A DNA stretch of 64,000 bases from Streptomyces atroolivaceus. GTDB taxonomy: Bacteria; Actinomycetota; Actinomycetes; Streptomycetales; Streptomycetaceae. Position 1 is the stretch's first letter, and each line of letters begins with the position of its first letter. Made by a program: the position numbers and the translations under genes. The DNA is taken from positions 186,001-250,000 of the forward strand of contig NZ_JNXG01000001.1 in the NCBI RefSeq assembly GCF_000717025.1. Reading direction: 5' to 3'. The notes beneath the pieces are model-generated. The model was not told the DNA's origin and made no database searches. It worked only from the letters and a program-made list of their open reading frames with translations. Of the stretch, positions 1 through 64,000 are shown piece by piece.

Positions 1-203
<203 letters not shown>

Positions 204-291
204 TCAGGGGGCGTACGTAAAGGTCGTACCTGCCGCACGACGATGTGCGGCAAAGCCTGAGCCGTCGAACCGGGTGCCCCGGAATAGACGA

Positions 292-319
292 AGCCCCTGG
301 CGCAATAGCGCAAGGGGCT
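292..319. terminator. Hairpin between divergent purA and kinase-like gene
   Basis: AGCCCC and GGGGCT arms enclose a smaller GCGC/GCGC stem. The hairpin lies in the leader between two divergent genes, so it is not an obvious end-of-gene terminator. It could be an mRNA-leader structure for the rightward gene. No T-run follows it. Confidence 0.35.
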
Positions 320-353
320 CTTGCACCAAGATGCTACCCGAGGAAGGACCGAG

Positions 354-1187
354 GTGTCGGCTGCAGAGCCCCCCGGCGACGGCGACCACCAGCTACTCGT
401 ACTCATAGACCCCCTTGCCCGCCGCTACGACGGCGAGTCCGTGCGCATCGCGAAGGACGTGCTGAGCGCCGGCGCGCACACCAAGATCTGCCTCGCGGAC
501 AGCCCCGACGAGTTCGCCAGGGCCCTGTCCCGGCGGGGCTCCAGGCGTCCGGTCGTGGTCGGCGACGACCACGCGCTGCTGCGCGCCGTGTCCCAGCTGC
601 ACCGGGAACGCGAGCTCGCGGACAGCGCGCTCTCCCTGATCCCGGTCGGCGCGGCGCACACGCTGGAACTCGCCCACGCACTCGGCGTGCCCCGGGGGGC
701 CGTGGCGGCCGCCCGCACGGCGCTCGACGGGGCCGCCCGCAGGCTGGACCTGCTCGTCGACGACAGCGACGGAGTCGTGCTCGGCGAGCTGAGCATCCCG
801 GCGGCCAGGCCCGCGCCGGGCCCGCCCCACACGGTCTGGGACACCTGCCGCACGCTGGTGGCCTCCCTGGTCCGCCCCGCCCCGCCCTCGCACTCGGGCC
901 CCGTCCGGGCCCACCGGCTGCGGGTCGAGGCGGACGGGGTCCTGCTGAACGACCTGGACCGGCCCGTCGAGGGCGTCTCGGTGGCCGCGCAGGGGGACGG
1001 AGGCCTGGCGGACGTGGTGATCCACACGGCCTCCGGCGAGACGCACACGGTGGAGGCCAAGGCGGTCACGGTCTCCGGCCCGGACTTCCGCTACCGCGCG
1101 GACATACAGGTCGCGGGCCCCGTCAGGACCCGCACGTGGACGGTACGGGCGGGCGCCTGGGGGCTGGTGCTCCCCGTGGGTGCCTGA
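354..1187 (+). CDS. Diacylglycerol kinase catalytic-domain-like protein
   Basis: About 277 residues. The N-terminal 130 residues resemble the DAGK catalytic fold of lipid and sphingosine kinases: LLVLIDPLARRYDG corresponds to the first strand and substrate loop, and VVVGDDHALLRAV to the nucleotide loop. The C-terminal half (HRLRVEADGVLLNDLDRPVEG onward) resembles the second beta domain of the YegS/BmrU family. The canonical GGDGT nucleotide motif is not intact; VGDDHAL occupies its place, so kinase activity is uncertain. The start is a GTG at 354 chosen for the AGGAAGG seven bases upstream; an earlier GTG at 321 lacks a site. The gene is divergent from purA. The name is based on fold resemblance, not on an intact active site. 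Confidence 0.7.
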   Translation: MSAAEPPGDGDHQLLVLIDPLARRYDGESVRIAKDVLSAGAHTKICLADSPDEFARALSRRGSRRPVVVGDDHALLRAVSQLHRERELADSALSLIPVGAAHTLELAHALGVPRGAVAAARTALDGAARRLDLLVDDSDGVVLGELSIPAARPAPGPPHTVWDTCRTLVASLVRPAPPSHSGPVRAHRLRVEADGVLLNDLDRPVEGVSVAAQGDGGLADVVIHTASGETHTVEAKAVTVSGPDFRYRADIQVAGPVRTRTWTVRAGAWGLVLPVGA

Positions 1188-1237
1188 GCCCGGCCCGTGG
1201 CTCAGCCCGGCCCGCGGCCTGAGCCCGGCCCGCGGCC

Positions 1238-1783
1238 TCAGCCGGGCGTCGCGCGGCTCTCGCGCCACCGGTCCAGGACACCGGTCAGTTCCGCCTGCAG
1301 GAATGCGAAGAACTCCGCCGTCTCCCCCAGCCGCGTCCCGGCCGGGGTGTCCTCGCCGAGGGAACGGGCGCCGTCCCTCAGCGTTCGCTCCCAGCGCGTC
1401 AGCACCTGGTCCCGGCTCGCGAAGGCGGCGTACCAGATCTCGTCGTGCAGGCGGTAGCGGTCGCGGCGTGAGCCGGGGTCGCGTTCGCGGCCGACCATGC
1501 TGACCTGGGTGAGGTAGTTGATCGCGCCCGATACGGCGGCCGGGCTGATCCGCAGCTGCCGGCCGAGGTCCGCCGAGGTCATGGAACCGTCGTCCTCGGC
1601 CAGGAGGGCTGCGAAGACGCGGGCGGCCATCCGCTGCATCCCGGCCTCCGTCATCTCCGCCGCGAAGCGCTCGACGAAGCGTGACACCGCGTCCTGGTCG
1701 CGCCCTGCGACCCCGCCCTCCCGATCGCCGGGACCCCCGGCCCCGCCGCTCACGGGCTCCGCCGCCTGCCCTGCTCCGATCAC
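1238..1783 (-). CDS. GbsR/MarR-family transcriptional regulator
   Basis: About 181 residues. A winged helix-turn-helix is visible in the middle (MTSADLGRQLRISPAAVSGAINYLTQVSMVGRERDPGSR is the recognition region and wing), followed by helices with conserved aromatic residues (DEIWYAAFASRDQVLTRW), as in GbsR/MarR dimer regulators. The start is GTG 1783 with GAAGG seven bases upstream. An upstream in-frame GTG at 1813 would run into the inverted repeat at 1814-1827, which is more likely the operator. The regulated target may be the gene itself or the small membrane protein gene that diverges to the right. The ligand is unknown. Confidence 0.82.
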   Translation of the reverse strand: MIGAGQAAEPVSGGAGGPGDREGGVAGRDQDAVSRFVERFAAEMTEAGMQRMAARVFAALLAEDDGSMTSADLGRQLRISPAAVSGAINYLTQVSMVGRERDPGSRRDRYRLHDEIWYAAFASRDQVLTRWERTLRDGARSLGEDTPAGTRLGETAEFFAFLQAELTGVLDRWRESRATPG

Positions 1784-1813
1784 GATCCGGCCTTCACACT
1801 TCTGCGCTTTCAC

Positions 1814-1827
1814 GACTTTGCGAAGTC
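1814..1827. promoter_or_regulatory. Candidate MarR operator (inverted repeat)
   Basis: Perfect inverted repeat GACTT-TGCG-AAGTC, 31 bases upstream of the chosen start of the MarR-type gene. Position and symmetry suit autoregulation. There is no other evidence. Confidence 0.4.
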
Positions 1828-2016
1828 AGCGTACTTCCGGAAACATCACGAAGGCACTCACGGCGAAGGCCGCGGGCAGGACCCCGCCGCTCACCGGCCG
1901 CGTCCCGGCCGGGCGGGAAGCCGGCCCCCGGAGGGCCCCCGAAAGGCATCCGGAAGCCTTCCGGCGGCGGGCCCACGGACCCGGCCGGCAGGAACCGGCC
2001 AGGGCGTGCGGACGTC

Positions 2017-2412
2017 ATGGAGCGTATGGAGCAACGTGACGCGGCAGGGTACGGCGGGTGTGCGACGGCGGCGCTCGGGGCGGCCACCGCCCTGTACGTC
2101 TGGGCCTCGTCACTCCGTACCGGCCTGCACATGGGTGCCGGCTTCGAAGGGCACGCCAGGGATCTCTCCGTCCTCTGGACGGAGCTGCCCCTCGTCCTGC
2201 TCGCCGGTGCCCTGATCCCCCCGGTCACCTGGCTGCTGACCCTGCGTCTGCCGCGCGGGCACAGGACCGTGCGGTCCCGGGCCCTCGTCGCCGGCGCGTG
2301 CACCGCGGCGGTCTTCGCCCTCGCCACGTGGGGCCTGCACACCTGGGCGAACCCACATCACCCGGACCACATACGGCTCTCAGGCGCCCTCGCCTCAGAT
2401 CTCGACCAGTAG
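2017..2412 (+). CDS. Small integral membrane protein, function unknown
   Basis: About 131 residues with three likely membrane segments: around residues 13-29 (GGCATAALGAATALYVW), 50-70 (LPLVLLAGALIPPVTWLLTL) and 85-105 (ALVAGACTAAVFALATWGL). There is no recognisable catalytic motif. The start is ATG 2017; the ribosome-binding sequence is weak. The 3' end overlaps the convergent P450 gene by 18 bases, which is unusual but seen in dense Streptomyces regions. It could be a target of the adjacent MarR-type regulator. Codon bias supports coding, but I do not recognise the family. Confidence 0.55.
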   Translation: MERMEQRDAAGYGGCATAALGAATALYVWASSLRTGLHMGAGFEGHARDLSVLWTELPLVLLAGALIPPVTWLLTLRLPRGHRTVRSRALVAGACTAAVFALATWGLHTWANPHHPDHIRLSGALASDLDQ

Positions 2413-3600
2413 CTCCCGCAGACCCCGGATCACGTATCCGGGCTTCCACTCCGGCTCGGCCGCCAGACGCATGCCGGGGGCCTTGCGCAGCAGCTCTCCG
2501 AAGGAAACCGCCATTTCGAGGCGGGCCAGCGGGGCGCCCAGGCAGTAGTGGATGCCCGCGCCGAAGGAGATGTGCGGGTTGTCCTTCCGGGACAGGTCCA
2601 GATGCTCCGCGTGGGCGAAGCGTTCCGGATCCCGGTTGGCCGACGCGAAGAGCAGCGCGACCTGCGAACCCCGCGGGATGACGGTGCCGTCGACCTCGAT
2701 GTCGTCCAGGACCCACCGCGCGAACATGGGCACCGGGGTGTCGTAGCGCAGCAACTCCTCCACCGCGGTGGGCAACAGGCCGTGGTCGGCGCGCAGGGAG
2801 GCCAGTTGCTCCGGGTGCCGGAAGAGCATCCACCAGCCGTTGGCGGTGGCGTTGACGGTCGCCTCGTGGCCGGCGTTGAGCAGCAGCACACAGGTGGAGA
2901 CGATCTCCTGCTCCGTCAGCCGGTCCTCGTCGTCATGGGCGGCGATGAGTCCTGAGATCAGATCGGCCCCCGGGTCCGCGCGCCGTGCCCCGATCAGTTC
3001 ACGCAGGTAGCCGGAGAACTCGACCGACGCCCGCACGGCGGCCCGCGCGGTCTCCTCCGGCGGGTTCAGCTCGAACATCCCGCAGATCGCCGCCGACCAC
3101 GGCCGCAGAAGCCCGCGGTCGGCCTCCGGGACACCCAGCATCTCGGCGATGACGGCCACCGGCAGCGGCTCCGCGACCGCACTCAGCAGATCGCCGCCGC
3201 CCGCCTCCACGAAGTCGTCGACGATCCCGGCGGCCAGCCGCTCCACCGTGGGAGCCAGAGCCTCGACCCTGCGGGGCGTGAAGGCCTTGGCGACCAGGCG
3301 CCGGATCCGGGTGTGGTCGGGGGCCTCCAGATCGAGGATCCCCTGCCCGTTGAGCGTGTGGAACGGTTCGTGGGCGGCGGGCGGGGCGGTGACGCCGAAC
3401 TCGTCGTGGCTGAAGCGGTGCAGGTACGTCCGCCCCAGCCGCCGGTCGCGCAGCAGCCCGGACACGTCGGAGTAGTGCGGGATCAGCCACTGCCCCGTCG
3501 GCTCGAAGTAATGCGCCCGGCCGGTGGCGCGCAGCGCGGCGTAGGCGGGGTACGGGTCGGCGACGAACGCCGGGGACCAGGGATCGAAGGACACGTGCAT
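2395..3600 (-). CDS. Cytochrome P450
   Basis: 401 residues, the usual length for a soluble bacterial class I P450. The heme-binding loop FGAGIHYCLGAPLARLE near residue 350 carries the axial cysteine. The K-helix ELLR matches the ExxR motif, and the I-helix shows AGHEATVN where AGxET is typical, so the acid/Thr pair is AGHEAT. It would need a ferredoxin and reductase supplied elsewhere. It begins 25 bases after the response regulator stop and shares its strand, so kinase, regulator and P450 may form one transcript. Between them lies a 16-base tandem duplication. The class resembles CYP105/107 enzymes; the substrate is unknown. Confidence 0.95.
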   Translation of the reverse strand: MHVSFDPWSPAFVADPYPAYAALRATGRAHYFEPTGQWLIPHYSDVSGLLRDRRLGRTYLHRFSHDEFGVTAPPAAHEPFHTLNGQGILDLEAPDHTRIRRLVAKAFTPRRVEALAPTVERLAAGIVDDFVEAGGGDLLSAVAEPLPVAVIAEMLGVPEADRGLLRPWSAAICGMFELNPPEETARAAVRASVEFSGYLRELIGARRADPGADLISGLIAAHDDEDRLTEQEIVSTCVLLLNAGHEATVNATANGWWMLFRHPEQLASLRADHGLLPTAVEELLRYDTPVPMFARWVLDDIEVDGTVIPRGSQVALLFASANRDPERFAHAEHLDLSRKDNPHISFGAGIHYCLGAPLARLEMAVSFGELLRKAPGMRLAAEPEWKPGYVIRGLRELLVEI

Positions 3601-3608
3601 GAGCCGAC

Positions 3609-3640
3609 GCTATCCGGGGGTGACGCTATCCGGGGGTGAC
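3609..3640. repeat. Two perfect 16-base tandem copies at the regulator/P450 junction
   Basis: GCTATCCGGGGGTGAC occurs twice head to tail (3609-3624 and 3625-3640). On the minus strand the repeat covers the last codons and TAG stop of the response regulator, plus a second copy of the same stretch before the P450 start. It therefore shifts the distance from regulator stop to P450 ATG. Confidence 0.9.
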
Positions 3641-4291
3641 CAGCCGCGCCTCGTACGCGAACACGGCCGCCTGGGTCCGGTCCCGCAGCCCCAGCTTCAC
3701 CAGGATGCGGCTGACGTGCGTCTTGATCGTCGACTCGGCGACCACCAGGTGCGAGGCGATCTCGAGGTTGGACAGCCCCTGCGCGATCAGCACCAGGACC
3801 TCCGTCTCGCGCTCCGTGAGGTCGCCGATCCTGGCCATGGCAGGCGGCCGGGGCGCCTCGGCGATCTTCGAGAACTCGGTGATCAGCCGCCTGGTCACCG
3901 TCGGGGCGAGCAGCGCCTCGCCGGACGCCACCACCCGCACGCCCTCGGCGAGCTGCCGGGCCGACGCGTCCTTGAGCAGGAAGCCGGAGGCCCCGGCCCG
4001 CAGGGCCTGGTAGACGTACTCGTCGAGGTCGAAGGTGGTCAGGACGAGCACCTTGGCGTCCGCGTCGGCGGCGACGATCTCGCGCGTCGCCTCGATGCCG
4101 TTGAGCTCCGGCATCCGGATGTCCATCAGCACCACGTCGGGCCGCAGGGCGGCGACCTGCGAGACGGCCTGCCGCCCGTCGACGGCCTCGCCGACCACCT
4201 CGATGCCGGGCATCGCGTTGAGCAGCACGGAGAAGCCCTCGCGGACCATCATCTGGTCGTCCACGATCAGCACCCTGATGGTGTCGTTCAT
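3626..4291 (-). CDS. Two-component response regulator, NarL/LuxR family
   Basis: 221 residues. The receiver domain (1-125) has the acidic pair D11/D12, phosphoacceptor D57 in VVLMDIRMPE, the conserved Thr in VLTTF and the Lys in GFLLKD. The C-terminal LuxR helix-turn-helix (about 150-215) reads LTERETEVLVLIAQGLSNLEIA then ESTIKTHVSRILVKLGL. The start overlaps the stop of the kinase gene by four bases (ATGA), so the pair is translationally coupled and should be a cognate system. A DNA target is not evident; the P450 downstream may be part of the same transcript. Confidence 0.95.
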   Translation of the reverse strand: MNDTIRVLIVDDQMMVREGFSVLLNAMPGIEVVGEAVDGRQAVSQVAALRPDVVLMDIRMPELNGIEATREIVAADADAKVLVLTTFDLDEYVYQALRAGASGFLLKDASARQLAEGVRVVASGEALLAPTVTRRLITEFSKIAEAPRPPAMARIGDLTERETEVLVLIAQGLSNLEIASHLVVAESTIKTHVSRILVKLGLRDRTQAAVFAYEARLVTPG

Positions 4292-5613
4292 GCCGTCCCG
4301 CCCTTCGTGGCGGCGGTCTCGGCCGCCGGTACGGGGAGGAACACGGCGACCTCGTAGCCGCCGTCCTCCGTCGCCCCGGCCGTCATCTCCCCGTTCAGCA
4401 TCGCGACCCGCTCCCGCATCCCCGTGATCCCGTGCCCGGCACCCGGCGAGGGCTTGACCAGCCCCCTGGGGGGACCGTTGACGACGCGCAGCCCCAGCCC
4501 GCCGAGCACATAGCCGATCTCCACCTTGGCGGTGGCGCCCGGCGCGTGCCGGAGAGTGTTGCTCAGCGCCTCCTGGACGATCCGGTACGCCGACAGCTCG
4601 ACGCCCTGGGGAAGCTCGCGTACCGCGCCGGTGACCGTCTTCTCCGTCTCCAGACCCGTTTCGCGGACGTTGTCCAGCAGCCGGCCGATCTCGGCGAGGG
4701 TGGGCTGCGGAGCGTCCGGCGCCTCGTAGTCCTCCGCCCGTACGACACCGAGGACGCGGCGCAGCTCGGTGAGCGCGGCGACGGCGTTCTCCCGGATGGT
4801 GACGAACGCCTGCTCCAGCTCGGGCGGCGGGTTCTCCACCCGGTACGGGGCGGCCTCGGCCTGGATCGCGACGACGGACATGTGGTGGGCGACGACGTCG
4901 TGCAGCTCACGGGCGATGGTGGTGCGCTCCTCCAGGAGCGTGCGCCGGTCACGTTCGACGGCGGTGACGGTGCGCTGCACGGTCACCTCGCGCTGGGCCT
5001 CGCGGCGGGTCTGCACGACCGTCACGACGAGCAGGGCCAACGCCGACGTGAAGGCCATGCCGCCGGCGGTCGAGGAGGGGTTGTAGGGGCCGAGGGCGGC
5101 CGACAAGAAGCCGGGGAGCAGGGTGATCGCCCACATCCAGGCCGCCGTACGCGGCCTGGTCCGCGCCGCGACGACGATCAGGACGCCCAGGTGGCACACG
5201 AAGGTGTGCGGCGACCACGGCCAGTCCCCGCTGCCCACGACGGCCGTCACCGGGACCAGAGCGATCGACGCCCAGAAGGCGAGAACGGGGCGGAGCAGCG
5301 TCATCAGCAACACGGCGGCCGGCAGGAACGCGGTGATGAGGGTCGCGAGCCCGAACGGGGAGTAGGTGTTCGCCGAGAAGACGCCTCCCAGCAGCGCGAT
5401 CAGCGCGACCGCGGCCACCACCGCGTGCGGGAACCAGACGGCCCGCGTCCGGATCGGCTTCGGGAGCCGTCGGATCACCGGGCCGTCCGTGCCCAGCGGC
5501 CCCATCGGACGGTAGTCGAGCACATGGTGGAAGAGGTCCTGCCGCAGGCCGTCTATCGCCCCTGCGGCCAGCCGGAATTCCGGGCTTCTGGTCTTCGTCT
5601 CGGTCACGCTCAC
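4288..5613 (-). CDS. Sensor histidine kinase, HisKA_3 (NarL-partner) type
   Basis: 441 residues. Four to five hydrophobic segments lie between about 60 and 205, giving a membrane sensor with little extracellular sequence. A short coiled coil follows, then the phosphoacceptor region EERTTIARELHDVVAHHMSVV with the DesK/NarX-type ELHD histidine, and an ATPase domain with the N box YRIVQEALSNTLRHA and a glycine-rich GHGITGMRERV. It would phosphorylate the overlapping response regulator. Small-footprint membrane sensors of this type often sense envelope stress, but the signal here is unknown. Confidence 0.94.
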   Translation of the reverse strand: MSVTETKTRSPEFRLAAGAIDGLRQDLFHHVLDYRPMGPLGTDGPVIRRLPKPIRTRAVWFPHAVVAAVALIALLGGVFSANTYSPFGLATLITAFLPAAVLLMTLLRPVLAFWASIALVPVTAVVGSGDWPWSPHTFVCHLGVLIVVAARTRPRTAAWMWAITLLPGFLSAALGPYNPSSTAGGMAFTSALALLVVTVVQTRREAQREVTVQRTVTAVERDRRTLLEERTTIARELHDVVAHHMSVVAIQAEAAPYRVENPPPELEQAFVTIRENAVAALTELRRVLGVVRAEDYEAPDAPQPTLAEIGRLLDNVRETGLETEKTVTGAVRELPQGVELSAYRIVQEALSNTLRHAPGATAKVEIGYVLGGLGLRVVNGPPRGLVKPSPGAGHGITGMRERVAMLNGEMTAGATEDGGYEVAVFLPVPAAETAATKGGTA

Positions 5614-5681
5614 ACGGTAGGCGCCGCCCTGTGCCCCGGTCGTCAGCAGTGATGCGGATCCTTGGCCGTCCGTCGCAAGTA

Positions 5682-6557
5682 CTACCAGGCCAGCTGGGCG
5701 ATCTCCTCGGCCACCACGGCGCAGGCGTCCGCCGACGGATCGATCAGCGGAAAGTGCCCCACCCCGTCCAGCAGCGTGAGCCCCACCATCTCCCCGGCCT
5801 TCGCCGCCGCGTCGACGAACGCGTCCGTGACGGCCTGCGGCACGGTGACGTCGTCCACGCCCTGCACGACGGCCGTCGCGATCCCGGTCGGCAGCAGCAG
5901 GGCCGGATCGACGTGCGCGGCCCGCGCCCCGAAGTTCTCCTCGCCGCCCAGGAGCTGGTGCAGCGCCCCGGAGCAGACATCCAGCTCGACGGCGCTCGCG
6001 AAATCACCGATCGGCGCCAGGGCGACCACTCCGCGCAGGGGCGGCGCGGCAGCCAGCCGCCACGGCGAGCCCTCCGGGAGCACATGCCGGGCCGCCGCCC
6101 ACAGGGCGAGCTGGCCACCGGCCGAGTGCCCGGTGACGACGGTCTTGCGCGGATCGGCCCCGGGAAGCTCCCGGGCCGCCAGCGCCGGCAGGGCGTCCAT
6201 CGCCGCCGCCACGTCGTCGAACGTCTCGGGCCAGCGGCCGGCGGCCGGGCCCGCCACGCCCGGCTGCGGGATCTCGCCGCCACGCCGGTACTCCACGCTG
6301 GCCACGGCGAAGCCGCGCCGCGCGAGGAAGTCGGCGAACGGTGAGACGTGCTGCCGGTCGTACGGCGCCCGCCAGGCCCCGCCGTGCAGGAGCACGACGA
6401 GCGGCGCCCCGGCCCGCCCGTCCCGCGGCGCGAAGAAGTCGATCACCTGGTCGGGGTGGCTCCCGTAGGCCGCCGACCCGTCGGGGGCGACCGCCGGATG
6501 CGCGAGGGCCGACTCGGTCTCGGCGGCGTCGCGATCACGCGCGGCAGAATCCGACAT
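5682..6557 (-). CDS. Alpha/beta hydrolase, probable kynurenine formamidase
   Basis: 291 residues of alpha/beta hydrolase fold. The oxyanion loop HGGAW (about 58-62) and nucleophile elbow GHSAGG (Ser145) identify the hormone-sensitive lipase/arylformamidase branch; the late GVGHFPLID supplies the catalytic His, with an Asp before it. It follows kynureninase and tryptophan 2,3-dioxygenase on the same strand. Arylformamidase, which hydrolyses N-formylkynurenine to kynurenine, is the missing step between those two enzymes, so I infer that role from context. A 126-base gap separates it from kynureninase, so it may also have its own promoter. A general esterase is the alternative. Confidence 0.8.
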   Translation of the reverse strand: MSDSAARDRDAAETESALAHPAVAPDGSAAYGSHPDQVIDFFAPRDGRAGAPLVVLLHGGAWRAPYDRQHVSPFADFLARRGFAVASVEYRRGGEIPQPGVAGPAAGRWPETFDDVAAAMDALPALAARELPGADPRKTVVTGHSAGGQLALWAAARHVLPEGSPWRLAAAPPLRGVVALAPIGDFASAVELDVCSGALHQLLGGEENFGARAAHVDPALLLPTGIATAVVQGVDDVTVPQAVTDAFVDAAAKAGEMVGLTLLDGVGHFPLIDPSADACAVVAEEIAQLAW

Positions 6558-6683
6558 GCTGCTCCAACCGTCCTGTGCCCGTGCCCAACTGGACTGACCT
6601 GCGGGGACGGTACCAGTACGACGGACCGCCGCCGCACGGGCCCGGAGGGGTGGACCCGTACGGCCGCGGGCGCCCGGCCGGTC

Positions 6684-7871
6684 TCAGACCGCCAGCACCT
6701 CCGCGAGGATCCGCGCCGCCCTCTCCGCGTCGGCGAAACCGACGTAGAGCGGGGTGAAACCGAAGCGCAGGACGTCCGGGCGGCGCAGGTCACCGACCAC
6801 TCCGCGCTCGATGAGTGCGCGCATCACCGCCTCCGCGTCGTCGCACCGCAGCGAGACCTGGCTGCCGCGCTCCGCGTGGGCGGCCGGGGTGACCGGCGCG
6901 ACCCGGCCCTCGGGCACGTAGGCGGCGACGCACTCCAGGAAGAAGTCGGTCAGCGCCAGGGACTTGGCCCGCACCGAGTCCACCGATACGCCGTCCCACA
7001 CGTCCAGCGACGCTTCCAGGGCCAGCATGGACAGGATGTCCGGGGTCCCGACCCGGCCCCGTACGGAACCGTCCGCGGGGGCGTAGCCCGGCGTCATCGC
7101 GAACGGGTCGGCGTGCGAGGTCCACCCGGGCAGGGGCGAGTCGAAGACCGTCTGATGGCGCTCGGCGACGTACAGGTAGGCAGGCGAACCGGGCCCGCCG
7201 TTGAGGTACTTGTACGTACAGCCGACGGCCAGGTCCACGCCGTGCGCGTCGAGACCCACCGGCAGGGCCCCGGCGCTGTGGCACAGGTCCCAGACCGCGA
7301 GCGCACCGGCCTCGTGGGCTGCGGCGGTGAGGCCGGGCAGGTCGTGCAGCCTGCCCGTGCGGTAGTCGACGTGGTTCAGCAGGACGGCCGCCGTGCGCGG
7401 GCCGAGGGCGGATCGCACGTCGGCCGGGGTGACGGGGACGACGCGGTGACCCGTCATCCGGGCCGCCGACCCGGCGATGTACCCGTCCGTGGGGAAGGTC
7501 GTCGCGTCGACGAGGATCTCGTCGCGCCCCTCGCCGGCGAGGCGGGTCGCGGCGACGACGGCCTTGAAGACGTTCACGCTGGTGGAGTCGCCCACCACGA
7601 TCTGCCCGGGGGCCGCCCCGACCAGCGGGGCGATCCGGTCGCCGATCCGCTCGGGCGCGGTCCACCAGCCGCTCTCGTCCCAGGAACGGATGCGCAGCGC
7701 GCCCCACTCGCGGGTGATGACGTCCTGCATGCGCGCGGGGACGTGGCGGGGCAGCGCACCCAGCGAGTTGCCGTCGAGGTAGACGGAGTCGTCGAGGATG
7801 AACAGCTCGCGCAGCGCGGCCAGTTCGTCGGCGGTGTCGAGCGCCTCGGCGCGCTCCTTGAAGTCAGACAT
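6684..7871 (-). CDS. kynU: Kynureninase
   Basis: 395 residues, a PLP-dependent fold type I enzyme. It cleaves kynurenine to anthranilate and alanine (and 3-hydroxykynurenine to 3-hydroxyanthranilate). Family marks are DSVYLDGNSLGALP near the N terminus, WTAPERIGDRIAPLVGA, the aspartate strand VWDLCHSAGALPV and the PLP lysine segment VGCTYKYLNGGPGSPAYLYV. The start lies eight bases inside the end of the dioxygenase gene, so the two are translationally coupled. The product anthranilate can feed the phenazine, quinazoline or benzoate routes; nothing here shows which. Confidence 0.96.
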   Translation of the reverse strand: MSDFKERAEALDTADELAALRELFILDDSVYLDGNSLGALPRHVPARMQDVITREWGALRIRSWDESGWWTAPERIGDRIAPLVGAAPGQIVVGDSTSVNVFKAVVAATRLAGEGRDEILVDATTFPTDGYIAGSAARMTGHRVVPVTPADVRSALGPRTAAVLLNHVDYRTGRLHDLPGLTAAAHEAGALAVWDLCHSAGALPVGLDAHGVDLAVGCTYKYLNGGPGSPAYLYVAERHQTVFDSPLPGWTSHADPFAMTPGYAPADGSVRGRVGTPDILSMLALEASLDVWDGVSVDSVRAKSLALTDFFLECVAAYVPEGRVAPVTPAAHAERGSQVSLRCDDAEAVMRALIERGVVGDLRRPDVLRFGFTPLYVGFADAERAARILAEVLAV

Positions 7872-8712
7872 GGCTACGGGCCGTCCACAGCTCGGGGAAC
7901 ACGCTCTTGGTGGCCCGCTTCTCCAGCCAGGCGACCCCGGCCGATCCGCCGGTGCCGGTCTTCGACCCCATCGCCCGCCGGGTGGCGGTCAGGTGGTCGT
8001 TGCGCCATCGCCACACGAGCTCGCCGACATCGGTCAGCACCTCGCCGAGGCGTACGAGCTCGGCGTTCTGGTCCGGGTCGGCGTAGATCTCCGCCCATAC
8101 GGCCTCGACCGCGGGGGACGGCTCGTACTTCTGCGACAGGTCCCTCCGGAGCACCGACTGCGGCACGGCGTATCCACGGCGGGCGAGCAGGGCGAGCGTC
8201 TCGTCGTACAGGCCGGGCTCGTGGAGCGCCTTCTCCAGCTCGGCGTGGACGCGGGGCGCGCCCCGGTGCGGCACGAGCATGGAGGCGGACTTGTCGCCCA
8301 GCAGGAACTCCATCCGGCGGTACATCGCCGACTGGAAGCCGGACCCCTCGCCGAGGGACCCCCGGTAGGAGTTGAACTGGGCGGGGGTGAGGCCGGCGAG
8401 CGGCTTCCAGGAGGCGTTCAGCGCCTCCAGCTCCCGCAGCGAGCGCTTCAGCGCGTCACGGGCGACCGGTATGCGGTCCTCGCGCAGGGCGTGCGCCGCC
8501 GTCTCCCACTCGTGGACGATGACCGTGAACCACAGCTCCATGACCTGGGTGGTGACCAGGAAGACCATCTCGCCGGGATCGTCCGAGCGCAGGTGCTGGA
8601 GGTGGGTCAGGACATCCGCCTGGACGTAGTCCTCGTACGGGGTCGTTCCCGCGAAGTCCAGGTGCGGGGTCTCCGCACCGGTGGCTTCGGGGCCGGGGTG
8701 GTTCGTCGACAT
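7864..8712 (-). CDS. kynA: Tryptophan 2,3-dioxygenase
   Basis: 282 residues, the usual bacterial length. It opens the indole ring of L-tryptophan with O2 to give N-formylkynurenine, using heme. Motifs seen are TPYEDYVQADVLTHLQ, MVFLVTTQVMELWFTVIVHE, FNSYRGSLGEGSGFQS and, near the end, ARRAMGSKTGTGGSAGVAWLEKR (with one Thr variation), the substrate-lid sequence of the family. The start ATG 8712 is preceded by GAGGAGAC. It is the first gene of the kynurenine operon and so carries the likely promoter in 8713-8800. Confidence 0.97.
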   Translation of the reverse strand: MSTNHPGPEATGAETPHLDFAGTTPYEDYVQADVLTHLQHLRSDDPGEMVFLVTTQVMELWFTVIVHEWETAAHALREDRIPVARDALKRSLRELEALNASWKPLAGLTPAQFNSYRGSLGEGSGFQSAMYRRMEFLLGDKSASMLVPHRGAPRVHAELEKALHEPGLYDETLALLARRGYAVPQSVLRRDLSQKYEPSPAVEAVWAEIYADPDQNAELVRLGEVLTDVGELVWRWRNDHLTATRRAMGSKTGTGGSAGVAWLEKRATKSVFPELWTARSHV

Positions 8713-8819
8713 TTCTGTCTCCTCGACACGAGCTTCCGGGTAGCGGTCCGCCCCTTCCTCTGAGGTGGTGGAGCTCCGGTCCCCTGCTCGGCATCCTAAC
8801 GGCCTTCCGCCGAACGCGT

Positions 8820-8851
8820 CGGGCCCCGCGGGCTACGGCCCGCGGGGCCCG
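8820..8851. terminator. Hairpin terminator of the exporter/DUF3151 operon
   Basis: Thirteen-base GC arms (CGGGCCCCGCGGG and its complement) around a TACG loop, just past the stop of the DUF3151 gene. It is also upstream of the tryptophan dioxygenase promoter region and so insulates the two operons. Confidence 0.75.
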
Positions 8852-8866
8852 GAAGGCGGGGTCGTG

Positions 8867-9280
8867 TCAGCCCAGGATGTCTGCGGCGGTCTGCGAGGAG
8901 TCACGCAGGAAGGACGAGCAGCGCTCGTACTCCTCCTGCTCGCCGATGGCCTGCGCGGCCCGTGCGAGCGCGTGCAGGGCGCGCAGGAAGCCGCGGTTCG
9001 GCTCGTGCTCGAACGGGACGGGGCCGTGGCCCTTCCAGCCCGCGCGGCGGAGGGCGTCGAGGCCGCGGTGGTAGCCGGTGCGCGCGTACGCGTACGACTC
9101 GACGACCCGGCCGCCCTCGTACGCCTCGTCGGCGAGCTGCGCCCAGGCCAGCGAGGACGTGGGGTACTTCGCCGCGACATCGGCGGGCGCCGTGCCGCTC
9201 GCGAGCAGCTCGCGCGGCTCCGGGTCGTCGGGCAGGTGGGTCGGGGCAGGGCCCCCGAGAAGGTTCTCGTGGATGGACAT
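8867..9280 (-). CDS. DUF3151 family protein
   Basis: 137 residues matching the actinobacterial DUF3151 pattern: an N-terminal MSIHENLLGGP, then ASGTAPADVAAKYPTSSLAW, and the helical repeat-like tail RGFLRALHALARAAQAIGEQEEYERC. The fold looks tetratricopeptide-like with alpha-helix pairs; no catalytic residues are evident. It starts three bases after the stop of the upstream exporter, implying co-transcription. Function is unknown in the family. Confidence 0.85.
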   Translation of the reverse strand: MSIHENLLGGPAPTHLPDDPEPRELLASGTAPADVAAKYPTSSLAWAQLADEAYEGGRVVESYAYARTGYHRGLDALRRAGWKGHGPVPFEHEPNRGFLRALHALARAAQAIGEQEEYERCSSFLRDSSQTAADILG

Positions 9281-9283
9281 GGT

Positions 9284-10819
9284 TCAAGTGTGCCTGGGCC
9301 GGGGTTCCGGCTCCAATGGCGGGGCCGAGACCCCGCAGTGCACCGAGCACTCCGGACGGCTCTCCGGCCGGGCCTCGGGAACGGACCGTACGGCCCACCA
9401 GGCGATCACCGAACCCGCCACGAGCAGCCCGGCGCACATCGGCATGGCCCGCCGGAACGTCGAGGCGAACTCGCCCGCGTCGCGGTACGCCTCCGGGCCC
9501 ATCCCGGCCAGCAGCGGGAGCGCGGCCACCGCGAGCAGCCCGGCGGCCCGCGCGGCCGCGTTGTTGATACCGCTGGCGAGCCCGGCCCGGCCGGTGTCCA
9601 CGGCGGCCAGAACGGTCGCGGTGAGGGGGGCCACGAGGGTGACCATGCCGAGGCCGAGCACCAGCACGGCGGGCAGGACGTCCCCCAGGTAGGAGGCGCC
9701 GGGGCCGACCCGCAGCATCAGGAGCATCCCGGCAGCCGCCAGCAGCGGCCCGACGGTGAGCGGGATCCGCGGCCCGATACGCCGCCCCAGGTCGCCCGCC
9801 GACGCCGAGAAGAGCAGCATCAGCACGGTCGTGGGCAGGAGCGCGGTCCCCGCGCCGAGCGCCGAATAGCCGGCGACCACCTGGAGCTGGATCGCGGACA
9901 GGAAGAAGAAACCGCCGAGGGCCGCGTAGACACAGAACGTGACGATGTTGACGGACGTGAACTGGCGGGACGCGAAGATCGACGGCGGCACCATCGGTTC
10001 GGCCCTGCGCCGCTCCACCCGTACGAACGCCACCCCCAGGACCACACCGCCCAGCGCCGCGCCGATCACCGTGACGGACGCGCCCTGCTCCGGCACCTCG
10101 ATCAGCGCGTAGGTGACCAGGGCGAGCGCCAGGGCGGCGAGGGCTGCCCCGAGCACGTCGAAGCGGCCGTGCGCGTCCGGGTCCCGGGACTCCGGCACGT
10201 GGCGCAGGGCCACGGGAACGCAGACGGCGGCCAGCGGGAGATTGAGCAGGAACACCCACCGCCAGCCCGGCCCGTCCACCAGCCACCCACCGAGGAACGG
10301 CCCGACGGCCGCCCCGACCCCGCCGAACCCGGACCAGAGCCCCACGGCACGGGCCCGGTCGTCGGGGTGGAAGCCCGCCTGGATGATCGCCAGCGACCCG
10401 GGGGTGAGCAGCGCGCCCCCGACACCCTGCAACGCCCGTGAGGCGACGAGCACCTCCGCGTTCGGCGCGATCCCGCACAGCAGCGAGGCCACGGCGAACC
10501 AGACCACCCCGAGGACGAACACCCGCCGCCGTCCGAACCGGTCCCCGAGCGCGCCCCCGAGCAGGATCAGCCCGGCGAGGGTGAGCATGTAGGCGTTGAC
10601 GGTCCACTGCAGCGCGGCCAGATCGGTGCCGAGGTCCTCGCCGATGCGGGGGAGGGCCACATTGATGACCGTGGAGTCGAGCAGGGCCATGCTGGACCCG
10701 AGCACGGTGGTCAGGACGACCCAGCGCCCCACGGGCGAGGCAACCCGGATCCCGTCGCCGTCCGCGCCGTCCGTGTCAGTCATACGAGCAGGATCACCGC
10801 TGCCGGACCGGGCGGCCAT
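9284..10819 (-). CDS. MFS drug:H+ antiporter, DHA2 (14-TM) family
   Basis: 511 residues with about 14 hydrophobic segments. DHA2 signatures are LDSTVINVALPRIGEDLG in TM1, GDRFGRRRVFVLG between TM2 and TM3 (motif A) and SRALQGVGGALLTPGSLAII (motif C-like). These transporters expel lipophilic drugs or dyes through the cytoplasmic membrane in exchange for protons. Two starts are possible: ATG 10819 (MAARSG), or ATG 10783 (MTDTDG) with a weak GGTGA upstream; the second matches the conserved core better. It is co-transcribed with DUF3151. Substrate unknown. Confidence 0.92.
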   Translation of the reverse strand: MAARSGSGDPARMTDTDGADGDGIRVASPVGRWVVLTTVLGSSMALLDSTVINVALPRIGEDLGTDLAALQWTVNAYMLTLAGLILLGGALGDRFGRRRVFVLGVVWFAVASLLCGIAPNAEVLVASRALQGVGGALLTPGSLAIIQAGFHPDDRARAVGLWSGFGGVGAAVGPFLGGWLVDGPGWRWVFLLNLPLAAVCVPVALRHVPESRDPDAHGRFDVLGAALAALALALVTYALIEVPEQGASVTVIGAALGGVVLGVAFVRVERRRAEPMVPPSIFASRQFTSVNIVTFCVYAALGGFFFLSAIQLQVVAGYSALGAGTALLPTTVLMLLFSASAGDLGRRIGPRIPLTVGPLLAAAGMLLMLRVGPGASYLGDVLPAVLVLGLGMVTLVAPLTATVLAAVDTGRAGLASGINNAAARAAGLLAVAALPLLAGMGPEAYRDAGEFASTFRRAMPMCAGLLVAGSVIAWWAVRSVPEARPESRPECSVHCGVSAPPLEPEPRPRHT

Positions 10820-10930
10820 TCATGGCCCCCACCCGGCCGGGGTACGCACCCGGTGCCCCGGCAGCCGACGACGTCGCCGGGATCCTGGCGCGCGGACGGC
10901 CCACCGCGGGGTACCGGCACCCCGGACACG

Positions 10931-10968
10931 GAGCGGGCCCGGCCTCCGAAGGGAGACCGGGCCCGCTC
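10931..10968. terminator. Terminator after fba
   Basis: Twelve-base arms GAGCGGGCCCGG and CCGGGCCCGCTC with an inner CTCC/GGAG stem, immediately 3' of the fba stop on the minus strand. Confidence 0.8.
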
Positions 10969-10985
10969 GTACATCCGTGCAGTGC

Positions 10986-12017
10986 CTACTTCAGCCTGGT
11001 GCCCGAGGAGCGCAGGTTGGTGCAGGCCTCGGTGACCCGTACGGCCATGCCCGCCTCGGCGGACTTGCCCCAGCTGCGCGGGTCGTAGACCTTCTTGTTG
11101 CCGACCTCGCCGTCGACCTTCAGCACGCCGTCGTAGTTGCGGAACACGTGGTCCACGATCGGGCGGGTGAAGGCGTACTGGGTGTCGGTGTCGAGGTTCA
11201 TCTTCACGACGCCGTTCTCCAGCGCGGTGGCGATCTCCTCGGCCGTGGAGCCCGATCCGCCGTGGAAGACGAAGTCGAACGGCTGGCTGCCGGCCGGCTT
11301 GCCGTACTTGGCGGCGACGCCCTGCTGGAGGTCCTTGAGGAGCTCGGGGCGCAGGACGACGTTGCCCGGCTTGTAGACGCCGTGGACGTTGCCGAAGGAC
11401 GCCGCGAGCAGGTAGCGGCCCTTCTCGCCCAGTCCGAGCGCCTCGGCGGTACGCAGCGCGTCGTCGACGGTCGTGTACAGCTCGTCGTTGATCTCGTGCG
11501 TGACGCCGTCCTCCTCGCCACCGGTCGGGGTGATCTCGACCTCGAGGATGATCTTGGCTGCGGCGGCCTTGGCCAGCAGTTCCTGGCCGATGGCCAGGTT
11601 GTCCGCGAGGGTCTCGGCCGAGCCGTCCCACATGTGCGACTGGAACAGCGGGTTCAGACCCTTGGCGACGCGCTCCGCGGAGACGTCGAGGAGCGGACGC
11701 ACATAGGCGTCCAGCTTGTCCTTGGGGCAGTGGTCGGTGTGCAGCGCGACCGTGATGTCGTACTTGGCGGCGACGATGTGCGCGAACTCGGCCAGGGCTA
11801 CGGCGCCCGTCACCATGTCCTTGTTGTGCTGGCCGCCCAGGAATTCGGCACCACCGGTGGAGATCTGGACGATGCCGTCGCTCTCCGCCTCCGCGAAGCC
11901 GCGCAGTGCAGCGTGCAGGGTCTGGGTCGACGTCACATTGATGGCCGGGTAGGCGAACTTGCCTGCCTTCGCCCGGTCGAGCATCTCGGCGTAGACCTCG
12001 GGGGTTGCGATGGGCAT
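10986..12017 (-). CDS. fba: Class II fructose-bisphosphate aldolase
   Basis: 343 residues. It cleaves fructose 1,6-bisphosphate to glyceraldehyde 3-phosphate and dihydroxyacetone phosphate in glycolysis, and runs in reverse in gluconeogenesis, using zinc. Visible motifs are the zinc-ligand region VALHTDHCPKDKLD, ILEVEITPTGGEEDGV, the ASFGNVHGVYKPGNV His ligand region, and FHGGSGSTAEEI with NLDTDTQ, which bind substrate phosphate. This is the long class IIA form. The start is ATG 12017, preceded by AAGGAGCGGACAG; the longer frame to 12095 has no such site. The parS-like palindrome lies just upstream. Confidence 0.97.
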   Translation of the reverse strand: MPIATPEVYAEMLDRAKAGKFAYPAINVTSTQTLHAALRGFAEAESDGIVQISTGGAEFLGGQHNKDMVTGAVALAEFAHIVAAKYDITVALHTDHCPKDKLDAYVRPLLDVSAERVAKGLNPLFQSHMWDGSAETLADNLAIGQELLAKAAAAKIILEVEITPTGGEEDGVTHEINDELYTTVDDALRTAEALGLGEKGRYLLAASFGNVHGVYKPGNVVLRPELLKDLQQGVAAKYGKPAGSQPFDFVFHGGSGSTAEEIATALENGVVKMNLDTDTQYAFTRPIVDHVFRNYDGVLKVDGEVGNKKVYDPRSWGKSAEAGMAVRVTEACTNLRSSGTRLK

Positions 12018-12135
12018 CTGTCCGCTCCTTGGGATGTGCGGGTGTGCAGTGCTTGGTCCCTGACCTGGGGGCGACGTCATCGTCGCCCTTATCATCCCAG
12101 ACTCTCGCTTCGGCTCCGCGCTGCCCGTCGAGTAC

Positions 12136-12165
12136 CGCTCCCCGTTTCACGTGAAACGGGGAGCG
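12136..12165. promoter_or_regulatory. parS-like centromere site in a 30-base perfect palindrome
   Basis: The core GTTTCACGTGAAAC at 12144-12157 is identical to the 14-base parS consensus that ParB binds in Streptomyces and most bacteria. Eight further bases on each side extend the symmetry to 30 bases. It sits between the pyrE stop (12184) and the fba start (12017). It may double as a hairpin terminator for pyrE. The parS assignment follows from sequence identity with the known motif. Confidence 0.85.
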
Positions 12166-12183
12166 CACCGAGGAAGGACCAGG

Positions 12184-12723
12184 TCAGGACAGGTCGAGGT
12201 CCGCCACCGAGTAGACCTGGACGTACGGCAGACCCGCCTCGGCGATCGCCGGAGCGGCGCCGCGCTCCACGATCACGGCGACCGCCACGACCTCACCGCC
12301 GGCCTCGCGCACCGCTTCGACCGCGGTCAGAGGCGAGCCACCGGTCGTCGAGGTGTCCTCGACGACGAGGCAGCGACGGCCCTTGACGTCCGTGCCCTCG
12401 ATGCGGCGCTGCATCCCGTGGGCCTTCTGCGCCTTACGGACGACGAAGGCGTCCAGGCTCGTCCCACGCGCCGCCGACGCGTGGAGCATCGAGGTGGCCA
12501 CCGGGTCGGCGCCCAGGGTCAGGCCCCCGACACAGTCGTACTCCAGCTCGGCGGTGGCATCGAGCATCATCTGGCCGACCAGCGGCGCGGCTTTGCCGTC
12601 CAGCGTGATCCGGCGCAGGTCGATGTACCAGTCGGCTTCCAGACCCGAGGAAAGGGTCACTTTGCCGTGTACCACGGCCTTGTCCTTGATCTGCTGGAGC
12701 AGCTCAGCGCGTACGTCAGTCAT
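12184..12723 (-). CDS. pyrE: Orotate phosphoribosyltransferase
   Basis: 179 residues. It transfers phosphoribose from PRPP to orotate to give OMP in de novo pyrimidine synthesis. The PRPP loop CLVVEDTSTTGGSPLTAVEAV is near residue 120, GGLTLGADPVA in the middle, and ADWYIDLRRITLDGKAAPLVG near the N terminus, all typical of actinobacterial PyrE. ATG 12723 begins MTDVRAELLQQIKDKAV. It lies upstream of fba on the same strand, with the parS palindrome between. Unlinked to other pyr genes, as is usual in Streptomyces. Confidence 0.97.
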   Translation of the reverse strand: MTDVRAELLQQIKDKAVVHGKVTLSSGLEADWYIDLRRITLDGKAAPLVGQMMLDATAELEYDCVGGLTLGADPVATSMLHASAARGTSLDAFVVRKAQKAHGMQRRIEGTDVKGRRCLVVEDTSTTGGSPLTAVEAVREAGGEVVAVAVIVERGAAPAIAEAGLPYVQVYSVADLDLS

Positions 12724-12753
12724 GTCAACGAGGGTAAGGGCTGCCGGGGTGGG

Positions 12754-13587
12754 TCAGAGCCGTACCCAGCTCCAGGTGGTCGTGATCTCCAGGGGCTCGA
12801 TCGGGGTGACCAGCCGGGGGGCCGTGTTCAGCCCGTTCGGCGGCCCGGACTGCGGCTCGACGCAGACCGCCTCCGCCTGCTCGTCGTAGATCACCACCCA
12901 CTCGTCCCGGCTCTTGACCGTCAGCTCCAGCTGCTCGGGCCAGGTGAGCCGCACGTCGACGCCTTCGGGCATCCCGAAGCAGTCGTCCCACGTGCCGGGG
13001 ACGGGGTCTCCCTCGCTCGACAGGAGCTGAGAGCTCGGGGAAGGGTCGATCCGGCGCCCGGTCGGCAGGTGGTTGTCGCCCCTCTCCTCCTGCCAGGCCG
13101 GGTCGAAGGCGATCCGCACGTCCTGGGCACCGAGGTTCCGGAGGAACCAGGGATGCCACCCGGCCTGTGCGGGGAAGGAGTCCCCGTACGTCTCGATGCC
13201 GAGGCTCAGCGTCAGTGATTCCTCGGTCAGCTCGAAGGACTGCGTCACCCGGCCCTCGTACGGCCACGGGTCGGCCAGATCGTAGAAGAAGGCCGCTTCC
13301 GCCTCGCCCTGCCGGGCCGGCTTCCAGGTGGTGTCGCGGCCGGTGCCGTGGATGGCGTGCGGCGGCGAGTTCAGCGGCATCTGGTGCAGCTCGCCACCGT
13401 TACGGAACAGGCCGTTCTCGGTGCGGCCGCACCACGGCACCATGGGGAAGCAGCCGTACCGCTCGCCCTGACGCAGCAGTTCGGTGCCCCCGATCCGCAG
13501 GCTGCTGATCCGGCAGCCGTTCACGGGGTCAACGGTCAATTCGACGTCGCCGGCGGTCAGCCGTGCGTTCTTCACAACTCTGCTCAC
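12754..13587 (-). CDS. Aldose 1-epimerase-family protein
   Basis: 277 residues of the galactose mutarotase-like beta-sandwich superfamily. Seen are MVPWCGRTENGLFRNGGELHQMPLNSPPHAIHGTGRD (phosphate/sugar entry and the first catalytic His, HAIHG), AGWHPWFLRNLG (second His region) and a late VCVEPQSGPPNGLN carrying the catalytic Glu. It would interconvert alpha and beta anomers of a hexose or a hexose 6-phosphate. The start is GTG 13587. It lies 30 bases upstream of pyrE and may be co-transcribed with it. The true sugar is unknown. Confidence 0.9.
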   Translation of the reverse strand: MSRVVKNARLTAGDVELTVDPVNGCRISSLRIGGTELLRQGERYGCFPMVPWCGRTENGLFRNGGELHQMPLNSPPHAIHGTGRDTTWKPARQGEAEAAFFYDLADPWPYEGRVTQSFELTEESLTLSLGIETYGDSFPAQAGWHPWFLRNLGAQDVRIAFDPAWQEERGDNHLPTGRRIDPSPSSQLLSSEGDPVPGTWDDCFGMPEGVDVRLTWPEQLELTVKSRDEWVVIYDEQAEAVCVEPQSGPPNGLNTAPRLVTPIEPLEITTTWSWVRL

Positions 13588-13617
13588 CCCCCGACACTAC
13601 TGGCGCGGGGCGGCTCG

Positions 13618-14595
13618 CTACGGCCTCCTGCGCCGCAGAGCCCTGCCCACCACCACGGCCGAGGCGATCACCAGGGCGGCTGCCGGGGCGGCCCAGCGCA
13701 GCGTGATGCCGGCGGCGCCCGCCTCGGGGGACGGCACCGGGGCGTACCGGCCGCGCGGCGGGGCGTGGTCGACCTCCTCGGTACTGCGGCCGATCATGGT
13801 GCGGCGGGCGTGCGCGGCCTCGGCCGGCGGCTCGTCCGGCACGGTGAACTCCATCTCCTCGGAGGGGTCGAGCGACGGCGGCGGAACGGGCGCGTCGAAC
13901 ACGGACTTGCTGTCGGCGGACTCCTCGCCGGCTGAGCCCTCGCCCGCGGACTCCTCGCCGGCGGACGGCGGTTCGGCGGACGGAGCGCCGGCGGACGTCG
14001 GCTCGGCGGACGGCGGCTCGGCGGACGCGTCCGGAGAAGGCGGCGTCCCGGCGGACGGCGTCTCGGGAGACGTCGGCTCCGCGGACGGCGGCTCGCCGGA
14101 CCGGTCACCGCCCGACGGCTCCACCGTCGGCCCGCCGGACTCCGGTCCACCGTCCCTCGACGCCAGGGACTCCGTCACCAACTGCTGCGTGAAGCGGTCC
14201 AGCAAGCGCTGCGCCGCGGCGAGCGCCGCGGACGCGTCCAGCTCCACGATGCGGCCGTCGCCGCTCGCCGTGCCCGTGAAACCGATCGTCGTTCCGCCGT
14301 CCGTCTCGGAGAGGCGGACGGTCAGCGCCAGCTTCGCCGTGCCGGCGCCCCGGGCCTCCACCCCCTCCCCGGTCACGGAGAAGGAATCACCCCCGTCCGA
14401 AGGCCGCAGCGTCAGCGCCCCCCGGTACGTGATCGTGTGGCCGTCGGCGCGGAACCTCAGCCGGCCGGCCAGCGGCCCCGCCGACGCGTCGGCATCCTGC
14501 TGGAGCCCCGGCACGCAGCGCGCGACGCGGGCGGGATCAGCCAGCGTCCGCCGCAGGGACGGGACCGGAACCGGAACGAACACCTCATGCTCCAT
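13618..14595 (-). CDS. SRPBCC (CoxG-like) domain protein with acidic repeat linker and C-terminal membrane anchor
   Basis: 325 residues in three parts. Residues 1-150 form a START/SRPBCC lipid-binding-type domain (MEHEVFVPVPVPSLRRTLADPARVARCVPGLQ is the CoxG-family opening). Residues 150-260 are low-complexity Ser/Glu/Pro/Ala repeats of the form PSAEPPSAG. A single membrane span lies at the C terminus (WAAPAAALVIASAVVV) followed by RALRRRR, indicating a tail-anchored protein with a cytoplasmic or exported domain. The repeats correspond to imperfect 15-base DNA repeats (about 13930-14110). Ligand and role are unknown. Confidence 0.78.
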   Translation of the reverse strand: MEHEVFVPVPVPSLRRTLADPARVARCVPGLQQDADASAGPLAGRLRFRADGHTITYRGALTLRPSDGGDSFSVTGEGVEARGAGTAKLALTVRLSETDGGTTIGFTGTASGDGRIVELDASAALAAAQRLLDRFTQQLVTESLASRDGGPESGGPTVEPSGGDRSGEPPSAEPTSPETPSAGTPPSPDASAEPPSAEPTSAGAPSAEPPSAGEESAGEGSAGEESADSKSVFDAPVPPPSLDPSEEMEFTVPDEPPAEAAHARRTMIGRSTEEVDHAPPRGRYAPVPSPEAGAAGITLRWAAPAAALVIASAVVVGRALRRRRP

Positions 14596-14678
14596 ACCGC
14601 CCGAGCCTACTCAGCCCCGGCCGTCCCGTCAGCGCTTCCACCCCCGGACGCCGTGCGGACCGCGCCGCCCCGCCGTGC

Positions 14679-16277
14679 TCACGGTTCCTCCCAGTACCGC
14701 GGGTGGACCAGCGTCGACGGCTGCACCCCGTGCTGCCGCACCCGCTCCGCCGCACGCCGGCCTGCCAGCAGCTCCCGCTCCCCCAGCGTCCGCAGGGGCG
14801 GTGCCCCCGGATCCATGCCGAGCCGGCCCACCGGCTGCCGGGCCGCCAGCACGAATCCCCAGCCCTTCGGTGTCCCCGTCCCGCCCGTGGCGCCGTCCGC
14901 GACCGCCGCGAAGCCGCTGAGGCGCCCGTCGACGCGGTACGGCCGGGTAGCCAGGCCGCCCGCCCGCACCGACGCCTCCACCGTCCAGAACGTCGCCGGC
15001 CTGGCGCTCGGCGGCCCCGCGTGCACCACCAGCCGCCCGTCCGGCTCCATGGCCCCGGCGACCAGCCCGTAGAACTCGGTGGCGTAGAGCTTCGTGCTCG
15101 CCGTGATCCCCGGGTCGGGGAGATCCGAGATCACCACGTCGAAACGTTCGTGCGTGGTCCGCAGCCAGGCGAAGGCGTCCCCGGTGACCGCCGTCAGCCG
15201 GGGATCGTCGTACGCGTGCCCGTTCAGCGTGGAGAGTGCCGGGTCCGTGCGGGCCAGCCGGGTGACGGCCGGATCGAGCTCGACCACCACCACGGACGTG
15301 ACATCCGGATAGCGCAGCACCTCACGGGCGGCGAGTCCGTCGCCCCCACCCAGGATGAGCACCCGCCGGTGCGGCCCGTTCATCGCCGGGTGCACGAGCG
15401 CCTCGTGGTAGCGGTGCTCGTCCCGGGAGCTGACCTTCAGCCGGCCGCCCAGCCAGAGGTCGAGCGAGCCGCTCACCGGACCGGTGAGGACGATCTCCTG
15501 CACCTCGGTCTGCATGGCGACCCGCACCTCGTTCCCGTACACCGCACGCCGTGCCGCCCGCTCGAAGTCGTCGACCAGGACGGAGGCCGTGGCCAGCAGG
15601 GCGATCACCGCGCCGTTGACGACGATCAGCAGCCGGCGTGACCGCGGACACAGATCGCGCCGGAACACCCACAGCACCAGCGCCCCGCCCGCCGCCGCGT
15701 TGACCGCTCCGGTGAACAGCGCCCCGGTCAGCTGGCCCATCATCGGCAGCAGCAGGAACGGGAAGGCCAGCCCGCCGACCAGCGCGCCCACGTAGTCGGC
15801 GGCGAAGAGGTCCGCGACCGCCCCGCCCGCGTCCTGGCGGTCGACCCGCTGGATCAGTGTCATCAGCAGCGGGATCTCCGCGCCGATCAGGATCCCGATC
15901 GCGAGCGAGAAGCCGACCAGCGTGTGACGCGACTCCCCGAGCCAGGCGAACGACGCGTAGAGGATGAGCGCCGAGGTGCCGCCGACGAGCGCGAGAGCGG
16001 CCTCGATCAGACCGAACCCCACGGCGGCGTGACCGCGTAAACGTTTCGCGAGCAGCGAGCCGATGCCCATGGCGAACACCATCACGGACAGCACGACCGA
16101 TGCCTGCGTGACCGAATCACCGATGAGGTACGAGGCCAGCGCCACCAGCTCCAGCTCGTACACCAGACCGCACGCGGCGCAGACGAAGACCACGGCCAGC
16201 ACGAGGAAACGGCCGGTCCCCGGCCGTACGGGAAGCCGCGTCGCGCCCCCTCGCAGCGGCATCTGCTGGTCGATCAT
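14679..16277 (-). CDS. Membrane-fused polyamine aminopropyltransferase (spermidine synthase-like)
   Basis: 532 residues. The N-terminal half has six to seven membrane spans (from about residue 25 to 215), and the C-terminal half is a spermidine synthase-type Rossmann methyltransferase fold: [31 protein letters not shown] binds decarboxylated S-adenosylmethionine, and VISDLPDPG contains the catalytic Asp. Stand-alone SpeE has about 280 residues, so the membrane half is an added module. It may make spermidine-like amines at the membrane or transfer another group. It shares a strand with the SRPBCC gene 83 bases downstream. Confidence 0.88.
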
Positions 16278-16405
16278 GAAACGAACGCTACGTGACGGTG
16301 CTGTTGCTTCTTGTCACCCACACGTGTGTAAGCGGCGCGCGCCCGGCACCCGCTCACCGCCCCGCGCGGGCCCGCCGCGCCGGCCCGGACCGGCACGATC
16401 GCCCC

Positions 16406-16927
16406 TCACGGCACCGCTGCCGGCACCCGCGCTCTCACCCGCGTCCGGGTCACCACCAGCTGCCCCTCCTGCGGATACGCGTGCCAGGTCCGCCACCGCA
16501 CCTGCCCCTCCGTCCGCTGGGCGAGCATCGCGGTGAAGGCGTGAGGGCTGCCGGGGAACGTCCCCGCCAGACCGTGCGGATGGTCTGCGACCAGCGCGAG
16601 CAACTCCTGGGCGCGGCCCGCGAACGAGCCCTCCGAGAGCGTCTCGACGCGTGCCGCGAACTCGTAGTCCCAGTCACCCAGACTCTCGGCGACACCCAGC
16701 GGCAGCGGCGCACTGCTGCCCGGCAGACAGGCGACGGTCTCGGAGCAGGTACGGCGCTCCTCCTCCAGCAGGACCTGGTGAGAGGCGCCGAGCAGCCGCA
16801 ACTGCACTTTCGCGCCCCCTAGTTCGAGGTCGAGTACGGCGAGGGCGGGCAGCGGCTCCCGCCCGAGCGTCCATGCCAGATCGGCGGCTCGGGTATCGGA
16901 ATAGGCGGTCTGAAGGGTCGTGAGCAT
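16406..16927 (-). CDS. DUF2617 family protein
   Basis: About 173 residues. The N terminus MLTTLQTAYSDTRAADLAWTLGREPLPALAVLDLELGG matches the actinobacterial DUF2617 opening, and TWHAYPQEGQLVVTRTR its C-terminal block. I chose ATG 16927 because the longer frame (to 17056) adds residues not found in the family. There are no membrane segments; a small beta-rich soluble protein is likely. Function unknown. Confidence 0.85.
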   Translation of the reverse strand: MLTTLQTAYSDTRAADLAWTLGREPLPALAVLDLELGGAKVQLRLLGASHQVLLEEERRTCSETVACLPGSSAPLPLGVAESLGDWDYEFAARVETLSEGSFAGRAQELLALVADHPHGLAGTFPGSPHAFTAMLAQRTEGQVRWRTWHAYPQEGQLVVTRTRVRARVPAAVP

Positions 16928-17157
16928 GGATCGGCTCCGCAGGACACACAGGGACACGTGGACAGGAGGTACCCCCGTGCGGCGCACGTGGGGGAGGAGG
17001 AGCCCGATCCGGCCCAACTGGGGCCCGGGGGCTGAATGTTCTCTACATCGATGCAATCACGAAGTACGTCGCGCTCACAGCGCTTTTACCCAACTTGCCG
17101 TGGTTTCCATCCCTCAGGGGGCAGGACGGTTCACCTGTTCCCGCGCTCCCAACAAAA

Positions 17158-17193
17158 AGGTGTCCGGCGGGAGTTACCCCCCACCGGACACCT
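17158..17193 (-). terminator. Rho-independent terminator of the small Gly/Cys-rich protein gene
   Basis: On the minus strand, AGGTGTCCGG pairs with CCGGACACCT, followed by TTTTGTTGG. This is one of the few hairpins in the window with a T-run. Confidence 0.85.
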
Positions 17194-17230
17194 CGGACGC
17201 CCTCGTACGGCAGAGGACGGACGGACCTTG

Positions 17231-17521
17231 TCAGTTGCCCCCGCCGCAGCCACCGCCACCGCCGCAACTGCTGCTGCTGCCGCCGCTGCTGCTGCTTCCA
17301 CCCCCGCAGGAATGGCCGCCGGAGTCACCACCGCCGCTGTCCCCGGCCCACCAGCTGCCCCCGCTCGAGCTCCCTCCCCCGCCACCGTCCGAACTGCTGC
17401 GGCCCGCGCGCCGGGCGCGTCCCGGCGACGCCGCCTTCTTCCGGCCGCCCGACCCTGTGACGAGGGCGGCGACCCCCACCACCACGATCACCAGGAACAC
17501 GATGAAGACGAACAACTCCAT
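17231..17521 (-). CDS. Small membrane-anchored Gly/Ser/Cys-rich protein
   Basis: 96 residues. An N-terminal hydrophobic span (MELFVFIVFLVIVVVGVAAL) is followed by a basic patch (GRKKAASPGRARRAGR) and then a tail of Gly, Ser, Cys and Trp such as HSCGGGSSSSGG and GGCGGG. Start ATG 17521 is supported by GTGAGGTCG just before it. Cysteine-bearing glycine-rich tails of this kind recur in actinobacterial membrane peptides, but I do not know a function. The compositional bias in the DNA (GCC/GCT-type triplets) makes a recent repeat expansion plausible. It is divergent from the aminotransferase gene. Confidence 0.72.
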   Translation of the reverse strand: MELFVFIVFLVIVVVGVAALVTGSGGRKKAASPGRARRAGRSSSDGGGGGSSSGGSWWAGDSGGGDSGGHSCGGGSSSSGGSSSSCGGGGGCGGGN

Positions 17522-17647
17522 CGACCTCACATCCTTCTCTCCCCCGAAGCGAGGTCCCCGCTTCTCAAGTGAGCGTTGGATTCCCATCGCCCGCCGCGCC
17601 CAAAGCAGACTTGAGCAACTCCAGAGCTTCGGCACAGGATGGCGCCC

Positions 17648-18829
17648 ATGACACAGGGACGACCGCTGCTCAACCGCCGCCTCACCGAGTTCGGCACGAC
17701 GATCTTCGCGGAGATGTCGGCGCTGGCCGCACAGACCGGATCGATCAACCTCGGTCAGGGTTTCCCCGACACGGACGGCCCCGAGGAGATCCTCGAGGCC
17801 GCGGTCCGCGCCCTGCGCGCCGGCCACGGCAACCAGTACCCGCCGGGCCCCGGGATCCCCGAGCTGCGCTCCGCGGTCGCGGAGCACCAGCGACGGCACT
17901 ACGGACTGGAGTACGACCCCGACGCCGAGGTCCTGGTCACCACGGGCGCCACGGAAGCGGTCGCCGCCTCCCTGCTCGCCCTCCTGGAGCCCGGCGACGA
18001 GGTCATCGCCCTGGAGCCGTACTACGACTCGTACGCCGCCTGCATCGCCATGGCGGGCGGCACCCGCGTCCCCGTCACGCTCCGCCCGCACGAGGGCGCC
18101 TACCGGCTCGACCTCGAGGAGCTCCGCGCCGCCGTCACACCCCGCACCCGGCTGATCCTGCTCAACACCCCGCACAACCCGACGGGCACCGTCCTGACCC
18201 GGGACGAACTGGCGGCCGTCGCCGCACTCGCGTGCGAGCGGGACCTCCTGGTCGTCACCGACGAGGTCTACGAGCACCTCGTCTTCGAGGGCGAGCACAT
18301 CCCCATCGCGTCCTTCCCCGGCATGCGGGAGCGCACGGTCACCATCAGCAGCGCGGGCAAGACCTTCTCGCTCACGGGCTGGAAGATCGGCTGGATCACC
18401 GCGAGCCCGGAACTGGTCACAGCGGTCCGCTCCGCGAAGCAGTTCCTGACGTACGTCTCCGGCGGCCCGCTCCAGTACGCCGTCGCGGAGGCGCTGCGGC
18501 TGCCCGAGAGCTATTTCGACGCGCTGCGCGCGGATATGCGCACCAAGCGCGACCTGCTCGGTACGGGCCTCGCGGAGGCGGGCTTCGACGTCTACGAGCC
18601 CGCCGGGACGTACTTCGTCACCACCGACATCCGCCCGCTCGGCGAGGGCTCCGACGGCTTCGCCTTCTGCCGGGCCCTCCCCGGACGCTGCGGGGTCGTC
18701 GCCGTCCCGAACGCGGTCTTCTACGACCATCGCGAGCAGGGTGCGCCCTTCGTGCGCTTCGCGTTCTGCAAGCGCACGGACGTGCTCACCGAAGCGGTCA
18801 CCCGGCTGAAGACCCTCCGGGCGTCCTGA
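17648..18829 (+). CDS. Class I/II PLP-dependent aminotransferase
   Basis: About 393 residues, fold type I. Seen are INLGQGFPDTDGP near the N terminus, NQYPPGPGIPELR, LNTPHNPTGTVL with the PLP-ring Asn, DEVYEHLVFEGEH and SSAGKTFSLTGWKIGW with the PLP lysine, then RFAFCKR binding the substrate carboxylate. This is the branch that holds kynurenine/glutamine transaminases, methionine aminotransferase and actinobacterial DapC. An ATG at 17639 is an alternative start; I prefer 17648 because AGGA lies eight bases before it. The kynurenine operon is about 9 kb away, so kynurenine as substrate is only a possibility. Confidence 0.88.
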   Translation: MTQGRPLLNRRLTEFGTTIFAEMSALAAQTGSINLGQGFPDTDGPEEILEAAVRALRAGHGNQYPPGPGIPELRSAVAEHQRRHYGLEYDPDAEVLVTTGATEAVAASLLALLEPGDEVIALEPYYDSYAACIAMAGGTRVPVTLRPHEGAYRLDLEELRAAVTPRTRLILLNTPHNPTGTVLTRDELAAVAALACERDLLVVTDEVYEHLVFEGEHIPIASFPGMRERTVTISSAGKTFSLTGWKIGWITASPELVTAVRSAKQFLTYVSGGPLQYAVAEALRLPESYFDALRADMRTKRDLLGTGLAEAGFDVYEPAGTYFVTTDIRPLGEGSDGFAFCRALPGRCGVVAVPNAVFYDHREQGAPFVRFAFCKRTDVLTEAVTRLKTLRAS

Positions 18830-18920
18830 CCACGCGGAGCCTCGGGGCGGCCCGGCTCGGCGAACCACAGCCGCGGCCGCCCCTGGCCCTCCGGCCTCGG
18901 GCACCCCGGCGCAGGCACGG

Positions 18921-18976
18921 CGGAGGCCCGGTCCGGGGCGGCGGCCGCAAGGGCCGCGCCCCGGACCGGGCCTCCG
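18921..18976. terminator. Bidirectional terminator, convergent aminotransferase/YbjN
   Basis: Twenty-base perfect arms beginning CGGAGGCCCGGTCCGGGGCG, with a further inner GCGGCC/GGCCGC stem, between two converging genes. The symmetry lets it act for both strands. Confidence 0.85.
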
Positions 18977-18992
18977 CCGTCCGGCCGCGGGA

Positions 18993-19538
18993 TCAGGCCT
19001 CCGTGGGCTCGTCGCCCTCCGGCTTCTCCTCCGCGGTCTCCAGGCCCAGACGCTCCACGAGCCACTTGTCGAACTCGATCGAGGCCCGCACCCAGCTGAC
19101 CGTCGAGGAGACGAAGTGCTCCAGGCTGACGCCGGTGCCGATGAGCATCTGCGCCTCACCGACGAGTCGCACGGAGCCCGCGGCACCCTCGTCGCCCTCG
19201 TGGGCGTGCGTGTAGACCTTGGGCCACAGGGTGCGGCGGTTCCAGTCGTCGATCGCGTCGAGCAGCACGGGGCGCTGGTCCAGGGCGTGGGGACGGTCGT
19301 AGAAGGTCCGGACCGAGAAGACCTGCTGCTCGTCCTCGCCGCGGAACATGAAGTACGTCCGGAAGTCTTCCCACGGCGCGGCGAGGTCGCCCTCGTCGTC
19401 GACGACGAACTTCAGCTCCATCTGCTCGAGAAGCTGCTTGACGAGGTCCTGGTCCGGGACCACGGGGCCCTCGGGTCCTGCCGCCTGCGGTTCGGGCTGG
19501 CCCCCGAAGTTGGGGATCGAGGTCGGGTCGATAGACAT
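18993..19538 (-). CDS. YbjN-domain protein
   Basis: 181 residues. The YbjN fold is evident from VVPDQDLVKQLLEQMELKFVVDDEGDLAAPWEDFRTYFMFRGEDEQQVFSVRTFYDR (the domain's antiparallel sheet start) and WNRRTLWPKVYTHAHE. An acidic C-terminal tail follows. YbjN domains are small sensory or chaperone-like folds of unknown mechanism, related to type III secretion chaperones by fold. Start ATG 19538 with AGGAGT upstream. Convergent with the aminotransferase. Confidence 0.88.
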   Translation of the reverse strand: MSIDPTSIPNFGGQPEPQAAGPEGPVVPDQDLVKQLLEQMELKFVVDDEGDLAAPWEDFRTYFMFRGEDEQQVFSVRTFYDRPHALDQRPVLLDAIDDWNRRTLWPKVYTHAHEGDEGAAGSVRLVGEAQMLIGTGVSLEHFVSSTVSWVRASIEFDKWLVERLGLETAEEKPEGDEPTEA

Positions 19539-19608
19539 CGCTGGGTACTCCTGTGGATCGCACGTGGTTTCCTGGCTTCGACCCTAGCCGCGATCGCGGC
19601 CGGTGGTC

Positions 19609-20877
19609 CTACGCGCTCAGGGGAATCGTCCCGCCGCTCCTTCCCCTGGCCCGCGACCAGGAAACCGCGACGAGGACGGCGCAGAGCGTACCGACGACGC
19701 CCGCCCCGCCGATCGTCCGTGCCGAGGAGTCCGTCAGCTCCGCGGCCAGGCCGCCCGCCGCGACACCGATCCCCTGCATGGCGGTCAGCCCGGACCTGGC
19801 GAGTCCGAGCGCCTGACCGCGCTGGTCGGCAGGGGTGAGCAGGACGAAGGTCGCCCCGGCGGTGATCTGGTACGCGGAGCACACCCCCGACACCAGCAGC
19901 ACCAGCAGGGCCACCCCGACGCCCGGGCCCGCCCAGTAGACGACCAGCGGCAGGTTCGCGCCCACCGCGAGCGGCCCGAGCAGCCGGCGGCGCCGCTCGG
20001 CCCCGATCCCCGGGCGCCCGAGGAAGGCCGCGCCGAGGACCATTCCGGCGGGATGCGCGGCGAGCAGCAGCCCCACCGAGGCGGCGCCCCCGCCGGCCTC
20101 CTCCGCGAAGGGGGCGGCGAGGCCCTCCGGCAGCACGATGAACCCGGCCAGCCAGCCCAGCGCGACCAGGGACCGCAGCCGGGGGTCCGACCAGATCAGT
20201 GATGCCGCCCTGCCCACCTGGGTGTGCAGCCGCTTCGGCCGCGCGTCGGCGCTCGTGTCCACCGGTCGCGCCTTCACACCCAGTCTGATCAGGACCGCGG
20301 AGATCAGGAACGTCAACGCGTTCAGCCCCAGCGAGAGGTGGCTGCCCAGCCACACGACGAGCACGCCACCGGCGCCGAAGCCGATCAGCTGTCCGGCCTG
20401 GTAGGTGATCATCATGACCCGCTGCCCCCGCTCGTACAGGCGCTCGCCCAGGACGGCCGGCATGAGGGCGCCCTTCGACGCCCCGAACGGCGCCTCGGCG
20501 AGCTGCGCCAGCACCAGCAGTCCCGCCAGGAGCGGCAGAGGGGTACCGGGCAGGGCCATGAGCCCGACGAGGGCGGCACGCACCAGGTCGCACCCGATCA
20601 TGACCGTGCGCCGGGGGAACCGGTCGGCGAGACCGGAGAGGAGCACCCCGGACAGCAGGGCGGGCAGAGTCGTCAGGGCGTAGGTCGCCGCGGTCCAGCC
20701 GGCCGACTCGGTGCGTTCGAACACCAGCAGCGACAGCGCGACCCGGGCCAGCTGGTCACCGAGGACCGACTGAGCGAAAGCCACCCACAGAGTACGAAAT
20801 TCGCCGTGCCGAATGAGACTGCCACTCGTGCCGTTCTCCGGCTCCGCACTCGCCTCGCCGGGTATCCGCTCCGTCAT
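19609..20877 (-). CDS. MFS transporter, MFS_3/enterobactin-exporter-like
   Basis: 422 residues with about 12 hydrophobic segments. Motif A appears as GLADRFPRRTVMIG after TM2, and EAPFGASKGALMPAVLGE and AYQITAGATFVLLTPADQRGQALGLARSG recall the MFS_3 group (multidrug/macrolide efflux, siderophore exporters). It transports an unknown substrate outward across the cytoplasmic membrane. Start ATG 20877. Upstream 20878-21167 is unusually AT-rich for the window and divides it from clpB. Confidence 0.87.
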   Translation of the reverse strand: MTERIPGEASAEPENGTSGSLIRHGEFRTLWVAFAQSVLGDQLARVALSLLVFERTESAGWTAATYALTTLPALLSGVLLSGLADRFPRRTVMIGCDLVRAALVGLMALPGTPLPLLAGLLVLAQLAEAPFGASKGALMPAVLGERLYERGQRVMMITYQAGQLIGFGAGGVLVVWLGSHLSLGLNALTFLISAVLIRLGVKARPVDTSADARPKRLHTQVGRAASLIWSDPRLRSLVALGWLAGFIVLPEGLAAPFAEEAGGGAASVGLLLAAHPAGMVLGAAFLGRPGIGAERRRRLLGPLAVGANLPLVVYWAGPGVGVALLVLLVSGVCSAYQITAGATFVLLTPADQRGQALGLARSGLTAMQGIGVAAGGLAAELTDSSARTIGGAGVVGTLCAVLVAVSWSRARGRSGGTIPLSA

Positions 20878-21167
20878 GCGCGTACCTTACCGGTCTCCGA
20901 ATTCGGCACCGCCGCTTCCGACGCAAAAGGAAAAGGCCCGAACTCCCCTGATATCGCGTGGAACACGATCACCCGGGCAACCGGAGTCCCACTTTCTGTC
21001 GAGCGTGCGGATATGTATCGCCCGGATACAAATAACAGCGTCCGGAGCCTGCACCACATCCGCACTTCAGCCACGGAATGTAAATATTCGGCTCAATTTC
21101 GTGGGCCGGACCCACCCATGATGCATGCCAGATGCACGAATCAATAGGGACGGACCCGCACATGCGT
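20878..21167. other. AT-richer intergenic region between exporter start and clpB terminator
   Basis: No coding frame with Streptomyces codon bias. The region contains stretches such as GGATATGTATCGCC and TGTAAATATTCGG, much lower in GC than the flanks. It should hold the exporter promoter; no convincing -35/-10 pair could be fixed. I see no RNA gene. Confidence 0.5.
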
Positions 21168-21204
21168 GTCCCCGGCCGGGGGACGAGGTCATCCGGCCGG
21201 GGAC
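21168..21204 (-). terminator. clpB terminator
   Basis: Arms GTCCCCGGCCGG and CCGGCCGGGGAC around a 13-base loop, directly after the clpB stop on the minus strand. Confidence 0.8.
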
Positions 21205-21216
21205 GGGGGGCCAGGG

Positions 21217-23814
21217 CTACAGGCTCTTGACCTCCGTCGCCGGCCCCACGACCAGTCCGTCGGCGGCCCGGTCCACCCGGACCGTGTCGCCGTCCTTGAC
21301 CTCGCCCGCGAGGATCTCCTTGGCCAGCCGGTCGCCGATCGCGGTCTGGATGAGCCGGCGCAGCGGCCGGGCACCGTACGCCGGGTCGTTGCCCTCCACG
21401 GCCAGCCAGGCCAGCGCCTCGGGCGTGATGTCGAGGCGGATCCGCCGGTCGGCCAGCCGCTTGGCGAGGCTCTCCACCTGGAGGCCCGCGATGTGGGCCA
21501 GCTCGTCGCCGGACAGTGCGGAGAAGACGACCAGATCGTCGAGCCGGTTGAGGAACTCCGGCTTGAACGAGGCCCGTACGACCTCCAGGACCTGCTCCTT
21601 CTTCACCTCGGGCTCGGTCAGAGGGTCGATCAGGAACTGGCTTCCCAGGTTCGACGTGAGGATCAGGATCGTGTTGCGGAAGTCCACCGTCCTGCCCTGC
21701 CCGTCGGTGAGCCGGCCGTCGTCGAGCACCTGGAGCAGGATGTCGAAGACCTCGGGGTGCGCCTTCTCGACCTCGTCCAGCAGCACGACGCTGTACGGGC
21801 GGCGGCGGACCGCCTCCGTGAGCTGCCCGCCCTCCTCGTAACCGACGTAGCCGGGCGGGGCACCCACGAGGCGGGCGACGCTGTGCTTCTCGCCGTACTC
21901 GCTCATGTCGATGCGGATCATGGCCCGCTCGTCGTCGAACAGGAAGTCCGCGAGCGCCTTGGCGAGCTCCGTCTTGCCGACCCCGGTCGGACCGAGGAAG
22001 AGGAACGAGCCCGTGGGCCGGTCGGGGTCGGCGATCCCCGCGCGGGTGCGGCGCACGGCGTCCGACACGGACCGCACGGCCTCGGTCTGGCCGATCAGCC
22101 GCCTGCCCAGCTCGGCCTCCATCCGCAGCAGCTTCTGGGTCTCGCCCTCCAGGAGGCGTCCGGCCGGGATCCCGGTCCAGGCGCCGACGACATCGGCGAT
22201 GTCGTCCGGGCCGACCTCCTCCTTGACCATCGTGTCCTTGGAGGCCTGCTCGGCCTCGTCCGCCTCCGCCAGCTCCCGCTCCAGCCCGGGGATCTCCCCG
22301 TACAGCAGCTTGGAGGCGGTGTCGAAGTCGCCGTCGCGCTGCGCGCGCTCGGCCTGTCCGCGCAGCTCGTCGAGGCGCTCCTTGAGCTCACCGACGCGGT
22401 TCAGGCCCTGCTTCTCCTTCTCCCAGCGGGCGGTGAGACCGCGCAGCTCCTCCTCCTTGTCGGCGAGGTCGCGGCGGATCTTCTCCAGGCGCTGCTTGGA
22501 GCCCTCGTCGGTCTCGTTCTTGAGGGCCAGCTCCTCCATGTGCAGCCGGTCGACGGAGCGCTGGAGCTCGTCGATCTCCAGGGGGGAGGAGTCGATCTCC
22601 ATGCGGAGCCGCGAGGCCGCCTCGTCGACCAGGTCGATGGCCTTGTCGGGGAGGAAGCGGGAGGTGATGTACCGGTCGGAGAGGGTCGCCGCGGCCACCA
22701 GCGAGGAGTCGGCGATCTGGACCTTGTGGTGCGCCTCGTAGCGCCCCTTGAGGCCACGCAGGATCGCGATGGTGTCCTCGACGGACGGCTCGGCCACCAG
22801 GACCTGCTGGAAGCGGCGCTCCAGCGCGGGGTCCTTCTCGATGCGCTCGCGGTACTCGTCCAGCGTGGTGGCGCCGACCATGCGGAGCTCACCCCGGGCG
22901 AGCATCGGCTTGAGCATGTTGCCCGCGTCCATCGCGGAGTCGCCGCCGGCGCCCGCGCCGACGACGGTGTGCAGCTCGTCGATGAAGGTGATGATCTGCC
23001 CGTCGCTCTCCTTGATCTCGGAGAGGACGGTCTTCAGGCGTTCCTCGAACTCACCCCGGTACTTGGCGCCCGCGACCATGGCCCCGAGGTCCAGGGAGAC
23101 GAGCCGCTTGTTCCGCAGGGACTCGGGGACGTCGCCCTTGACGATGCGCTGGGCGAGCCCCTCGACGACGGCCGTCTTGCCGACGCCGGGCTCACCGATG
23201 AGCACGGGGTTGTTCTTCGTACGGCGCGACAGCACCTGCACGACGCGGCGGATCTCCTGGTCACGGCCGATGACCGGGTCCAGCTTGCCCTCGCGTGCGG
23301 CGGCCGTGAAGTCCGTACCGAACTTCTCCAGCGCCTTGTACTGGCCTTCGGGGTCGGGGGTGGTCACCCGGCGCCCTCCCCTGCTCTTCTCGAACGCGTC
23401 CAGCAGCTTCTTCGCACTGGCTCCCTGTCCGTCGAGGATCTCACCGGCACGGCCGCCCTTCGCAGCGACGGCGATCAGCAGGTGCTCGGTGGAGAGGTAG
23501 TCGTCGCCGAGTTCCCTGGCCCGCTGGTCGGCGTCGGCGATGACGGCGAGCAGGTCGCGGTTGGGCTGTGGAGGTGCCACGGTCGACCCGGTGACACTGG
23601 GCAGGGCGCCGAGGAGCCGTTCGGTCTCCGTGCGCACGGCCACCTGGTCGGCGTCGACGGCGGCCAGCAGATCGATGATGTTCGCGTTGTCCTCGCCCGC
23701 GAGCAGCGCAAGCAGCAGGTGCCCGGGGGTCAGATCGGGATGCCCGTCCTTCACGGCCCTGCTGGTGGCCGCGTTGAGGGCGTCCCGGCTCTTGTTGGTC
23801 AGCTCGGCGTCCAC
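21217..23814 (-). CDS. clpB: ATP-dependent disaggregase ClpB
   Basis: 865 residues, the normal length. The Clp N domain is at 1-145. Nucleotide domain 1 has Walker [14 protein letters not shown] and Walker [16 protein letters not shown]. The ClpB-specific coiled-coil middle domain lies at about 400-525, and nucleotide domain 2 has [14 protein letters not shown] and [11 protein letters not shown]. With DnaK/DnaJ/GrpE it resolubilises aggregated protein in the cytosol. There is no ClpP-binding loop in this family. The start is GTG 23814 behind GAGGAGGAG. A HspR operator (HAIR) lies 65 bases upstream, so it shares heat-shock control with the dnaK operon. Confidence 0.98.
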
Positions 23815-23877
23815 GGGCGCTGTCTCCTCCTCGTGTCTGGTACTGCAGAGAACTTTGACTCGAACAACGGGTACAAA

Positions 23878-23898
23878 GTTGAGTCTATTCCACTCAAG
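23878..23898. promoter_or_regulatory. HAIR element (HspR operator) upstream of clpB
   Basis: TTGAGT-N7-ACTCAA, matching the HspR-associated inverted repeat consensus CTTGAGT-N7-ACTCAAG with one end base changed. It overlaps the likely clpB -35 (TTGAGT on the minus strand). clpB is a known HspR target in Streptomyces; repression is lifted by heat. Confidence 0.9.
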
Positions 23899-23953
23899 GG
23901 CGTTCCGGTGCCTCCCCGGGCGCCCACGACTCCCCGGTCTCTAGGCTGAACCC

Positions 23954-24355
23954 ATGCCTGACGTTCGCAACCCCGGCCCCGAGTACCTCGCGTTCTGGCG
24001 GGAGCGCCATGTGTGCACCCTCACGACGCTCCGCCCCGACGGCACACCGCATGTGGTGCCGGTCGGCGTGACGTACGACCCGGAGACACGGCTCGCCCGC
24101 ATCATCACGGGCGGAAACACCAGGAAGGTCGCCCACGTCCTGGCGGCGGGCCCCGAAGGGGCACGCGTCGCGGTCTGCCAGATGCAGGGGCGCCGCTGGG
24201 CGACCCTGGAGGGCGTGGCGGTGGTCCGTACGGAGCCCGCGGAGATCCAGGACGCGGTACGCCGCTACGCCGAGCGCTACGAGCGCACCCCGCGGCACAA
24301 CCCCGAGCGGGTCGTCATCGAGATCGCCGTCGACAGGGCGCTCGGAAAAGGCTGA
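23954..24355 (+). CDS. PPOX-class pyridoxamine 5'-phosphate oxidase-like (probable F420/flavin) protein
   Basis: 133 residues, the length of the small F420/FMN-binding split-barrel family. Motifs are RHVCTLTTLRPDGTPHVVPVGVTYDPETRLARIITGG, then GNTRKVAHVLAAGPEGARVAVCQMQGRRWATLEGVA, in which the Lys and surrounding loop bind flavin or F420 phosphate. Actinobacterial members often use F420 to reduce enones. Start ATG 23954. It lies divergent from clpB across the HspR element. Substrate unknown. Confidence 0.85.
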   Translation: MPDVRNPGPEYLAFWRERHVCTLTTLRPDGTPHVVPVGVTYDPETRLARIITGGNTRKVAHVLAAGPEGARVAVCQMQGRRWATLEGVAVVRTEPAEIQDAVRRYAERYERTPRHNPERVVIEIAVDRALGKG

Positions 24356-24386
24356 GAAACAAAGAAATCATTTCCGGACAGCACAA

Positions 24387-24419
24387 CGGCGCCATCGTGT
24401 TCAGGTCACGATGGCGCCG
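24387..24419. terminator. Terminator after PPOX gene
   Basis: Thirteen-base arms CGGCGCCATCGTG and CACGATGGCGCCG around TTCAGGT. It stands between converging genes. Confidence 0.85.
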
Positions 24420-24466
24420 CTGTGTGGGGGAAGTGCCGGAACGATATGTAACGACGGGGGAATCGT

Positions 24467-24787
24467 TCAGGCACTGCGGGGGGTGGCGGAAATGGCTTCT
24501 TGTTCGAACAGCTCATGATCGCGCTGATCGAGATTTACAAAAATCATGCCGTACCTCACGGCACAGCGAACCGGCTGCGGCGCTCCGCGCGGCCGGCGAA
24601 GACAGCGATAGGCGCGGATGTCGTCATCCGTTTCCATGACGACGACGATGGGCTCCCCGAACAGGGTGACCATCAACGAATCGCCCTGGCGGGTAAGTGC
24701 CGTGAGCAGATCGATGAAGTGCCACCCTGAGCGGTAGGCCGTGGCCATCTCCCGCCGGAAGGTGCGGTCGTCCGGAGGGGTGGTCAT
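24467..24787 (-). CDS. Rieske-like small protein lacking iron ligands
   Basis: 106 residues. GDSLMVTLFGEPIVVVMETDDDIRAYRCLRRPRGAP and then VRYGMIFVNLDQR recall the start and end of the Rieske domain of ring-hydroxylating oxygenases (GEPVVVVRD...AFxNxCPHRGA and GFIFVNLDP). The CxH and CxxH cluster ligands and the segment between them are absent, so it should not hold a [2Fe-2S] cluster. It starts with an ATGA overlap with the stop of the DITWG peptide gene, a strong sign that the two act together. Role unknown; a binding or adaptor function is my inference. The resemblance is to short motifs only. Confidence 0.6.
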   Translation of the reverse strand: MTTPPDDRTFRREMATAYRSGWHFIDLLTALTRQGDSLMVTLFGEPIVVVMETDDDIRAYRCLRRPRGAPQPVRCAVRYGMIFVNLDQRDHELFEQEAISATPRSA

Positions 24788-25032
24788 GCGCCGGCGTGGG
24801 TCGGAGCCGCACCCCACGTGATGTCACCCGTGGCCACACCCCATGTGATGTCGCCGCCCTCAGCCGCACCCCACGTGATGTCGCCCGGAGCAGCCCCCCA
24901 CGTGATGTCACCGGGAGCCGCCTGCTCGGCCGTCGCAACTCCCCAGGTGATGTCATGGGTACCCACCGCACCGTATGCCAGGGCCCCCACGAACGCAGTG
25001 GCAAGCACCGAGCGAAGCATTCGCTTAGACAT
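24784..25032 (-). CDS. Secreted/precursor peptide with five DITWG repeats
   Basis: 82 residues. An N-terminal signal-like segment (MSKRMLRSVLATAFVGALAYGAVG: basic start then hydrophobic core) is followed by five copies of DITWG (starting near residues 27, 42, 51, 61 and 70), spaced 9-15 residues apart by Gly/Ala/Pro/Glu linkers such as AAPG and VATG. Start ATG 25032 is preceded by TGAGGA; longer forms to 25077 lack good sites. The stop overlaps the start of the next gene. Divergent from the first LuxR-type regulator. I do not recognise a family function. The regular core-like repeats suggest either a multicore peptide precursor or an extracellular binding peptide; neither is shown. Confidence 0.75.
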   Translation of the reverse strand: MSKRMLRSVLATAFVGALAYGAVGTHDITWGVATAEQAAPGDITWGAAPGDITWGAAEGGDITWGVATGDITWGAAPTHAGA

Positions 25033-25124
25033 TTCGGCTTCGTCCTCACTTGATGGATTCATCTCCCCCGCAATCAAGACGATGTCTCACGCGGACACGC
25101 AAGCACCACCGGATCGATGCATCA

Positions 25125-25146
25125 TGTTCCTGCACGTTCAGGAACA
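25125..25146. promoter_or_regulatory. Candidate operator, inverted repeat between DITWG gene and regulator 1
   Basis: TGTTCCTG-CACGTT-CAGGAACA, perfect eight-base arms. Thirteen of its bases (GCACGTTCAGGAA, 25132-25144) recur exactly at 26109-26121 and inverted (12 bases) at 26136-26147, flanking regulator 1 and upstream of regulator 2. It sits in the 128-base divergent promoter region, where a regulator could control both directions. Confidence 0.6.
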
Positions 25147-25160
25147 TGGGGGGTGGAGAT

Positions 25161-26141
25161 ATGTGCACAAGTGGCTCAAAGGCGTCACATCCTCACGGGA
25201 TCACCCAACTATGCGATGCGGGGCAGGCCCTCTACGCCAGCGCGCTGCGGTCCGGACGCATACCGCGCGCGGAGGTCGAACCAGCCCCCTGCCTGATGGA
25301 CTTCGCCCTGCTCCACCCCGATCCCGACGATGCCGACTGGCTGCGCCCGGTGCCGCCCTCGGCGGCGCTCGCCCAGAGGCTGCACCCGATAGAGCGGGAG
25401 ATCCAGGAGCGGAGGCGCCACTCCCTGGAGCTGACCGAGTCCTTCGAGCCCTTCATGGACATCAGCGCCCAGGACCCGCCGACCACACACGCCATCACCG
25501 TGCTGGAGGGCAGCACGCGCATCAACGCGGCCATCGACGCCGCCACCGCGGAGTGCCACACCGAAGTACTCACGGTGCAGCCGGGGGGCGGACGGAGCGA
25601 GGACATCCTCAGCAAGGGGCTGGAGCGGGGCAAGGCGGTGGTGGACCGCGGCGTCAGCATCCGCACGCTCTACCAGCACACGGTACGCCACCACCAGGGG
25701 ACGTTCGCGTACGCGGAGAGGCTCGCCGAAGGCGTGGCGATCCGCACGCTGGAGGAGCTCGTGGAACGACTCCTCATCTTCGACCGGACCGTCGCCTTCA
25801 TTCCCGCCCAGGACGACCGGACGGTCGCCCTGGAACTCCGGCACCCGGGTCTCGTCTCCTACCTGACCAGTGTCTTCGAGCAGCTCTGGCAGAGCGCCAC
25901 CCCACTTCTGGAGGACATCCGGTACGAGCCGACCCCGGTCGGGATCAGCGGCGTCCAGCGCTCCATAGCCCAGCTCCTCGTCGAAGGTCACGTCGACGAC
26001 TCCATCGCCCGCCGCCTCGGGATGAACGTCCGCACCTGCCGGGCGCACATCGCCAAACTGTCGGCCACCCTGGGCAGCACCAGCCGCGCCCAGCTCGGGT
26101 ACCTGATCGCACGTTCAGGAATCCTCGACCAGGAATCCTGA
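25161..26141 (+). CDS. LuxR-type HTH regulator 1 with PLD/TrmB-like sensor segment
   Basis: About 326 residues. The C terminus (265-322) is a LuxR-type helix-turn-helix: GVQRSIAQLLVEGHVDDSIARRLGMNVRTCRAHIAKLSATLGSTSRAQLGYL. The middle (ECHTEVLTVQPGGG to ERLLIFDRTVAFIP) resembles the ligand-binding half of TrmB and the phospholipase D-like sensor domain without its HKD residues. ATG 25161 (behind GGTGGAG) is my choice; upstream ATGs at 25146 and 25050 are alternatives. Its paralog follows on the same strand at 26313. Likely controls the DITWG gene and itself via the repeat at 25125. The ligand is unknown; a peptide ligand is a hypothesis. Confidence 0.82.
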   Translation: MCTSGSKASHPHGITQLCDAGQALYASALRSGRIPRAEVEPAPCLMDFALLHPDPDDADWLRPVPPSAALAQRLHPIEREIQERRRHSLELTESFEPFMDISAQDPPTTHAITVLEGSTRINAAIDAATAECHTEVLTVQPGGGRSEDILSKGLERGKAVVDRGVSIRTLYQHTVRHHQGTFAYAERLAEGVAIRTLEELVERLLIFDRTVAFIPAQDDRTVALELRHPGLVSYLTSVFEQLWQSATPLLEDIRYEPTPVGISGVQRSIAQLLVEGHVDDSIARRLGMNVRTCRAHIAKLSATLGSTSRAQLGYLIARSGILDQES

Positions 26142-26149
26142 ACGTGCGA
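26107..26149. promoter_or_regulatory. Inverted repeat over the stop of regulator 1 (terminator and/or operator)
   Basis: Fourteen-base arms TCGCACGTTCAGGA and TCCTGAACGTGCGA, with an inner TCCT/AGGA stem. It covers the last codons and stop. It may terminate the first regulator transcript, but it also repeats the sequence of the upstream operator, so it could bind the same protein before regulator 2. Confidence 0.6.
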
Positions 26150-26312
26150 GGCTCGAGGTACCCCCGCCCCGAAGCCGGAGGACGAGTCCGCGCACAGCGT
26201 GTGAGTGCGGCCGCGCCCGCATCGGACCGGGCGAGTTCCCCTCTCGCCCGGCCCCTCCAGACTCCCCCGCGGGCGCCGCTTCCACCACCGTCATCTTTTT
26301 GCACTGCACAAA

Positions 26313-27335
26313 GTGAGGGGTCATCAAATCGATACCCATGAGGCGAACCCGGCACATTCCCACGGCCCCCGGGAGCTCTGCGAACCGGCGCTCCAGCTGT
26401 ACGAGGAGGCGCTGCGTGTGGGGCGGGTCTCCCGCACCGCCCTGGCGTCGGCCCCGTGCCTGATCGAGATGTCCCTGGTCCACCCCGACACCGGCGACGA
26501 CGCGTGGATGCGCCCCGTCCCGCCGTCCGCCGCACTGGCCCACCTGCTGCAGCCCATCACCCGTGAGATCGACGAACGAATACGGCTGAGCACCGCTCTG
26601 AGCCGGGTGCTGACACCGCTGGCGTCCGTCGCCGACGAGAACCCCAACCTGGCGATCACCGTGCTCGACGGGAGGCCGCAGATCGTGTCCGCCCTCCGGG
26701 AGGCCGCCCTCCACGCGAGGGAGGAGGTGCTGACGGCGCAGCCCGGGGGCAACCGGCTGGAGCACCACATGAGGCAGGGGCTGGAGAACGCCCGTTCGGC
26801 GATCGCCGGAGGAGCCAGGCTCCGGCACATCTACCAGCACCCGGCCCGCTACAACTCCCGGGTCAAGGACTACGTGTCACAGGTGCCCGGCGACTGCCTC
26901 CAGGTCCGCACGGTGGAACAGACCGTCGAACGGCTCATCATCTTCGACCGCACCGTCGCCTACATACCCGCCACCCCCGAACGCAACGTGGCCCTGGAGA
27001 TCCGCCACCCGGCCCTGGTGCGCTACCTCGTCCAGGTCTACGAGGTCCTCTGGGCGCAGGCGACCCCGCTCACCCAGCAGCTCCCCACGACCGCCCCCGG
27101 CGCCCAGGTCACGGCCGTCCAGCAGAGCATCGCCCGGCTCCTCGGCGAGGGCCACGTCGACGACGTGGTGGCACGCAAGCTGGGCATCAGCGTCCGGACC
27201 TGCCGCTCCCACATCGCCAAGCTCATGCAGGCCCTGGGGGCCACCAGCAGGACCCATCTGGGCGTCCTGATCATGCGGTCCGGCATCGTGGACACCGCCC
27301 CGGCCACGGGGAAGGGGTCCGTCCCGGAGTCGTGA
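26313..27335 (+). CDS. LuxR-type HTH regulator 2 (paralog of regulator 1)
   Basis: About 340 residues, alignable with regulator 1 over the whole length: APCLIEMSLVHPD against APCLMDFALLHPD, VPPSAALAHLL against VPPSAALAQRL, EEVLTAQPGGNRLE against TEVLTVQPGGGRSE, RLIIFDRTVAYIPA against RLLIFDRTVAFIPA, and GHVDDVVARKLGISVRTCRSHIAKLMQALG in the DNA-binding domain. The start is a GTG at 26313 by alignment; no ribosome-binding sequence precedes it, so translation may be leaderless or coupled. It ends against the hspR terminator. Tandem duplication followed by divergence is the likely origin. Confidence 0.8.
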   Translation: MRGHQIDTHEANPAHSHGPRELCEPALQLYEEALRVGRVSRTALASAPCLIEMSLVHPDTGDDAWMRPVPPSAALAHLLQPITREIDERIRLSTALSRVLTPLASVADENPNLAITVLDGRPQIVSALREAALHAREEVLTAQPGGNRLEHHMRQGLENARSAIAGGARLRHIYQHPARYNSRVKDYVSQVPGDCLQVRTVEQTVERLIIFDRTVAYIPATPERNVALEIRHPALVRYLVQVYEVLWAQATPLTQQLPTTAPGAQVTAVQQSIARLLGEGHVDDVVARKLGISVRTCRSHIAKLMQALGATSRTHLGVLIMRSGIVDTAPATGKGSVPES

Positions 27336-27356
27336 GACTCCGGGACGGACCCCTTC
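27311..27356. terminator. Bidirectional terminator, regulator 2 / hspR
   Basis: Twenty-one-base perfect arms around GTGA; the loop includes the TGA stop of regulator 2. It separates this locus from the converging dnaK operon. Confidence 0.9.
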
Positions 27357-27368
27357 CGGCCGGCCGGC

Positions 27369-27815
27369 TCAGTCCTTGGGCCGCTTCGGCCGCCAGACCA
27401 CCAGCGCACCGGCCTGCTGCACATCCTGGTACGGCACCAGATCACGCCGGTAGGAGGCGTGCACCTGGGCCTCGCGCTGCTGCATGGCCACGGCCGCGCC
27501 GTCCACCGCCGCCGACAGCTCGGCCACGCGCTGCTGGAGTGCGGCGACCTGGTTCTCCAACTCGATGATGCGCTTGATGCCCGCGAGGTTGATGCCCTCG
27601 TCCTGCGACAACTGCTGGACGGTGCGCAGCAGTTCGATGTCACGGGCCGAGTAGCGCCGTCCGCGTCCGGCCGTGCGGTCGGGCGAGACCAGGCCGAGGC
27701 GGTCGTACTGGCGCAGTGTCTGCGGGTGCAGGCCCGAGAGCTGGGCCGCGATCGAGATCACGTAGACCGGGGACTCGTCGGTCAGCTGGTACGGATTGCG
27801 TCGACGGCCGTCCAT
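27369..27815 (-). CDS. hspR: Heat-shock repressor HspR (MerR family)
   Basis: 148 residues. A MerR-type winged helix (VYVISIAAQLSGLHPQTLRQYDRLGLVSPDRTAGRGRRYSARDIELL) is followed by a leucine-rich coiled coil (ELENQVAALQQRVAEL) and a basic tail. HspR represses the dnaK operon, clpB and lon at HAIR sites, with DnaK as co-repressor. It is the last gene of dnaK-grpE-dnaJ-hspR and starts one base after the dnaJ stop. HAIR sites are visible upstream of dnaK and clpB in this window. Confidence 0.98.
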   Translation of the reverse strand: MDGRRRNPYQLTDESPVYVISIAAQLSGLHPQTLRQYDRLGLVSPDRTAGRGRRYSARDIELLRTVQQLSQDEGINLAGIKRIIELENQVAALQQRVAELSAAVDGAAVAMQQREAQVHASYRRDLVPYQDVQQAGALVVWRPKRPKD

Positions 27816-27816
27816 C

Positions 27817-29004
27817 TCAAGCTCCCTTCGCAGCCTGGAACAGCTCCGCCCGCGGGTCCTCCCCCGCGGTCGACTTCCGATAGGCCTCCAGCGCGTCCTG
27901 GGCGTCCGCGCCGAGGTCCGTGGGTACGGTCACCTCGACGGTGACCAGCAGGTCGCCCCGGGTGCCGTCCTTGCGGACTGCGCCCTTGCCACGAGCCCGC
28001 ATCGTACGGCCGTTGGGCGTACCGGCCGGGAGTTTCAGGGTGACCGGAGGCCCTCCGAGCGTGGGGACCTTCACCTCGCCGCCGAGCGCCGCCTCCGGGA
28101 AGGTGACGGGAACGGTGACGGTGAGGTTGTCGCCCTTGCGGCCGAAGACCGGGTGGGCGTCGACGTGGACGACGACGTACAGGTCGCCCGCCGGGCCACC
28201 GCGCTCGCCCGGGCTGCCCTTGCCGCGCAGCCGGATCCGCTGGCCGTCCAGCACCCCTGCCGGGATCCTGACCTGCATCGTGCGGGCCGACTTCGCCCGG
28301 CCGCTGCCCTTGCAGACCTCGCAGGCGTCCTGGGCGATGAGGCCCCGGCCCTTGCAGTCCACGCAGGGATCGGTGAGGGAGAACCCGCCGCCTGTACCGC
28401 GCGACACCTGGCCGGTGCCGACGCACGTCGGGCAGACCCTCGGGGTGCCGTTCTTGTCGCCGGTGCCCGAACACGCCTTGCAGGGAGCCTGGCTGGACAT
28501 CCGCAGCGGGACCGTGGCCCCGTCGACCGCCTCGGTGAAGCTGAGCGTCACCTCGGACTCGATGTCCTGGCCGCGCCGCGGCTGGACACGTGTGCCGGCA
28601 CCGCCGCGGTTGAACAGTCCGCCGAAGACGTCACCCAGGCCGCCGCCACCGCCGAAACCGCCGGCGCCGGCGGTCTGGCCGCCGCCCGGGGCCCCGCCGA
28701 AGAGGTCACCCAGGTCGAAGTTGAAGTTGCCGCCCGCACCGCCGGGACCCGCCCGGAAGCCTCCGTTGCCGAAGAGTGCGCGCGCCTCGTCGTACTCCTT
28801 GCGCTTCTTGGGGTCACCGAGGACGTCGTTCGCCTCGGAGATCTCCTTGAAACGCTCCTCGGCCTTGGCGTCACCCTTGTTGGCGTCCGGGTGGTACTCG
28901 CGGGCGAGCTTCCGGTACGCCTTCTTGACCTCGGCGTCGGTGGCGTCCTTGGGGACGCCGAGGACCTTGTAGTAGTCCTTCTCGACGAAGTCCTTCGTGC
29001 TCAT
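27817..29004 (-). CDS. dnaJ: Chaperone DnaJ (type I J-protein)
   Basis: 395 residues. The J domain at 8-73 has the HPD triad ([10 protein letters not shown]). A Gly/Phe-rich linker follows, then four CxxCxGxG-type zinc repeats ([32 protein letters not shown]), then the substrate-binding C-terminal domains. It delivers unfolded protein to DnaK and stimulates its ATPase. The glycine linker is long ([19 protein letters not shown]...), as in the actinobacterial DnaJ1 type. Part of the HspR-controlled operon. Confidence 0.98.
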
Positions 29005-29097
29005 CGACGTCCCTCCTTCCGGACGATCGGCCGTGCGGCCGGCCGTGTGGCCGGCCGCACGCCCCGTCGGTGTTCACCGCAGTGGTCGGACGGAATG

Positions 29098-31613
<2,516 letters not shown>

Positions 31614-31616
31614 CTA

Positions 31617-31637
31617 CTTGAGTGGATCTGACTCAAG
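31617..31637. promoter_or_regulatory. HAIR element 1 (HspR operator), dnaK promoter
   Basis: CTTGAGT-GGATCTG-ACTCAAG, an exact match to the HAIR consensus, 22 bases upstream of the dnaK start, between the promoter and the ribosome-binding site. Confidence 0.95.
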
Positions 31638-31669
31638 GATGCATGACACCCACCCCGGAGTCAAAGGAC

Positions 31670-31688
31670 CTGAGCCACTTACGCTCAA
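31670..31688. promoter_or_regulatory. Degenerate second HAIR-type repeat, dnaK promoter
   Basis: On the minus strand TTGAG-N9-CTCAG, the same spacing as HAIR with one mismatch in an arm, about 33 bases upstream of the first. Known dnaK promoters in Streptomyces carry several HspR-bound inverted repeats, which supports it. Confidence 0.6.
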
Positions 31689-31900
31689 CTTATGTGCTCG
31701 CATCCGCGCTGAGCAGGTGTTTCGCGTGTTCGGGCAACGCCGGAGGCTCTCCGGAGGTCTTCCATGGCCTCCTCGATCCGCGACACCGGCCGCGCGGCAC
31801 GTCACACACACGCCTCCCACCATCGCACCGTGGGATCGTTCTGTCACAAAATGGCATGGAGACGGGCAAACCGTCACGTCATCGACTCCGGGCAGGTGCA

Positions 31901-32632
31901 ATGCGGAACGCGAGGCAGACCGCGGAACGAAGGAAGCGGCGCCCCGGCACATCGGCTCGGGTGAGGAGCTCAAGAGCCGGCCGGGTCCCCCGGGCCGCCC
32001 TGGCGGCCGAGCGCGTCGCCGAGCGCCTGGCAGCCGTGACGGCCGAGCGCGTCGCCGGACCGCTGGCCACCCTGACCGCCAAGCGGGCCCTGGACCTGAC
32101 GCTCGGCACGGCCCTCCTGCTCCTCACGTCCCCCGCACTCGCCCTCGGCGCCCTGGCCCTCACGCTCCGGTCACCCCACGACCGGGGAGGAGTACTGCTG
32201 CGCGAGACCAGGGTCGGCCTGGGCGGCCGCCTCTTCGAGCTGCGCTCGCTGCGCACCCGACGCCTCCGGCTCGACCTGCTGTCCCGGCTGCCCCACGTCG
32301 TCCGGGGGGAGCTGTCCCTGGTCGGCCCGGCCCCGCTCACCCCCGACGAGGCCGCCCTGCTCGGACCGGCCGCAGGACACTGGCGCCAGGGGCTCAGGCC
32401 GGGGCTGACCGGCCTGGCCCAGGTGCGGGCCCGCTCCGGAATGCCCTGGGACGAACCCGCCCTCCTCGACGCGCACTACGCAGAGCATCATGGGACGGGG
32501 CTCGACCTGGCGATCCTGGCGCAATCCGTACGCATCCACCTACGTGCGGCGCTACGCGGACCGCGGCGCACGGGGAAGGCTCACCTGAGCGACACAGATC
32601 ACCGCCTGCCCGGCTACAGCGTGGCGGAATAA
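31901..32632 (+). CDS. Bacterial sugar transferase domain protein (WcaJ-like)
   Basis: About 243 residues. It is the catalytic Bac_transf (polyprenyl-phosphate sugar phosphotransferase) domain alone: KRALDLTLGTALLLLTSPALALGALAL membrane re-entrant helix, RETRVGLGGRLFELRSLRTRR (RvGxxGk.F.ikKfRSM), LPHVVRGELSLVGPAPLTPDE and LRPGLTGLAQVRARSGMPWDE, then LDAHYAEHHGTGLDLAIL. The R/K and ELSLVGPxP catalytic regions are kept. The frame is open further upstream (31622) but ATG 31901 has CAGGTG before it. It would start a cell-surface polysaccharide, yet no glycosyltransferase is nearby. Confidence 0.82.
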   Translation: MRNARQTAERRKRRPGTSARVRSSRAGRVPRAALAAERVAERLAAVTAERVAGPLATLTAKRALDLTLGTALLLLTSPALALGALALTLRSPHDRGGVLLRETRVGLGGRLFELRSLRTRRLRLDLLSRLPHVVRGELSLVGPAPLTPDEAALLGPAAGHWRQGLRPGLTGLAQVRARSGMPWDEPALLDAHYAEHHGTGLDLAILAQSVRIHLRAALRGPRRTGKAHLSDTDHRLPGYSVAE

Positions 32633-32661
32633 GTGGATAGTGTCAGCACAGACTGATTAAG

Positions 32662-32675
32662 TTACTGCTTAGTAA
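32662..32675. promoter_or_regulatory. Candidate operator upstream of the EtfD-like gene
   Basis: TTACT-GCTT-AGTAA, a perfect inverted repeat in an AT-richer promoter stretch 50 bases before the start. It resembles a TetR-family operator. No protein can be assigned. Confidence 0.35.
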
Positions 32676-32724
32676 TCGCTTGTACGCGCTGGATCCCACC
32701 CTCGCAGGCCCGAGGAGCCCCCAA

Positions 32725-35007
32725 ATGCAACTCGCCGCGATCATCGTGTCGCTGGTGCTGACTGTCGTCGGCGTTGCGCTCATCGCCCGAGCCGTCGCGC
32801 AGATCTACCGGTTCGTCCGTCTCGGACAGCCGGTACCGGCAGGCAGCCGCACCGACGACCCCAAGCAGCGCACGATCACCCTGGTCAAGGAGTTCCTCGG
32901 CCACACCCGGATGAACCGGTGGGGGATCGTGGGCTTCGCCCACTGGTTCGTAGCGATCGGCTTCCTGACTCTGCCGCCGACGCTGCTCCAGGCGTACGGA
33001 CAGCTCTTCCAGGCCGACTGGGTGCTCCCCGTCGTCGGTGGCTGGCTGCCGTTCGAGATGTACATCGAGTTCATCGGCATCATGACCGTGCTCGGCATCG
33101 TCACGCTGATGGCCATCCGACTGCTGAACCTGCCCTCGCGGGCCGGCCGCAAGTCCCGCTTCGCCGGCTCCAAGGCCTGGCAGGCGTACTTCGTCGAGTA
33201 CATCATCCTGATCATCGGCCTGGCCATCCTGGCGCTGCGCGGCCTCGAAGGCGCGATCCACCACGTCGAGGGCTACGAGGCCTCCTACTTCGTCTCGTAC
33301 CCCCTGGTGCTCGCCTTCAAGGGCCTCACGCTCGGCACACTCCAGAACCTGATCTACCTCACGGCGATGATCAAGATCGGCACCTCGCTGATCTGGATGA
33401 TCACGGTGTCCCTCAACACCAACATGGGTGTCGCCTGGCACCGCTTCCTCGGCTTCCCGAACATCTGGTTCAAGAGGAACGCCGACGGCGCGGTCGCGCT
33501 CGGCGCGCTGCAGCCGATGACCACGGGCGGCAAGGAGATCGACTGGGAGGACCCGGGCGAGGACGACACCTTCGGTGTCTCCCAGGTCGAGCAGTTCTCC
33601 TGGAAGGGCATCCTCGACTTCTCCACGTGCACCGAGTGCGGCCGCTGCCAGTCGCAGTGCCCGGCCTGGAACACCGGCAAGCCGCTCTCCCCGAAGCTCC
33701 TCATCATGTCCCTGCGCGACCACGCGCACGCCAAGGCCCCGTATCTGCTGGCCGGCGGCGGCAAGGACATGGAGGGCAACGAGAAGGCCACCGAGGAGCA
33801 GCTCAAGGACGTCCCCGCGGCCGCCCTCGCGGAGGCCGAGCGCCCCCTCATCGGCACCGCCGAGGAGAACGGCGTCATCGACCCGGACGTGCTGTGGTCC
33901 TGCACCACCTGCGGCGCGTGCGTGGAGCAGTGCCCGGTCGACATCGAGCACATCGACCACATCGTCGACATGCGCCGCTACCAGGTGATGATCGAGTCCG
34001 CGTTCCCGTCCGAGGCGGGCACGATGCTCAAGAACCTGGAGAAGAAGGGCAACCCCTGGGGGCTCGCCAAGAAGCAGCGCGTCGAGTGGACCAAGGAGGT
34101 CGACTTCGAGGTCCCGATCGTCGGCAAGGACGTCGAGGACCTCAGCGAGGTCGACTACCTGTACTGGGTCGGCTGCGCGGGCGCCCTCGAGGACCGGGCC
34201 AAGAAGACGACGAAGGCCTTCGCGGAGCTCCTCCACATCGCGGGCGTCAAGTTCGCGATCATGGGCGGCGACGAGAAGTGCACCGGTGACTCCGCCCGCC
34301 GCCTCGGCAACGAGCCGCTGTTCCAGCAGCTCGGCCAGGAGAACGTCGCGATGCTGAACATGGCGTTCGGCGAGTCCGCCCCAGGCGAGGAAGGGGAGGA
34401 CGACTCGACCAAGAAGCCGAAGGCGTCGAAGAAGATCGTCGCGACCTGCCCGCACTGCTTCAACACCATCGCGAACGAGTACCCGCAGCTCGGCGGCGAG
34501 TACGAGGTCATCCACCACACCCAGCTGCTCCAGCACCTGGTGGACGAGGGCAAGCTGATCCCGGTGACGCCGGTCGAGGGTCTGATCACGTACCACGACC
34601 CCTGCTACCTGGGCCGTCACAACAAGATCTACACGCCCCCGCGCGAGATCATCGCGAAGGTCCCGGGTCTGCGGAACGAGGAGATGCACCGCCACAAGGA
34701 GCGCGGCTTCTGCTGCGGCGCCGGTGGTGCCCGGATGTGGATGGAGGAGCGGATCGGCAAGCGCATCAACAACGAGCGCGTCGACGAAGCCCTCTCCCTC
34801 AACCCGGACATCGTCTCCACCGCCTGCCCGTTCTGCCTCGTCATGCTGACCGACTCGGTCAACGGCAAGAAGAACGACGGCAAGGCGAAGGAGTCGGTGC
34901 AGGTCGTCGACGTGTCGCAGCTGCTCCTGGAGTCGGTGAAGACACCCGCCGACCCGGCGGGCGACGCGGAGACGGCCGACCAGCCGGAACCGGAACCCGT
35001 CCAGTAG
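32725..35007 (+). CDS. Membrane Fe-S oxidoreductase, EtfD-like (heterodisulfide reductase CCG domains)
   Basis: About 760 residues. Six membrane spans (roughly 1-260) carry a heme/quinone-type module. Two 4Fe-4S motifs follow, CTECGRCQSQCP and CTTCGACVEQCP, then two CCG domains (CPHCFN, HDPCYLGRHN, CCGAGGARMW and CPFC). The closest known relatives are the actinobacterial EtfD proteins (Mycobacterium Rv0338c type), which pass electrons from electron-transferring flavoprotein to menaquinone in fatty acid beta-oxidation. Start ATG 32725 has GAGGAG seven bases before it; a start at 32680 is possible but lacks a site. A TTACT/AGTAA operator lies upstream. Confidence 0.88.
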   Translation: MQLAAIIVSLVLTVVGVALIARAVAQIYRFVRLGQPVPAGSRTDDPKQRTITLVKEFLGHTRMNRWGIVGFAHWFVAIGFLTLPPTLLQAYGQLFQADWVLPVVGGWLPFEMYIEFIGIMTVLGIVTLMAIRLLNLPSRAGRKSRFAGSKAWQAYFVEYIILIIGLAILALRGLEGAIHHVEGYEASYFVSYPLVLAFKGLTLGTLQNLIYLTAMIKIGTSLIWMITVSLNTNMGVAWHRFLGFPNIWFKRNADGAVALGALQPMTTGGKEIDWEDPGEDDTFGVSQVEQFSWKGILDFSTCTECGRCQSQCPAWNTGKPLSPKLLIMSLRDHAHAKAPYLLAGGGKDMEGNEKATEEQLKDVPAAALAEAERPLIGTAEENGVIDPDVLWSCTTCGACVEQCPVDIEHIDHIVDMRRYQVMIESAFPSEAGTMLKNLEKKGNPWGLAKKQRVEWTKEVDFEVPIVGKDVEDLSEVDYLYWVGCAGALEDRAKKTTKAFAELLHIAGVKFAIMGGDEKCTGDSARRLGNEPLFQQLGQENVAMLNMAFGESAPGEEGEDDSTKKPKASKKIVATCPHCFNTIANEYPQLGGEYEVIHHTQLLQHLVDEGKLIPVTPVEGLITYHDPCYLGRHNKIYTPPREIIAKVPGLRNEEMHRHKERGFCCGAGGARMWMEERIGKRINNERVDEALSLNPDIVSTACPFCLVMLTDSVNGKKNDGKAKESVQVVDVSQLLLESVKTPADPAGDAETADQPEPEPVQ

Positions 35008-35020
35008 CTGTCTCCCACCA

Positions 35021-35065
35021 CGGAAGCGGCCGGACCTGCCTCGGGGGCAGGACCGGCCGCTTCCG
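35021..35065. terminator. Terminator after EtfD-like gene
   Basis: CGGAAGCGGCCGG with CCGGCCGCTTCCG, an inner CCTGCC/GGCAGG pair and two unpaired A bases, 14 bases after the stop. Confidence 0.85.
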
Positions 35066-35208
35066 TCCGTCCTGGGTGCTGCCAGGGGCCCGCAGGGTGC
35101 CACAGACCCCCCAGGGTTCCCCTAGGGGATGTCACAGCTAGGCCGCAATGGGGCCGGTGTTCCCCCGGCCCTCACACCGCGCCCCCACGGACCAGGTACG
35201 TTCGATGT

Positions 35209-36135
35209 GTGGCTGGATTCAGGATCGGACGCGGCCGGGACAACCGCACACGGCAGCAACACCCGCAGCAGCAACAGCCGTACGGCGCGCAGGCATCACC
35301 GCCGCCGTACGGCGGGCAGTCGTGGCCGCCGGCAGGTGGCAACGGCGCACCGTACGGAGGCCCGCAGGGCGCTCCGTACGGCGGCGGGCACGGCGGCAAC
35401 GGGCCCGGGGGTGGTAACGGGCAGGCAGGCGGGCACGGCGAACCGGAGTACTTCGGCGACCCGCACCACCAGCCCTCGCAGCGGGACCCGTACGCCAACG
35501 CCCCGGGTCACACCCAGGCGTTCAGCATCAACGAGGACCCGTACGGCGACGGGAACACCTACCAGGCCGGCCAGGCCCCCGCGCACCCCTCGGGACCCAG
35601 GCTGCAGTGGAAGCAGCTGCTGAGCGGCATCGTGATGCGGCCGGGACCGACGTTCTGGCAGATGCGCGACTACCCCGTCTGGGGCCCCGCGCTCGTCGTC
35701 ACCTTCGTGTACGGCCTGCTCGCGCTCTTCGGCTTCGACCAGGCGCGCGACGAGGCGATCCACGCGGAGGTCTCCACGGCCGCCCCGTACGTGATCTTCA
35801 CGGGCGTCGGCTTCGTCATCGGCGGACTGGTCCTCGGCGCGGTCACCCACACCCTGGCGCGCCAGCTCGGCGGCACGGGCTCCTGGCAGCCGACCGTGGG
35901 CCTGTCGATGCTCATCATGTCGATCACGGACGCACCCCGCCTGATCTTCGCCCTCTTCCTCGGCGGCGAGAACTCCCTGGTCCAGATCCTCGGCTGGATG
36001 ACCTGGCTGGCCGCCGGAGCGCTCTTCACCTCCATGGTGAGCAAGTCGCACGACCTGCCGTGGCCGAAGGCCCTGGGCGCCTCCGGGATCCAGCTGATCG
36101 CGCTGCTCTCGATCATCAAGCTCGGCACGATCTGA
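35209..36135 (+). CDS. Yip1-domain membrane protein with Gln/Gly/Pro/Tyr-rich N terminus
   Basis: 308 residues. The N-terminal 130 residues are low complexity (QQQQPYGAQ, PYGGPQGAPYGGG, HGGNGPGGGNG). Residues from about 140 carry five hydrophobic spans (LVVTFVYGLLALFGF, YVIFTGVGFVIGGLVLGAV and so on), of the Yip1 family, with TVGLSMLIMSITDAPRLIF typical. Start GTG 35209. It ends at a strong bidirectional terminator. It may bind lipids or other envelope proteins; function unknown. Confidence 0.83.
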   Translation: MAGFRIGRGRDNRTRQQHPQQQQPYGAQASPPPYGGQSWPPAGGNGAPYGGPQGAPYGGGHGGNGPGGGNGQAGGHGEPEYFGDPHHQPSQRDPYANAPGHTQAFSINEDPYGDGNTYQAGQAPAHPSGPRLQWKQLLSGIVMRPGPTFWQMRDYPVWGPALVVTFVYGLLALFGFDQARDEAIHAEVSTAAPYVIFTGVGFVIGGLVLGAVTHTLARQLGGTGSWQPTVGLSMLIMSITDAPRLIFALFLGGENSLVQILGWMTWLAAGALFTSMVSKSHDLPWPKALGASGIQLIALLSIIKLGTI

Positions 36136-36152
36136 CCCTGCTCCGACACGTA

Positions 36153-36185
36153 GGAGGGCCCCGGTGCACGGCACCGGGGCCCTCC
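36153..36185. terminator. Bidirectional terminator, Yip1 / phosphoribosyltransferase
   Basis: Fifteen-base arms GGAGGGCCCCGGTGC and complement around ACG, followed by CCGTTTCG on the plus strand. Convergent genes on both sides. Confidence 0.9.
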
Positions 36186-36204
36186 CGTTTCGCTTCAGGG
36201 CTGA

Positions 36205-36705
36205 TCAGGAGTCGAGAACCTGACCCTCACGACGCACGACGGGCTTCTCCACGCTCCACGGGAAGTTGATCCACTGATCGGTCTTCTTCCACACGTACTC
36301 GCATTTCACGAGCGACTGCGGCTTCTCGTAGATGACCGCGCTGCGCACCTCGGCCACATGGTCGATACAGAAGTCGCGGACCAGCTTCAGCGTCTTTCCG
36401 GTATCGGCGACGTCATCGGCGATGAGAACCTTCTTCTGCGTGAAGTCGATGGCATTCGGGACGGGCGCCAGCATGACCGGCATTTCCAGCGTGGTCCCGA
36501 CCCCGGTGTAGAACTCGACGTTCACCAGATGAATGTTCTTGCAGTCCAGGGCATACGCCAGACCGCCCGCGACGAAGACCCCGCCCCGAGCGATGCTCAG
36601 CACGACATCCGGCTCGAAGCCGTCGTCGGCCACCGCCTGAGCCAACTCGCGTACGGCGTGCCCGAAGGCCTCGTACGTCAGATTCTCCCGCATCTCACCA
36701 GCCAT
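36205..36705 (-). CDS. Phosphoribosyltransferase (xanthine/guanine type)
   Basis: 166 residues. PRPP-binding loop KVLIADDVADTGKTLKLV, an N-terminal VVLSIARGGVFVAGGLA (pyrophosphate loop), and a late KTDQWINFPW that caps a purine in the Gpt-like group. It would salvage xanthine or guanine using PRPP, or act in another nucleotide reaction. It starts six bases after dcd and is co-transcribed, giving a nucleotide-metabolism pair. Confidence 0.87.
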   Translation of the reverse strand: MAGEMRENLTYEAFGHAVRELAQAVADDGFEPDVVLSIARGGVFVAGGLAYALDCKNIHLVNVEFYTGVGTTLEMPVMLAPVPNAIDFTQKKVLIADDVADTGKTLKLVRDFCIDHVAEVRSAVIYEKPQSLVKCEYVWKKTDQWINFPWSVEKPVVRREGQVLDS

Positions 36706-36711
36706 GCCGTA

Positions 36712-37287
36712 TCACACCTGAGTCCTGTGGAAATTCATGTAAGAACGCGAGGCGGTCGGCCCTCGCTGGCCCTGGTAGCGCGATCCGTAGCGCTCGGATC
36801 CGTACGGGAACTCGGAGGACGAAGTCAGCCGGAACATACAGAGCTGCCCGATCTTCATTCCCGGCCAGAGCTTTATCGGCAACGTCGCCAGATTCGACAG
36901 CTCCAGGGTGACGTGCCCCGAGAAACCGGGGTCGATGAACCCGGCCGTGGAATGGGTCACCAGTCCGAGCCGCCCCAGCGAGCTCTTCCCCTCCAGTCGC
37001 GACGCCAGGTCGTCGGGGAGTGAGATGACCTCGTAGGTCGAGGCGAGGACGAACTCCCCGGGGTGGAGGATGAACGCCTCGTCACCGTCCGGCTCGACCT
37101 GACGGGTCAGGTCCACCTGCTCGACGGCGGGATCGATATGCGGATAGCGGTGGTTCTCGAACACCCGGAAGTAGCGGTCCAACCGCACATCGATGCTCGA
37201 GGGCTGCACCATCGAAGCGTCGAACGGGTCAATGCGAACCCGCCCGGCATCGATCTCGGCCCGGAGGTCCTTATCTGAGAGAAGCAC
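36712..37287 (-). CDS. dcd: dCTP deaminase
   Basis: 191 residues. It converts dCTP to dUTP for thymidylate synthesis (some members also hydrolyse dUTP). Motifs: [71 protein letters not shown] (with the catalytic Glu and RLGL loop) and [14 protein letters not shown]. Standard length. Start ATG 37287. Upstream of the phosphoribosyltransferase gene. Confidence 0.97.
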
Positions 37288-37382
37288 GCACCGAGGATAC
37301 GCAGAACGCGCGAGCCGGCCCCAACCGGACCGACCCGCGCGCCTGACTCACACCTCCGGCGCTCCCTCGAACGCCAACGGAA

Positions 37383-37556
37383 CTAGCGCTCCTCGAACAC
37401 CACAGGAACGGCCTGCCTCAACCGCGCGCAGCGCGGACAGCGGATGAGCCGCCCGGGACCGATCCGCTCGGACCCGAGCTGCTGCATCGGGAACGACGAG
37501 GTAGTGAAAACGTGCCCCTCGGCACAGCGGACGACGGTGCGCTCCATCGACGACAT
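37383..37556 (-). CDS. Small zinc-ribbon-like protein
   Basis: 57 residues: MSSMERTVVRCAEGHVFTTS then IRCPRCARLRQAVPV. A CxxxH pair (RCAEGH) and CxxC (CPRC) could bind one zinc. ATG 37556 is five bases after AAGGGA; an in-frame ATG at 37547 is possible. The pattern recurs as a conserved small protein in Streptomyces, as far as I recall. Function unknown; a nucleic-acid or protein-binding ribbon is likely. Confidence 0.7.
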   Translation of the reverse strand: MSSMERTVVRCAEGHVFTTSSFPMQQLGSERIGPGRLIRCPRCARLRQAVPVVFEER

Positions 37557-37779
37557 CAAGTCCCTTCCCCAACCAGCCTTGGACGAGACCGCCACATTAG
37601 GGGATGAACAGGACGCCACTCCAGGCGGCACTCCGTCCACCCACGCTACGCCCTCAACTCCCCCCACCCTCACGCGCATCCACACTCCGGAACGACCCAC
37701 GGGCCCCGCGACGGACACGCCGGGGGCCTGCGATGGGGTACAGTGTGGGACGATGCATCGCCGATCATCAGCGTGCCTC

Positions 37780-37850
37780 GCGGGTGTAGTTTAATGGTAG
37801 AACATGAGCTTCCCAAGCTCAGAGCGCGAGTTCGATTCTCGTCACCCGCT
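37780..37850 (+). tRNA. tRNA-Gly (anticodon CCC)
   Basis: GCGGGTG and CACCCGC form the acceptor stem. The D arm (TAGTTTAATGGTAGA), the anticodon stem TGAGC/GCTCA with loop TTCCCAA (anticodon CCC) and the T arm GCGAGTTCGATTCTCGT all fold. No CCA is encoded. The 3' end from the anticodon loop recurs at 41005 and 42511, so the gene is an integration site. Confidence 0.97.
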
Positions 37851-37857
37851 CTTTCAC

Positions 37858-37886
37858 GAACCCCCAGGTCATGGACCTGGGGGTTC
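37858..37886 (+). terminator. Terminator after tRNA-Gly
   Basis: Thirteen-base arms GAACCCCCAGGTC and GACCTGGGGGTTC around ATG, eight bases after the tRNA. This differs from the terminator after the two downstream att copies, consistent with an inserted element bringing it. Confidence 0.85.
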
Positions 37887-38300
37887 GTCGTTGCCAGACT
37901 TCCCCGGCGTCGCGCACCACCTGCGCACCACCTGGGCCCTTGTTCTCGTAGGCTCGGGCGAGTATCGCTGCGGTGGCGGCCACGACCTGGGGGAGTTCGG
38001 CCCGTGCAACGACCTCGGCATCCCCCCGAGCCTCAGCAACTCGCAGCAGGCGTGCTCGGTGCCCTCGACCGGGATGACCGCCTCGACCCGTCCGTCGTCA
38101 CCGCCGGCGGTCGCGGTGGAGCCGAAGGCCCTCACCACCGCAAGGGCAACGTTGCCGAGCAAGCGCCGGCGTTCCCGGGGAGAAAGGCGGACGGTGGCTG
38201 TGCCGACATAGCAGCGGGCCTGGAAGTCATCGGGGTAGGAGACCCAGTACACGCCCAGGTCGAAGTCCTGCGGCCGGTCGAACCGCTCGTCGCCCAGCAT
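37869..38300 (-). CDS. Hypothetical protein (weak call)
   Basis: About 143 residues if it starts at ATG 38300. The first 100 residues (MLGDERFDRPQDFDLGVYWVSYPDDFQARCYVGTATVRLSPRERRRLLGNVALAVVRAFG) look like a globular domain with coding bias. The last 40 (WPPPQRYSPEPTRTRAQ...) do not, and the stop lies in the tRNA terminator hairpin. The start falls at the base of the hairpin for the neighbouring gene and has no ribosome-binding site. It may be a truncated gene in the accreted segment. Function not recognised. Confidence 0.35.
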   Translation of the reverse strand: MLGDERFDRPQDFDLGVYWVSYPDDFQARCYVGTATVRLSPRERRRLLGNVALAVVRAFGSTATAGGDDGRVEAVIPVEGTEHACCELLRLGGMPRSLHGPNSPRSWPPPQRYSPEPTRTRAQVVRRWCATPGKSGNDEPPGP

Positions 38301-38337
38301 GGGAGGGGACCGAAGAACCCTTCGGTCCCCTCCCATG
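38298..38337 (-). terminator. Terminator of the PA14/FN3 protein gene
   Basis: Eighteen-base perfect arms CATGGGAGGGGACCGAAG and complement around AACC, five bases after the gene's stop on the minus strand. Confidence 0.9.
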
Positions 38338-38342
38338 TCCGG

Positions 38343-40742
38343 TCAGAGCCAGGAGTCCCAGATGCCGTACGCCGTCGATCGGGTCACGGCCTCGACGCCC
38401 GAGGCGTCGAGCCGTACGACGCGGTAGTAGTACAGGCCGAGCCGGTCCTCGTGCACCGTGGTGTCCATGTAGAACGCGGCGTCACCCATCGCGCCCTCCG
38501 CCAGGGCCACGTAGGCGGCGGTGGCAGGGTCCCAGCGCTCCACGCGGTAGCTCGCGAACCGGGAACAGTCCCCGAGTCCGGAGCTTTCGGAGCAGCCGAC
38601 GTACAGATCCGGGTACTGGCCCTCACGGACCTCGGTCTCCGTCCAGCCTGGCGGCCGGGTGTCGGGCAGGGTGACCGAGACCTCGGCGGGGTGGAGGACG
38701 TCGAGTGGATCGTCGCGGTGATCGTCCATCGCGGCCACCTTGTAGACGTGGGTGGCGCCGTCCGGCACTGTCGGGCAGAGGATTTCGGTCCTGGTCAGGG
38801 AGCTGCCGGTCCAGCAGTCGTTCTTCCAGACCGTCTCACCGCTGTCCGGGTCGGTGACGCCCTGCCACGCGCGGTAGCCGGAGACATCGGTGTCGGCGGG
38901 CGGCGTCCAGGTCAGCCGGACGCCGAGCGGGACGCGCTCCGCGGTCAGGTCCTGGACCGGGGCCGGACGCTGCGTGTCCGGGGTGGTCTCCGTGGCGGGC
39001 GGGCCGGCCTGCGACACATGTCCGTACCGGTCGATCGTCACGACTCGGTACTCGTACGTCGTCTCCGACTTGCCCTGGACGTCCCAGCAGCTGCCGTTGA
39101 CCTGTTTGCGGGCGGACAGAGGAGCATCGTCGTCCGCCCAGGTCCAGTACGTGTCCGGGTCATCCAGCGGCTGGTCCACTGAGCTGTTCGGCTTGCACTG
39201 GTCCACGACGTCGGTCTCGCCGGTCGCGGTGTCGGTCCGGATGATCTTGTACGTGGGAAGGGGCTGCTCGTCGACGGTCCACGGGTCGACGCTGCTCCAC
39301 TCGACCATCACGCCCTCGTCGAAACTGTCGGCAGTGGTCTTGAACGCGGGGATCGCCTCCGGCCGGTCGGCCATCTTCAGAGTGATCTCCACCGGCGCGG
39401 CAGGGTTGCCCCTGGCGTCCAGCGAGCGCACCGCGTACCGGTAGCTGTCGGCGACGGCGGCCGACTGGCGCGGCACGACGTCGGTCCGGGTGGTGGGGCT
39501 CCCGTCGGGAAGAGCGTCGGTGTGGTCGCCGGTCGCCGGGTCGTACTGGAGGACCTGGTAGGAGGCGGCCCCGGCGACGGGCGACCACACCAGATGCGGA
39601 ACGCCCGACCGGTACTCGGCGCGGAGCCCTGTGACGGCGGCGGGCGGGGTCAGGTCGGGGGTGGTGAACGTCGTGGCGGCCGAGTACGCCGACCAGTTCC
39701 CGGCGGCGTCCCGGGCCCGCCCCCGGTAGGTGACCTTGCTGCCGTCGGCCCGGTAACCGGTGTCGCAGATGGCACCCTTGGTGCCGGAGTAGATGGTGCT
39801 CCAGCTCTTCGTGGTGGCGTCGAGCCGCTGCATCTCGTACCGGGCGATGTCGGCGGCATTCTGTGCGGTGGTGACCAGCTCCGGTGCCGCGTAGGGCTGG
39901 TCGGCCGGGCAGGCATCCCATTCGACGAAGGGCGCGGCGGGCGGCGTCCTGTCGACGGTGATGACGAGCTTGTCGGAGCTGCCGCCGGATACATTGCCCG
40001 CCTTGTCGACGGCCCGCACCTCGTAGTAGTAGGCCGCTCCGGTCTTGGGCAGCGCGCTGTCGGTGTACGACGTGGCGGTGGTCGTCGCGAGCTGCTTGCC
40101 GTACGTCGCGCCCTTCAGCCGCCGGTAGACCCGGTAGTTCGCCAGGTCCATCTCCTTGCTCCTGGTCCAGGTGAGCTTGGCGGCGCCGGTGGCGGAGTTG
40201 TACGAGACGGCCGTGCCAGTCGGAATGAGGGGCTTGACCTTGTCGTAGGCGGCGGAGGTGCGTGGCGTATAGGCGAACCTGACGTTCGCGGAACCTGTCC
40301 AGTTGACGAAGTCGAAGCGGATCGTGTGCTTGCCCGCGGGGATCGTCACATTGACCGTCTTCTTGACGGTGGCGGAGACGTTCTTCCATACGTCGATCTT
40401 GCGGACGCCATCGACATAGACGCGCATTCCGTCCAGGGCGGAGGCCGTGAACGTGAAGGGGCCACCGGAGCCGAAGTCGCGTGTCACCGACCAACGCACG
40501 CCGAAGTTGTTGGACGGCACGCCGGAGACAGGGGCTCCGCTGCCCCAGTTCTGGTCGATCGTGGAATCGCAGTCCGTCTTCTTCGGCGTGCCCGAGAACG
40601 TCGTGTTCGCGAAGAACTGCCGTGTGAAGACGGGGGAAGTACAGTTCACCGCCGCGGAAGCAGGTACGGCGGTGGCGTAGAGCACTCCGCCTGCCGTGGC
40701 CAGAGCCAAGGCGGTGGCGGTCGTGCGTCTGGCTGGGTTCAT
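38343..40742 (-). CDS. Secreted PA14 and fibronectin type III repeat protein
   Basis: 799 residues. Signal peptide MNPARRTTATALALATAGG...ASAA (ends near residue 30). A PA14-type sugar-binding domain follows (about 32-150: FTRQFFANTTFSGTPKKTDCD, GVRWSVTRDFGSGGPFTFTASALDGMRVYVDGVR, AGKHTIRFDFVNWTGSANVRFAY). After that come several FN3-like modules (RVYRRLKGAT, YYYEVRAVDKAGNVSGG, TPPAAVTGLRAEY, YEYRVVTIDRYGHVSQAG, LTWTPPADTDVSGYRAW). No catalytic domain or anchor is visible; it may bind surface sugars. Start ATG 40742, with GAAGGACTTG before it. In Streptomyces such architecture is often found at the N terminus of large Rhs proteins, and an Rhs tail is nearby, so it may be a relic. It fills the first att-bounded segment. 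Confidence 0.82.
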   Translation of the reverse strand: MNPARRTTATALALATAGGVLYATAVPASAAVNCTSPVFTRQFFANTTFSGTPKKTDCDSTIDQNWGSGAPVSGVPSNNFGVRWSVTRDFGSGGPFTFTASALDGMRVYVDGVRKIDVWKNVSATVKKTVNVTIPAGKHTIRFDFVNWTGSANVRFAYTPRTSAAYDKVKPLIPTGTAVSYNSATGAAKLTWTRSKEMDLANYRVYRRLKGATYGKQLATTTATSYTDSALPKTGAAYYYEVRAVDKAGNVSGGSSDKLVITVDRTPPAAPFVEWDACPADQPYAAPELVTTAQNAADIARYEMQRLDATTKSWSTIYSGTKGAICDTGYRADGSKVTYRGRARDAAGNWSAYSAATTFTTPDLTPPAAVTGLRAEYRSGVPHLVWSPVAGAASYQVLQYDPATGDHTDALPDGSPTTRTDVVPRQSAAVADSYRYAVRSLDARGNPAAPVEITLKMADRPEAIPAFKTTADSFDEGVMVEWSSVDPWTVDEQPLPTYKIIRTDTATGETDVVDQCKPNSSVDQPLDDPDTYWTWADDDAPLSARKQVNGSCWDVQGKSETTYEYRVVTIDRYGHVSQAGPPATETTPDTQRPAPVQDLTAERVPLGVRLTWTPPADTDVSGYRAWQGVTDPDSGETVWKNDCWTGSSLTRTEILCPTVPDGATHVYKVAAMDDHRDDPLDVLHPAEVSVTLPDTRPPGWTETEVREGQYPDLYVGCSESSGLGDCSRFASYRVERWDPATAAYVALAEGAMGDAAFYMDTTVHEDRLGLYYYRVVRLDASGVEAVTRSTAYGIWDSWL

Positions 40743-40881
40743 CAAGTCCTTCAGTCCTGTTCGGCGGCCGATGTCGGTCAGACGTCGCCGAACAAGACAG
40801 ACAGGAGGGCCGGTTGGTTGTACGAGCCTCAGCCGTGACAGCTCAGCCGCTGGGGCACGGTCTCCGTAGCGACTCCCGTGC

Positions 40882-41079
40882 CCCATCCGTGCCCAGCAGA
40901 GCGGACAACAGCGGTCAGGTGTGGTTCCCAGAGACCGTAGCCATACACGCCGCCTGACGGGAAAATGCAGGTCAGAGCCCCTTCAACGGCCCAAGAACCG
41001 TTGATTCCCAAGCTCAGAGCGCGAGTTCGATTCTCGTCACCTGCTCCATGAAAAGCCCCAGGCCAGCGGCCGGGGGCTT
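40882..41079. repeat. 198-base direct repeat, copy A, containing a tRNA-Gly 3' end (att)
   Basis: Copy A of a repeat whose copy B is at 42388-42586. Shared blocks are GCGGACAACAGCGGTCAGGT (both), TGCAGGTCAGAGCC, AAGAACCGTTGATT, and the terminator-like GCCCCAGGCCAGCGGCCGGGGGC at the 3' end. Within it, 41005-41046 matches the tRNA-Gly 3' portion with one mismatch (41042). Spacing fits site-specific insertion at the tRNA. Confidence 0.88.
41005..41046 (+). other. att site copy (tRNA-Gly 3' end)
   Basis: Forty-two bases matching the tRNA-Gly gene from the anticodon loop (TTCCCAAGCTCAGAGCGCG...) to GCTC after the acceptor stem, with one change. It lacks the 5' half, so it is no tRNA gene. It is a candidate attR/attL remnant. 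Confidence 0.85.
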
Positions 41080-41172
41080 CTTTGTCGTCCGGATCACGCT
41101 ACGTCTTACGGGGCCGGTCTGTTCATCCTGACCGGCCCGCGCCTCCGGTCGCACGCCCTGTCGATCCCGTCC

Positions 41173-41415
41173 ATGCGTCGCAGGCCACAGGTCCACGGAG
41201 ACCGCGCCATAGCCTGGCGCACCCGCACGACCATCCGGGGCACGACCGCCTGGGCTCGGACGAGCACCGCCTACACTCCTCTGCGTTTCCCCGGCCAGTA
41301 CTACGACCCAGAAACCGGCCTGCACTACAACCTCTTCCGCCACCACGATCCGGCGGCCGGTCGCTACGTCTCTCCTGATCCCCTCGGACTGGCGCCCGGA
41401 CCCGACCCCGTCGCC
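41173..41415 (+). pseudogene. Rhs-family protein, C-terminal core remnant
   Basis: The fragment reads TPLRFPGQYYDPETGLHYN then LFRHHDPAAGRYVSPDPLGLAPG. This is the hallmark end of the Rhs/YD core just before the toxin. No upstream core repeats and no toxin domain remain. The reading frame merges into an unrelated transposase frame at about 41420. It is the remains of a polymorphic toxin system. Confidence 0.8.
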
Positions 41416-41423
41416 TGCGGCCC

Positions 41424-41625
41424 CTCGCCGTGCTGGCCGACCGGGCCTACTCCTCCCGCGCCATCCGCGGCCACCTCCGGCGCCGGGGAGTCCAGGCGGT
41501 GATCCCGCAGCCTTCCGACCAGACCAGCCACCGCCTGCGGCGGGGCCGCCGAGGCGGCTGCCCACCCAGCTTCGACCGCGAGGTCTACAAGCAGGGGAAC
41601 ACCGTCGAGTGGTGCACCAAACCCC
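41424..41625 (+). pseudogene. IS5-family transposase fragment
   Basis: LADRAYSSRAIRGHLRRRG, then VQAVIPQPSDQTSHRLRRGRRGG, then FDREVYKQGNTVEWC. These match the DDE domain middle of IS5-type transposases (GDkAYss..iR..lR.rgi.avIP...). Both ends are missing. It lies directly after the Rhs remnant and may have broken it. Confidence 0.72.
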
Positions 41626-41685
41626 ACCGGTTTCATCATGCGACCTCGACTGTGGAGCGTCAGGGGAAGCCACAAGCCCTCCTAT

Positions 41686-41701
41686 GCATACTCCAGTATG
41701 C
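41686..41701. promoter_or_regulatory. Candidate toxin-antitoxin operator
   Basis: GCATAC-TCCA-GTATGC, perfect inverted repeat eight bases before the antitoxin ATG, at the position of the promoter. Antitoxins of this type bind such sites to repress their own operon. Confidence 0.6.
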
Positions 41702-41708
41702 TTGCCGT

Positions 41709-41957
41709 ATGTCCTCAACGACTCGCATCACCGTCACGCTACCCAGCGACCAGGTGGCGGAGCTCCGCAAGCTCACGGACAACGTCTCCGGCTACGTGGC
41801 TGAAGCCGTGGCCCGCCAGATTCGGCACCAGTTGCTGAGCGACGACCTTCGCCGCCACGAGGAAGAGCATGGAGGCTTCAGCGACGAGGAACTCGCCGAT
41901 GCCCGCGCGAGGATCTTCGGCTCCGCCGGCTCTTCCAAGGACGCGGAGGCCGCGTGA
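41709..41957 (+). CDS. Antitoxin, ribbon-helix-helix type, of the PIN toxin pair
   Basis: 82 residues. MSSTTRITVTLPSDQVAELRKLTDNVSGYVAEAVARQ is the ribbon-helix-helix pattern (beta strand TRITVTLP, then two helices). The acidic C-terminal part (EEEHGGFSDEELADARARIFG) would plug the toxin. Start ATG 41709 directly after the inverted repeat, so the transcript may be leaderless. It overlaps the toxin gene by four bases (ATGA). VapB-like. Confidence 0.86.
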   Translation: MSSTTRITVTLPSDQVAELRKLTDNVSGYVAEAVARQIRHQLLSDDLRRHEEEHGGFSDEELADARARIFGSAGSSKDAEAA

Positions 41958-42385
41958 GCGAGCGCATCGAAACCGTCGTCCTGGACTCGGAAGGACTGGC
42001 CGCCTGGGTCGCGCAGGACCGCAAGCTCCTCGCGATGCTGCAGGTCTTCCACAACATGGGAGCCGACCTGGTGATCGGGGCGAACACCATCGTGGAAGTC
42101 AGCCACTCCCGTATCAACATCCCTCGTTTGAACTGGGCCCTGTCCCGGGCCAAGGTGGAACCGGTCACCGAACAGGCGGCCAAGGCTGCGGCGGCGCTCC
42201 TCAAAGGCGCCGCGCTGCACGGGCACAAGTACGCCATCGACGCCACGGTCGCCGAGGTCGCGCTCCGGCAGCCGAAACCCGTCGCCCTGCTGACGTCCGA
42301 CAGCGATGACATGGCCAGGCTCTGCGGCAACCAGGTCCGCGTCATCCCCCTCTGGCCCGTGGGCCCGCCCGGAGCATTGACCTGA
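41954..42385 (+). CDS. PIN-domain RNase toxin, VapC-like
   Basis: 143 residues. The four acidic residues of PIN nucleases are in place: D11 (VLDSEGL), E48 (NTIVEVS), D96 (YAIDATVAEVA) and D116/D118 (LLTSDSDD). A Mg-dependent endonuclease that would cleave RNA or initiator tRNA if freed from its antitoxin. Coupled to the antitoxin by ATGA overlap. It fills the second att-bounded segment and could stabilise it. Confidence 0.87.
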   Translation: MSERIETVVLDSEGLAAWVAQDRKLLAMLQVFHNMGADLVIGANTIVEVSHSRINIPRLNWALSRAKVEPVTEQAAKAAAALLKGAALHGHKYAIDATVAEVALRQPKPVALLTSDSDDMARLCGNQVRVIPLWPVGPPGALT

Positions 42386-42387
42386 AC

Positions 42388-42586
42388 CCCATTCATGCCC
42401 AGCGGAGCGGACAACAGCGGTCAGGTACGGTGCCCGGAGACCGCTCCGGCCTTGCACGTCCAGACCAAATGTGCAGGTCAGAGCCGATGTAGTCGTTCAA
42501 GAACCGTTGATTCGCAAGCTCGGAGCGCGAGTTCGATTCTCGTCACCCGCTCCATGAAAAAGCCCCAGGCCAGCGGCCGGGGGCTT
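42388..42586. repeat. 199-base direct repeat, copy B, containing a tRNA-Gly 3' end (att)
   Basis: Copy B of the repeat at 40882-41079, with one additional A in the AAAAA stretch and scattered substitutions (CCATTCATGCCC against CCATCCGTGCCC, ACGGTGCCCGG against GTGGTTCCCAG). The tRNA portion is at 42511-42552. Confidence 0.88.
42511..42552 (+). other. att site copy (tRNA-Gly 3' end)
   Basis: Forty-two bases matching tRNA-Gly 3' end with two changes (TTCGCAAG for TTCCCAAG, CTCGGAG for CTCAGAG), followed by CCATGAAAAAGCCCC. Likely the rightmost junction, after which core sequence resumes. Confidence 0.85.
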
Positions 42587-42692
42587 GCTCGTTGGCGCGA
42601 GCGCGCTGTGTCGCCCGTGCCCGTTGCGTGCCCGTCCGCACTTCGGCACGATCGGCCCGGCCGGCCTCGGTATCACCGCCTAAGGTGTGCGC

Positions 42693-43490
42693 ATGCCCGA
42701 ACGCTCAAGCGAAGTGCCGCCCGAGCTCTATCCAGAGCTGGCTGCGGCGGGCGGCCTGAGAGGTGCGCTGGCGCGCGAGGCGGTGCGGCACGGGCACCGT
42801 GCCGCACCGCTGGGTCCCGTTGAGGGGTACGATCCCGCGGTCGCGGCATGCTGCGCACGCGGAGAGGCACGGTTCGCCGTATACGCGACCAGCACCGACG
42901 AACGCGAGTTCCGCATCGAGATCTCCACGGACACCGGATGGCTTTGGGGAGCCTTCGGCAGCACCGGTGACCTCGCTGTGGTCGACGCCATCCTGCACGC
43001 CTGGCGTGAGGGGGCCTCGATCGAGCAACTGCGGCGCGGGTGGACCCTGCTCGCGGCGAGCCCGCTGGAAGCGGCACCGCCGGGGAGGGTCGTCCCGACC
43101 GCATGGCGGCTCACCTTGGAGCGCTCGCCGGTGATCAGGCTGGGCGACGCCGAACTGGCCGAGGCCTTGTATGCGCAGCCGGCCCTGCGCGTGTTCTTCC
43201 CGTTCCCGTCGCACGGGCAGTTCAGCCTCCTCAGCAGTACGGATGATCCCTTCTTCGAGGAGGTACCACGTGCGGTGCCGAACGGAGACGGACTGTGGGA
43301 CGTGGTTCTCCACTGGTCACGGTGGTCGCCGCACATTCCGTCGCGGGTGATCGGATCCCGCCTCGGCGCCCGCGAGAGCGCGGCGCTGATAGCGGCGAAC
43401 ATTCCCGCGGGTAGCGGCCCGGCCGTCGAAGGAGGCTGGCCGCACCCGCCGCCCCTGGAGACCCCGGTGATCGGCCACATCGACGGCTGA
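42693..43490 (+). CDS. DUF6193-family protein
   Basis: About 265 residues. ISTDTGWLWGAFGSTGDLAVVDAILHAWREGASIEQLRRGWTLL is the characteristic core of DUF6193 (annotated as natural product biosynthesis protein). A second block is PALRVFFPFPSHGQFSLLSST and DGLWDVVLHWS. Start ATG 42693, seven to eight bases after AAGG; a GTG at 42687 is possible. Soluble, no membrane segment. Its role in any biosynthesis is unproved; nothing nearby is a biosynthetic cluster. Confidence 0.8.
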   Translation: MPERSSEVPPELYPELAAAGGLRGALAREAVRHGHRAAPLGPVEGYDPAVAACCARGEARFAVYATSTDEREFRIEISTDTGWLWGAFGSTGDLAVVDAILHAWREGASIEQLRRGWTLLAASPLEAAPPGRVVPTAWRLTLERSPVIRLGDAELAEALYAQPALRVFFPFPSHGQFSLLSSTDDPFFEEVPRAVPNGDGLWDVVLHWSRWSPHIPSRVIGSRLGARESAALIAANIPAGSGPAVEGGWPHPPPLETPVIGHIDG

Positions 43491-43556
43491 CGCCGACGGC
43501 CCCCGATCACCGGGATGCCGGGTAGCCACCGCCACCGCACCCGGCAGCGTCTTCAC

Positions 43557-43700
43557 GCGAGGGCGCCGGCCTCTGTATCGACGGCACCGACGTCCAGGTG
43601 CGGCGTCACCGTGCCGGCCGCCCACGGCACAAGTCGCTCTCCAGCACCGCCGTGATGCTGGTCTGCTCCGTCTCGGACGCGCGACAGGGGCCCGGGACGC
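43557..43700 (+). pseudogene. Transposase remnant (weak)
   Basis: One frame reads LCIDGTDVQVRRHRAGRPRHKS, like the DDE Asp region of IS5/ISL-type transposases (DGTEvqvrRp...GRkaf). Nothing else of the element is left. It lies in the gap before the AraC-type gene. Similarity is short, so the call is tentative. Confidence 0.35.
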
Positions 43701-43729
43701 CTCGTGAACTACCTGCCTATCGTTGTCCC

Positions 43730-44683
43730 ATGGACGTGTTCGACGAGCTGTTGCTGGGCGTGCGGGGCAAGGGTGCGGTGTTCGGTCGTTCGGTGCTGTG
43801 GCCGCCGTGGTCGCTGCGGTTCAGCGACGGCGCGTACCTGACCCTGTGCGTACCACTGCGCGGCGCCGGATGGATCGTGCCGGAGGCCGGCGAGGCGCGG
43901 CATGTGGGGCTCGGCGAGACCGCGATCGTCCGGGGGCCCGCACCGTTCTGCTTCACCGACGACCCGGTGAACGCCACGGCGACGGAGCAGCCGACGGGCG
44001 TACGGGAGGTGCACTGGGGCGAGGACGCGCCGGACGCTGCTGACCGGGACCTCGAACTCAGCTGCTCCACCGTGCTGTTGGCTGCCGCGTACGACGTACG
44101 GGAGCAGGTCCCGCAGCGGCTGCTCCGTGCTCTGCCGCCGGTCGTGGTGGTACCCGACGAGCAGGACTGCTCGCCGATGCGGGACTACCTGGAGTCGCAG
44201 ATCGGTGGTGGCCGGCCGGGACACCAGATCGTCCTCGACCGGCTTCTGGACTGGCTGCTGGTGTGCACGCTGCGGGACTGGTTCGACCGTCCGGAGGCCG
44301 AGCCGCCGGGGTGGTACGGCGCACTCGGCGACGAGGTGGCGGGGCCCGTCCTGCGCGCGATCCACGAGGATCCCGCGCACCCATGGACGACGGCGGAGCT
44401 GGCAAGCCGGGCGGGGGTGTCGAGGACGACCTTGGCGAAGCGGTTCACGGAGCTGGTCGGGACCGGGCCGGTGGCGTATCTCACCGAGTGGCGGATGACG
44501 CTCGCAGCCGATCTGCTGACCCGGCCGGACTTGACGGTGGGGGCGGTGGCCCGGCGGGTCGGCTACGCGGATGCGTTCGGCTTCAGCGCGGCGTTCAAAC
44601 GGCTCCGCGGCGAGAGCCCGAGCACGTACCGGCGGGAGGCCGCCGCCACCCCCGTGCCGGACCGGGCCGTACCGGCGGGCTGA
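43730..44683 (+). CDS. AraC-family regulator with cupin domain
   Basis: About 317 residues. The N-terminal Cupin_6-type sensing domain (MDVFDELLLGVRGKGAVFGRSVLWPPWSLRFSDGAYLTLC) is followed by two helix-turn-helix units: WTTAELASRAGVSRTTLAKRFTELVGTGPVAYLTEWRM and AVARRVGYADAFGFSAAFKRLRGESPSTYRRE, the AraC signature. ATG 43730; longer frames exist but start in the transposase remnant. It converges with the NmrA-like gene, so that may be its target. Confidence 0.9.
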   Translation: MDVFDELLLGVRGKGAVFGRSVLWPPWSLRFSDGAYLTLCVPLRGAGWIVPEAGEARHVGLGETAIVRGPAPFCFTDDPVNATATEQPTGVREVHWGEDAPDAADRDLELSCSTVLLAAAYDVREQVPQRLLRALPPVVVVPDEQDCSPMRDYLESQIGGGRPGHQIVLDRLLDWLLVCTLRDWFDRPEAEPPGWYGALGDEVAGPVLRAIHEDPAHPWTTAELASRAGVSRTTLAKRFTELVGTGPVAYLTEWRMTLAADLLTRPDLTVGAVARRVGYADAFGFSAAFKRLRGESPSTYRREAAATPVPDRAVPAG

Positions 44684-44830
44684 TTCCGCCGGCGCGCGGC
44701 CGGCCCGCACCGGTCGGCGCATCCAGCCGCTCCGGCGGAGAAGAGGGGCCGGTGCGCCCCGGCGGCGTACGGGGGGCCGGGCGGCGCCGGAGCCCTCCGA
44801 CGCCTTCCCCGCCACCTGCTCCGGCTCCTC

Positions 44831-45712
44831 TCAGGACCAGGCGCCCGCCGCCGCCGCGTCACGGACGAAGTCGGCGATGTCGCGCGGTGGGCGGCCGAGC
44901 GCTCTCCTTACTCCGTCCGTGACCGGGGCTTCCTGGCTCGTGCGGATCGGCTTCATCCCGTCGGTCCAGATCGCGGCCTCGTCCTCGGGCAGTCCCTGTG
45001 CCACCAGCCCGGCCCGGAAGGCGGCTTCCTCCACCGGGACGTAGGCGGCGCGCGTGCCGGTCACCTTCGCGATCTCGTCGAGTACGTCGGCGATGCCCAG
45101 CGCCCGGGGGCCGGAGAGTTCGTACACCTCGCCGTCGTGGCCGTCCTCGGTCAGAGCCGCCACCGCCACCGCCGCGATGTCGTCGGCGTCGACGAACGCG
45201 GCGGCCCCGCCGCCGGTGGGCAGGGCCAGTTCGCCGGCACGTACGCCGTCGAGGAAGACGCCCTCACTGAAGTTCTGGGCGAACCAGCCGGGCCGCAGGA
45301 TCGTCCAGGAGGCGCCGGATGCGCGGACGGCCGCCTCGCCCTCCGCATGAGGGCCGCCGTCCTCGTAGAAGGGGCCGAAGTAGCCGGGCACGTCCACGCC
45401 CCGGGCCGAGAGCAGCACCAGCCGCCGCACCCCGCTCGCAACGGCCTGCTCGACGAAGGCGGGCGTCGGGGAGGGCGAGCTGTCCAGCGGGACGATGTAG
45501 ACGGCGTCGACCCCGTCGAGGGCCGCCTGCCAGGTCGTCCGGTCCGCCCAGTCGAAGGGGGTCTCCCCGGACCGTGAGGCCGCTCGGGTCTTCACGCCCA
45601 GCTCGCGGAGCCGGGCCGCCGTCCTCCGCCCCGTCTTGCCGGTGCCGCCGGTCACCAGCACGGTCTTCCCGGTGCTCATCGTGTCCGTGTGTGTCGTGTT
45701 CGTCTGCGTCAT
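44831..45712 (-). CDS. NmrA-like NAD(P)-binding protein
   Basis: About 293 residues, atypical short-chain dehydrogenase fold. VLVTGGTGKTGRRTAARLRELG is the GxxGxxG nucleotide loop; LVLLSARGVDVPGYFGPFYEDGG, TILRPGWFAQNFSEG and AFVDADDIAAVAVAALTEDGHDG match NmrA/QOR2-like proteins, which lack the YxxxK catalytic pair and serve as redox sensors or quinone reductases. Start ATG 45712 or ATG 45679. Convergent with the AraC-family gene. Confidence 0.86.
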   Translation of the reverse strand: MTQTNTTHTDTMSTGKTVLVTGGTGKTGRRTAARLRELGVKTRAASRSGETPFDWADRTTWQAALDGVDAVYIVPLDSSPSPTPAFVEQAVASGVRRLVLLSARGVDVPGYFGPFYEDGGPHAEGEAAVRASGASWTILRPGWFAQNFSEGVFLDGVRAGELALPTGGGAAAFVDADDIAAVAVAALTEDGHDGEVYELSGPRALGIADVLDEIAKVTGTRAAYVPVEEAAFRAGLVAQGLPEDEAAIWTDGMKPIRTSQEAPVTDGVRRALGRPPRDIADFVRDAAAAGAWS

Positions 45713-46829
45713 ACCGCAAGCTTGGCCGCGCCGGTGGGCCGCGACCATGGCTCATCGTCCGGGAGGGATGTCCGCCCGTCCGTGGTCATGCCGCACGTGA
45801 ACGACGGACGATTCCGGTCCGGGTACCGACTCGGCGGCGAGCAGTCCCCCGGAGCATCATCGACAAGGGGTTTCCAGGTGACCGGCGCACAGGGCGGAAC
45901 AGGCGACGCCAAGGGTGCCTCGACGGGAGTTCGCGTGACGACGAACAATGGCTCTCGCAAGGGGACAAGAGGATCGTCCCGGTGCCCGCAGGCAGCCGCA
46001 CGGATCACTCGCTCGTCAGGCGTCTCGCCGAGGGATGCCGGACAGCGGGGGTCGGCGCCGTCCCTGGCCGTCGATCCCGGGACCGGAGACCGAGCCGTAC
46101 TGCGGCGCGTACCGCCTGGACCAGCGCATCGTCGCCTCTGTCTGCCTCCACCGCGAGCCGGGCGGGCGTACCGTCGTGCTCAGCCCGTGCGGCGTCTGCC
46201 GCGAACGACTGGCGGTCCACGGTCCGAAGGTCCTGGTCGCCGTTGCCGACCGGGAGGATCCGGCCGTCGTCGTGTGGAAGCTCCTCAGGGACGTGCTCCC
46301 CGCCTACTGGATGACTGCCTTCCCCGACGAGACGGACCCGGGTGGACGTCTGAGCCCGGTAGCTCGGGCCGCACCGGATGCGCACCACCATGCTCGGCAC
46401 CCGCTCCGCGCCGGATCCCCGGCGAACGGCCAAGGGGCTTCTCCTGTCGGAGTGCGGCTGCGAATCGAGCAGTGCATTACAGGCTCCGTGGATCGATGGG
46501 TGAAATCGACGTGTGGCATAACAGCCCCGCTCCCGATTCCGACGCCCCACTCCACGATTCCGTTCACGACGACGCCATTCCGTGGGGCCGGGACCGCCAC
46601 CCCGAACGGTTCCGAGTTCACCCGGCGGGAATGGAAAGCACCCTTGAAGATATATCCCCGAGGCGCCGGACCCGCAGAAGGACCGCTAAGGGACCACAGG
46701 AGGAACCACAGGATGGACCGCAGGAGGGGCCGCACCTCTGCGGGATTCTCCGACACAACGCTCGACCGGCTGAGAGAAGCCATCACCTCCGGATCGGGAT
46801 GCGTGACCAAGAAGGGTTGATCTTCTCAA
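45713..46829. other. Decayed coding region without an intact gene
   Basis: About 1.1 kb. Frames are open by GC bias but change reading frame, and no complete domain is found except the cytidine deaminase fragment below. A frame at 46496 (MGEIDVWHNSPAPDSDAPL) and the end of another (FSDTTLDRLREAITSG, stop 46820) look like scraps of separate genes. It probably contains the promoter for the gene at 46830. Confidence 0.5.
46066..46330 (+). pseudogene. Cytidine deaminase-like fragment, 5' truncated
   Basis: The frame reads PETEPYCGAYRLDQRIVASVCLHREP, then VVLSPCGVCRERLAVHGPKVLVAVADRED, then WKLLRDVLPAYWM. PCGVC is the PCxxC zinc motif of cytidine deaminases. The preceding (C/H)AE motif and the first 60 or so residues are missing, so it cannot be active. 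It continues into unrelated sequence at the 3' end. Confidence 0.6.
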
Positions 46830-47393
46830 ATGATGCACAACAGCGACAGCCTGGCCGCGGAATTCGAGCGACTCCGGTCCCGCCCGGGTACCGGATCCGC
46901 ACCGCCGGTTCTCGCTCTCTTCGTCGTCGATGTCCCCGGTGACGCCGCGGGGTACGAGCAGCGCCTGCGTTCGGTCCTCTCACCCGCTGTACGACTGGGT
47001 GGTACTGCGGATTTCGAGCGGGAGAGCCTCCCGGTCGACGGTGTTCCGGACTGGTTCGCCGCCGTGAGTTCCGGTAACGAGGAGCGGGCCCCGCACTTCG
47101 CGAGGACCGGCTACGACGGATATGTGGGGCACACAGGGGGCAGCCGGCCGTGGGAGCTGCAGAGCTGGCTGTTCCGCTTCGACCCCGAGGAGGACTCCCG
47201 AGGCTGGGAGTGGTGGGACGCCACACGGGCCGGACCGTCCCGCGTCCACATCTGGACGGACAGCCAGGGGGAGTCCCTCTTCGGCTGTCAGGACCTGCTC
47301 TGGGCCGCCTACGCAGCGGGCGCGGTCCGGGTCGACGGCCCCGCCATCCAGAAGTCCGCCGTGTGGTCGGCGGAGCGGGGAGCTGAGCGCTGA
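46830..47393 (+). CDS. Hypothetical protein
   Basis: 187 residues, well-biased coding. Notable blocks: VLALFVVDVPGDAAGYEQRLRSVLSPAVRLGG, then WELQSWLFRFDPEEDSRGWEWWD, then VHIWTDSQGESLFGCQDLLWAAYAAGA. No membrane segment. Start ATG 46830 or 46833, with AAGAAGGG about 17 bases before; spacing is long. An immunity-type protein for a lost toxin is possible because Rhs relics are near, but this is speculation. I do not recognise the family. Confidence 0.65.
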   Translation: MMHNSDSLAAEFERLRSRPGTGSAPPVLALFVVDVPGDAAGYEQRLRSVLSPAVRLGGTADFERESLPVDGVPDWFAAVSSGNEERAPHFARTGYDGYVGHTGGSRPWELQSWLFRFDPEEDSRGWEWWDATRAGPSRVHIWTDSQGESLFGCQDLLWAAYAAGAVRVDGPAIQKSAVWSAERGAER

Positions 47394-47504
47394 CGCGCGC
47401 GAACACCGCGGGAGGCCTCAGCGGCCCCGGCCCACCCCCTTCCGCGACCACCACCCCGGCCTCCGGACGCCGTCGCCGCGGAATCCGGCTCCCGCCCACG
47501 CAGA

Positions 47505-47534
47505 ACGCCCGGCTGGGAGACCCCAGCCGGGCGT
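47505..47534. terminator. Terminator between converging orphan genes
   Basis: ACGCCCGGCTGGG and CCCAGCCGGGCGT around AGAC, about 110 bases after the stop at 47393. Confidence 0.75.
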
Positions 47535-47643
47535 CCGGCCGAACTGCTGTCGACAGCCCTCTCGACCAGCGGGTCACTACACCCTCCGGAATGCGCCACC
47601 GGAAAGCTCGTGCCTCCGCCGTGGCCCCCGGGCTGCCCTCGGA

Positions 47644-48243
47644 TCAGATCGTCGGTGTGTCGTCCACGATCTCCTGGTGCGGTTCGACCACGAACTTCCA
47701 GCCCTCGCTGGGCTCCAGGAAACGCACTCGGGTCGGGTAGATGTCCAGGGCGCGGCGGTCGCGGTTCTGGCTGTTCGTGTTCTTGCGCGCCCGGGCCGGC
47801 TCCTCGTACAGGTCGACCTTGATGTCCGGGACCGCGACGATTTCCTCGCTCCAGCGCTGAACGACCCCCGCGCCGAACGCGTCCCGCGCGGCGGAGTAGA
47901 GGGACTCCAGGGACTCCTTGTTGCCGCCGGGCACGAAGAGGGCGAGGTTCAGGAGGACGCCGGCACTCTGGAGGACCTCGATCTCCTCCCCCGCCTTGTC
48001 GGCGATCCAGATCCCAGCCTCTTCGGCATTGCCGGGGAGGACGTGGATTTCCTCACCGAAGACCGTCCTCGCGACAAAGGCCCCTCCCTCGAAGTTCTTG
48101 CCCGGCTCCGTGAGGAAAGCCGGGGCGTAGCATTCGAGAGGAAGGCCTTCCATCCCTGCCGAGACGAAGATACCGTCCTGAAGACCCAAGCCTGAAATCT
48201 CCTCGGCCGTAAGACGTCGAGCCGTAACCTTCTCGGTGTTCAC
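47644..48243 (-). CDS. Hypothetical protein
   Basis: 199 residues, start GTG 48243 behind AAAGGGGA. Seen are GLPLECYAPAFLTEPGKNFEGGAFVARTVFGEEIHVLPGNAEE, GVLLNLALFVPGGNKESLESLYS and a C-terminal basic/acidic part. No signal peptide, no known motif. The promoter region is AT-richer than its neighbours (48244-48300, GTGAATTCATTAAGACTC). Convergent with the 46830 gene. Function unknown. Confidence 0.65.
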   Translation of the reverse strand: MNTEKVTARRLTAEEISGLGLQDGIFVSAGMEGLPLECYAPAFLTEPGKNFEGGAFVARTVFGEEIHVLPGNAEEAGIWIADKAGEEIEVLQSAGVLLNLALFVPGGNKESLESLYSAARDAFGAGVVQRWSEEIVAVPDIKVDLYEEPARARKNTNSQNRDRRALDIYPTRVRFLEPSEGWKFVVEPHQEIVDDTPTI

Positions 48244-48982
48244 GCCATTCCCCTTTAATCGTGGCGTCCTGTGAATTCATTAAGACTCTACCACGAAAAG
48301 GATCATCCTCTTCCCGTCGAAGATGTCTTCACGCTCACGAGAGCACCTGGTCAACCCTGCGGGCAATTCCGGCCGGGAGGCCGCGCCATGCAAACAAGGT
48401 GCGCATTCACAGTTCTCTATATTCACATCAGGACAAAGCGGCGATCAACGTGCGCCGATCGAAAGCTCCGACCGAATCCCGAGTCGGACGGGTTCTCCGT
48501 TTTCCGACGGCACACCGGCGACGGGAACCACTGTGTGAGGTTCCGCGACGAGGGCCGCGGGCGCTCCGGGCCGACAAGTACGCCGCTCCTGGTCACCGCG
48601 CCCGCGAACCGGCGTCCAGGGCAACACCGTTCGGGTCGTCGAGGGGGGCACCTCGTCGGGTGTGTCGGCCTTCGCCGACATCCCCGAGCGGACAAGCGGA
48701 CGGCGACCTCATGGGGGCCTGCGAACCCGGGTCGGAAGGCCCCTTGCACACAGCCGCCGCGGACCATCGGGGGTCCCTGCTCGACAATGGCTCGCTGGTG
48801 AGTGAGGAAGAACCCCGGTACTCCACCGAGGTCGTGGCTGCGGAGCGGTCCGCCCTGGCCTACGGCCCCGGCCGCGTCGATCCGGTCGTGCCTCGAGCGG
48901 CGTACGGCCACCCGCCGTCGCGCCAGCTCTGCCCGAGGACCGCGACCGGCTGTCGACGGGACACCGGAGGACCTGTGACGGC
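48244..48982. other. Region without a recognisable gene
   Basis: About 740 bases. The first 180 are lower in GC and should hold the promoter of the leftward gene. No frame shows a domain, and the frames are interrupted. No RNA gene or repeat array is seen. Confidence 0.5.
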
Positions 48983-49016
48983 GGCGGGCCCGACACCGCG
49001 TGGTGTCGGGCCCGCC
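48983..49016 (-). terminator. Terminator of the sortase-anchored protein gene
   Basis: Fifteen-base perfect arms GGCGGGCCCGACACC and complement around GCGT, just after the stop. Confidence 0.88.
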
Positions 49017-49065
49017 GGAGGTCAGCGCCTGGCCGGGGTGCCTGGTCGGCGCCCCGGCTCGCGCG

Positions 49066-50352
49066 TCAGGCGTGGGACCCGGTCTCGCGACGGCGTACGA
49101 CGAACACCGCGCCCGCACCGATCGCCAGGGCCGCGCCGCTCGCGAGGGCGAGCTGCGACGTCGAGGACGAGCCCGTGGCGGCGAGGGTGCCGGTGACGGG
49201 GCCGGCGGACGTACCGCTCTGCGGCTTGAGGTCCGGGGTGGTGCCGGCCTTGGCGTCGTCGGTCTTCGTGGGCTTGCTGCCCGCGGCGGCGATCAGGAAC
49301 TCGTAACCCTCCAGGTCCGGGCTCCCGCCGCACGCGCCGTCGTCGTTGCGGTAGTCACCGGCGACGAAGGTGACGCCGTCGCCCGCGGGGGCGGAGGCGT
49401 CGATCGTGAGGCGCATCTTCACGTCGGCGTGGGCACCGGCCTTCAGCGGGCTGATGCCGTCCATGAAGCGCTCGTTGTCGACGGTCTTCCACTTCGAGGA
49501 CGAGGCCGACAACCACTGCAGGTGCACCAGGTCGTCGATGTCGTTGAGCCCGCTCCTGTCGGACGCGTGGATGTACGCGAACGGAAGCACCTCGTCCATC
49601 GTCTTGTCGGTGCCGTTGGTCACCCGGAGATTGAGGTCGACCTTCGTGCCGGCGACGACCGTGGACGGCAGACCCGTGAGGACCGTGGTGAGCCTGGGCT
49701 CCAGGACGCAGCCCTCATCGCCCTCGCCCTCCTCGCCGTCCTCACCCTCTTCGGCCGCTTCCTCCTTGGCCTTTTCCAGCGCTTCGTCGGCGGCGTTCTT
49801 GTCGGCGAGTGCCGCCTCGGTGGCCTTCTGCGCCTGGACCAGCTTCCGGGCCGCGGCGACCCGCTCGTCGTCGAGCGCGTCATAGGCCTCCACGACCTTG
49901 GCATCGGCCGCGGCCTCGGCCTCACCGGCGGCCACGGCGGCAGTCTCCGCCTCCGTCAGAGTCGCCTCCGCGGCGATCCTCTGCTCCTCGGTGGCGTCCT
50001 CCGGCAGGGCGTCGAGCACCGCCTGGGCGTCGGTGACCGCCTGGTCGGCGTCAGCCTTCGCGGTGGCGGCGGCGGCTGCCTCGGCCTCGGCGGCTGCTGC
50101 TGCCAGGGCCAGGGGGGTGGTGTCGGACGCGAGCGCCTCCAGAGCCGCGTAGGCGGCGCTCTCGGCCGCCACGGCGTCGTCGTAGGCCGCCTTCGCCGCG
50201 GCGGCGGCCTTTTCCAGCTCCGCGAGGGACGGCTTCTCCTGCGTCTGCGCCGCCGGCTTGTCGTCGGCGAACGCGGGGGTGACCGACAGCAGCAGGACGG
50301 GCGTGGTCACCGCGGCGGCGACAGCTGTGGCGAGAATCCGGCGAATCTTCAC
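49066..50352 (-). CDS. Cell-wall anchored (LAATG) alanine-rich coiled-coil protein
   Basis: 428 residues. A signal peptide (VKIRRILATAVAAAVTTPVLLLSVTPAFA) is followed by a long Ala/Glu/Asp-rich helical segment (about 40-195), likely a coiled-coil rod. A C-terminal globular part (PRLTTVLTGLPSTVVAGTKVDLNLRVTNGTDKT...) has a beta-sandwich look. The sorting signal is TGTLAATG, then a hydrophobic span and RRRETG. LAxTG is the motif cut by class E sortases of Streptomyces. The start is GTG 50352 with GAAGGG upstream. No sortase gene is in the window. Confidence 0.85.
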   Translation of the reverse strand: MKIRRILATAVAAAVTTPVLLLSVTPAFADDKPAAQTQEKPSLAELEKAAAAAKAAYDDAVAAESAAYAALEALASDTTPLALAAAAAEAEAAAAATAKADADQAVTDAQAVLDALPEDATEEQRIAAEATLTEAETAAVAAGEAEAAADAKVVEAYDALDDERVAAARKLVQAQKATEAALADKNAADEALEKAKEEAAEEGEDGEEGEGDEGCVLEPRLTTVLTGLPSTVVAGTKVDLNLRVTNGTDKTMDEVLPFAYIHASDRSGLNDIDDLVHLQWLSASSSKWKTVDNERFMDGISPLKAGAHADVKMRLTIDASAPAGDGVTFVAGDYRNDDGACGGSPDLEGYEFLIAAAGSKPTKTDDAKAGTTPDLKPQSGTSAGPVTGTLAATGSSSTSQLALASGAALAIGAGAVFVVRRRETGSHA

Positions 50353-51098
50353 AAGAGCCCTTCGGGGTCCGAAAAAGAAAAGAAGGGGCCGCAGCGGAAT
50401 GGGGCACGCAGATGCGACACGAAGTGATCGTATGGTCGGACAACGGCCCACGGTCACGATTTCTTCACCTTTTCCGGCCTGCACCACTACACCGGGTCAG
50501 ACAGAAATGACCAAACGGCGCAGTTGCTTCCCCTGTCTGTGCTTTCGCTGTGAGGAACACCACATGCTCCTGCCTGGCGGCCCTTACGCCTCCGGCGCCT
50601 CCCCGGGCGGCGGACGCGGGACCCACCCGCACCGAGGGGGACGCCTGTGCGGCGTGACGCCCACTCATATCCGGTTGGCTCAGGGCCGAATCGGCCTCGG
50701 AGGCCGTGGACCGGGCCGGCCGGCCCTACCCTCTGTCCCTGGACCCGCTGTCCCTGGTCCCGTGACGTGGGCACGGCACTCCCGTGATCGCCGCGGATCT
50801 TCCCGACGGCTGTGGACCGGCTGTCGGCGGGAGGCCGGACGACCTGTGCCGGCAGGCCCCCGGCACCGCGCGTCCGCGAGGGGTCCGGGGGTGGGAACGG
50901 CCGGGGCGCCGGATGACGAACGCCGAGAACGGCGCGCATACGGGTGCGGGCCCCGTGACCACCGGCCTCGGCCTCCCGGCGCACGGTCCGTCCGTCCACC
51001 GGAGGGACCGTGCCTTCGAGCGCGCTGCCCTGTCGTGACATAGCGTTTCCCGTGATGGGCCGGTGCCGGCAGCAGTTCTACGGAACGGCGGAACAGCG
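50353..51098. other. Intergenic region between divergent genes, no recognisable gene
   Basis: About 745 bases. Promoters for the leftward anchored-protein gene and the rightward phosphatase must lie here. Short frames (50507-50700, with MTKRRSCFPCLCFRCEEHH) have cysteines but no ribosome-binding site or supported family. Nothing else is clear. Confidence 0.5.
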
Positions 51099-52871
51099 GT
51101 GGAGCAGCGCGAGGGGCAGCCCGCCCGCCAGGCGGACGACGGATGGTGGTCCGGCCGTCTGCATGAGCTGTGGAGTGTCGCCGACCGCGCGCAGGACGTG
51201 ACGGGGCTGGCCGATTCCCTCTACGGCATGCTGCTCGGCATGCCCGGTGTGGTGGCCGTCGTCGGCGCCCGGTGGACCGGCGGGCTGCTGCACTACCTGC
51301 GGAGCGTCACGCGTGCGGAACCGACGCCGGCCCTCGTGGAGATCGAGCAGGACTGTGGTGCGCGCGGTGCCGCCCGGGCCCCGAAGGGCGAGCCGGTCGT
51401 GACGGTCCACGAGGTGTCGGAGCTCGACGCCGGCATGCCGCACGTCCAGGTCCTGCTGGCAGCCGGTGCGCGGGCCGTGGCCGGGTGCACCGTACCGCTG
51501 GGCCAGGGTGACCTGGCATCGTTCATGGTGGGCACCGCCGGCATCGGTGCGATCGACAGGACGCTGCGGACCCGGCTGAAGCAGGTCGCCGAGGTCACCG
51601 TGGTCTCCGACAGGCGCATCACGGCTCGCCGCAGGGACGAGATGCGCCAGGTGAGTGACGCCTTCCTGGCGGAGGCCTCGTTGCAGATGGATTCGAGCCT
51701 CGATGTGGAGAAGACCTCGCGGCGGGTCGCCCGGATGGCGGTTCCCGCGGTGGCCGAGGGGTGTCTCCTGCATCTGTGCCGTTCCGGCGGACTGACGCCC
51801 GTGGCCTCCACGCACATGGACGCCCGCGAACAGGAGTGGCTCGGCGTGGTCGCGGACGAGGATCCATGGCTGGCGGATGTGCTGCGCCGGGTCGTCGACG
51901 GCGGGCAGGGGCTGGTGCTGAGAGGTGACGAGCTGGCGGGCGGGCCCTTCGGGGCCACCGCGTCCGGGGCGGGGCGGGCCGTGCGCTCGCTGAGTGTGAA
52001 TCCGCTCAAGGCCCGGGGGCGGACCCTGGGGACACTGACGTTCCTCTACCACCGGGTGGACATCGCCGAAGAGGCCCCGCGGTTCCTCGCCGGCCTCGCC
52101 GACCGCGCCGCGCTGGCCATCGACAGCAGCACCCTGTACGAACAGCGGCGCCGCCACGTGGTCTCCCTCCAGCGGCACCTGCTGCCGAGCGGGCTTCCGA
52201 GGACTCCGGGCCTCACGCTGAGTTCGGCGTACGAAGTGGGCGACGCCTCGCTCGACGTGGGCGGTGACTTCTACGACGCCGTCCCGGGGGCTCAGGGCGA
52301 GGTCACGCTCCTCATCGGTGACGTCTGCGGCCGCGGGGCGGAGGCCGCCGCGCTCACGGGTCTGGCCCGCCATACCCTCCGCACCCTGATCGAGGACGGC
52401 AGACCGCCCGAGCACGCCCTGGGGCGGCTGAACCAGGCGCTGCTCAGGGAGGGCACGAGCCGTTTCGTGACCGCGCTCGTCGCGGTGCTGGTGCCCGACG
52501 GGAAGGGATTCCACCTGCGCTACTGGAGTGCCGGTCATCCGGCGCCCCTGCTGCGGCGTGCGGACGGCGCCGTGGAGGAGCTCCCGGCCCACGGGGACCT
52601 GCTGGGTGTGCTGGAGGACATCGAGTACGGGTCCGGGTCGGCGCATGTGACGCCCGGCGACGCGCTGGTGCTGTTCACCGACGGAGTGACCGAGGCGAGA
52701 GCGGCTGACGGGACGTTCTTCGAATCCCGTCTGCGGGACGCGGTGGCGCGGCAGGGAGCGGGCGAGCCGCGAGGGTTCGCCGAGCGGCTGGCGGAGGCCG
52801 CTGTGGAGTTCCGGGCGACGGGCGCCGACGACATCGCCGTGCTCGTCGCCCACGCGGGGGTGGCCGCATGA
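51099..52871 (+). CDS. GAF and SpoIIE/PP2C-type protein phosphatase
   Basis: About 590 residues. N-terminal sensory region (two GAF-like stretches: 60-190, and 205-350 with MAVPAVAEGCLLHLCRSGG and LGTLTFLYHR), then a SpoIIE phosphatase from 370: RHLLPSGLPRTPGLTLSSAYEVGDASLDVGGDFYDAV and LLIGDVCGRGAEAAALTGLARHTLR, with metal-binding Asp pairs, and LVLFTDGVTEAR near the end. It would dephosphorylate an anti-sigma antagonist or similar. GTG 51099 is preferred; GTG 51063 is possible. It overlaps the response regulator by ATGA. Confidence 0.9.
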   Translation: MEQREGQPARQADDGWWSGRLHELWSVADRAQDVTGLADSLYGMLLGMPGVVAVVGARWTGGLLHYLRSVTRAEPTPALVEIEQDCGARGAARAPKGEPVVTVHEVSELDAGMPHVQVLLAAGARAVAGCTVPLGQGDLASFMVGTAGIGAIDRTLRTRLKQVAEVTVVSDRRITARRRDEMRQVSDAFLAEASLQMDSSLDVEKTSRRVARMAVPAVAEGCLLHLCRSGGLTPVASTHMDAREQEWLGVVADEDPWLADVLRRVVDGGQGLVLRGDELAGGPFGATASGAGRAVRSLSVNPLKARGRTLGTLTFLYHRVDIAEEAPRFLAGLADRAALAIDSSTLYEQRRRHVVSLQRHLLPSGLPRTPGLTLSSAYEVGDASLDVGGDFYDAVPGAQGEVTLLIGDVCGRGAEAAALTGLARHTLRTLIEDGRPPEHALGRLNQALLREGTSRFVTALVAVLVPDGKGFHLRYWSAGHPAPLLRRADGAVEELPAHGDLLGVLEDIEYGSGSAHVTPGDALVLFTDGVTEARAADGTFFESRLRDAVARQGAGEPRGFAERLAEAAVEFRATGADDIAVLVAHAGVAA

Positions 52872-53458
52872 GCGGGGCCGCCGGGGAGCCGAGGATCGAC
52901 CACGACCTCGTCTGGGTGGTCGAGGACTCGGAGGAGGACGCCGAGGCCATCCAGCGGGCGCTCGGGCGTACCCACCCGGGCCTGGCGCTGGAGTTCACCG
53001 ACCGGGGCACCGGGGTCGCCGAGCGGTTGCTGGAAGCCGCCCGGCGGCCGGGGCTCGTCCTCCTGGACCTGAAACTGCCCGGTGTCGGCGGAGGCGAGGT
53101 GCTGCGGTCGATCCGTTCCCGGCCCGAACTCGACGGCGTGACCGTGGTTGCCTTCACGTCGTCCACCTCACCGGACGAGGTCGACACCACCTATGCGGCG
53201 GGCGCCGACAGCTACATCTACAAGCCGGTGAACTTCGAGCTCTTCCGCACCGTGCTGAAGGGGGCTGTGGACTACTGGCAGAGGAAGGCCAAGGGCGGGG
53301 ACGGCGGCGCGGACGGGGACGCCGGCGCGGACGGGGACGCCGGCGCGGACGGAGGCGGCGGCGCGGACGGAGGTGGCGGCGCGGACGGAGGCGGCGGCGC
53401 GGACGGAGGCGGCGGCGCGGACGGAGGCGGGGGCAGTCCCCCTCAGCCGCCTTCCTGA
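52868..53458 (+). CDS. Rcp1-like single-domain response regulator with repeat tail
   Basis: 196 residues. The receiver (10-140) has acidic E19/D20, phosphoacceptor D67 (LLDLKLPG), a Thr/Ser pair (AFTSST) and K119 in YIYKP. It has no output domain and matches the Rcp1/CheY type that partners phytochrome kinases. The C-terminal 50 residues are ADGDAG and ADGGGG repeats. It is coupled to the phosphatase upstream by ATGA and converges with a phytochrome kinase downstream, with a 16-base overlap of the 3' ends. The tail function is unknown. Confidence 0.93.
   Translation: MSGAAGEPRIDHDLVWVVEDSEEDAEAIQRALGRTHPGLALEFTDRGTGVAERLLEAARRPGLVLLDLKLPGVGGGEVLRSIRSRPELDGVTVVAFTSSTSPDEVDTTYAAGADSYIYKPVNFELFRTVLKGAVDYWQRKAKGGDGGADGDAGADGDAGADGGGGADGGGGADGGGGADGGGGADGGGGSPPQPPS
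53307..53436. repeat. 18-base tandem repeat in the response regulator tail
   Basis: About seven copies of an 18-base unit encoding (G)ADGDA or ADGGGG; the last five are nearly identical (GCGGACGGAGGCGGCGGC with T/C changes). The length is divisible by three, so copy-number change keeps the frame. Confidence 0.8.
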
Positions 53459-55731
53459 CCGAGGGTGAAGAAGAAGCTGGTTCCGTGGCCCGGTTCGCTC
53501 TCCAGCCACAGCTCGCCCCCGTGCCTCTCGACGATCCGCTTGACGATCGCGAGCCCCACGCCGGTGCCGCCACCGCGCTCGCCCTGCCCGTGCAGTCTGC
53601 GGAACAGCTCGAAGACCTCACGCCGGCGGTCGGCCGGAATGCCGATGCCGTTGTCGCGGACGACGACCGTCTGCTGCCGGTCGCCGCCCGTCGGCGGGCG
53701 GAGCATGTCGACCAGGATCTCGACCCGGCGGTCGCCCTCGTCCGCGGCGTACTTGGCGGCGTTCACCAGGAGGTTGACCAGGACCTCGTAGAGCCGGTAC
53801 TCGTCGGCGTACACCTCGGGCAGGTCATGCCGGACGACCCGTACGTGCGCCTCGGCCAGCCTTTCACCGGCCACGTCGAGTGCCGCGTCCAGCACCCGGT
53901 CCAGTGGCACACGGGTGCGGTGCAGTCCGCCGCGGCCCAGCCGGGCGAAGTGCAGCAGCGAGTTGAGCAGGTCGTCCATCCGGCCGGCCAGTCGCCGCAC
54001 GGTGAGGGTCCGGCGCACGGTCGTCGGGTCGAGGTCCGCCCCCGCGTCCTCGAGGACGAAGGTCGCGGCGTTGGAGATGCCCCGCAGCGGTTCCTTGAGG
54101 TCATGGGCCGCCACGTGGGCGAAGGAGTCGAGGTCGGCGTTGGTGACGCGCAGCCGTTCGTTCAGCGCCGCCAGTTCGGCCTCGTGCCGGAGTACGAGTC
54201 CGGTCAGCGCGCGCCAGAGTTCCTGTGCGACGGCGCGGTCGGCCGGTGTCCAGGGCAGGCTCCGGCCTCGTACCACCGCGCGGAAGACGGCACCTGAGCC
54301 GCGGGGGGTGAGCCGTTCGCCGCGCGGTCCGACCCGGACGGGCCGGGACGGGTCGGTGGCCCAGCGGCGGGTGGCGGGCCGGGCCCTGCGGAACCAGGCG
54401 AGGAAGTCACCCGAACGGCTCAGCGTCACCATCAGCACCCCCGCCGGCCCGCCCCCCGCCGTGTCGTCGCCGCCGGGGTGGTCCGGTTCCTCGGACAGAC
54501 GGTCCGTGCTCCAGACCGTGCCCGGCGCCGGACCTGCCGCGCGTGCCCGCAGGGTCTCCAGCAGAGCGGGCGGGACGCTCATCCCGCTGACGGCGCTGCG
54601 GTCGCCACGGCAGAGCGCGGCACCGTCGGCGTCCAGCAGGGTCCGCAGGGCGTACTCGCCTGCCAGCGAGTCCTCCAGATCGGAGGTGACCCGGGAGATG
54701 ATCCGGTCGAGGCGGGCGCGGGACGCGGTGAGCGCCTCGGCCCGCTCTCGTTCCTCGATGGCTGCGAGCTGGAGTGAGAAGGCCACGCCGAAGAACTCGC
54801 ACGCCGCCCGCAGTTCCGGGGAGATGGTGATCGCGGCGTCGCCGTGGCAGGCGATGAGCCCCCAGAGCTCGCCCTCCCGCAGGACGCTCACCGACATCGA
54901 CGACTTCACCCCGATGTTCCGCAGGTACTCCAGATGGAAGCCGGACACGGTCCGCAGTACGGAGCCCGACAGGTCGAGCGGCAGGCCCGAGCCGGCTCGG
55001 AGCGGGGGGTGCAGGCCCACACCGATGTCGTCGACGTCGGCGATCGCCCGGATCCAGTTGTCGCGGTAGAGCCGCCTCGCCTGGGGCGGGATGTCACTGG
55101 CGGGGAACCAGAGCCCCAGCCAGGGTTCGTGCCCGTCGGTGAGCGCCTCCGCGACCACCTCCCCCGGCCCGTCCCCTCCGTCGAAGCGGTAGGCGACCAC
55201 CCGGTCGAAGCCGGTCAGCGCCCGGACCTCACGGGTGGCGGCCTGACAGCACTCGGCTGCGGTCGCCGACGACCGGAGCCGGGTCAGGGCTCGGCGTACG
55301 CCCTGGTAGAAGTGGGGGAAGTGCGGCGCCGCGTCGGCTCGCGGCTCGCACTCCAGAACCAGCAGGGGCCCCTGCCGGTGGGCGGTCATGTCGAACATCC
55401 GGGGCGCACCCGCCACGTCGATGGAGACGGGAAGAACGAGGCCGACGGCCTCCTGCTGAGCGCCGGCCTCGTCGAGGGCCTCGGCCCAGGCCTCGGGGGA
55501 CAGCACCCGGGTGACGTGTCCGCCGACCAGTTCCTGGGCCGCGACACCCAGCAGGGAGCCGGTGTTCAGGGCCGCGGTGTCCACGATGCCGGTGTCGGCC
55601 TCCACCGCGAGCAGGGTGCCGTGGGACTGGATCCTGCCCAGCAGGTGAATGGGCTCCCGGACGCATTCGCCGAGGTCGAAGCCGACCGCCGCCGCCGCTG
55701 CGGCCTCCCGCCCCGGGTCCGGAAGCGACAT
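53443..55731 (-). CDS. Bacteriophytochrome histidine kinase
   Basis: About 762 residues. A PAS domain starts after DLGECVREPIHLLGRIQSHGTLLAV. Cys23 stands where the biliverdin-binding cysteine of bacterial phytochromes is. The GAF domain has LGLWFPASDIPPQARRLYRDNWIR (PASDIP motif) and VSGFHLEYLRNIGVKSSMSVSV. The PHY domain follows; its tongue shows PRGSG where PRxSF is usual. HisKA (DSFAHVAAHDLKEPLRG) and an ATPase domain (EVLVNLLVNAAKYA, DNGIGIP, GGGTGVGLAIVKRI) complete it. Red/far-red sensing is expected if biliverdin is supplied; no heme oxygenase gene is in the window. Start ATG 55731, after GGAGAAGAG. Convergent with its likely Rcp1-like partner. Confidence 0.94.
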   Translation of the reverse strand: MSLPDPGREAAAAAAVGFDLGECVREPIHLLGRIQSHGTLLAVEADTGIVDTAALNTGSLLGVAAQELVGGHVTRVLSPEAWAEALDEAGAQQEAVGLVLPVSIDVAGAPRMFDMTAHRQGPLLVLECEPRADAAPHFPHFYQGVRRALTRLRSSATAAECCQAATREVRALTGFDRVVAYRFDGGDGPGEVVAEALTDGHEPWLGLWFPASDIPPQARRLYRDNWIRAIADVDDIGVGLHPPLRAGSGLPLDLSGSVLRTVSGFHLEYLRNIGVKSSMSVSVLREGELWGLIACHGDAAITISPELRAACEFFGVAFSLQLAAIEERERAEALTASRARLDRIISRVTSDLEDSLAGEYALRTLLDADGAALCRGDRSAVSGMSVPPALLETLRARAAGPAPGTVWSTDRLSEEPDHPGGDDTAGGGPAGVLMVTLSRSGDFLAWFRRARPATRRWATDPSRPVRVGPRGERLTPRGSGAVFRAVVRGRSLPWTPADRAVAQELWRALTGLVLRHEAELAALNERLRVTNADLDSFAHVAAHDLKEPLRGISNAATFVLEDAGADLDPTTVRRTLTVRRLAGRMDDLLNSLLHFARLGRGGLHRTRVPLDRVLDAALDVAGERLAEAHVRVVRHDLPEVYADEYRLYEVLVNLLVNAAKYAADEGDRRVEILVDMLRPPTGGDRQQTVVVRDNGIGIPADRRREVFELFRRLHGQGERGGGTGVGLAIVKRIVERHGGELWLESEPGHGTSFFFTLGQEGG

Positions 55732-56017
55732 CTCTTCTCCCACGTGGCGAGTTCCGATCCGGTCCGGCCGGCCGTCCGGCCCGCCGAGATCCTTCCACGG
55801 CGCCCAGGGGCGGGGGCGCTGCCGCGGGCGCGTGTCGTCGCTCGGCAGCGTCACGCCGGACCGCGCCGCCGGACACCCGGTACTGTCAGGGCTCCCGCCC
55901 GTGCCCGGCCGTTTCCGGCTTTGTTTGACCTGCACGCGGCGTCGGGAGTGCCGTCGGGGGACACGGGCTCCGTCACAGCGGCCGGAAGGGGATCGCCGCG
56001 CTCGGCGAGGGCTGGTC

Positions 56018-56540
56018 GTGCGAAGCAACCCCTGGATGCGGGCGCTCCTGGAGGAGACGGACGTCGAAGGCCTGACCCCTCGGGACATCCCTCCCCCGTT
56101 CCGTGAGGTCGCGGAGCGGGGATGGACCTTCACGGCCGCCGGTGGACGCGTGCTGGCCGGCCTGTCTCCGGAGACTCCCGCCCGCCACTCCGACCGGCTC
56201 GTGGAAGAGACCACGGTCAACGGCAGAGGGATGACCGACCACGACCTCCCCGTCGCGCCGGCGGAGCGCACGCCTCTCCTCGTCCGGCGGTGCCTGGCCT
56301 ACGTCTGTGCCTGTCTGTCGAGCGCTCGGGAGCAGTTCGGTGACACTCAGGTGAGGGCCTACGTGTCGCTGTCGTACGCCGTCGCTGTCGTACGCCGATA
56401 CCGACGACTGCCTCCTCACGGCCTACGTCACGTTCTGCACGCCGCTTCCGGATGTTCCTCCCTACGTCCGGGAGCTCGAGGAAGTGGAGAACACGGCGGT
56501 GGGCGAGTTCTCTTCCGAGGACTGCCCGATCCGGTGGTGA
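56018..56540 (+). pseudogene. Hypothetical gene broken by a 16-base tandem duplication
   Basis: Frame one runs from GTG 56018 (behind GAGGG) as VRSNPWMRALLEETDVEGLTPRDIPPPFREVAERGW to VRAYVSLSY. There GTCGCTGTCGTACGCC appears twice in tandem (56365-56396), adding 16 bases and changing the frame. After it another frame reads TDDCLLTAYVTFCTPLPDVPPYVRELEEVENTAVGEFSSEDCPIRW and stops at 56540, a natural-looking end. Removing one copy joins the two into a protein of about 167 residues. Function not recognised. Confidence 0.72.
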
Positions 56541-56567
56541 GCCGTGTGGGGCCTCCGGAACGACGTC

Positions 56568-56613
56568 GGCCGGGGACACGTACGAGGGGCGCGCCCCGTG
56601 CGTGTCCCCGGCC
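56568..56613 (-). terminator. Terminator of the subtilase gene
   Basis: GGCCGGGGACACG and CGTGTCCCCGGCC arms with an inner GGGGCGCGCCCC stem, ten bases after the stop on the minus strand. Confidence 0.85.
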
Positions 56614-56623
56614 CGTCCGGTGG

Positions 56624-57832
56624 TTACGGGACGAGCTTGAGGAGCTTGTTCGGGGAGCCGGTCCCGACGCCGGTGAGGACGTCGGGCGTGGCGCCGTTCA
56701 CCAGTGCCGAGGCCACGGTCGCCGGAGCGGCGCCGGGGTGGCTCGTCAGGTAGACCGCGGCGGCACCGGAGACGTGCGGTGCGGCGAAGGAGGTGCCGTT
56801 GCCGGTGTAGGTGGCGGTGTCCGAGGTGTTCCATCCTGCCGTGATGGCGGAGCCGGGCGCGAAGATGTCCACGACGGGGCCGTGGTTCGAGTACGTGGCC
56901 CTGGCGTCGGTCCTGGTCGTGGCACCGACCGTGATCGCGGTGGTGACCCGGGCCGGTGAGTAACCGGAGGCCGGTGCACCCGAGTTGCCGGCCGCGATGG
57001 AGTAGGTGACCCCGGAGGTGATCGACCGGCGCACCGCGTTGTCCAGCGTGGTGCTGGCCCCGCCGCCGAGCGAGACGTTGGCGACGGAGTTGGCGACGTG
57101 GTTGGCGGTGATCCAGTCGACACCCGCTATGACCCCGGCGGTGGTGCCGGATCCGTCGTTGCCGAGGACCCGCACCGCGACGATCTTCGCCTTCTTGGCG
57201 ACGCCGTAGGTGGTTCCGGCGACGGTCGTGGCGACATGGGTGCCGTGGCCCGCGCCGTCCTGGGCGGTGGTGTCGTTGTCGACGAAGTCGTAACCGTAGG
57301 AAGCCCGGCCGCTGATCTCCTGGTGGGTGATGCGTACGCCGGTGTCGAGGACGTACACGGTCGCGCCGCTGCCGCCCGTGTCCGGGTAGGTGTACGTGCC
57401 GCTCAGCGGGAGGTTGGTCTGGTCGATCCGGTCGAGGCCCCAGGGCGCGTTGGTCTGGGTGGCGGTCGAGTGGACCTTCTGGTCCTGCTCGACCGAGGCG
57501 ACCGCCGGATCGGCGGCGAGCCGCTTGGCCTCGGTGCTGCTGAGCGTGGCGGCGTAGCCGTTCAACGCCGACGTGTAGGTGCGCTTGATCGTGCCGCCGT
57601 GGTCGGCTATCAGCTGCTTGCCCTCGGCGGCGGACGCCTTGAACCCGGACGTCTGCTTGAGCGTGACGATGTAGCTTCCGGGTACCGCACCGGCCGCACC
57701 GGCGTGCAGGACTCTGCCCTCGGGCTGGGCCGCCTGAGCGGGTAAGGCACCCGCGCCGACCGCCAGTGCCACGGTCGTCGCGGCTGCGATCGCCGCGGCG
57801 ACACGCCTCTTGGTGTTACGCACTGCTGCCAT
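56624..57832 (-). CDS. Secreted S8 family serine protease (subtilase)
   Basis: 402 residues as a pre-pro-enzyme. Signal peptide (RRVAAAIAAATTVALAVGAGALPAQA), Inhibitor_I9 propeptide (about 45-120: GSYIVTLKQTSGF to VASVEQDQKV), then the catalytic domain: D163 (VYVLDTGV), H196 (GAGHGTHVA), N283 (AAGNSGAP) and S348 (GNGTSFAAPHVSG). All members of the triad and oxyanion hole are present. It resembles the aqualysin/proteinase K-like subtilases of Streptomyces. Start ATG 57832, with AGGAGGACC. Promoter in 57833-58118. Confidence 0.96.
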   Translation of the reverse strand: MAAVRNTKRRVAAAIAAATTVALAVGAGALPAQAAQPEGRVLHAGAAGAVPGSYIVTLKQTSGFKASAAEGKQLIADHGGTIKRTYTSALNGYAATLSSTEAKRLAADPAVASVEQDQKVHSTATQTNAPWGLDRIDQTNLPLSGTYTYPDTGGSGATVYVLDTGVRITHQEISGRASYGYDFVDNDTTAQDGAGHGTHVATTVAGTTYGVAKKAKIVAVRVLGNDGSGTTAGVIAGVDWITANHVANSVANVSLGGGASTTLDNAVRRSITSGVTYSIAAGNSGAPASGYSPARVTTAITVGATTRTDARATYSNHGPVVDIFAPGSAITAGWNTSDTATYTGNGTSFAAPHVSGAAAVYLTSHPGAAPATVASALVNGATPDVLTGVGTGSPNKLLKLVP

Positions 57833-58118
57833 CGAGAGGTCCTCCTCGGACGGTGGCGCGCCAGGGGTTCGACGCGCCGCTGGGTGTGGCGTCCGGGGGT
57901 TCGGACGCCACACAGACGATCGCGCGGTGCGTCGGAGCGGAGCAAGGAATCACGGGAAGGTGTCATGGTCGCGCCACACAGTTGACCGTGCGTACACACG
58001 ACGTAACAGGAGGCAACACGGGCTTCGCACCAGGTGCACGATCCCGATGGGGCTCGGCGACGCCGCGCGGATGACCACGGGCGTGAACTACGCCTGGATC
58101 AGGGCGTCTTCGCGCGGC
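57833..58118. other. Intergenic region between two leftward genes
   Basis: About 285 bases. No gene. It should carry the subtilase promoter; GTTGAC (57980 region) and CGTAACAGG are candidate elements but reading strand is unsure. Nothing else noted. Confidence 0.4.
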
Positions 58119-59075
58119 TCACCGTCCCGCATCCAGCCATGGCCTGCGGCCCGGGCCCGTCGGGTGCGTCCCCGTGACCCCCATGACGACCGAGTAGAGA
58201 CTCGTCTCCGCGGTGAGGAAGAGCCGGTTGCGTTTGGCGCCGCCCCAGGCGATGTTGGCCACCGCCTCCGGAACGGCGAGCCGTCCGATCAGCGTGCCGT
58301 CCGGGTCGTAGCAGTGCACCCCGTCGTCCATGGCGGCGACCCAGAGCCGCCCGCCGTCGTCGAAGCGGAGGTTGTCGAAGCGCGCCGCCTCGCGTGCTCC
58401 GGCCTCCGCGAAGACCTCGCCGTCCGACAGCGTTCCGTCGTCCCGTACGTCGAAGACCCGGACGAGGCCGGCCCGCGTGTCGGAGACGAACAGCCGATGC
58501 TCGTCGGCCGAGAAGACCAGCCCGTTGGGTGCGCCGAAACAGTCGGCGACCAGACGCACGTCACCGGTGGACGGGTCGATGCGGTAGACGTTGTTGGACC
58601 CGATCTCGCTCTCGGCGCGATAGCCCTCGTAGTCGCTGGTGATGCCGAAGTCCGGGTCCGAGAACCAGACCGAGCCGTCGGACTTCACGGTCGCGTCGTT
58701 CGGACTGTTCAGACGCCTGCCCCGCCAGCGGTCTGCCAGCACCGTCACCGTGCCGTCGTGCTCGGTCCGCGTGACCCGCCGGTTGCCCTGCTCGCAGGTG
58801 ATGAGCCGCCCCTCGCGGTCGAGCGTGTTGCCGTTCGTGTGCCCGGCGGTGCGCCGGAAGACGCTCACGGCCCCGGTCTCCTCGTCCCAGCGGAGCAGCC
58901 GGTCGTTCGGGATGTCGCTCCAGACCAGCTGTCGCCAGGCGGGCACGTAGACCGGGCCCTCGGCCCAGCGGCAGCCGGTGTGCAGGAGCTCGAGACCGTC
59001 GTCGCCGTTCATGCACCGCCCCGCGCGGAAGCGGTCGTCGAAGCTCTCGTACAGGCCGGTGTGCTCGGTGGTCAT
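58119..59075 (-). CDS. SMP-30/gluconolactonase-like protein
   Basis: About 318 residues, six-bladed beta-propeller. WAEGPVYVPAWRQLVWSDIPNDRLLRWDEETG with the metal-ligand Glu (EGP), TLDREGRLITCEQGNRRVTR, LNSPNDATVKSDGSVWFSDPDFG (Asn ligand) and APNGLVFSADEHRLFVSDT with DNLRFDDGGRLWVAA (Asp ligand) follow the family pattern. It would hydrolyse a sugar lactone using Ca or Zn. Start ATG 59075, preceded by AGGGATGG. Divergent from the old yellow enzyme, from which a shared promoter region of 230 bases separates it. Confidence 0.92.
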   Translation of the reverse strand: MTTEHTGLYESFDDRFRAGRCMNGDDGLELLHTGCRWAEGPVYVPAWRQLVWSDIPNDRLLRWDEETGAVSVFRRTAGHTNGNTLDREGRLITCEQGNRRVTRTEHDGTVTVLADRWRGRRLNSPNDATVKSDGSVWFSDPDFGITSDYEGYRAESEIGSNNVYRIDPSTGDVRLVADCFGAPNGLVFSADEHRLFVSDTRAGLVRVFDVRDDGTLSDGEVFAEAGAREAARFDNLRFDDGGRLWVAAMDDGVHCYDPDGTLIGRLAVPEAVANIAWGGAKRNRLFLTAETSLYSVVMGVTGTHPTGPGRRPWLDAGR

Positions 59076-59307
59076 GGACAGCCATCCCTTCGTGCGGACG
59101 CCGAACCCTTCGGCGTCCGCCGAAGATTGCTGGATGGCGGGAGCCGGATCAAGGGGGGTGCGCACGGGTCGGGAAGCCCTCCGCACGCCCGCGCGGCTCG
59201 AGGGCTGCCGGGAGAGCTTGACCACATCGGGACCGGTACGGGATGCCGCGCGGCCGTTCCCATGTTGCGACGGAGGCACCTGCCCCCACCCATGAACAGG
59301 ACATGCA

Positions 59308-60426
59308 GTGACAGACGAGAATGCAGGCCGTGCAGCAGACGCTCTCTCGCGCCCGTTCGCGGTCCGCGGGCTGACCTCGCGCAACCGGATTGCCATGGCA
59401 CCGATGACCCGGGAGTTCTCTCCGAACGGCGTACCGGGCCAGGACGTGGCGGACTACTACGCACGCCGGGCCGCCGGAGGCGTCGGCCTGATCATCACCG
59501 AGGGCACCTACGTCGACCACGCCTCCGCCGGCACCAGCGGCAGGGTCCCGCGGTTCCACGGCGAGGACGCGCTGGCGGGCTGGGCGGGTGTCGTGGACGC
59601 CGTGCACCGGGAGGGCGGCGCGGTCATCCCCCAGCTGTGGCACGTGGGCGTCACGCGCGCCGAGGGCGCCCCGCCCGTGGCGGAGGCGGAGCCGGTCGGC
59701 CCCTCGGGCCTGTCCCTGTCGGGCGAGCCCAAGGGGCGCGCCATGACGCAGAAGGACCTCGACGACGTCATCGCCGCGTTCGCGGACGCGGCGGCCGCCG
59801 CGGAGCGACTCGGCTTCGACGGTGTCGAACTGCACGGGGCACACGGCTACCTGATCGACCAGTTCCTCTGGGAGGGCAGCAACCGCCGTACGGACGCCTA
59901 TGGGGGCGGCATCCTCGCGCGCACCCGTTTCGCGGCAGAGATCGTGGCGGCGTGCCGCGCGGCTGTCTCCGACGCCTTCCCCCTCTTCTTCCGCATGTCC
60001 CAGTGGAAGATGGACTCCTACGAGGCGAAGCTCGCACGGACACCCGAGGAGCTGGACACCATCCTGACCCCGCTGGCGGAAGCCGGGGTCGACGTCTTCC
60101 ACGCCTCCACCCGCCGCTACTGGCTGCCCGAGTTCGACGACTCCGACCTGAACCTCGCCGGGTGGGTCAAGAAGATCAGCGGCAGGCCGACGGTGACCGT
60201 CGGCTCGGTCGGCCTGGACGGTGACTTCTTCAGCGCCTTCCAGGGCAACAGCTCCTCGGTCACCGGCATCGATCAGCTGCTGGAGCGGATCGAGCGCGAC
60301 GAGTTCGACATGGTCGCCGTCGGCCGCGCGCTGATCGCCGACCCCGAGTGGGCCGCGAAGACCCTGCGCGGCCGCACCGAGGAGATCACGCCGTTCGGGG
60401 CGGAGATGCTCAAGTCCCTGCGCTGA
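59308..60426 (+). CDS. NADH:flavin oxidoreductase (old yellow enzyme family)
   Basis: 372 residues, FMN-binding TIM barrel. MAPMTREFSPNGVPGQDVADYYARRAAGGVGLIITEG is the N-terminal barrel strand; HVGVTRAEG, VELHGAHGYLIDQFLWEGSNRRTDAYGG (active-site HGAHGYL) and FDMVAVGRALIADPEW are family markers. It reduces C=C bonds of enones or 2,4-dienoyl esters, or other electrophiles. Start GTG 59308. It may be expressed with the divergent SMP-30 gene in response to the same signal, which is an inference. Confidence 0.93.
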   Translation: MTDENAGRAADALSRPFAVRGLTSRNRIAMAPMTREFSPNGVPGQDVADYYARRAAGGVGLIITEGTYVDHASAGTSGRVPRFHGEDALAGWAGVVDAVHREGGAVIPQLWHVGVTRAEGAPPVAEAEPVGPSGLSLSGEPKGRAMTQKDLDDVIAAFADAAAAAERLGFDGVELHGAHGYLIDQFLWEGSNRRTDAYGGGILARTRFAAEIVAACRAAVSDAFPLFFRMSQWKMDSYEAKLARTPEELDTILTPLAEAGVDVFHASTRRYWLPEFDDSDLNLAGWVKKISGRPTVTVGSVGLDGDFFSAFQGNSSSVTGIDQLLERIERDEFDMVAVGRALIADPEWAAKTLRGRTEEITPFGAEMLKSLR

Positions 60427-60437
60427 CCCGGGACCAC

Positions 60438-60467
60438 GGGCACGGCGGGTGACCGGCCGCCGTGCCC
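60438..60467. terminator. Terminator, OYE / GDSL hydrolase convergent genes
   Basis: GGGCACGGCGG and CCGCCGTGCCC arms around GTGACCGG. Confidence 0.8.
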
Positions 60468-60496
60468 CCCGTACGCCACGCCTGCGCGGCGGGGCC

Positions 60497-61867
60497 TCAG
60501 CGCAGGAGGCGCAGGGGCACGGCCCGGGCCATCGCCTCCGCCCCGGCGTCGTTGGGGTGGAGGTGGTCGCCGCTGTCGTAGCGGGCCAGGAGACGCTGCG
60601 GGTCGGACGGGTCGCGCAGCGCCCTGTCGAAGTCGATCACCGCGTCGTATTCACCCCCGGTGCGGATCCAGTGGTTGAGGGCCTGCCGGGCTGCCTCGTT
60701 CTCCGGCGTGTAGAAGCCCAGGGTGTCGTTCTTGAAGGGCAGGACCGTGCCCCCGTAGGCCTTGAGGCCCCGCTCGTGTGCCCGGGCGATGATCTGGCGG
60801 TGGGCACCGATGAGGTCCGCCGCCGTGACCCGTTCCGACTCCGGGGCGACGGTGCCGGGATGGCCGAGGTCGTTCACACCGAGAAGTACGACGAGGTGTT
60901 CGGCTCCGGGCTGGGAGGCGACGTCGCGGTCGAAGCGGCGCAGGGCGCTCTGGCCGAAGTACGCCGCGAAGTTCTCGGCGTCCGAGCCGGCGGGCGGGTT
61001 GGGGTCGTGCAGGAGGCGGTTACCGCTGATGCCCTGGTTGAGCACGCCCACGGCGTCGGGACCGGCGGAGGCCCGCAGCCGCTCCGCGAGGAAGTCGGGC
61101 CAGCGGTGGTTGGCGTCGACGCCGGTGTCGGCCCCGTCGGTGATGGAGTCGCCCAGCGTGACGACGGCCGAGGAGGAACGGGCCGTGCTCACGCTCACGC
61201 CGGTCAGGAAGTACCAGCGGTCCATGGTCGAGGTCGGCTCGATGACGGCCCGGCCGGTGACGTTCCCGGCCGCCACGTGGTTGTGCTGCAGCGCCATCGA
61301 GTGGAGCGTCGATCCCGGGGTGGGTCCGGGCAGGTGGATGCTCACCACGAGGTCGGTCCCGGCGGGCACCTTCAGGGCGACCGGGTCGCTGAGCAGCGGG
61401 GCACCCGCGGGGACGGTCACCGCGGTGCGGCCGCCGAAGGTGAGCGGCCGGTCGGTACGCGGGTCGATCCGGGAGGAGGGCCCGCCGGTGGCCGGGCGGG
61501 CGACACGGGCCTCACCGACGACCAGCGGGCCGCTGCCGAATTCGTTCGACAGCCGGATCCGGACCCGGTCGCCGCCGATGCTCGTGCGGACGGTCTGGCG
61601 GATCGTCTCGTTCTCGAACGCCGTGGTGTCCGAGGCCGGGGCCGCAGTGGGCGCCGCGGCCCACGTCCCGGTCCAGGAGGAGGAGTTGTCGCCACGGTGC
61701 GCCGGCTCGGCGGAGGTGGCCGGAGCGGCCGCCAGGAGCAGAGCCCCGGTCAGCACGGCCACCAGACGGCGGGCGCTCCGGCGCGCCCGTAAGCCTGCGT
61801 GGCGGGCGGGGCCCGAGGGGCCTGAGAGGTCCGAGGTTGCCGGAGAGGCTGCGGAGTGCGGTCTCAT
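60497..61867 (-). CDS. Secreted SGNH/GDSL-family hydrolase
   Basis: 456 residues. Signal peptide (ARRLVAVLTGALLLAAAPATSA), a carbohydrate-binding-like N domain (about 65-210), then the SGNH fold with block I VVTLGDSITDG (Ser nucleophile), block II/III VLNQGISGNRLL and VLLGVNDL (Gly, Asn), and block V DHLHPNDAG (Asp, His). It hydrolyses esters such as acetylated polysaccharide or lipid. Start ATG 61867, after GGAGACACC. Strand shared with no neighbour. Confidence 0.92.
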   Translation of the reverse strand: MRPHSAASPATSDLSGPSGPARHAGLRARRSARRLVAVLTGALLLAAAPATSAEPAHRGDNSSSWTGTWAAAPTAAPASDTTAFENETIRQTVRTSIGGDRVRIRLSNEFGSGPLVVGEARVARPATGGPSSRIDPRTDRPLTFGGRTAVTVPAGAPLLSDPVALKVPAGTDLVVSIHLPGPTPGSTLHSMALQHNHVAAGNVTGRAVIEPTSTMDRWYFLTGVSVSTARSSSAVVTLGDSITDGADTGVDANHRWPDFLAERLRASAGPDAVGVLNQGISGNRLLHDPNPPAGSDAENFAAYFGQSALRRFDRDVASQPGAEHLVVLLGVNDLGHPGTVAPESERVTAADLIGAHRQIIARAHERGLKAYGGTVLPFKNDTLGFYTPENEAARQALNHWIRTGGEYDAVIDFDRALRDPSDPQRLLARYDSGDHLHPNDAGAEAMARAVPLRLLR

Positions 61868-62393
61868 GCGGGTGTCTCCTGGGGCGGGTCGGTATGCGGG
61901 TGCCGCACCGGGACGGACTCGGCGGCACGTCGGGCGGGTGGGGCGGCTGGTGGCGTGTGTTCACGCCGGCCCCACGTGGTCACTTCGCGGAACCGAAAGT
62001 TTCGAACGGTCTTGCGATTGGGCGAGCAGACGCTATGGACGTCCGCAGTCGTGCGTCAAGAGGGCCTACCCGGCCGCCCCGAGCCCCGACGGCCCGGTGT
62101 TCACCCCCGTCCGGACGGAGCGCGGTGTACAGTTTTCGAGTCCTGTTGTCTCCGATAGAGGTGGACGTTGCGCATCTGAGGTCCGCGATCATCGCGCGGT
62201 ACGGCCCCTGCCGTAGCCCGTCACGCCCTGTCGGCTTTCCTGCCGCCCCGTGACCCACCGCGTGGATGCGACCTCGGTGCATGAGCCGTCCCCCGTCTCT
62301 CCGGAGGACCGCACCCTTTCCTCTCCCGGCCGGTCGCCGCGTGGTGCTCGCACACGAAGCCCCTGTTCACACGCTTGCGACTGCGAGGACCAC
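61868..62393. other. Divergent control region of GDSL hydrolase and ABC-F gene
   Basis: About 525 bases. The left part holds the hydrolase promoter, the right part a long leader of the ABC-F gene. AT-richer stretch GTGTACAGTTTTCGAGTCC at about 62128 could contain a rightward promoter. A short open frame is listed separately. No tRNA or hairpin with a clear terminator form is evident. Confidence 0.4.
62161..62253 (+). CDS. Possible leader peptide of the ABC-F gene (30 codons)
   Basis: GTG 62161 to TGA 62253: MDVAHLRSAIIARYGPCRSPSRPVGFPAAP. ABC-F resistance genes are often controlled by leader-peptide attenuation, and it lies 140 bases before the ABC-F start. Only the position and frame support it; the ribosome-binding site is weak. 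Confidence 0.22.
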   Translation: MDVAHLRSAIIARYGPCRSPSRPVGFPAAP

Positions 62394-64000
62394 ATGTCTC
62401 ATCCCACCGTTCCCGCCGCCTCCCTCACCTGCTCCGCCCTGTCCTTCCGGTGGCCGGACGGCACCGAGGTCTTCGACGGGCTGTCCCTCAGCATCGGCCG
62501 CGGCCGCACCGGGCTCGTCGGGACCAACGGCTCCGGCAAGTCCACCCTGCTCCGGCTGCTGGCCGGCCGCCTTCAGCCGGCCGCCGGCTCGGTGACCGTC
62601 GGCGGACGGCTCGCCTACCTCCCTCAGAACCTCACCCTCGACACCGGCCTCCGCGTCGAGGACGCGCTCGGCATCACCGCGCGGCGTACGGCGCTGCGCG
62701 CCATCGAGGCCGGCGACGTCGCCGAGGAGCACTTCGAGACGGTCGGTGACGACTGGGACGTCGAGGAGCGGGCGCTGGCGACCCTGGGATCGCTGGGCCT
62801 CGGTGAGGTCGGTCTCGACCGCACCGTGGGCCAGCTGTCCGGCGGCGAGACCGTGCTGCTGCGGCTGGCCGCGCTGCTGCTGGAACGGCCCGACGTCCTG
62901 CTGCTGGACGAGCCGACCAACAACCTCGACGTGTTCGCGCGCCGGCGGCTGTACGAAGCCGTCGAGTCCTGGCGGTCCGGCGTGCTGGTCGTGGTCAGCC
63001 ACGACCGTGACCTGCTGGAACGGGTGGACCGCATCGCGGACCTGCGTGCCGGTTCGGTGAGCTGGTACGGCGGCGGCTGGTCGGCCTACGAGGAGGCGCT
63101 GACCACCCAGCAGGAAGCGGCCGGGCGCATGGTGCGGGCCGCCGAGTCCGACGTACGCCGTCAGAAGCGCGAGCTGGAGGAGGCCCGGACCAAGGTGGCC
63201 CGCCGTCAGCGGCACAACAAGAAGATGGACGCCCAGCGGCGCGCGCCGAGGATCGTGGCGGGCGCGCACAAGCGGTCCTCCCAGGAGTCGGCGGGCAAGC
63301 TCCGCGGTCTGCACGAGGACCGGCTCCAGGAGGCGCGGGAGCGGCTCGACACGGCGGAGGAGGCGATCCGGGACGACGCGGAGATCCGGGTGCGGCTCCC
63401 CCACACCGCCGTCCCCGCGGGCCGCACGGTCCTGAGCGTGCGAGGACTCACCCCCCGCTTCGGCGCTCTGCGCGAGGGCGGACTCCACGTGCAGGGGCCG
63501 GAGCGCATCGCGCTCGTCGGGCGCAACGGGGCGGGCAAGACGACGCTGCTGCGCACCCTCACCGGGGAGCTCCCGCCGGAGTCCGGCGAGGCCAGGGTGC
63601 ATGTGCCGCTGCGCTTCCTGCCGCAGCGGCTCGACGTGCTGGACGACGGGCTGACCGTCGCCGCGAACGTGGCCCGCGTGGCGCCCGGGACCACCGACAA
63701 CGAGATCCGGTCGCAGCTCGCCCGCTTCCTCTTCAAGGGAGCACGGGCCGAGCAGCCGGCAGCCACCCTCTCGGGCGGCGAACGCTTCCGCGCCGCCCTC
63801 GCGGCGACCCTGCTCGCCACACCGGCCCCGCAGCTGCTGATGCTGGACGAGCCGACCAACAACCTGGATCTGGCGAGCGTGCGGCAGCTGACGACCGCGC
63901 TCGAGTCCTACGAGGGAGCACTGCTGATCGCCGGCCACGATCTGGCCTTCCTGGAGTCGGTCGGCATCACCCGCTGGCTGCTCGTGGGGGAGGAACTCAC
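62394..64000 (+). CDS. ABC-F family ATPase, cut by right edge
   Basis: About 535 residues visible; no stop within the window. Two ATP-binding cassettes without membrane segments: VGTNGSGKSTLLRLL (Walker A1), LSGGETVLLRLAALLLERPDVLLLDEPTNNLD (signature and Walker B1), linker with charged helices (RQKRELEEARTKVARRQ), VGRNGAGKTTLLRTL (A2), LSGGERFRAAL (signature 2) and LLMLDEPTNNLDLASV. ABC-F proteins act on the ribosome, either as translation factors or antibiotic-protection proteins (Vga/Msr/Ard type). Start ATG 62394, with GAGGACC before it. Which antibiotic, if any, cannot be told. Confidence 0.93.
   Translation, partial: MSHPTVPAASLTCSALSFRWPDGTEVFDGLSLSIGRGRTGLVGTNGSGKSTLLRLLAGRLQPAAGSVTVGGRLAYLPQNLTLDTGLRVEDALGITARRTALRAIEAGDVAEEHFETVGDDWDVEERALATLGSLGLGEVGLDRTVGQLSGGETVLLRLAALLLERPDVLLLDEPTNNLDVFARRRLYEAVESWRSGVLVVVSHDRDLLERVDRIADLRAGSVSWYGGGWSAYEEALTTQQEAAGRMVRAAESDVRRQKRELEEARTKVARRQRHNKKMDAQRRAPRIVAGAHKRSSQESAGKLRGLHEDRLQEARERLDTAEEAIRDDAEIRVRLPHTAVPAGRTVLSVRGLTPRFGALREGGLHVQGPERIALVGRNGAGKTTLLRTLTGELPPESGEARVHVPLRFLPQRLDVLDDGLTVAANVARVAPGTTDNEIRSQLARFLFKGARAEQPAATLSGGERFRAALAATLLATPAPQLLMLDEPTNNLDLASVRQLTTALESYEGALLIAGHDLAFLESVGITRWLLVGEEL

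Follow-up and report, generated by a model that had tools for sequence, protein, structure and literature searches.

Within the 64,000 nucleotides of Streptomyces atroolivaceus DNA analysed here (the window), a gene in the block between clpB and hspR encodes a small, probably exported peptide with repeats of a D-x-x-W word that varies by strain together with single residues of a neighbouring regulator, R1. This pattern points to a peptide signal, encoded by a gene, and its matching receptor. In the window, the Rieske-like and peptide genes lie on the minus strand, followed on the plus strand by the regulators R1 and R2, which sit between the peptide gene and hspR; a palindrome separates the divergent peptide and R1 genes. 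The features are:

24467..24787, minus strand: Rieske-fold protein without histidine ligands, 106 aa, with a conserved TPRSA-type C-terminus
24784..25032, minus strand: DITWG-repeat peptide gene, 82 aa from the ATG at 25032 (relatives start at the corresponding Met)
24814..24954, minus strand: span of the five DITW words (24943–24954, 24898–24909, 24871–24882, 24841–24852 and 24814–24825)
25123..25148, no strand assigned: operator-like palindrome in the gap that separates the peptide gene from the divergent R1 gene; conservation was seen in 95 of 140 loci
25161..26141, plus strand: R1, the regulator that tracks the word, 326 aa, with a TrmB/PLD-like sensor and a LuxR-type helix–turn–helix (HTH)
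25488..25490, plus strand: R1 His110 codon, covarying with the first motif residue (mostly His with D; Asp or Gly with N)
25566..25568, plus strand: R1 Val136 codon, covarying with the first x (Met with Ser; Val with Thr, Ile or Val; Leu with Pro)
25629..25631, plus strand: R1 Gly157 codon, Asp with Ser or Thr as first x
26107..26149, no strand assigned: terminator-like inverted repeat that spans the R1 stop and occurs in a minority of loci
26313..27335, plus strand: R2, a paralogous regulator whose GTG start is uncertain, since its frame is already open at 26205

The initial annotation had described a small peptide with five DITWG motifs, a coupled Rieske-like neighbour without cluster ligands and two LuxR-type regulators facing away from the peptide gene, all of which we could confirm in the window. 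Its expectation that these genes co-occur in the same order elsewhere was also borne out: the Rieske-like gene was present in 163 of 199 Streptomyces genomes and, for the 140 of these carriers whose interval was fetched (the highest-placed matches in the list), every locus contained a peptide (138 parsed and 2 recognized by eye) and at least one regulator. Relatives of the regulators occur in 119 plasmid records, with identity under 60% even at the best place in each, and no viral carrier of the Rieske-like or R1 protein was confirmed.

The peptide, which ends at a minus-strand stop codon at 24784–24786 and for which a longer frame from a TTG at 25077 also exists, has a basic and hydrophobic N-terminus and five DITWG words. 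The Thr codons of these words are, in order, ACC, ACG, ACG, ACA and ACG, and because three codons are used among five words, the word is held at the protein level. DITWG had been taken as the repeat unit; the five copies are real, but the repeated word has four residues (DxxW). Across the 140 Streptomyces loci it reads [D/E/N]-x-x-W and occurs in 36 versions, such that random strain pairs share a word only 3.6% of the time. Within a peptide the word is nearly uniform (361 of 366 copies, with complete uniformity in 102 of 107 multicopy peptides), and 378 of 618 protein-identical word pairs differ in DNA, which argues for selection rather than recent duplication. Repetition of the word is not needed: 43 parsed peptides have a single word, which in 23 of them forms the last five residues. 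The largest copy number was about twelve, in one precursor (L154). Export-like N-termini were recognized by eye in the Streptomyces relatives.

Variation in the word was matched by variation at a few R1 positions. Residue 136 was Met in 55 of the 56 loci with Ser as first x, Val in all 59 with Thr, Ile or Val, and Leu in all 16 with Pro; residue 157 was Asp in 88 of 88 loci with Ser or Thr and never otherwise. Among 83 further loci with first x Ser, Thr, Ile, Val or Pro, 81 fitted the residue-136 rule (58 of 60 and 23 of 23); two DVSW loci had Ile136. For the first motif position, His110 was missing in 9 of 113 D-type loci, and several R1 columns nearly equalled residue 110 (0.44–0.49), mostly marking the E-type lineage; the third position covaried weakly with R1 (best r = 0.23). 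At the first two motif positions, no column of R2, the Rieske-like protein, HspR, PPOX or ClpB reached the best R1 column. On the clpB tree, Ser/Thr switches gave 17 independent pairs, of which a mean of 16.7 changed in the same way and 0 in the opposite way (median P = 1.5 × 10−5), and on an R1 tree built without the contact columns 7 of 8 pairs agreed (P = 0.016). For Asp157, significance was reached on the clpB tree (6 of 6 pairs, P = 0.03) but not on the R1 tree (3 of 3, P = 0.25), and the N/D test for residue 110 fell short of significance on the trees (3 of 4 pairs and 1 of 1).

Divergence of R1 followed that of the word when clpB, hspR and Rieske-like distances were held constant (partial r = 0.46, 89 loci; largest of 300 permutations, 0.13) and when R2 was held constant (0.32, 78 loci; largest permutation, 0.13), whereas R2 showed no association given R1 (−0.05, 78 loci). 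The two regulators are therefore not equivalent, and a symmetric pair is not supported; R2 relatives keep the residue-157 rule (Asp157 with Ser or Thr words) but not the residue-136 rule. The Rieske-like protein also gave a partial correlation in its own right, though a weak one (0.18, permutation P = 0.003). In the 14 closest different-word pairs (which overlap in members), R1 DNA was 72–82% identical, compared with 95–99% for clpB, and the R1 difference was located in the sensor rather than in the HTH; in the 14 closest same-word pairs, R1 was 88–98% identical. The Rieske-like gene remained 92–99% identical in the different-word pairs despite its overlap with the peptide gene, and R2 was much diverged (71–89%) in nine of the ten such pairs with R2 on both sides and 98% identical in one.

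The AlphaFold2 model of R1 (mean pLDDT 81.6, pTM 0.50) had as its best Foldseek match TrmBL2 (5bpi; E = 4.6 × 10−12, although over the whole chain the TM-score was 0.32 and the rmsd 16 Å) and, at the level of one domain, the sugar-binding domain of TrmB (2f5t; E = 4.5 × 10−5, 3.1 Å over 143 columns), so that in its predicted structure R1 has the PLD-like sensor fold that defines TrmB/PLD-like one-component regulators. The regulator sensor matched Pfam DUF7436 below that family's own cut-off, and the HTH lay above the GerE cut-off in R2 and just under it in R1 (19.3 versus 23.5 bits). Among Pfam matches with E ≤ 1, we found no AHL autoinducer-binding domain in R1 or R2 and no tetratricopeptide repeat (TPR) family, the best R1 folds being TrmBL2/PLD.

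A shared operator-like repeat had been proposed to unite the block. The 25123–25148 palindrome is real and conserved, its best match to TTCCTGNNNGTTCAGGAA having at most 3 mismatches in the 95 loci noted above, compared with none of 140 shuffled controls (each stretch shuffled once); it was unrecognizable in the other 45. A search of the S. atroolivaceus genome found an exact match at the local site only and no other clear copy; non-local matches were at control level, and a genome-wide regulon was therefore rejected. The proposed second copy at 26107–26149 is not a general operator, because 19 of the 140 loci have a hairpin of comparable strength over the R1 stop, against none among control stretches taken from within R1.

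The Rieske-like start overlaps the peptide stop by 4 nt (ATGA) in the window, and the same offset was read in at least 66 of the 138 parsed loci, window included; this is a minimum, as partial alignments supplied some of the gene starts. Its fold matches were N-domains of Rieske oxygenases (best Foldseek E = 4.4 × 10−3, none below 1 × 10−3). Like the Rieske [2Fe-2S] ring-hydroxylating oxygenases, this small coupled protein has the fold and weak sequence similarity; unlike them, it has 106 residues without a catalytic domain, and its sequence, read by pattern against the cluster-ligand sites, has C-x-R and C-x-x-R in place of the CxH and CxxH ligands of Rieske iron–sulphur proteins. The two residues at the presumed His-ligand positions, Arg64 and Arg78, were invariant in 29 of 29 aligned sequences, whereas Cys62 and Cys75 vary.

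The association recurred in a second actinobacterial family, in which 29 of 32 R loci had a DxxW open reading frame with an export-like N-terminus (by a simple script pattern). There, Met136 accompanied 4 of 5 Ser-type words and 0 of 24 Thr-type words; one locus (L334) breaks the Met rule.

From this residue-level coevolution, which strongly supports the earlier idea of a peptide signal with a receptor-regulator, we strongly infer that R1 recognizes the DxxW peptide, and we consider it likely that the locus encodes a peptide signal with R1 as its receptor. The precursor would be exported via its hydrophobic N-terminus and cut to short D-x-x-W(-x) peptides, with copy number setting the dose; the peptide would re-enter the cytoplasm, probably via an oligopeptide permease, and bind the TrmB/PLD-like sensor of R1. 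Covariation points to residue 110 facing the first, usually acidic, word residue and to residues 136 and 157 forming a pocket for the first x, with the Trp as a putative constant anchor. Bound R1 would act at the palindrome between its own gene and the peptide gene, giving autoregulation and control of further genes, and R2 and the Rieske-like protein would be accessory. Because word and pocket change together, strains would fall into many non-equivalent signal types; on the mutual specificity of receptor and signal alleles that marks a pheromone system of this sort, the analysis gives coevolution at the sequence level.

Residue-level recognition would fit equally well if R1 read the peptide solely inside the producing cell, as a private sensor giving feedback on precursor production or on export that fails, and the block genes include no importer. 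We regard this as unlikely, however, since 36 words and diverged peptide–R1 alleles in close strains are expected of intercellular signal types, and N-termini are export-like in both families. It is quite improbable that the peptide is instead a multicore antibiotic or other product, modified or not, with R1 as product sensor, as in autoinducing bacteriocins: the roughly twelve copies in L154 do resemble multicore precursors, and an insertion apparently in this block alters S. coelicolor antibiotic output, but the block genes include no maturation enzyme, transporter or immunity gene, the parsed precursors include the 43 single-copy cases above, 23 of them with the word at the end, and the variable core comprises two residues. 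The simplest form of this proposal, raised in the initial annotation, was not supported, there being no RiPP maturation enzyme among the five family-scanned proteins of the clpB–hspR block.

Shared history of neighbouring genes that recombine as a block, with no contact between peptide and R1, could also generate an association, as the two genes are adjacent and diverge together, and the pairs concerned frequently show a diverged R2 as well. We judge such a linkage by-product highly improbable: the overlapping Rieske-like gene stays nearly identical in different-word pairs, R2 shows no association once R1 is held constant, and the association falls on few R1 residues, recurs in independent pairs even on R1's own tree, and reappears in the second family with another gene arrangement.

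A peptide signal read by R1 would resemble the RRNPP systems of the Bacillota, such as Rap/Phr, PlcR/PapR and ComR/XIP. Against the five RRNPP criteria as given in the accessible part of PMC10075063, the 82-aa peptide falls within the 10–100 aa propeptide range and adjoins, as divergent neighbour, a regulator of 326 aa (range, 250–500 aa); a short linear peptide (often C-terminal here) that the regulator appears to read directly is a further likeness. On Sec secretion and maturation by peptidases, another of the criteria, the observation is of export-like N-termini, recognized by eye and with a simple script pattern. Unlike RRNPP receptors, R1 combines its TrmB/PLD-like sensor with a LuxR HTH, with no tetratricopeptide repeats found, and the D-x-x-W word is often repeated and belongs to Actinomycetota. 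R1 shares the sensor fold of archaeal TrmB/TrmBL2 (5bpi, 2f5t). In TrmB, however, the ligands are sugars and the DNA-binding domain is N-terminal, whereas the LuxR HTH of R1 is C-terminal and its apparent ligand is a peptide. Another system to compare is the BldK-imported 655-Da signal of S. coelicolor, a short extracellular peptide that governs Streptomyces development; the accessible part of PMC9640686 describes a poorly conserved uptake protein and proposes that the peptide may differ between strains. An identification of the DxxW peptide with this signal was not reached (DTHWP, 654.28 Da, in 2 cases; S. coelicolor word not obtained).

In S. coelicolor, we take clpB and hspR to be SCO3661 and SCO3668. 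From these gene numbers and a LuxR-type listing of SCO3665 and SCO3666, SCO3664 apparently belongs to this block, between clpB and hspR. That listing (327 and 394 aa, respectively) is in the accessible part of PMC3282765. According to the part of PMC6585502 available, SCO3664 ('regulator') was among the insertion targets raising actinorhodin more than 50-fold, and complementation restored 12 of 16 regulator mutants (a study-wide count, not specific to SCO3664). Among the papers listed by our literature search, with subscription papers and most preprints outside its coverage, none described the DxxW peptide family.

Together, these results make it reasonably probable that Actinomycetota possess a new class of peptide pheromones that are encoded by genes, namely D-x-x-W tetra- or pentapeptides directly read by TrmB/PLD-like LuxR regulators, with a near-deterministic residue code (Ser, Met136/Asp157; Thr, Val136/Asp157; Pro, Leu136; Ile, Val136/Gly157) and dozens of types exchanged between Streptomyces as peptide–R1 alleles; the class would extend to one or more further actinobacterial families and perhaps to paralogous loci. 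The code yields exact predictions, testable by synthetic tetrapeptides and single-residue exchanges. As insertion in SCO3664, apparently a gene of this block, is reported to raise actinorhodin, a synthetic version of the signal could offer inexpensive access to the regulation of each strain, and the signal is a candidate for peptide signals in development. Communication signals of Actinomycetota are typically enzyme-made small molecules (accessible part of PMC10075063); if true, a gene-encoded peptide signal that is conserved and whose specificity code can be read would represent a different principle in this phylum.

Within the window, the block between clpB and hspR holds the following features.

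23954–24355, plus strand: PPOX gene
24467–24787, minus strand: Rieske-fold gene (ATGA overlap with the peptide gene)
24784–25032, minus strand: peptide gene (82 aa, five DITWG words)
25123–25148: palindrome ahead of R1
25161–26141, plus strand: R1, a LuxR-type regulator
about 26313–27335, plus strand: R2, a LuxR-type regulator

The 82-aa peptide gave no Pfam match at E values up to 1. Some of its near relatives (public records P0002, P0003, P0004, P0006 and P0011) carry the database name 5'-nucleotidase, and public records of the Rieske-fold protein call it (2Fe-2S)-binding or a ring-hydroxylating dioxygenase subunit, names that the sequences themselves do not support. One to five tandem regulators followed the peptide by script (in loci L052, L068, L120, L121 and others; shadow frames may inflate the count), and in some genomes a further regulator lies nearby on the opposite strand.

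The repeated element of the peptide (hereafter the word, a four-residue [D/E/N]-x-x-W motif, DITW in the window) was uniform within strains and variable among them. The Rieske-like gene was present in 163 of the 199 genomes searched in the genus, and the interval was fetched from the best 140 of these, the own genome among them; all 140 loci contained one or more regulators of this family, and their peptides were parsed by script (138) or by eye (two). Fully uniform peptides made up 102 of the 107 with two or more words, and 361 of 366 word copies matched the consensus of their own peptide. Among 138 peptides, 36 different words were found (including DITW, DIGW, DIAW, EISW, DVGW, DLAW, DLVW, DSTW, DSSW, DTSW, DSHW, DSKW, DTVW, DSGW, DTGW, EPSW, EPTW, DPSW, NSSW and NTSW), and 3.6% of random strain pairs had a word in common. 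Synonymous differences among copies occurred in 83 of the 107 multicopy loci, and the residues directly after the word had 37% identity between copies. Because the copies are uniform in protein, yet differ synonymously and in their flanking residues, every copy appears to be selected to be the same word. In pooled peptide sets, which overlap in some strains, the residue after Trp was constant in all copies in 128 of 203 multicopy peptides, and the C-terminal pentapeptide carried the word in 23 of 43 single-word peptides (for example, DSKWD and DTVWD).

Sensor residues of R1, the proposed receptor, tracked the word. In a partial Mantel test of the 89 loci with hspR in the fetched stretch (clpB, hspR and Rieske-like distances held constant; 300 permutations), R1 correlated with the word at a partial r of 0.46 (largest permutation, 0.13), the Rieske-like protein at 0.18 (also above every permutation), clpB at 0.07 and hspR at −0.04. 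Scanned by column, R1 residue 136 was foremost for the first x of the word (partial r = 0.66), followed by residue 157 (0.42); at the first position, residue 110 scored highest (0.51) and other R1 columns came to 0.44–0.49. The third position covaried weakly with R1 (0.23). Cross tables of the 140 loci paired Ser at the first x with Met136 (55 of 56) and Asp157 (56 of 56). Residue 136 was Val in all loci with Thr (32), Ile (23) or Val (4) at the first x, Leu in all 16 with Pro, and Val in 6 of 9 with Leu; residue 157 was Asp in all 32 loci with Thr, Gly or Ala in those with Ile, and hydrophobic in those with Pro. At the first position, Asp occurred with His110 (104 of 113), Asn with Asp110 or Gly110 (10 of 10) and Glu with His110 (9) or Gln110 (8). 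Judged from sequence, these pairings make chemical sense: in Ser-type words the larger Met136 could take up the room that the Thr methyl would fill, Asp157 could form a bond with the hydroxyl, and His110 could face the acidic first residue.

The pairings recurred in held-out loci. Named GTDB genomes yielded 80 loci (78 of them usable; in 64, R1 differed from every earlier one), which combined Ile with Val136 (33 of 33), Pro with Leu136 (10 of 10), Ser with Met136/Asp157 (7 of 7), Thr with Val136/Asp157 (4 of 4), Leu with Val136 (3 of 4, one gap) and Val with Val136 (4) or Ile136 (2; new word DVSW); residue 110 was His for Asp (49 of 50, one gap) and His (8), Gln (5) or Asn (1) for Glu. A second set of 30 loci, 23 of them new, gave Ser-Met/Asp in 17 of 17, Thr-Val/Asp in 4 of 4 and Pro-Leu in 2 of 2, with Asp110 for Asn (4 of 4), His110 for Asp (17 of 18) and one Glu with Asp110. 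Across both sets, whose members are related to the original 140 loci and are not independent draws, the residue-136 rule for five first-x residues fitted 81 of 83 cases. R2 and later regulators kept the residue-157 rule (Asp157 with Ser or Thr words in 65 of 72) but not the residue-136 rule; it is therefore R1 that distinguishes Ser from Thr. R2 may still sense the class of word.

This residue-level code is not explained by linkage and shared ancestry. For the first position, no column of R2, the Rieske-like protein, HspR, PPOX or ClpB exceeded 0.36, and for the first x none exceeded 0.30. R1 still correlated with the word in 78 loci after control for clpB, Rieske-like and R2 distances (0.32; largest permutation, 0.13), and the corresponding value for R2 given R1 was −0.05 (0.08, P = 0.04, with R1 left out of the model). 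A FastTree phylogeny of clpB DNA provided 17 supported independent Ser/Thr pairs, in which Met136 was concordant in 16.7 on average and never opposite (median P = 1.5 × 10−5); on R1's own tree, built without the contact columns, it was concordant in 7 of 8 (P = 0.016). Asp157 agreed in 6 of 6 pairs on the clpB tree (P = 0.03) and 3 of 3 on the R1 tree (P = 0.25), and the first position gave no significance on either (3 of 4 and 1 of 1, respectively). The word required 86 changes on the clpB tree versus 58 on the R1 tree, and its history thus fits that of R1 better than that of clpB.

Among the 14 closest different-word pairs, several of which have a member in common, DNA identity was 95–99% for clpB and 92–99% for the Rieske-like gene, but 72–82% for R1; in the 14 closest same-word pairs, R1 was 88–98% identical. 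One different-word pair (L092/L097, DTVW/DSKW) had 98% identity in R2, 99% in clpB and 81% in R1, whereas R2 was 71–89% identical in the other nine pairs having it on both sides and has thus often diverged as well. R1 divergence was located in the N-terminal, coiled and PLD-like parts (mean protein identity 68–80%) and less in the HTH (90%), in agreement with a common operator. A conserved site, TTCCTGNNNGTTCAGGAA, lies between the peptide and R1 genes in two thirds of the loci (within three mismatches at 95 of 140 loci and in 0 of 140 shuffles; no recognisable site at the other 45). Different words occurred under one species name in two records each of S. anulatus, S. globisporus and S. atratus, in a collection of one genome per GTDB species.

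AlphaFold2 (42 sequences) modelled R1 as a PLD-like sensor plus HTH (pLDDT 81.6), with uncertain domain placement because pTM was 0.50, and Foldseek grouped the model with TrmBL2, phospholipase-D folds and the TrmB sugar-binding domain. Residue 110 falls just before one strand, 136 starts the next and 157 is on the helix after; by this predicted topology, the three share one sheet edge. The Rieske-like model weakly matched oxygenase N-domains. Its conserved TPRSA-type C-terminus (window 24467–24520), preceded by a linker whose length differs greatly, resembles a docking peptide. By sequence comparison this protein accompanies the Streptomyces locus but tracks the word only weakly; a structural role as partner of either R1 or the precursor is possible.

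Matches to the Rieske-like protein were confined to the own genus (order sample of 197 genomes in six genera, mostly the own genus). A class sample contained relatives of the regulators (R) in 19 of its 81 genera (E = 10−20), and a phylum sample that drew other families contained them in 1 of 147, the own (E = 10−30). In a second family R relatives were found in 34 of 81 genomes (E = 10−40), and 29 of the 32 loci inspected had an export-like ORF tail to tail with R (words DTGW, DTSW, DTTW, DSGW and DSSW); when the same script pattern was applied to the reversed sequence without the R-overlap filter, a candidate turned up at 7 of the 32 loci. There, Met136 accompanied four of the five Ser-type words and none of the 24 Thr-type words (Fisher P = 2.1 × 10−4, uncorrected for relatedness); the four cases represent three places by nearest relative, and locus L334 is the exception to the rule. 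With Thr-type words, residue 136 was Leu (23) or Ile (1), versus Val in Streptomyces. The word directly follows A-x-A in four of these loci (L304, L305, L307 and L318).

In the own genome (G000), contig C26:59079–59915 (loci L293 and L352) holds an additional PLD-like LuxR regulator, and a divergent export-like ORF about 0.65 kb off ends in DMSWQ, together a possible second signal pair. Other paralogous Streptomyces regulators have WQ-ending neighbours (DPGWQ, twice in one peptide, and NNDWQ; L353 608–805 and L358 719–1027). C-terminal words near paralogous regulators were not clearly above the reversed control at 12 loci (3 versus 2), and these neighbours are therefore leads only.

From its gene number, we take SCO3664 to lie in the clpB–hspR block. 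One study (PMC6585502) reports insertions that raised actinorhodin >50-fold, and >200-fold in some mutants, with SCO3664 ('regulator') among the targets; it also lists S. coelicolor SCO2686 as an actinorhodin down-modulator. SCO2686 is another short LuxR-type regulator (338 aa). The peptide family was undescribed among the papers listed by our literature search, with subscription papers and most preprints outside its coverage.

In the mechanism we propose, the precursor would be exported and cut, and the peptide would be re-imported into the cell and bound by R1, with autoregulation of the locus. The principle of a peptide signal with a one-component receptor is already known in the Bacillota, from which this system differs in peptide, receptor fold and phylum. 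Together, the sequence comparisons suggest that direct recognition of the word by R1 is very likely, and that a pheromone role for the peptide is likely but unproven.
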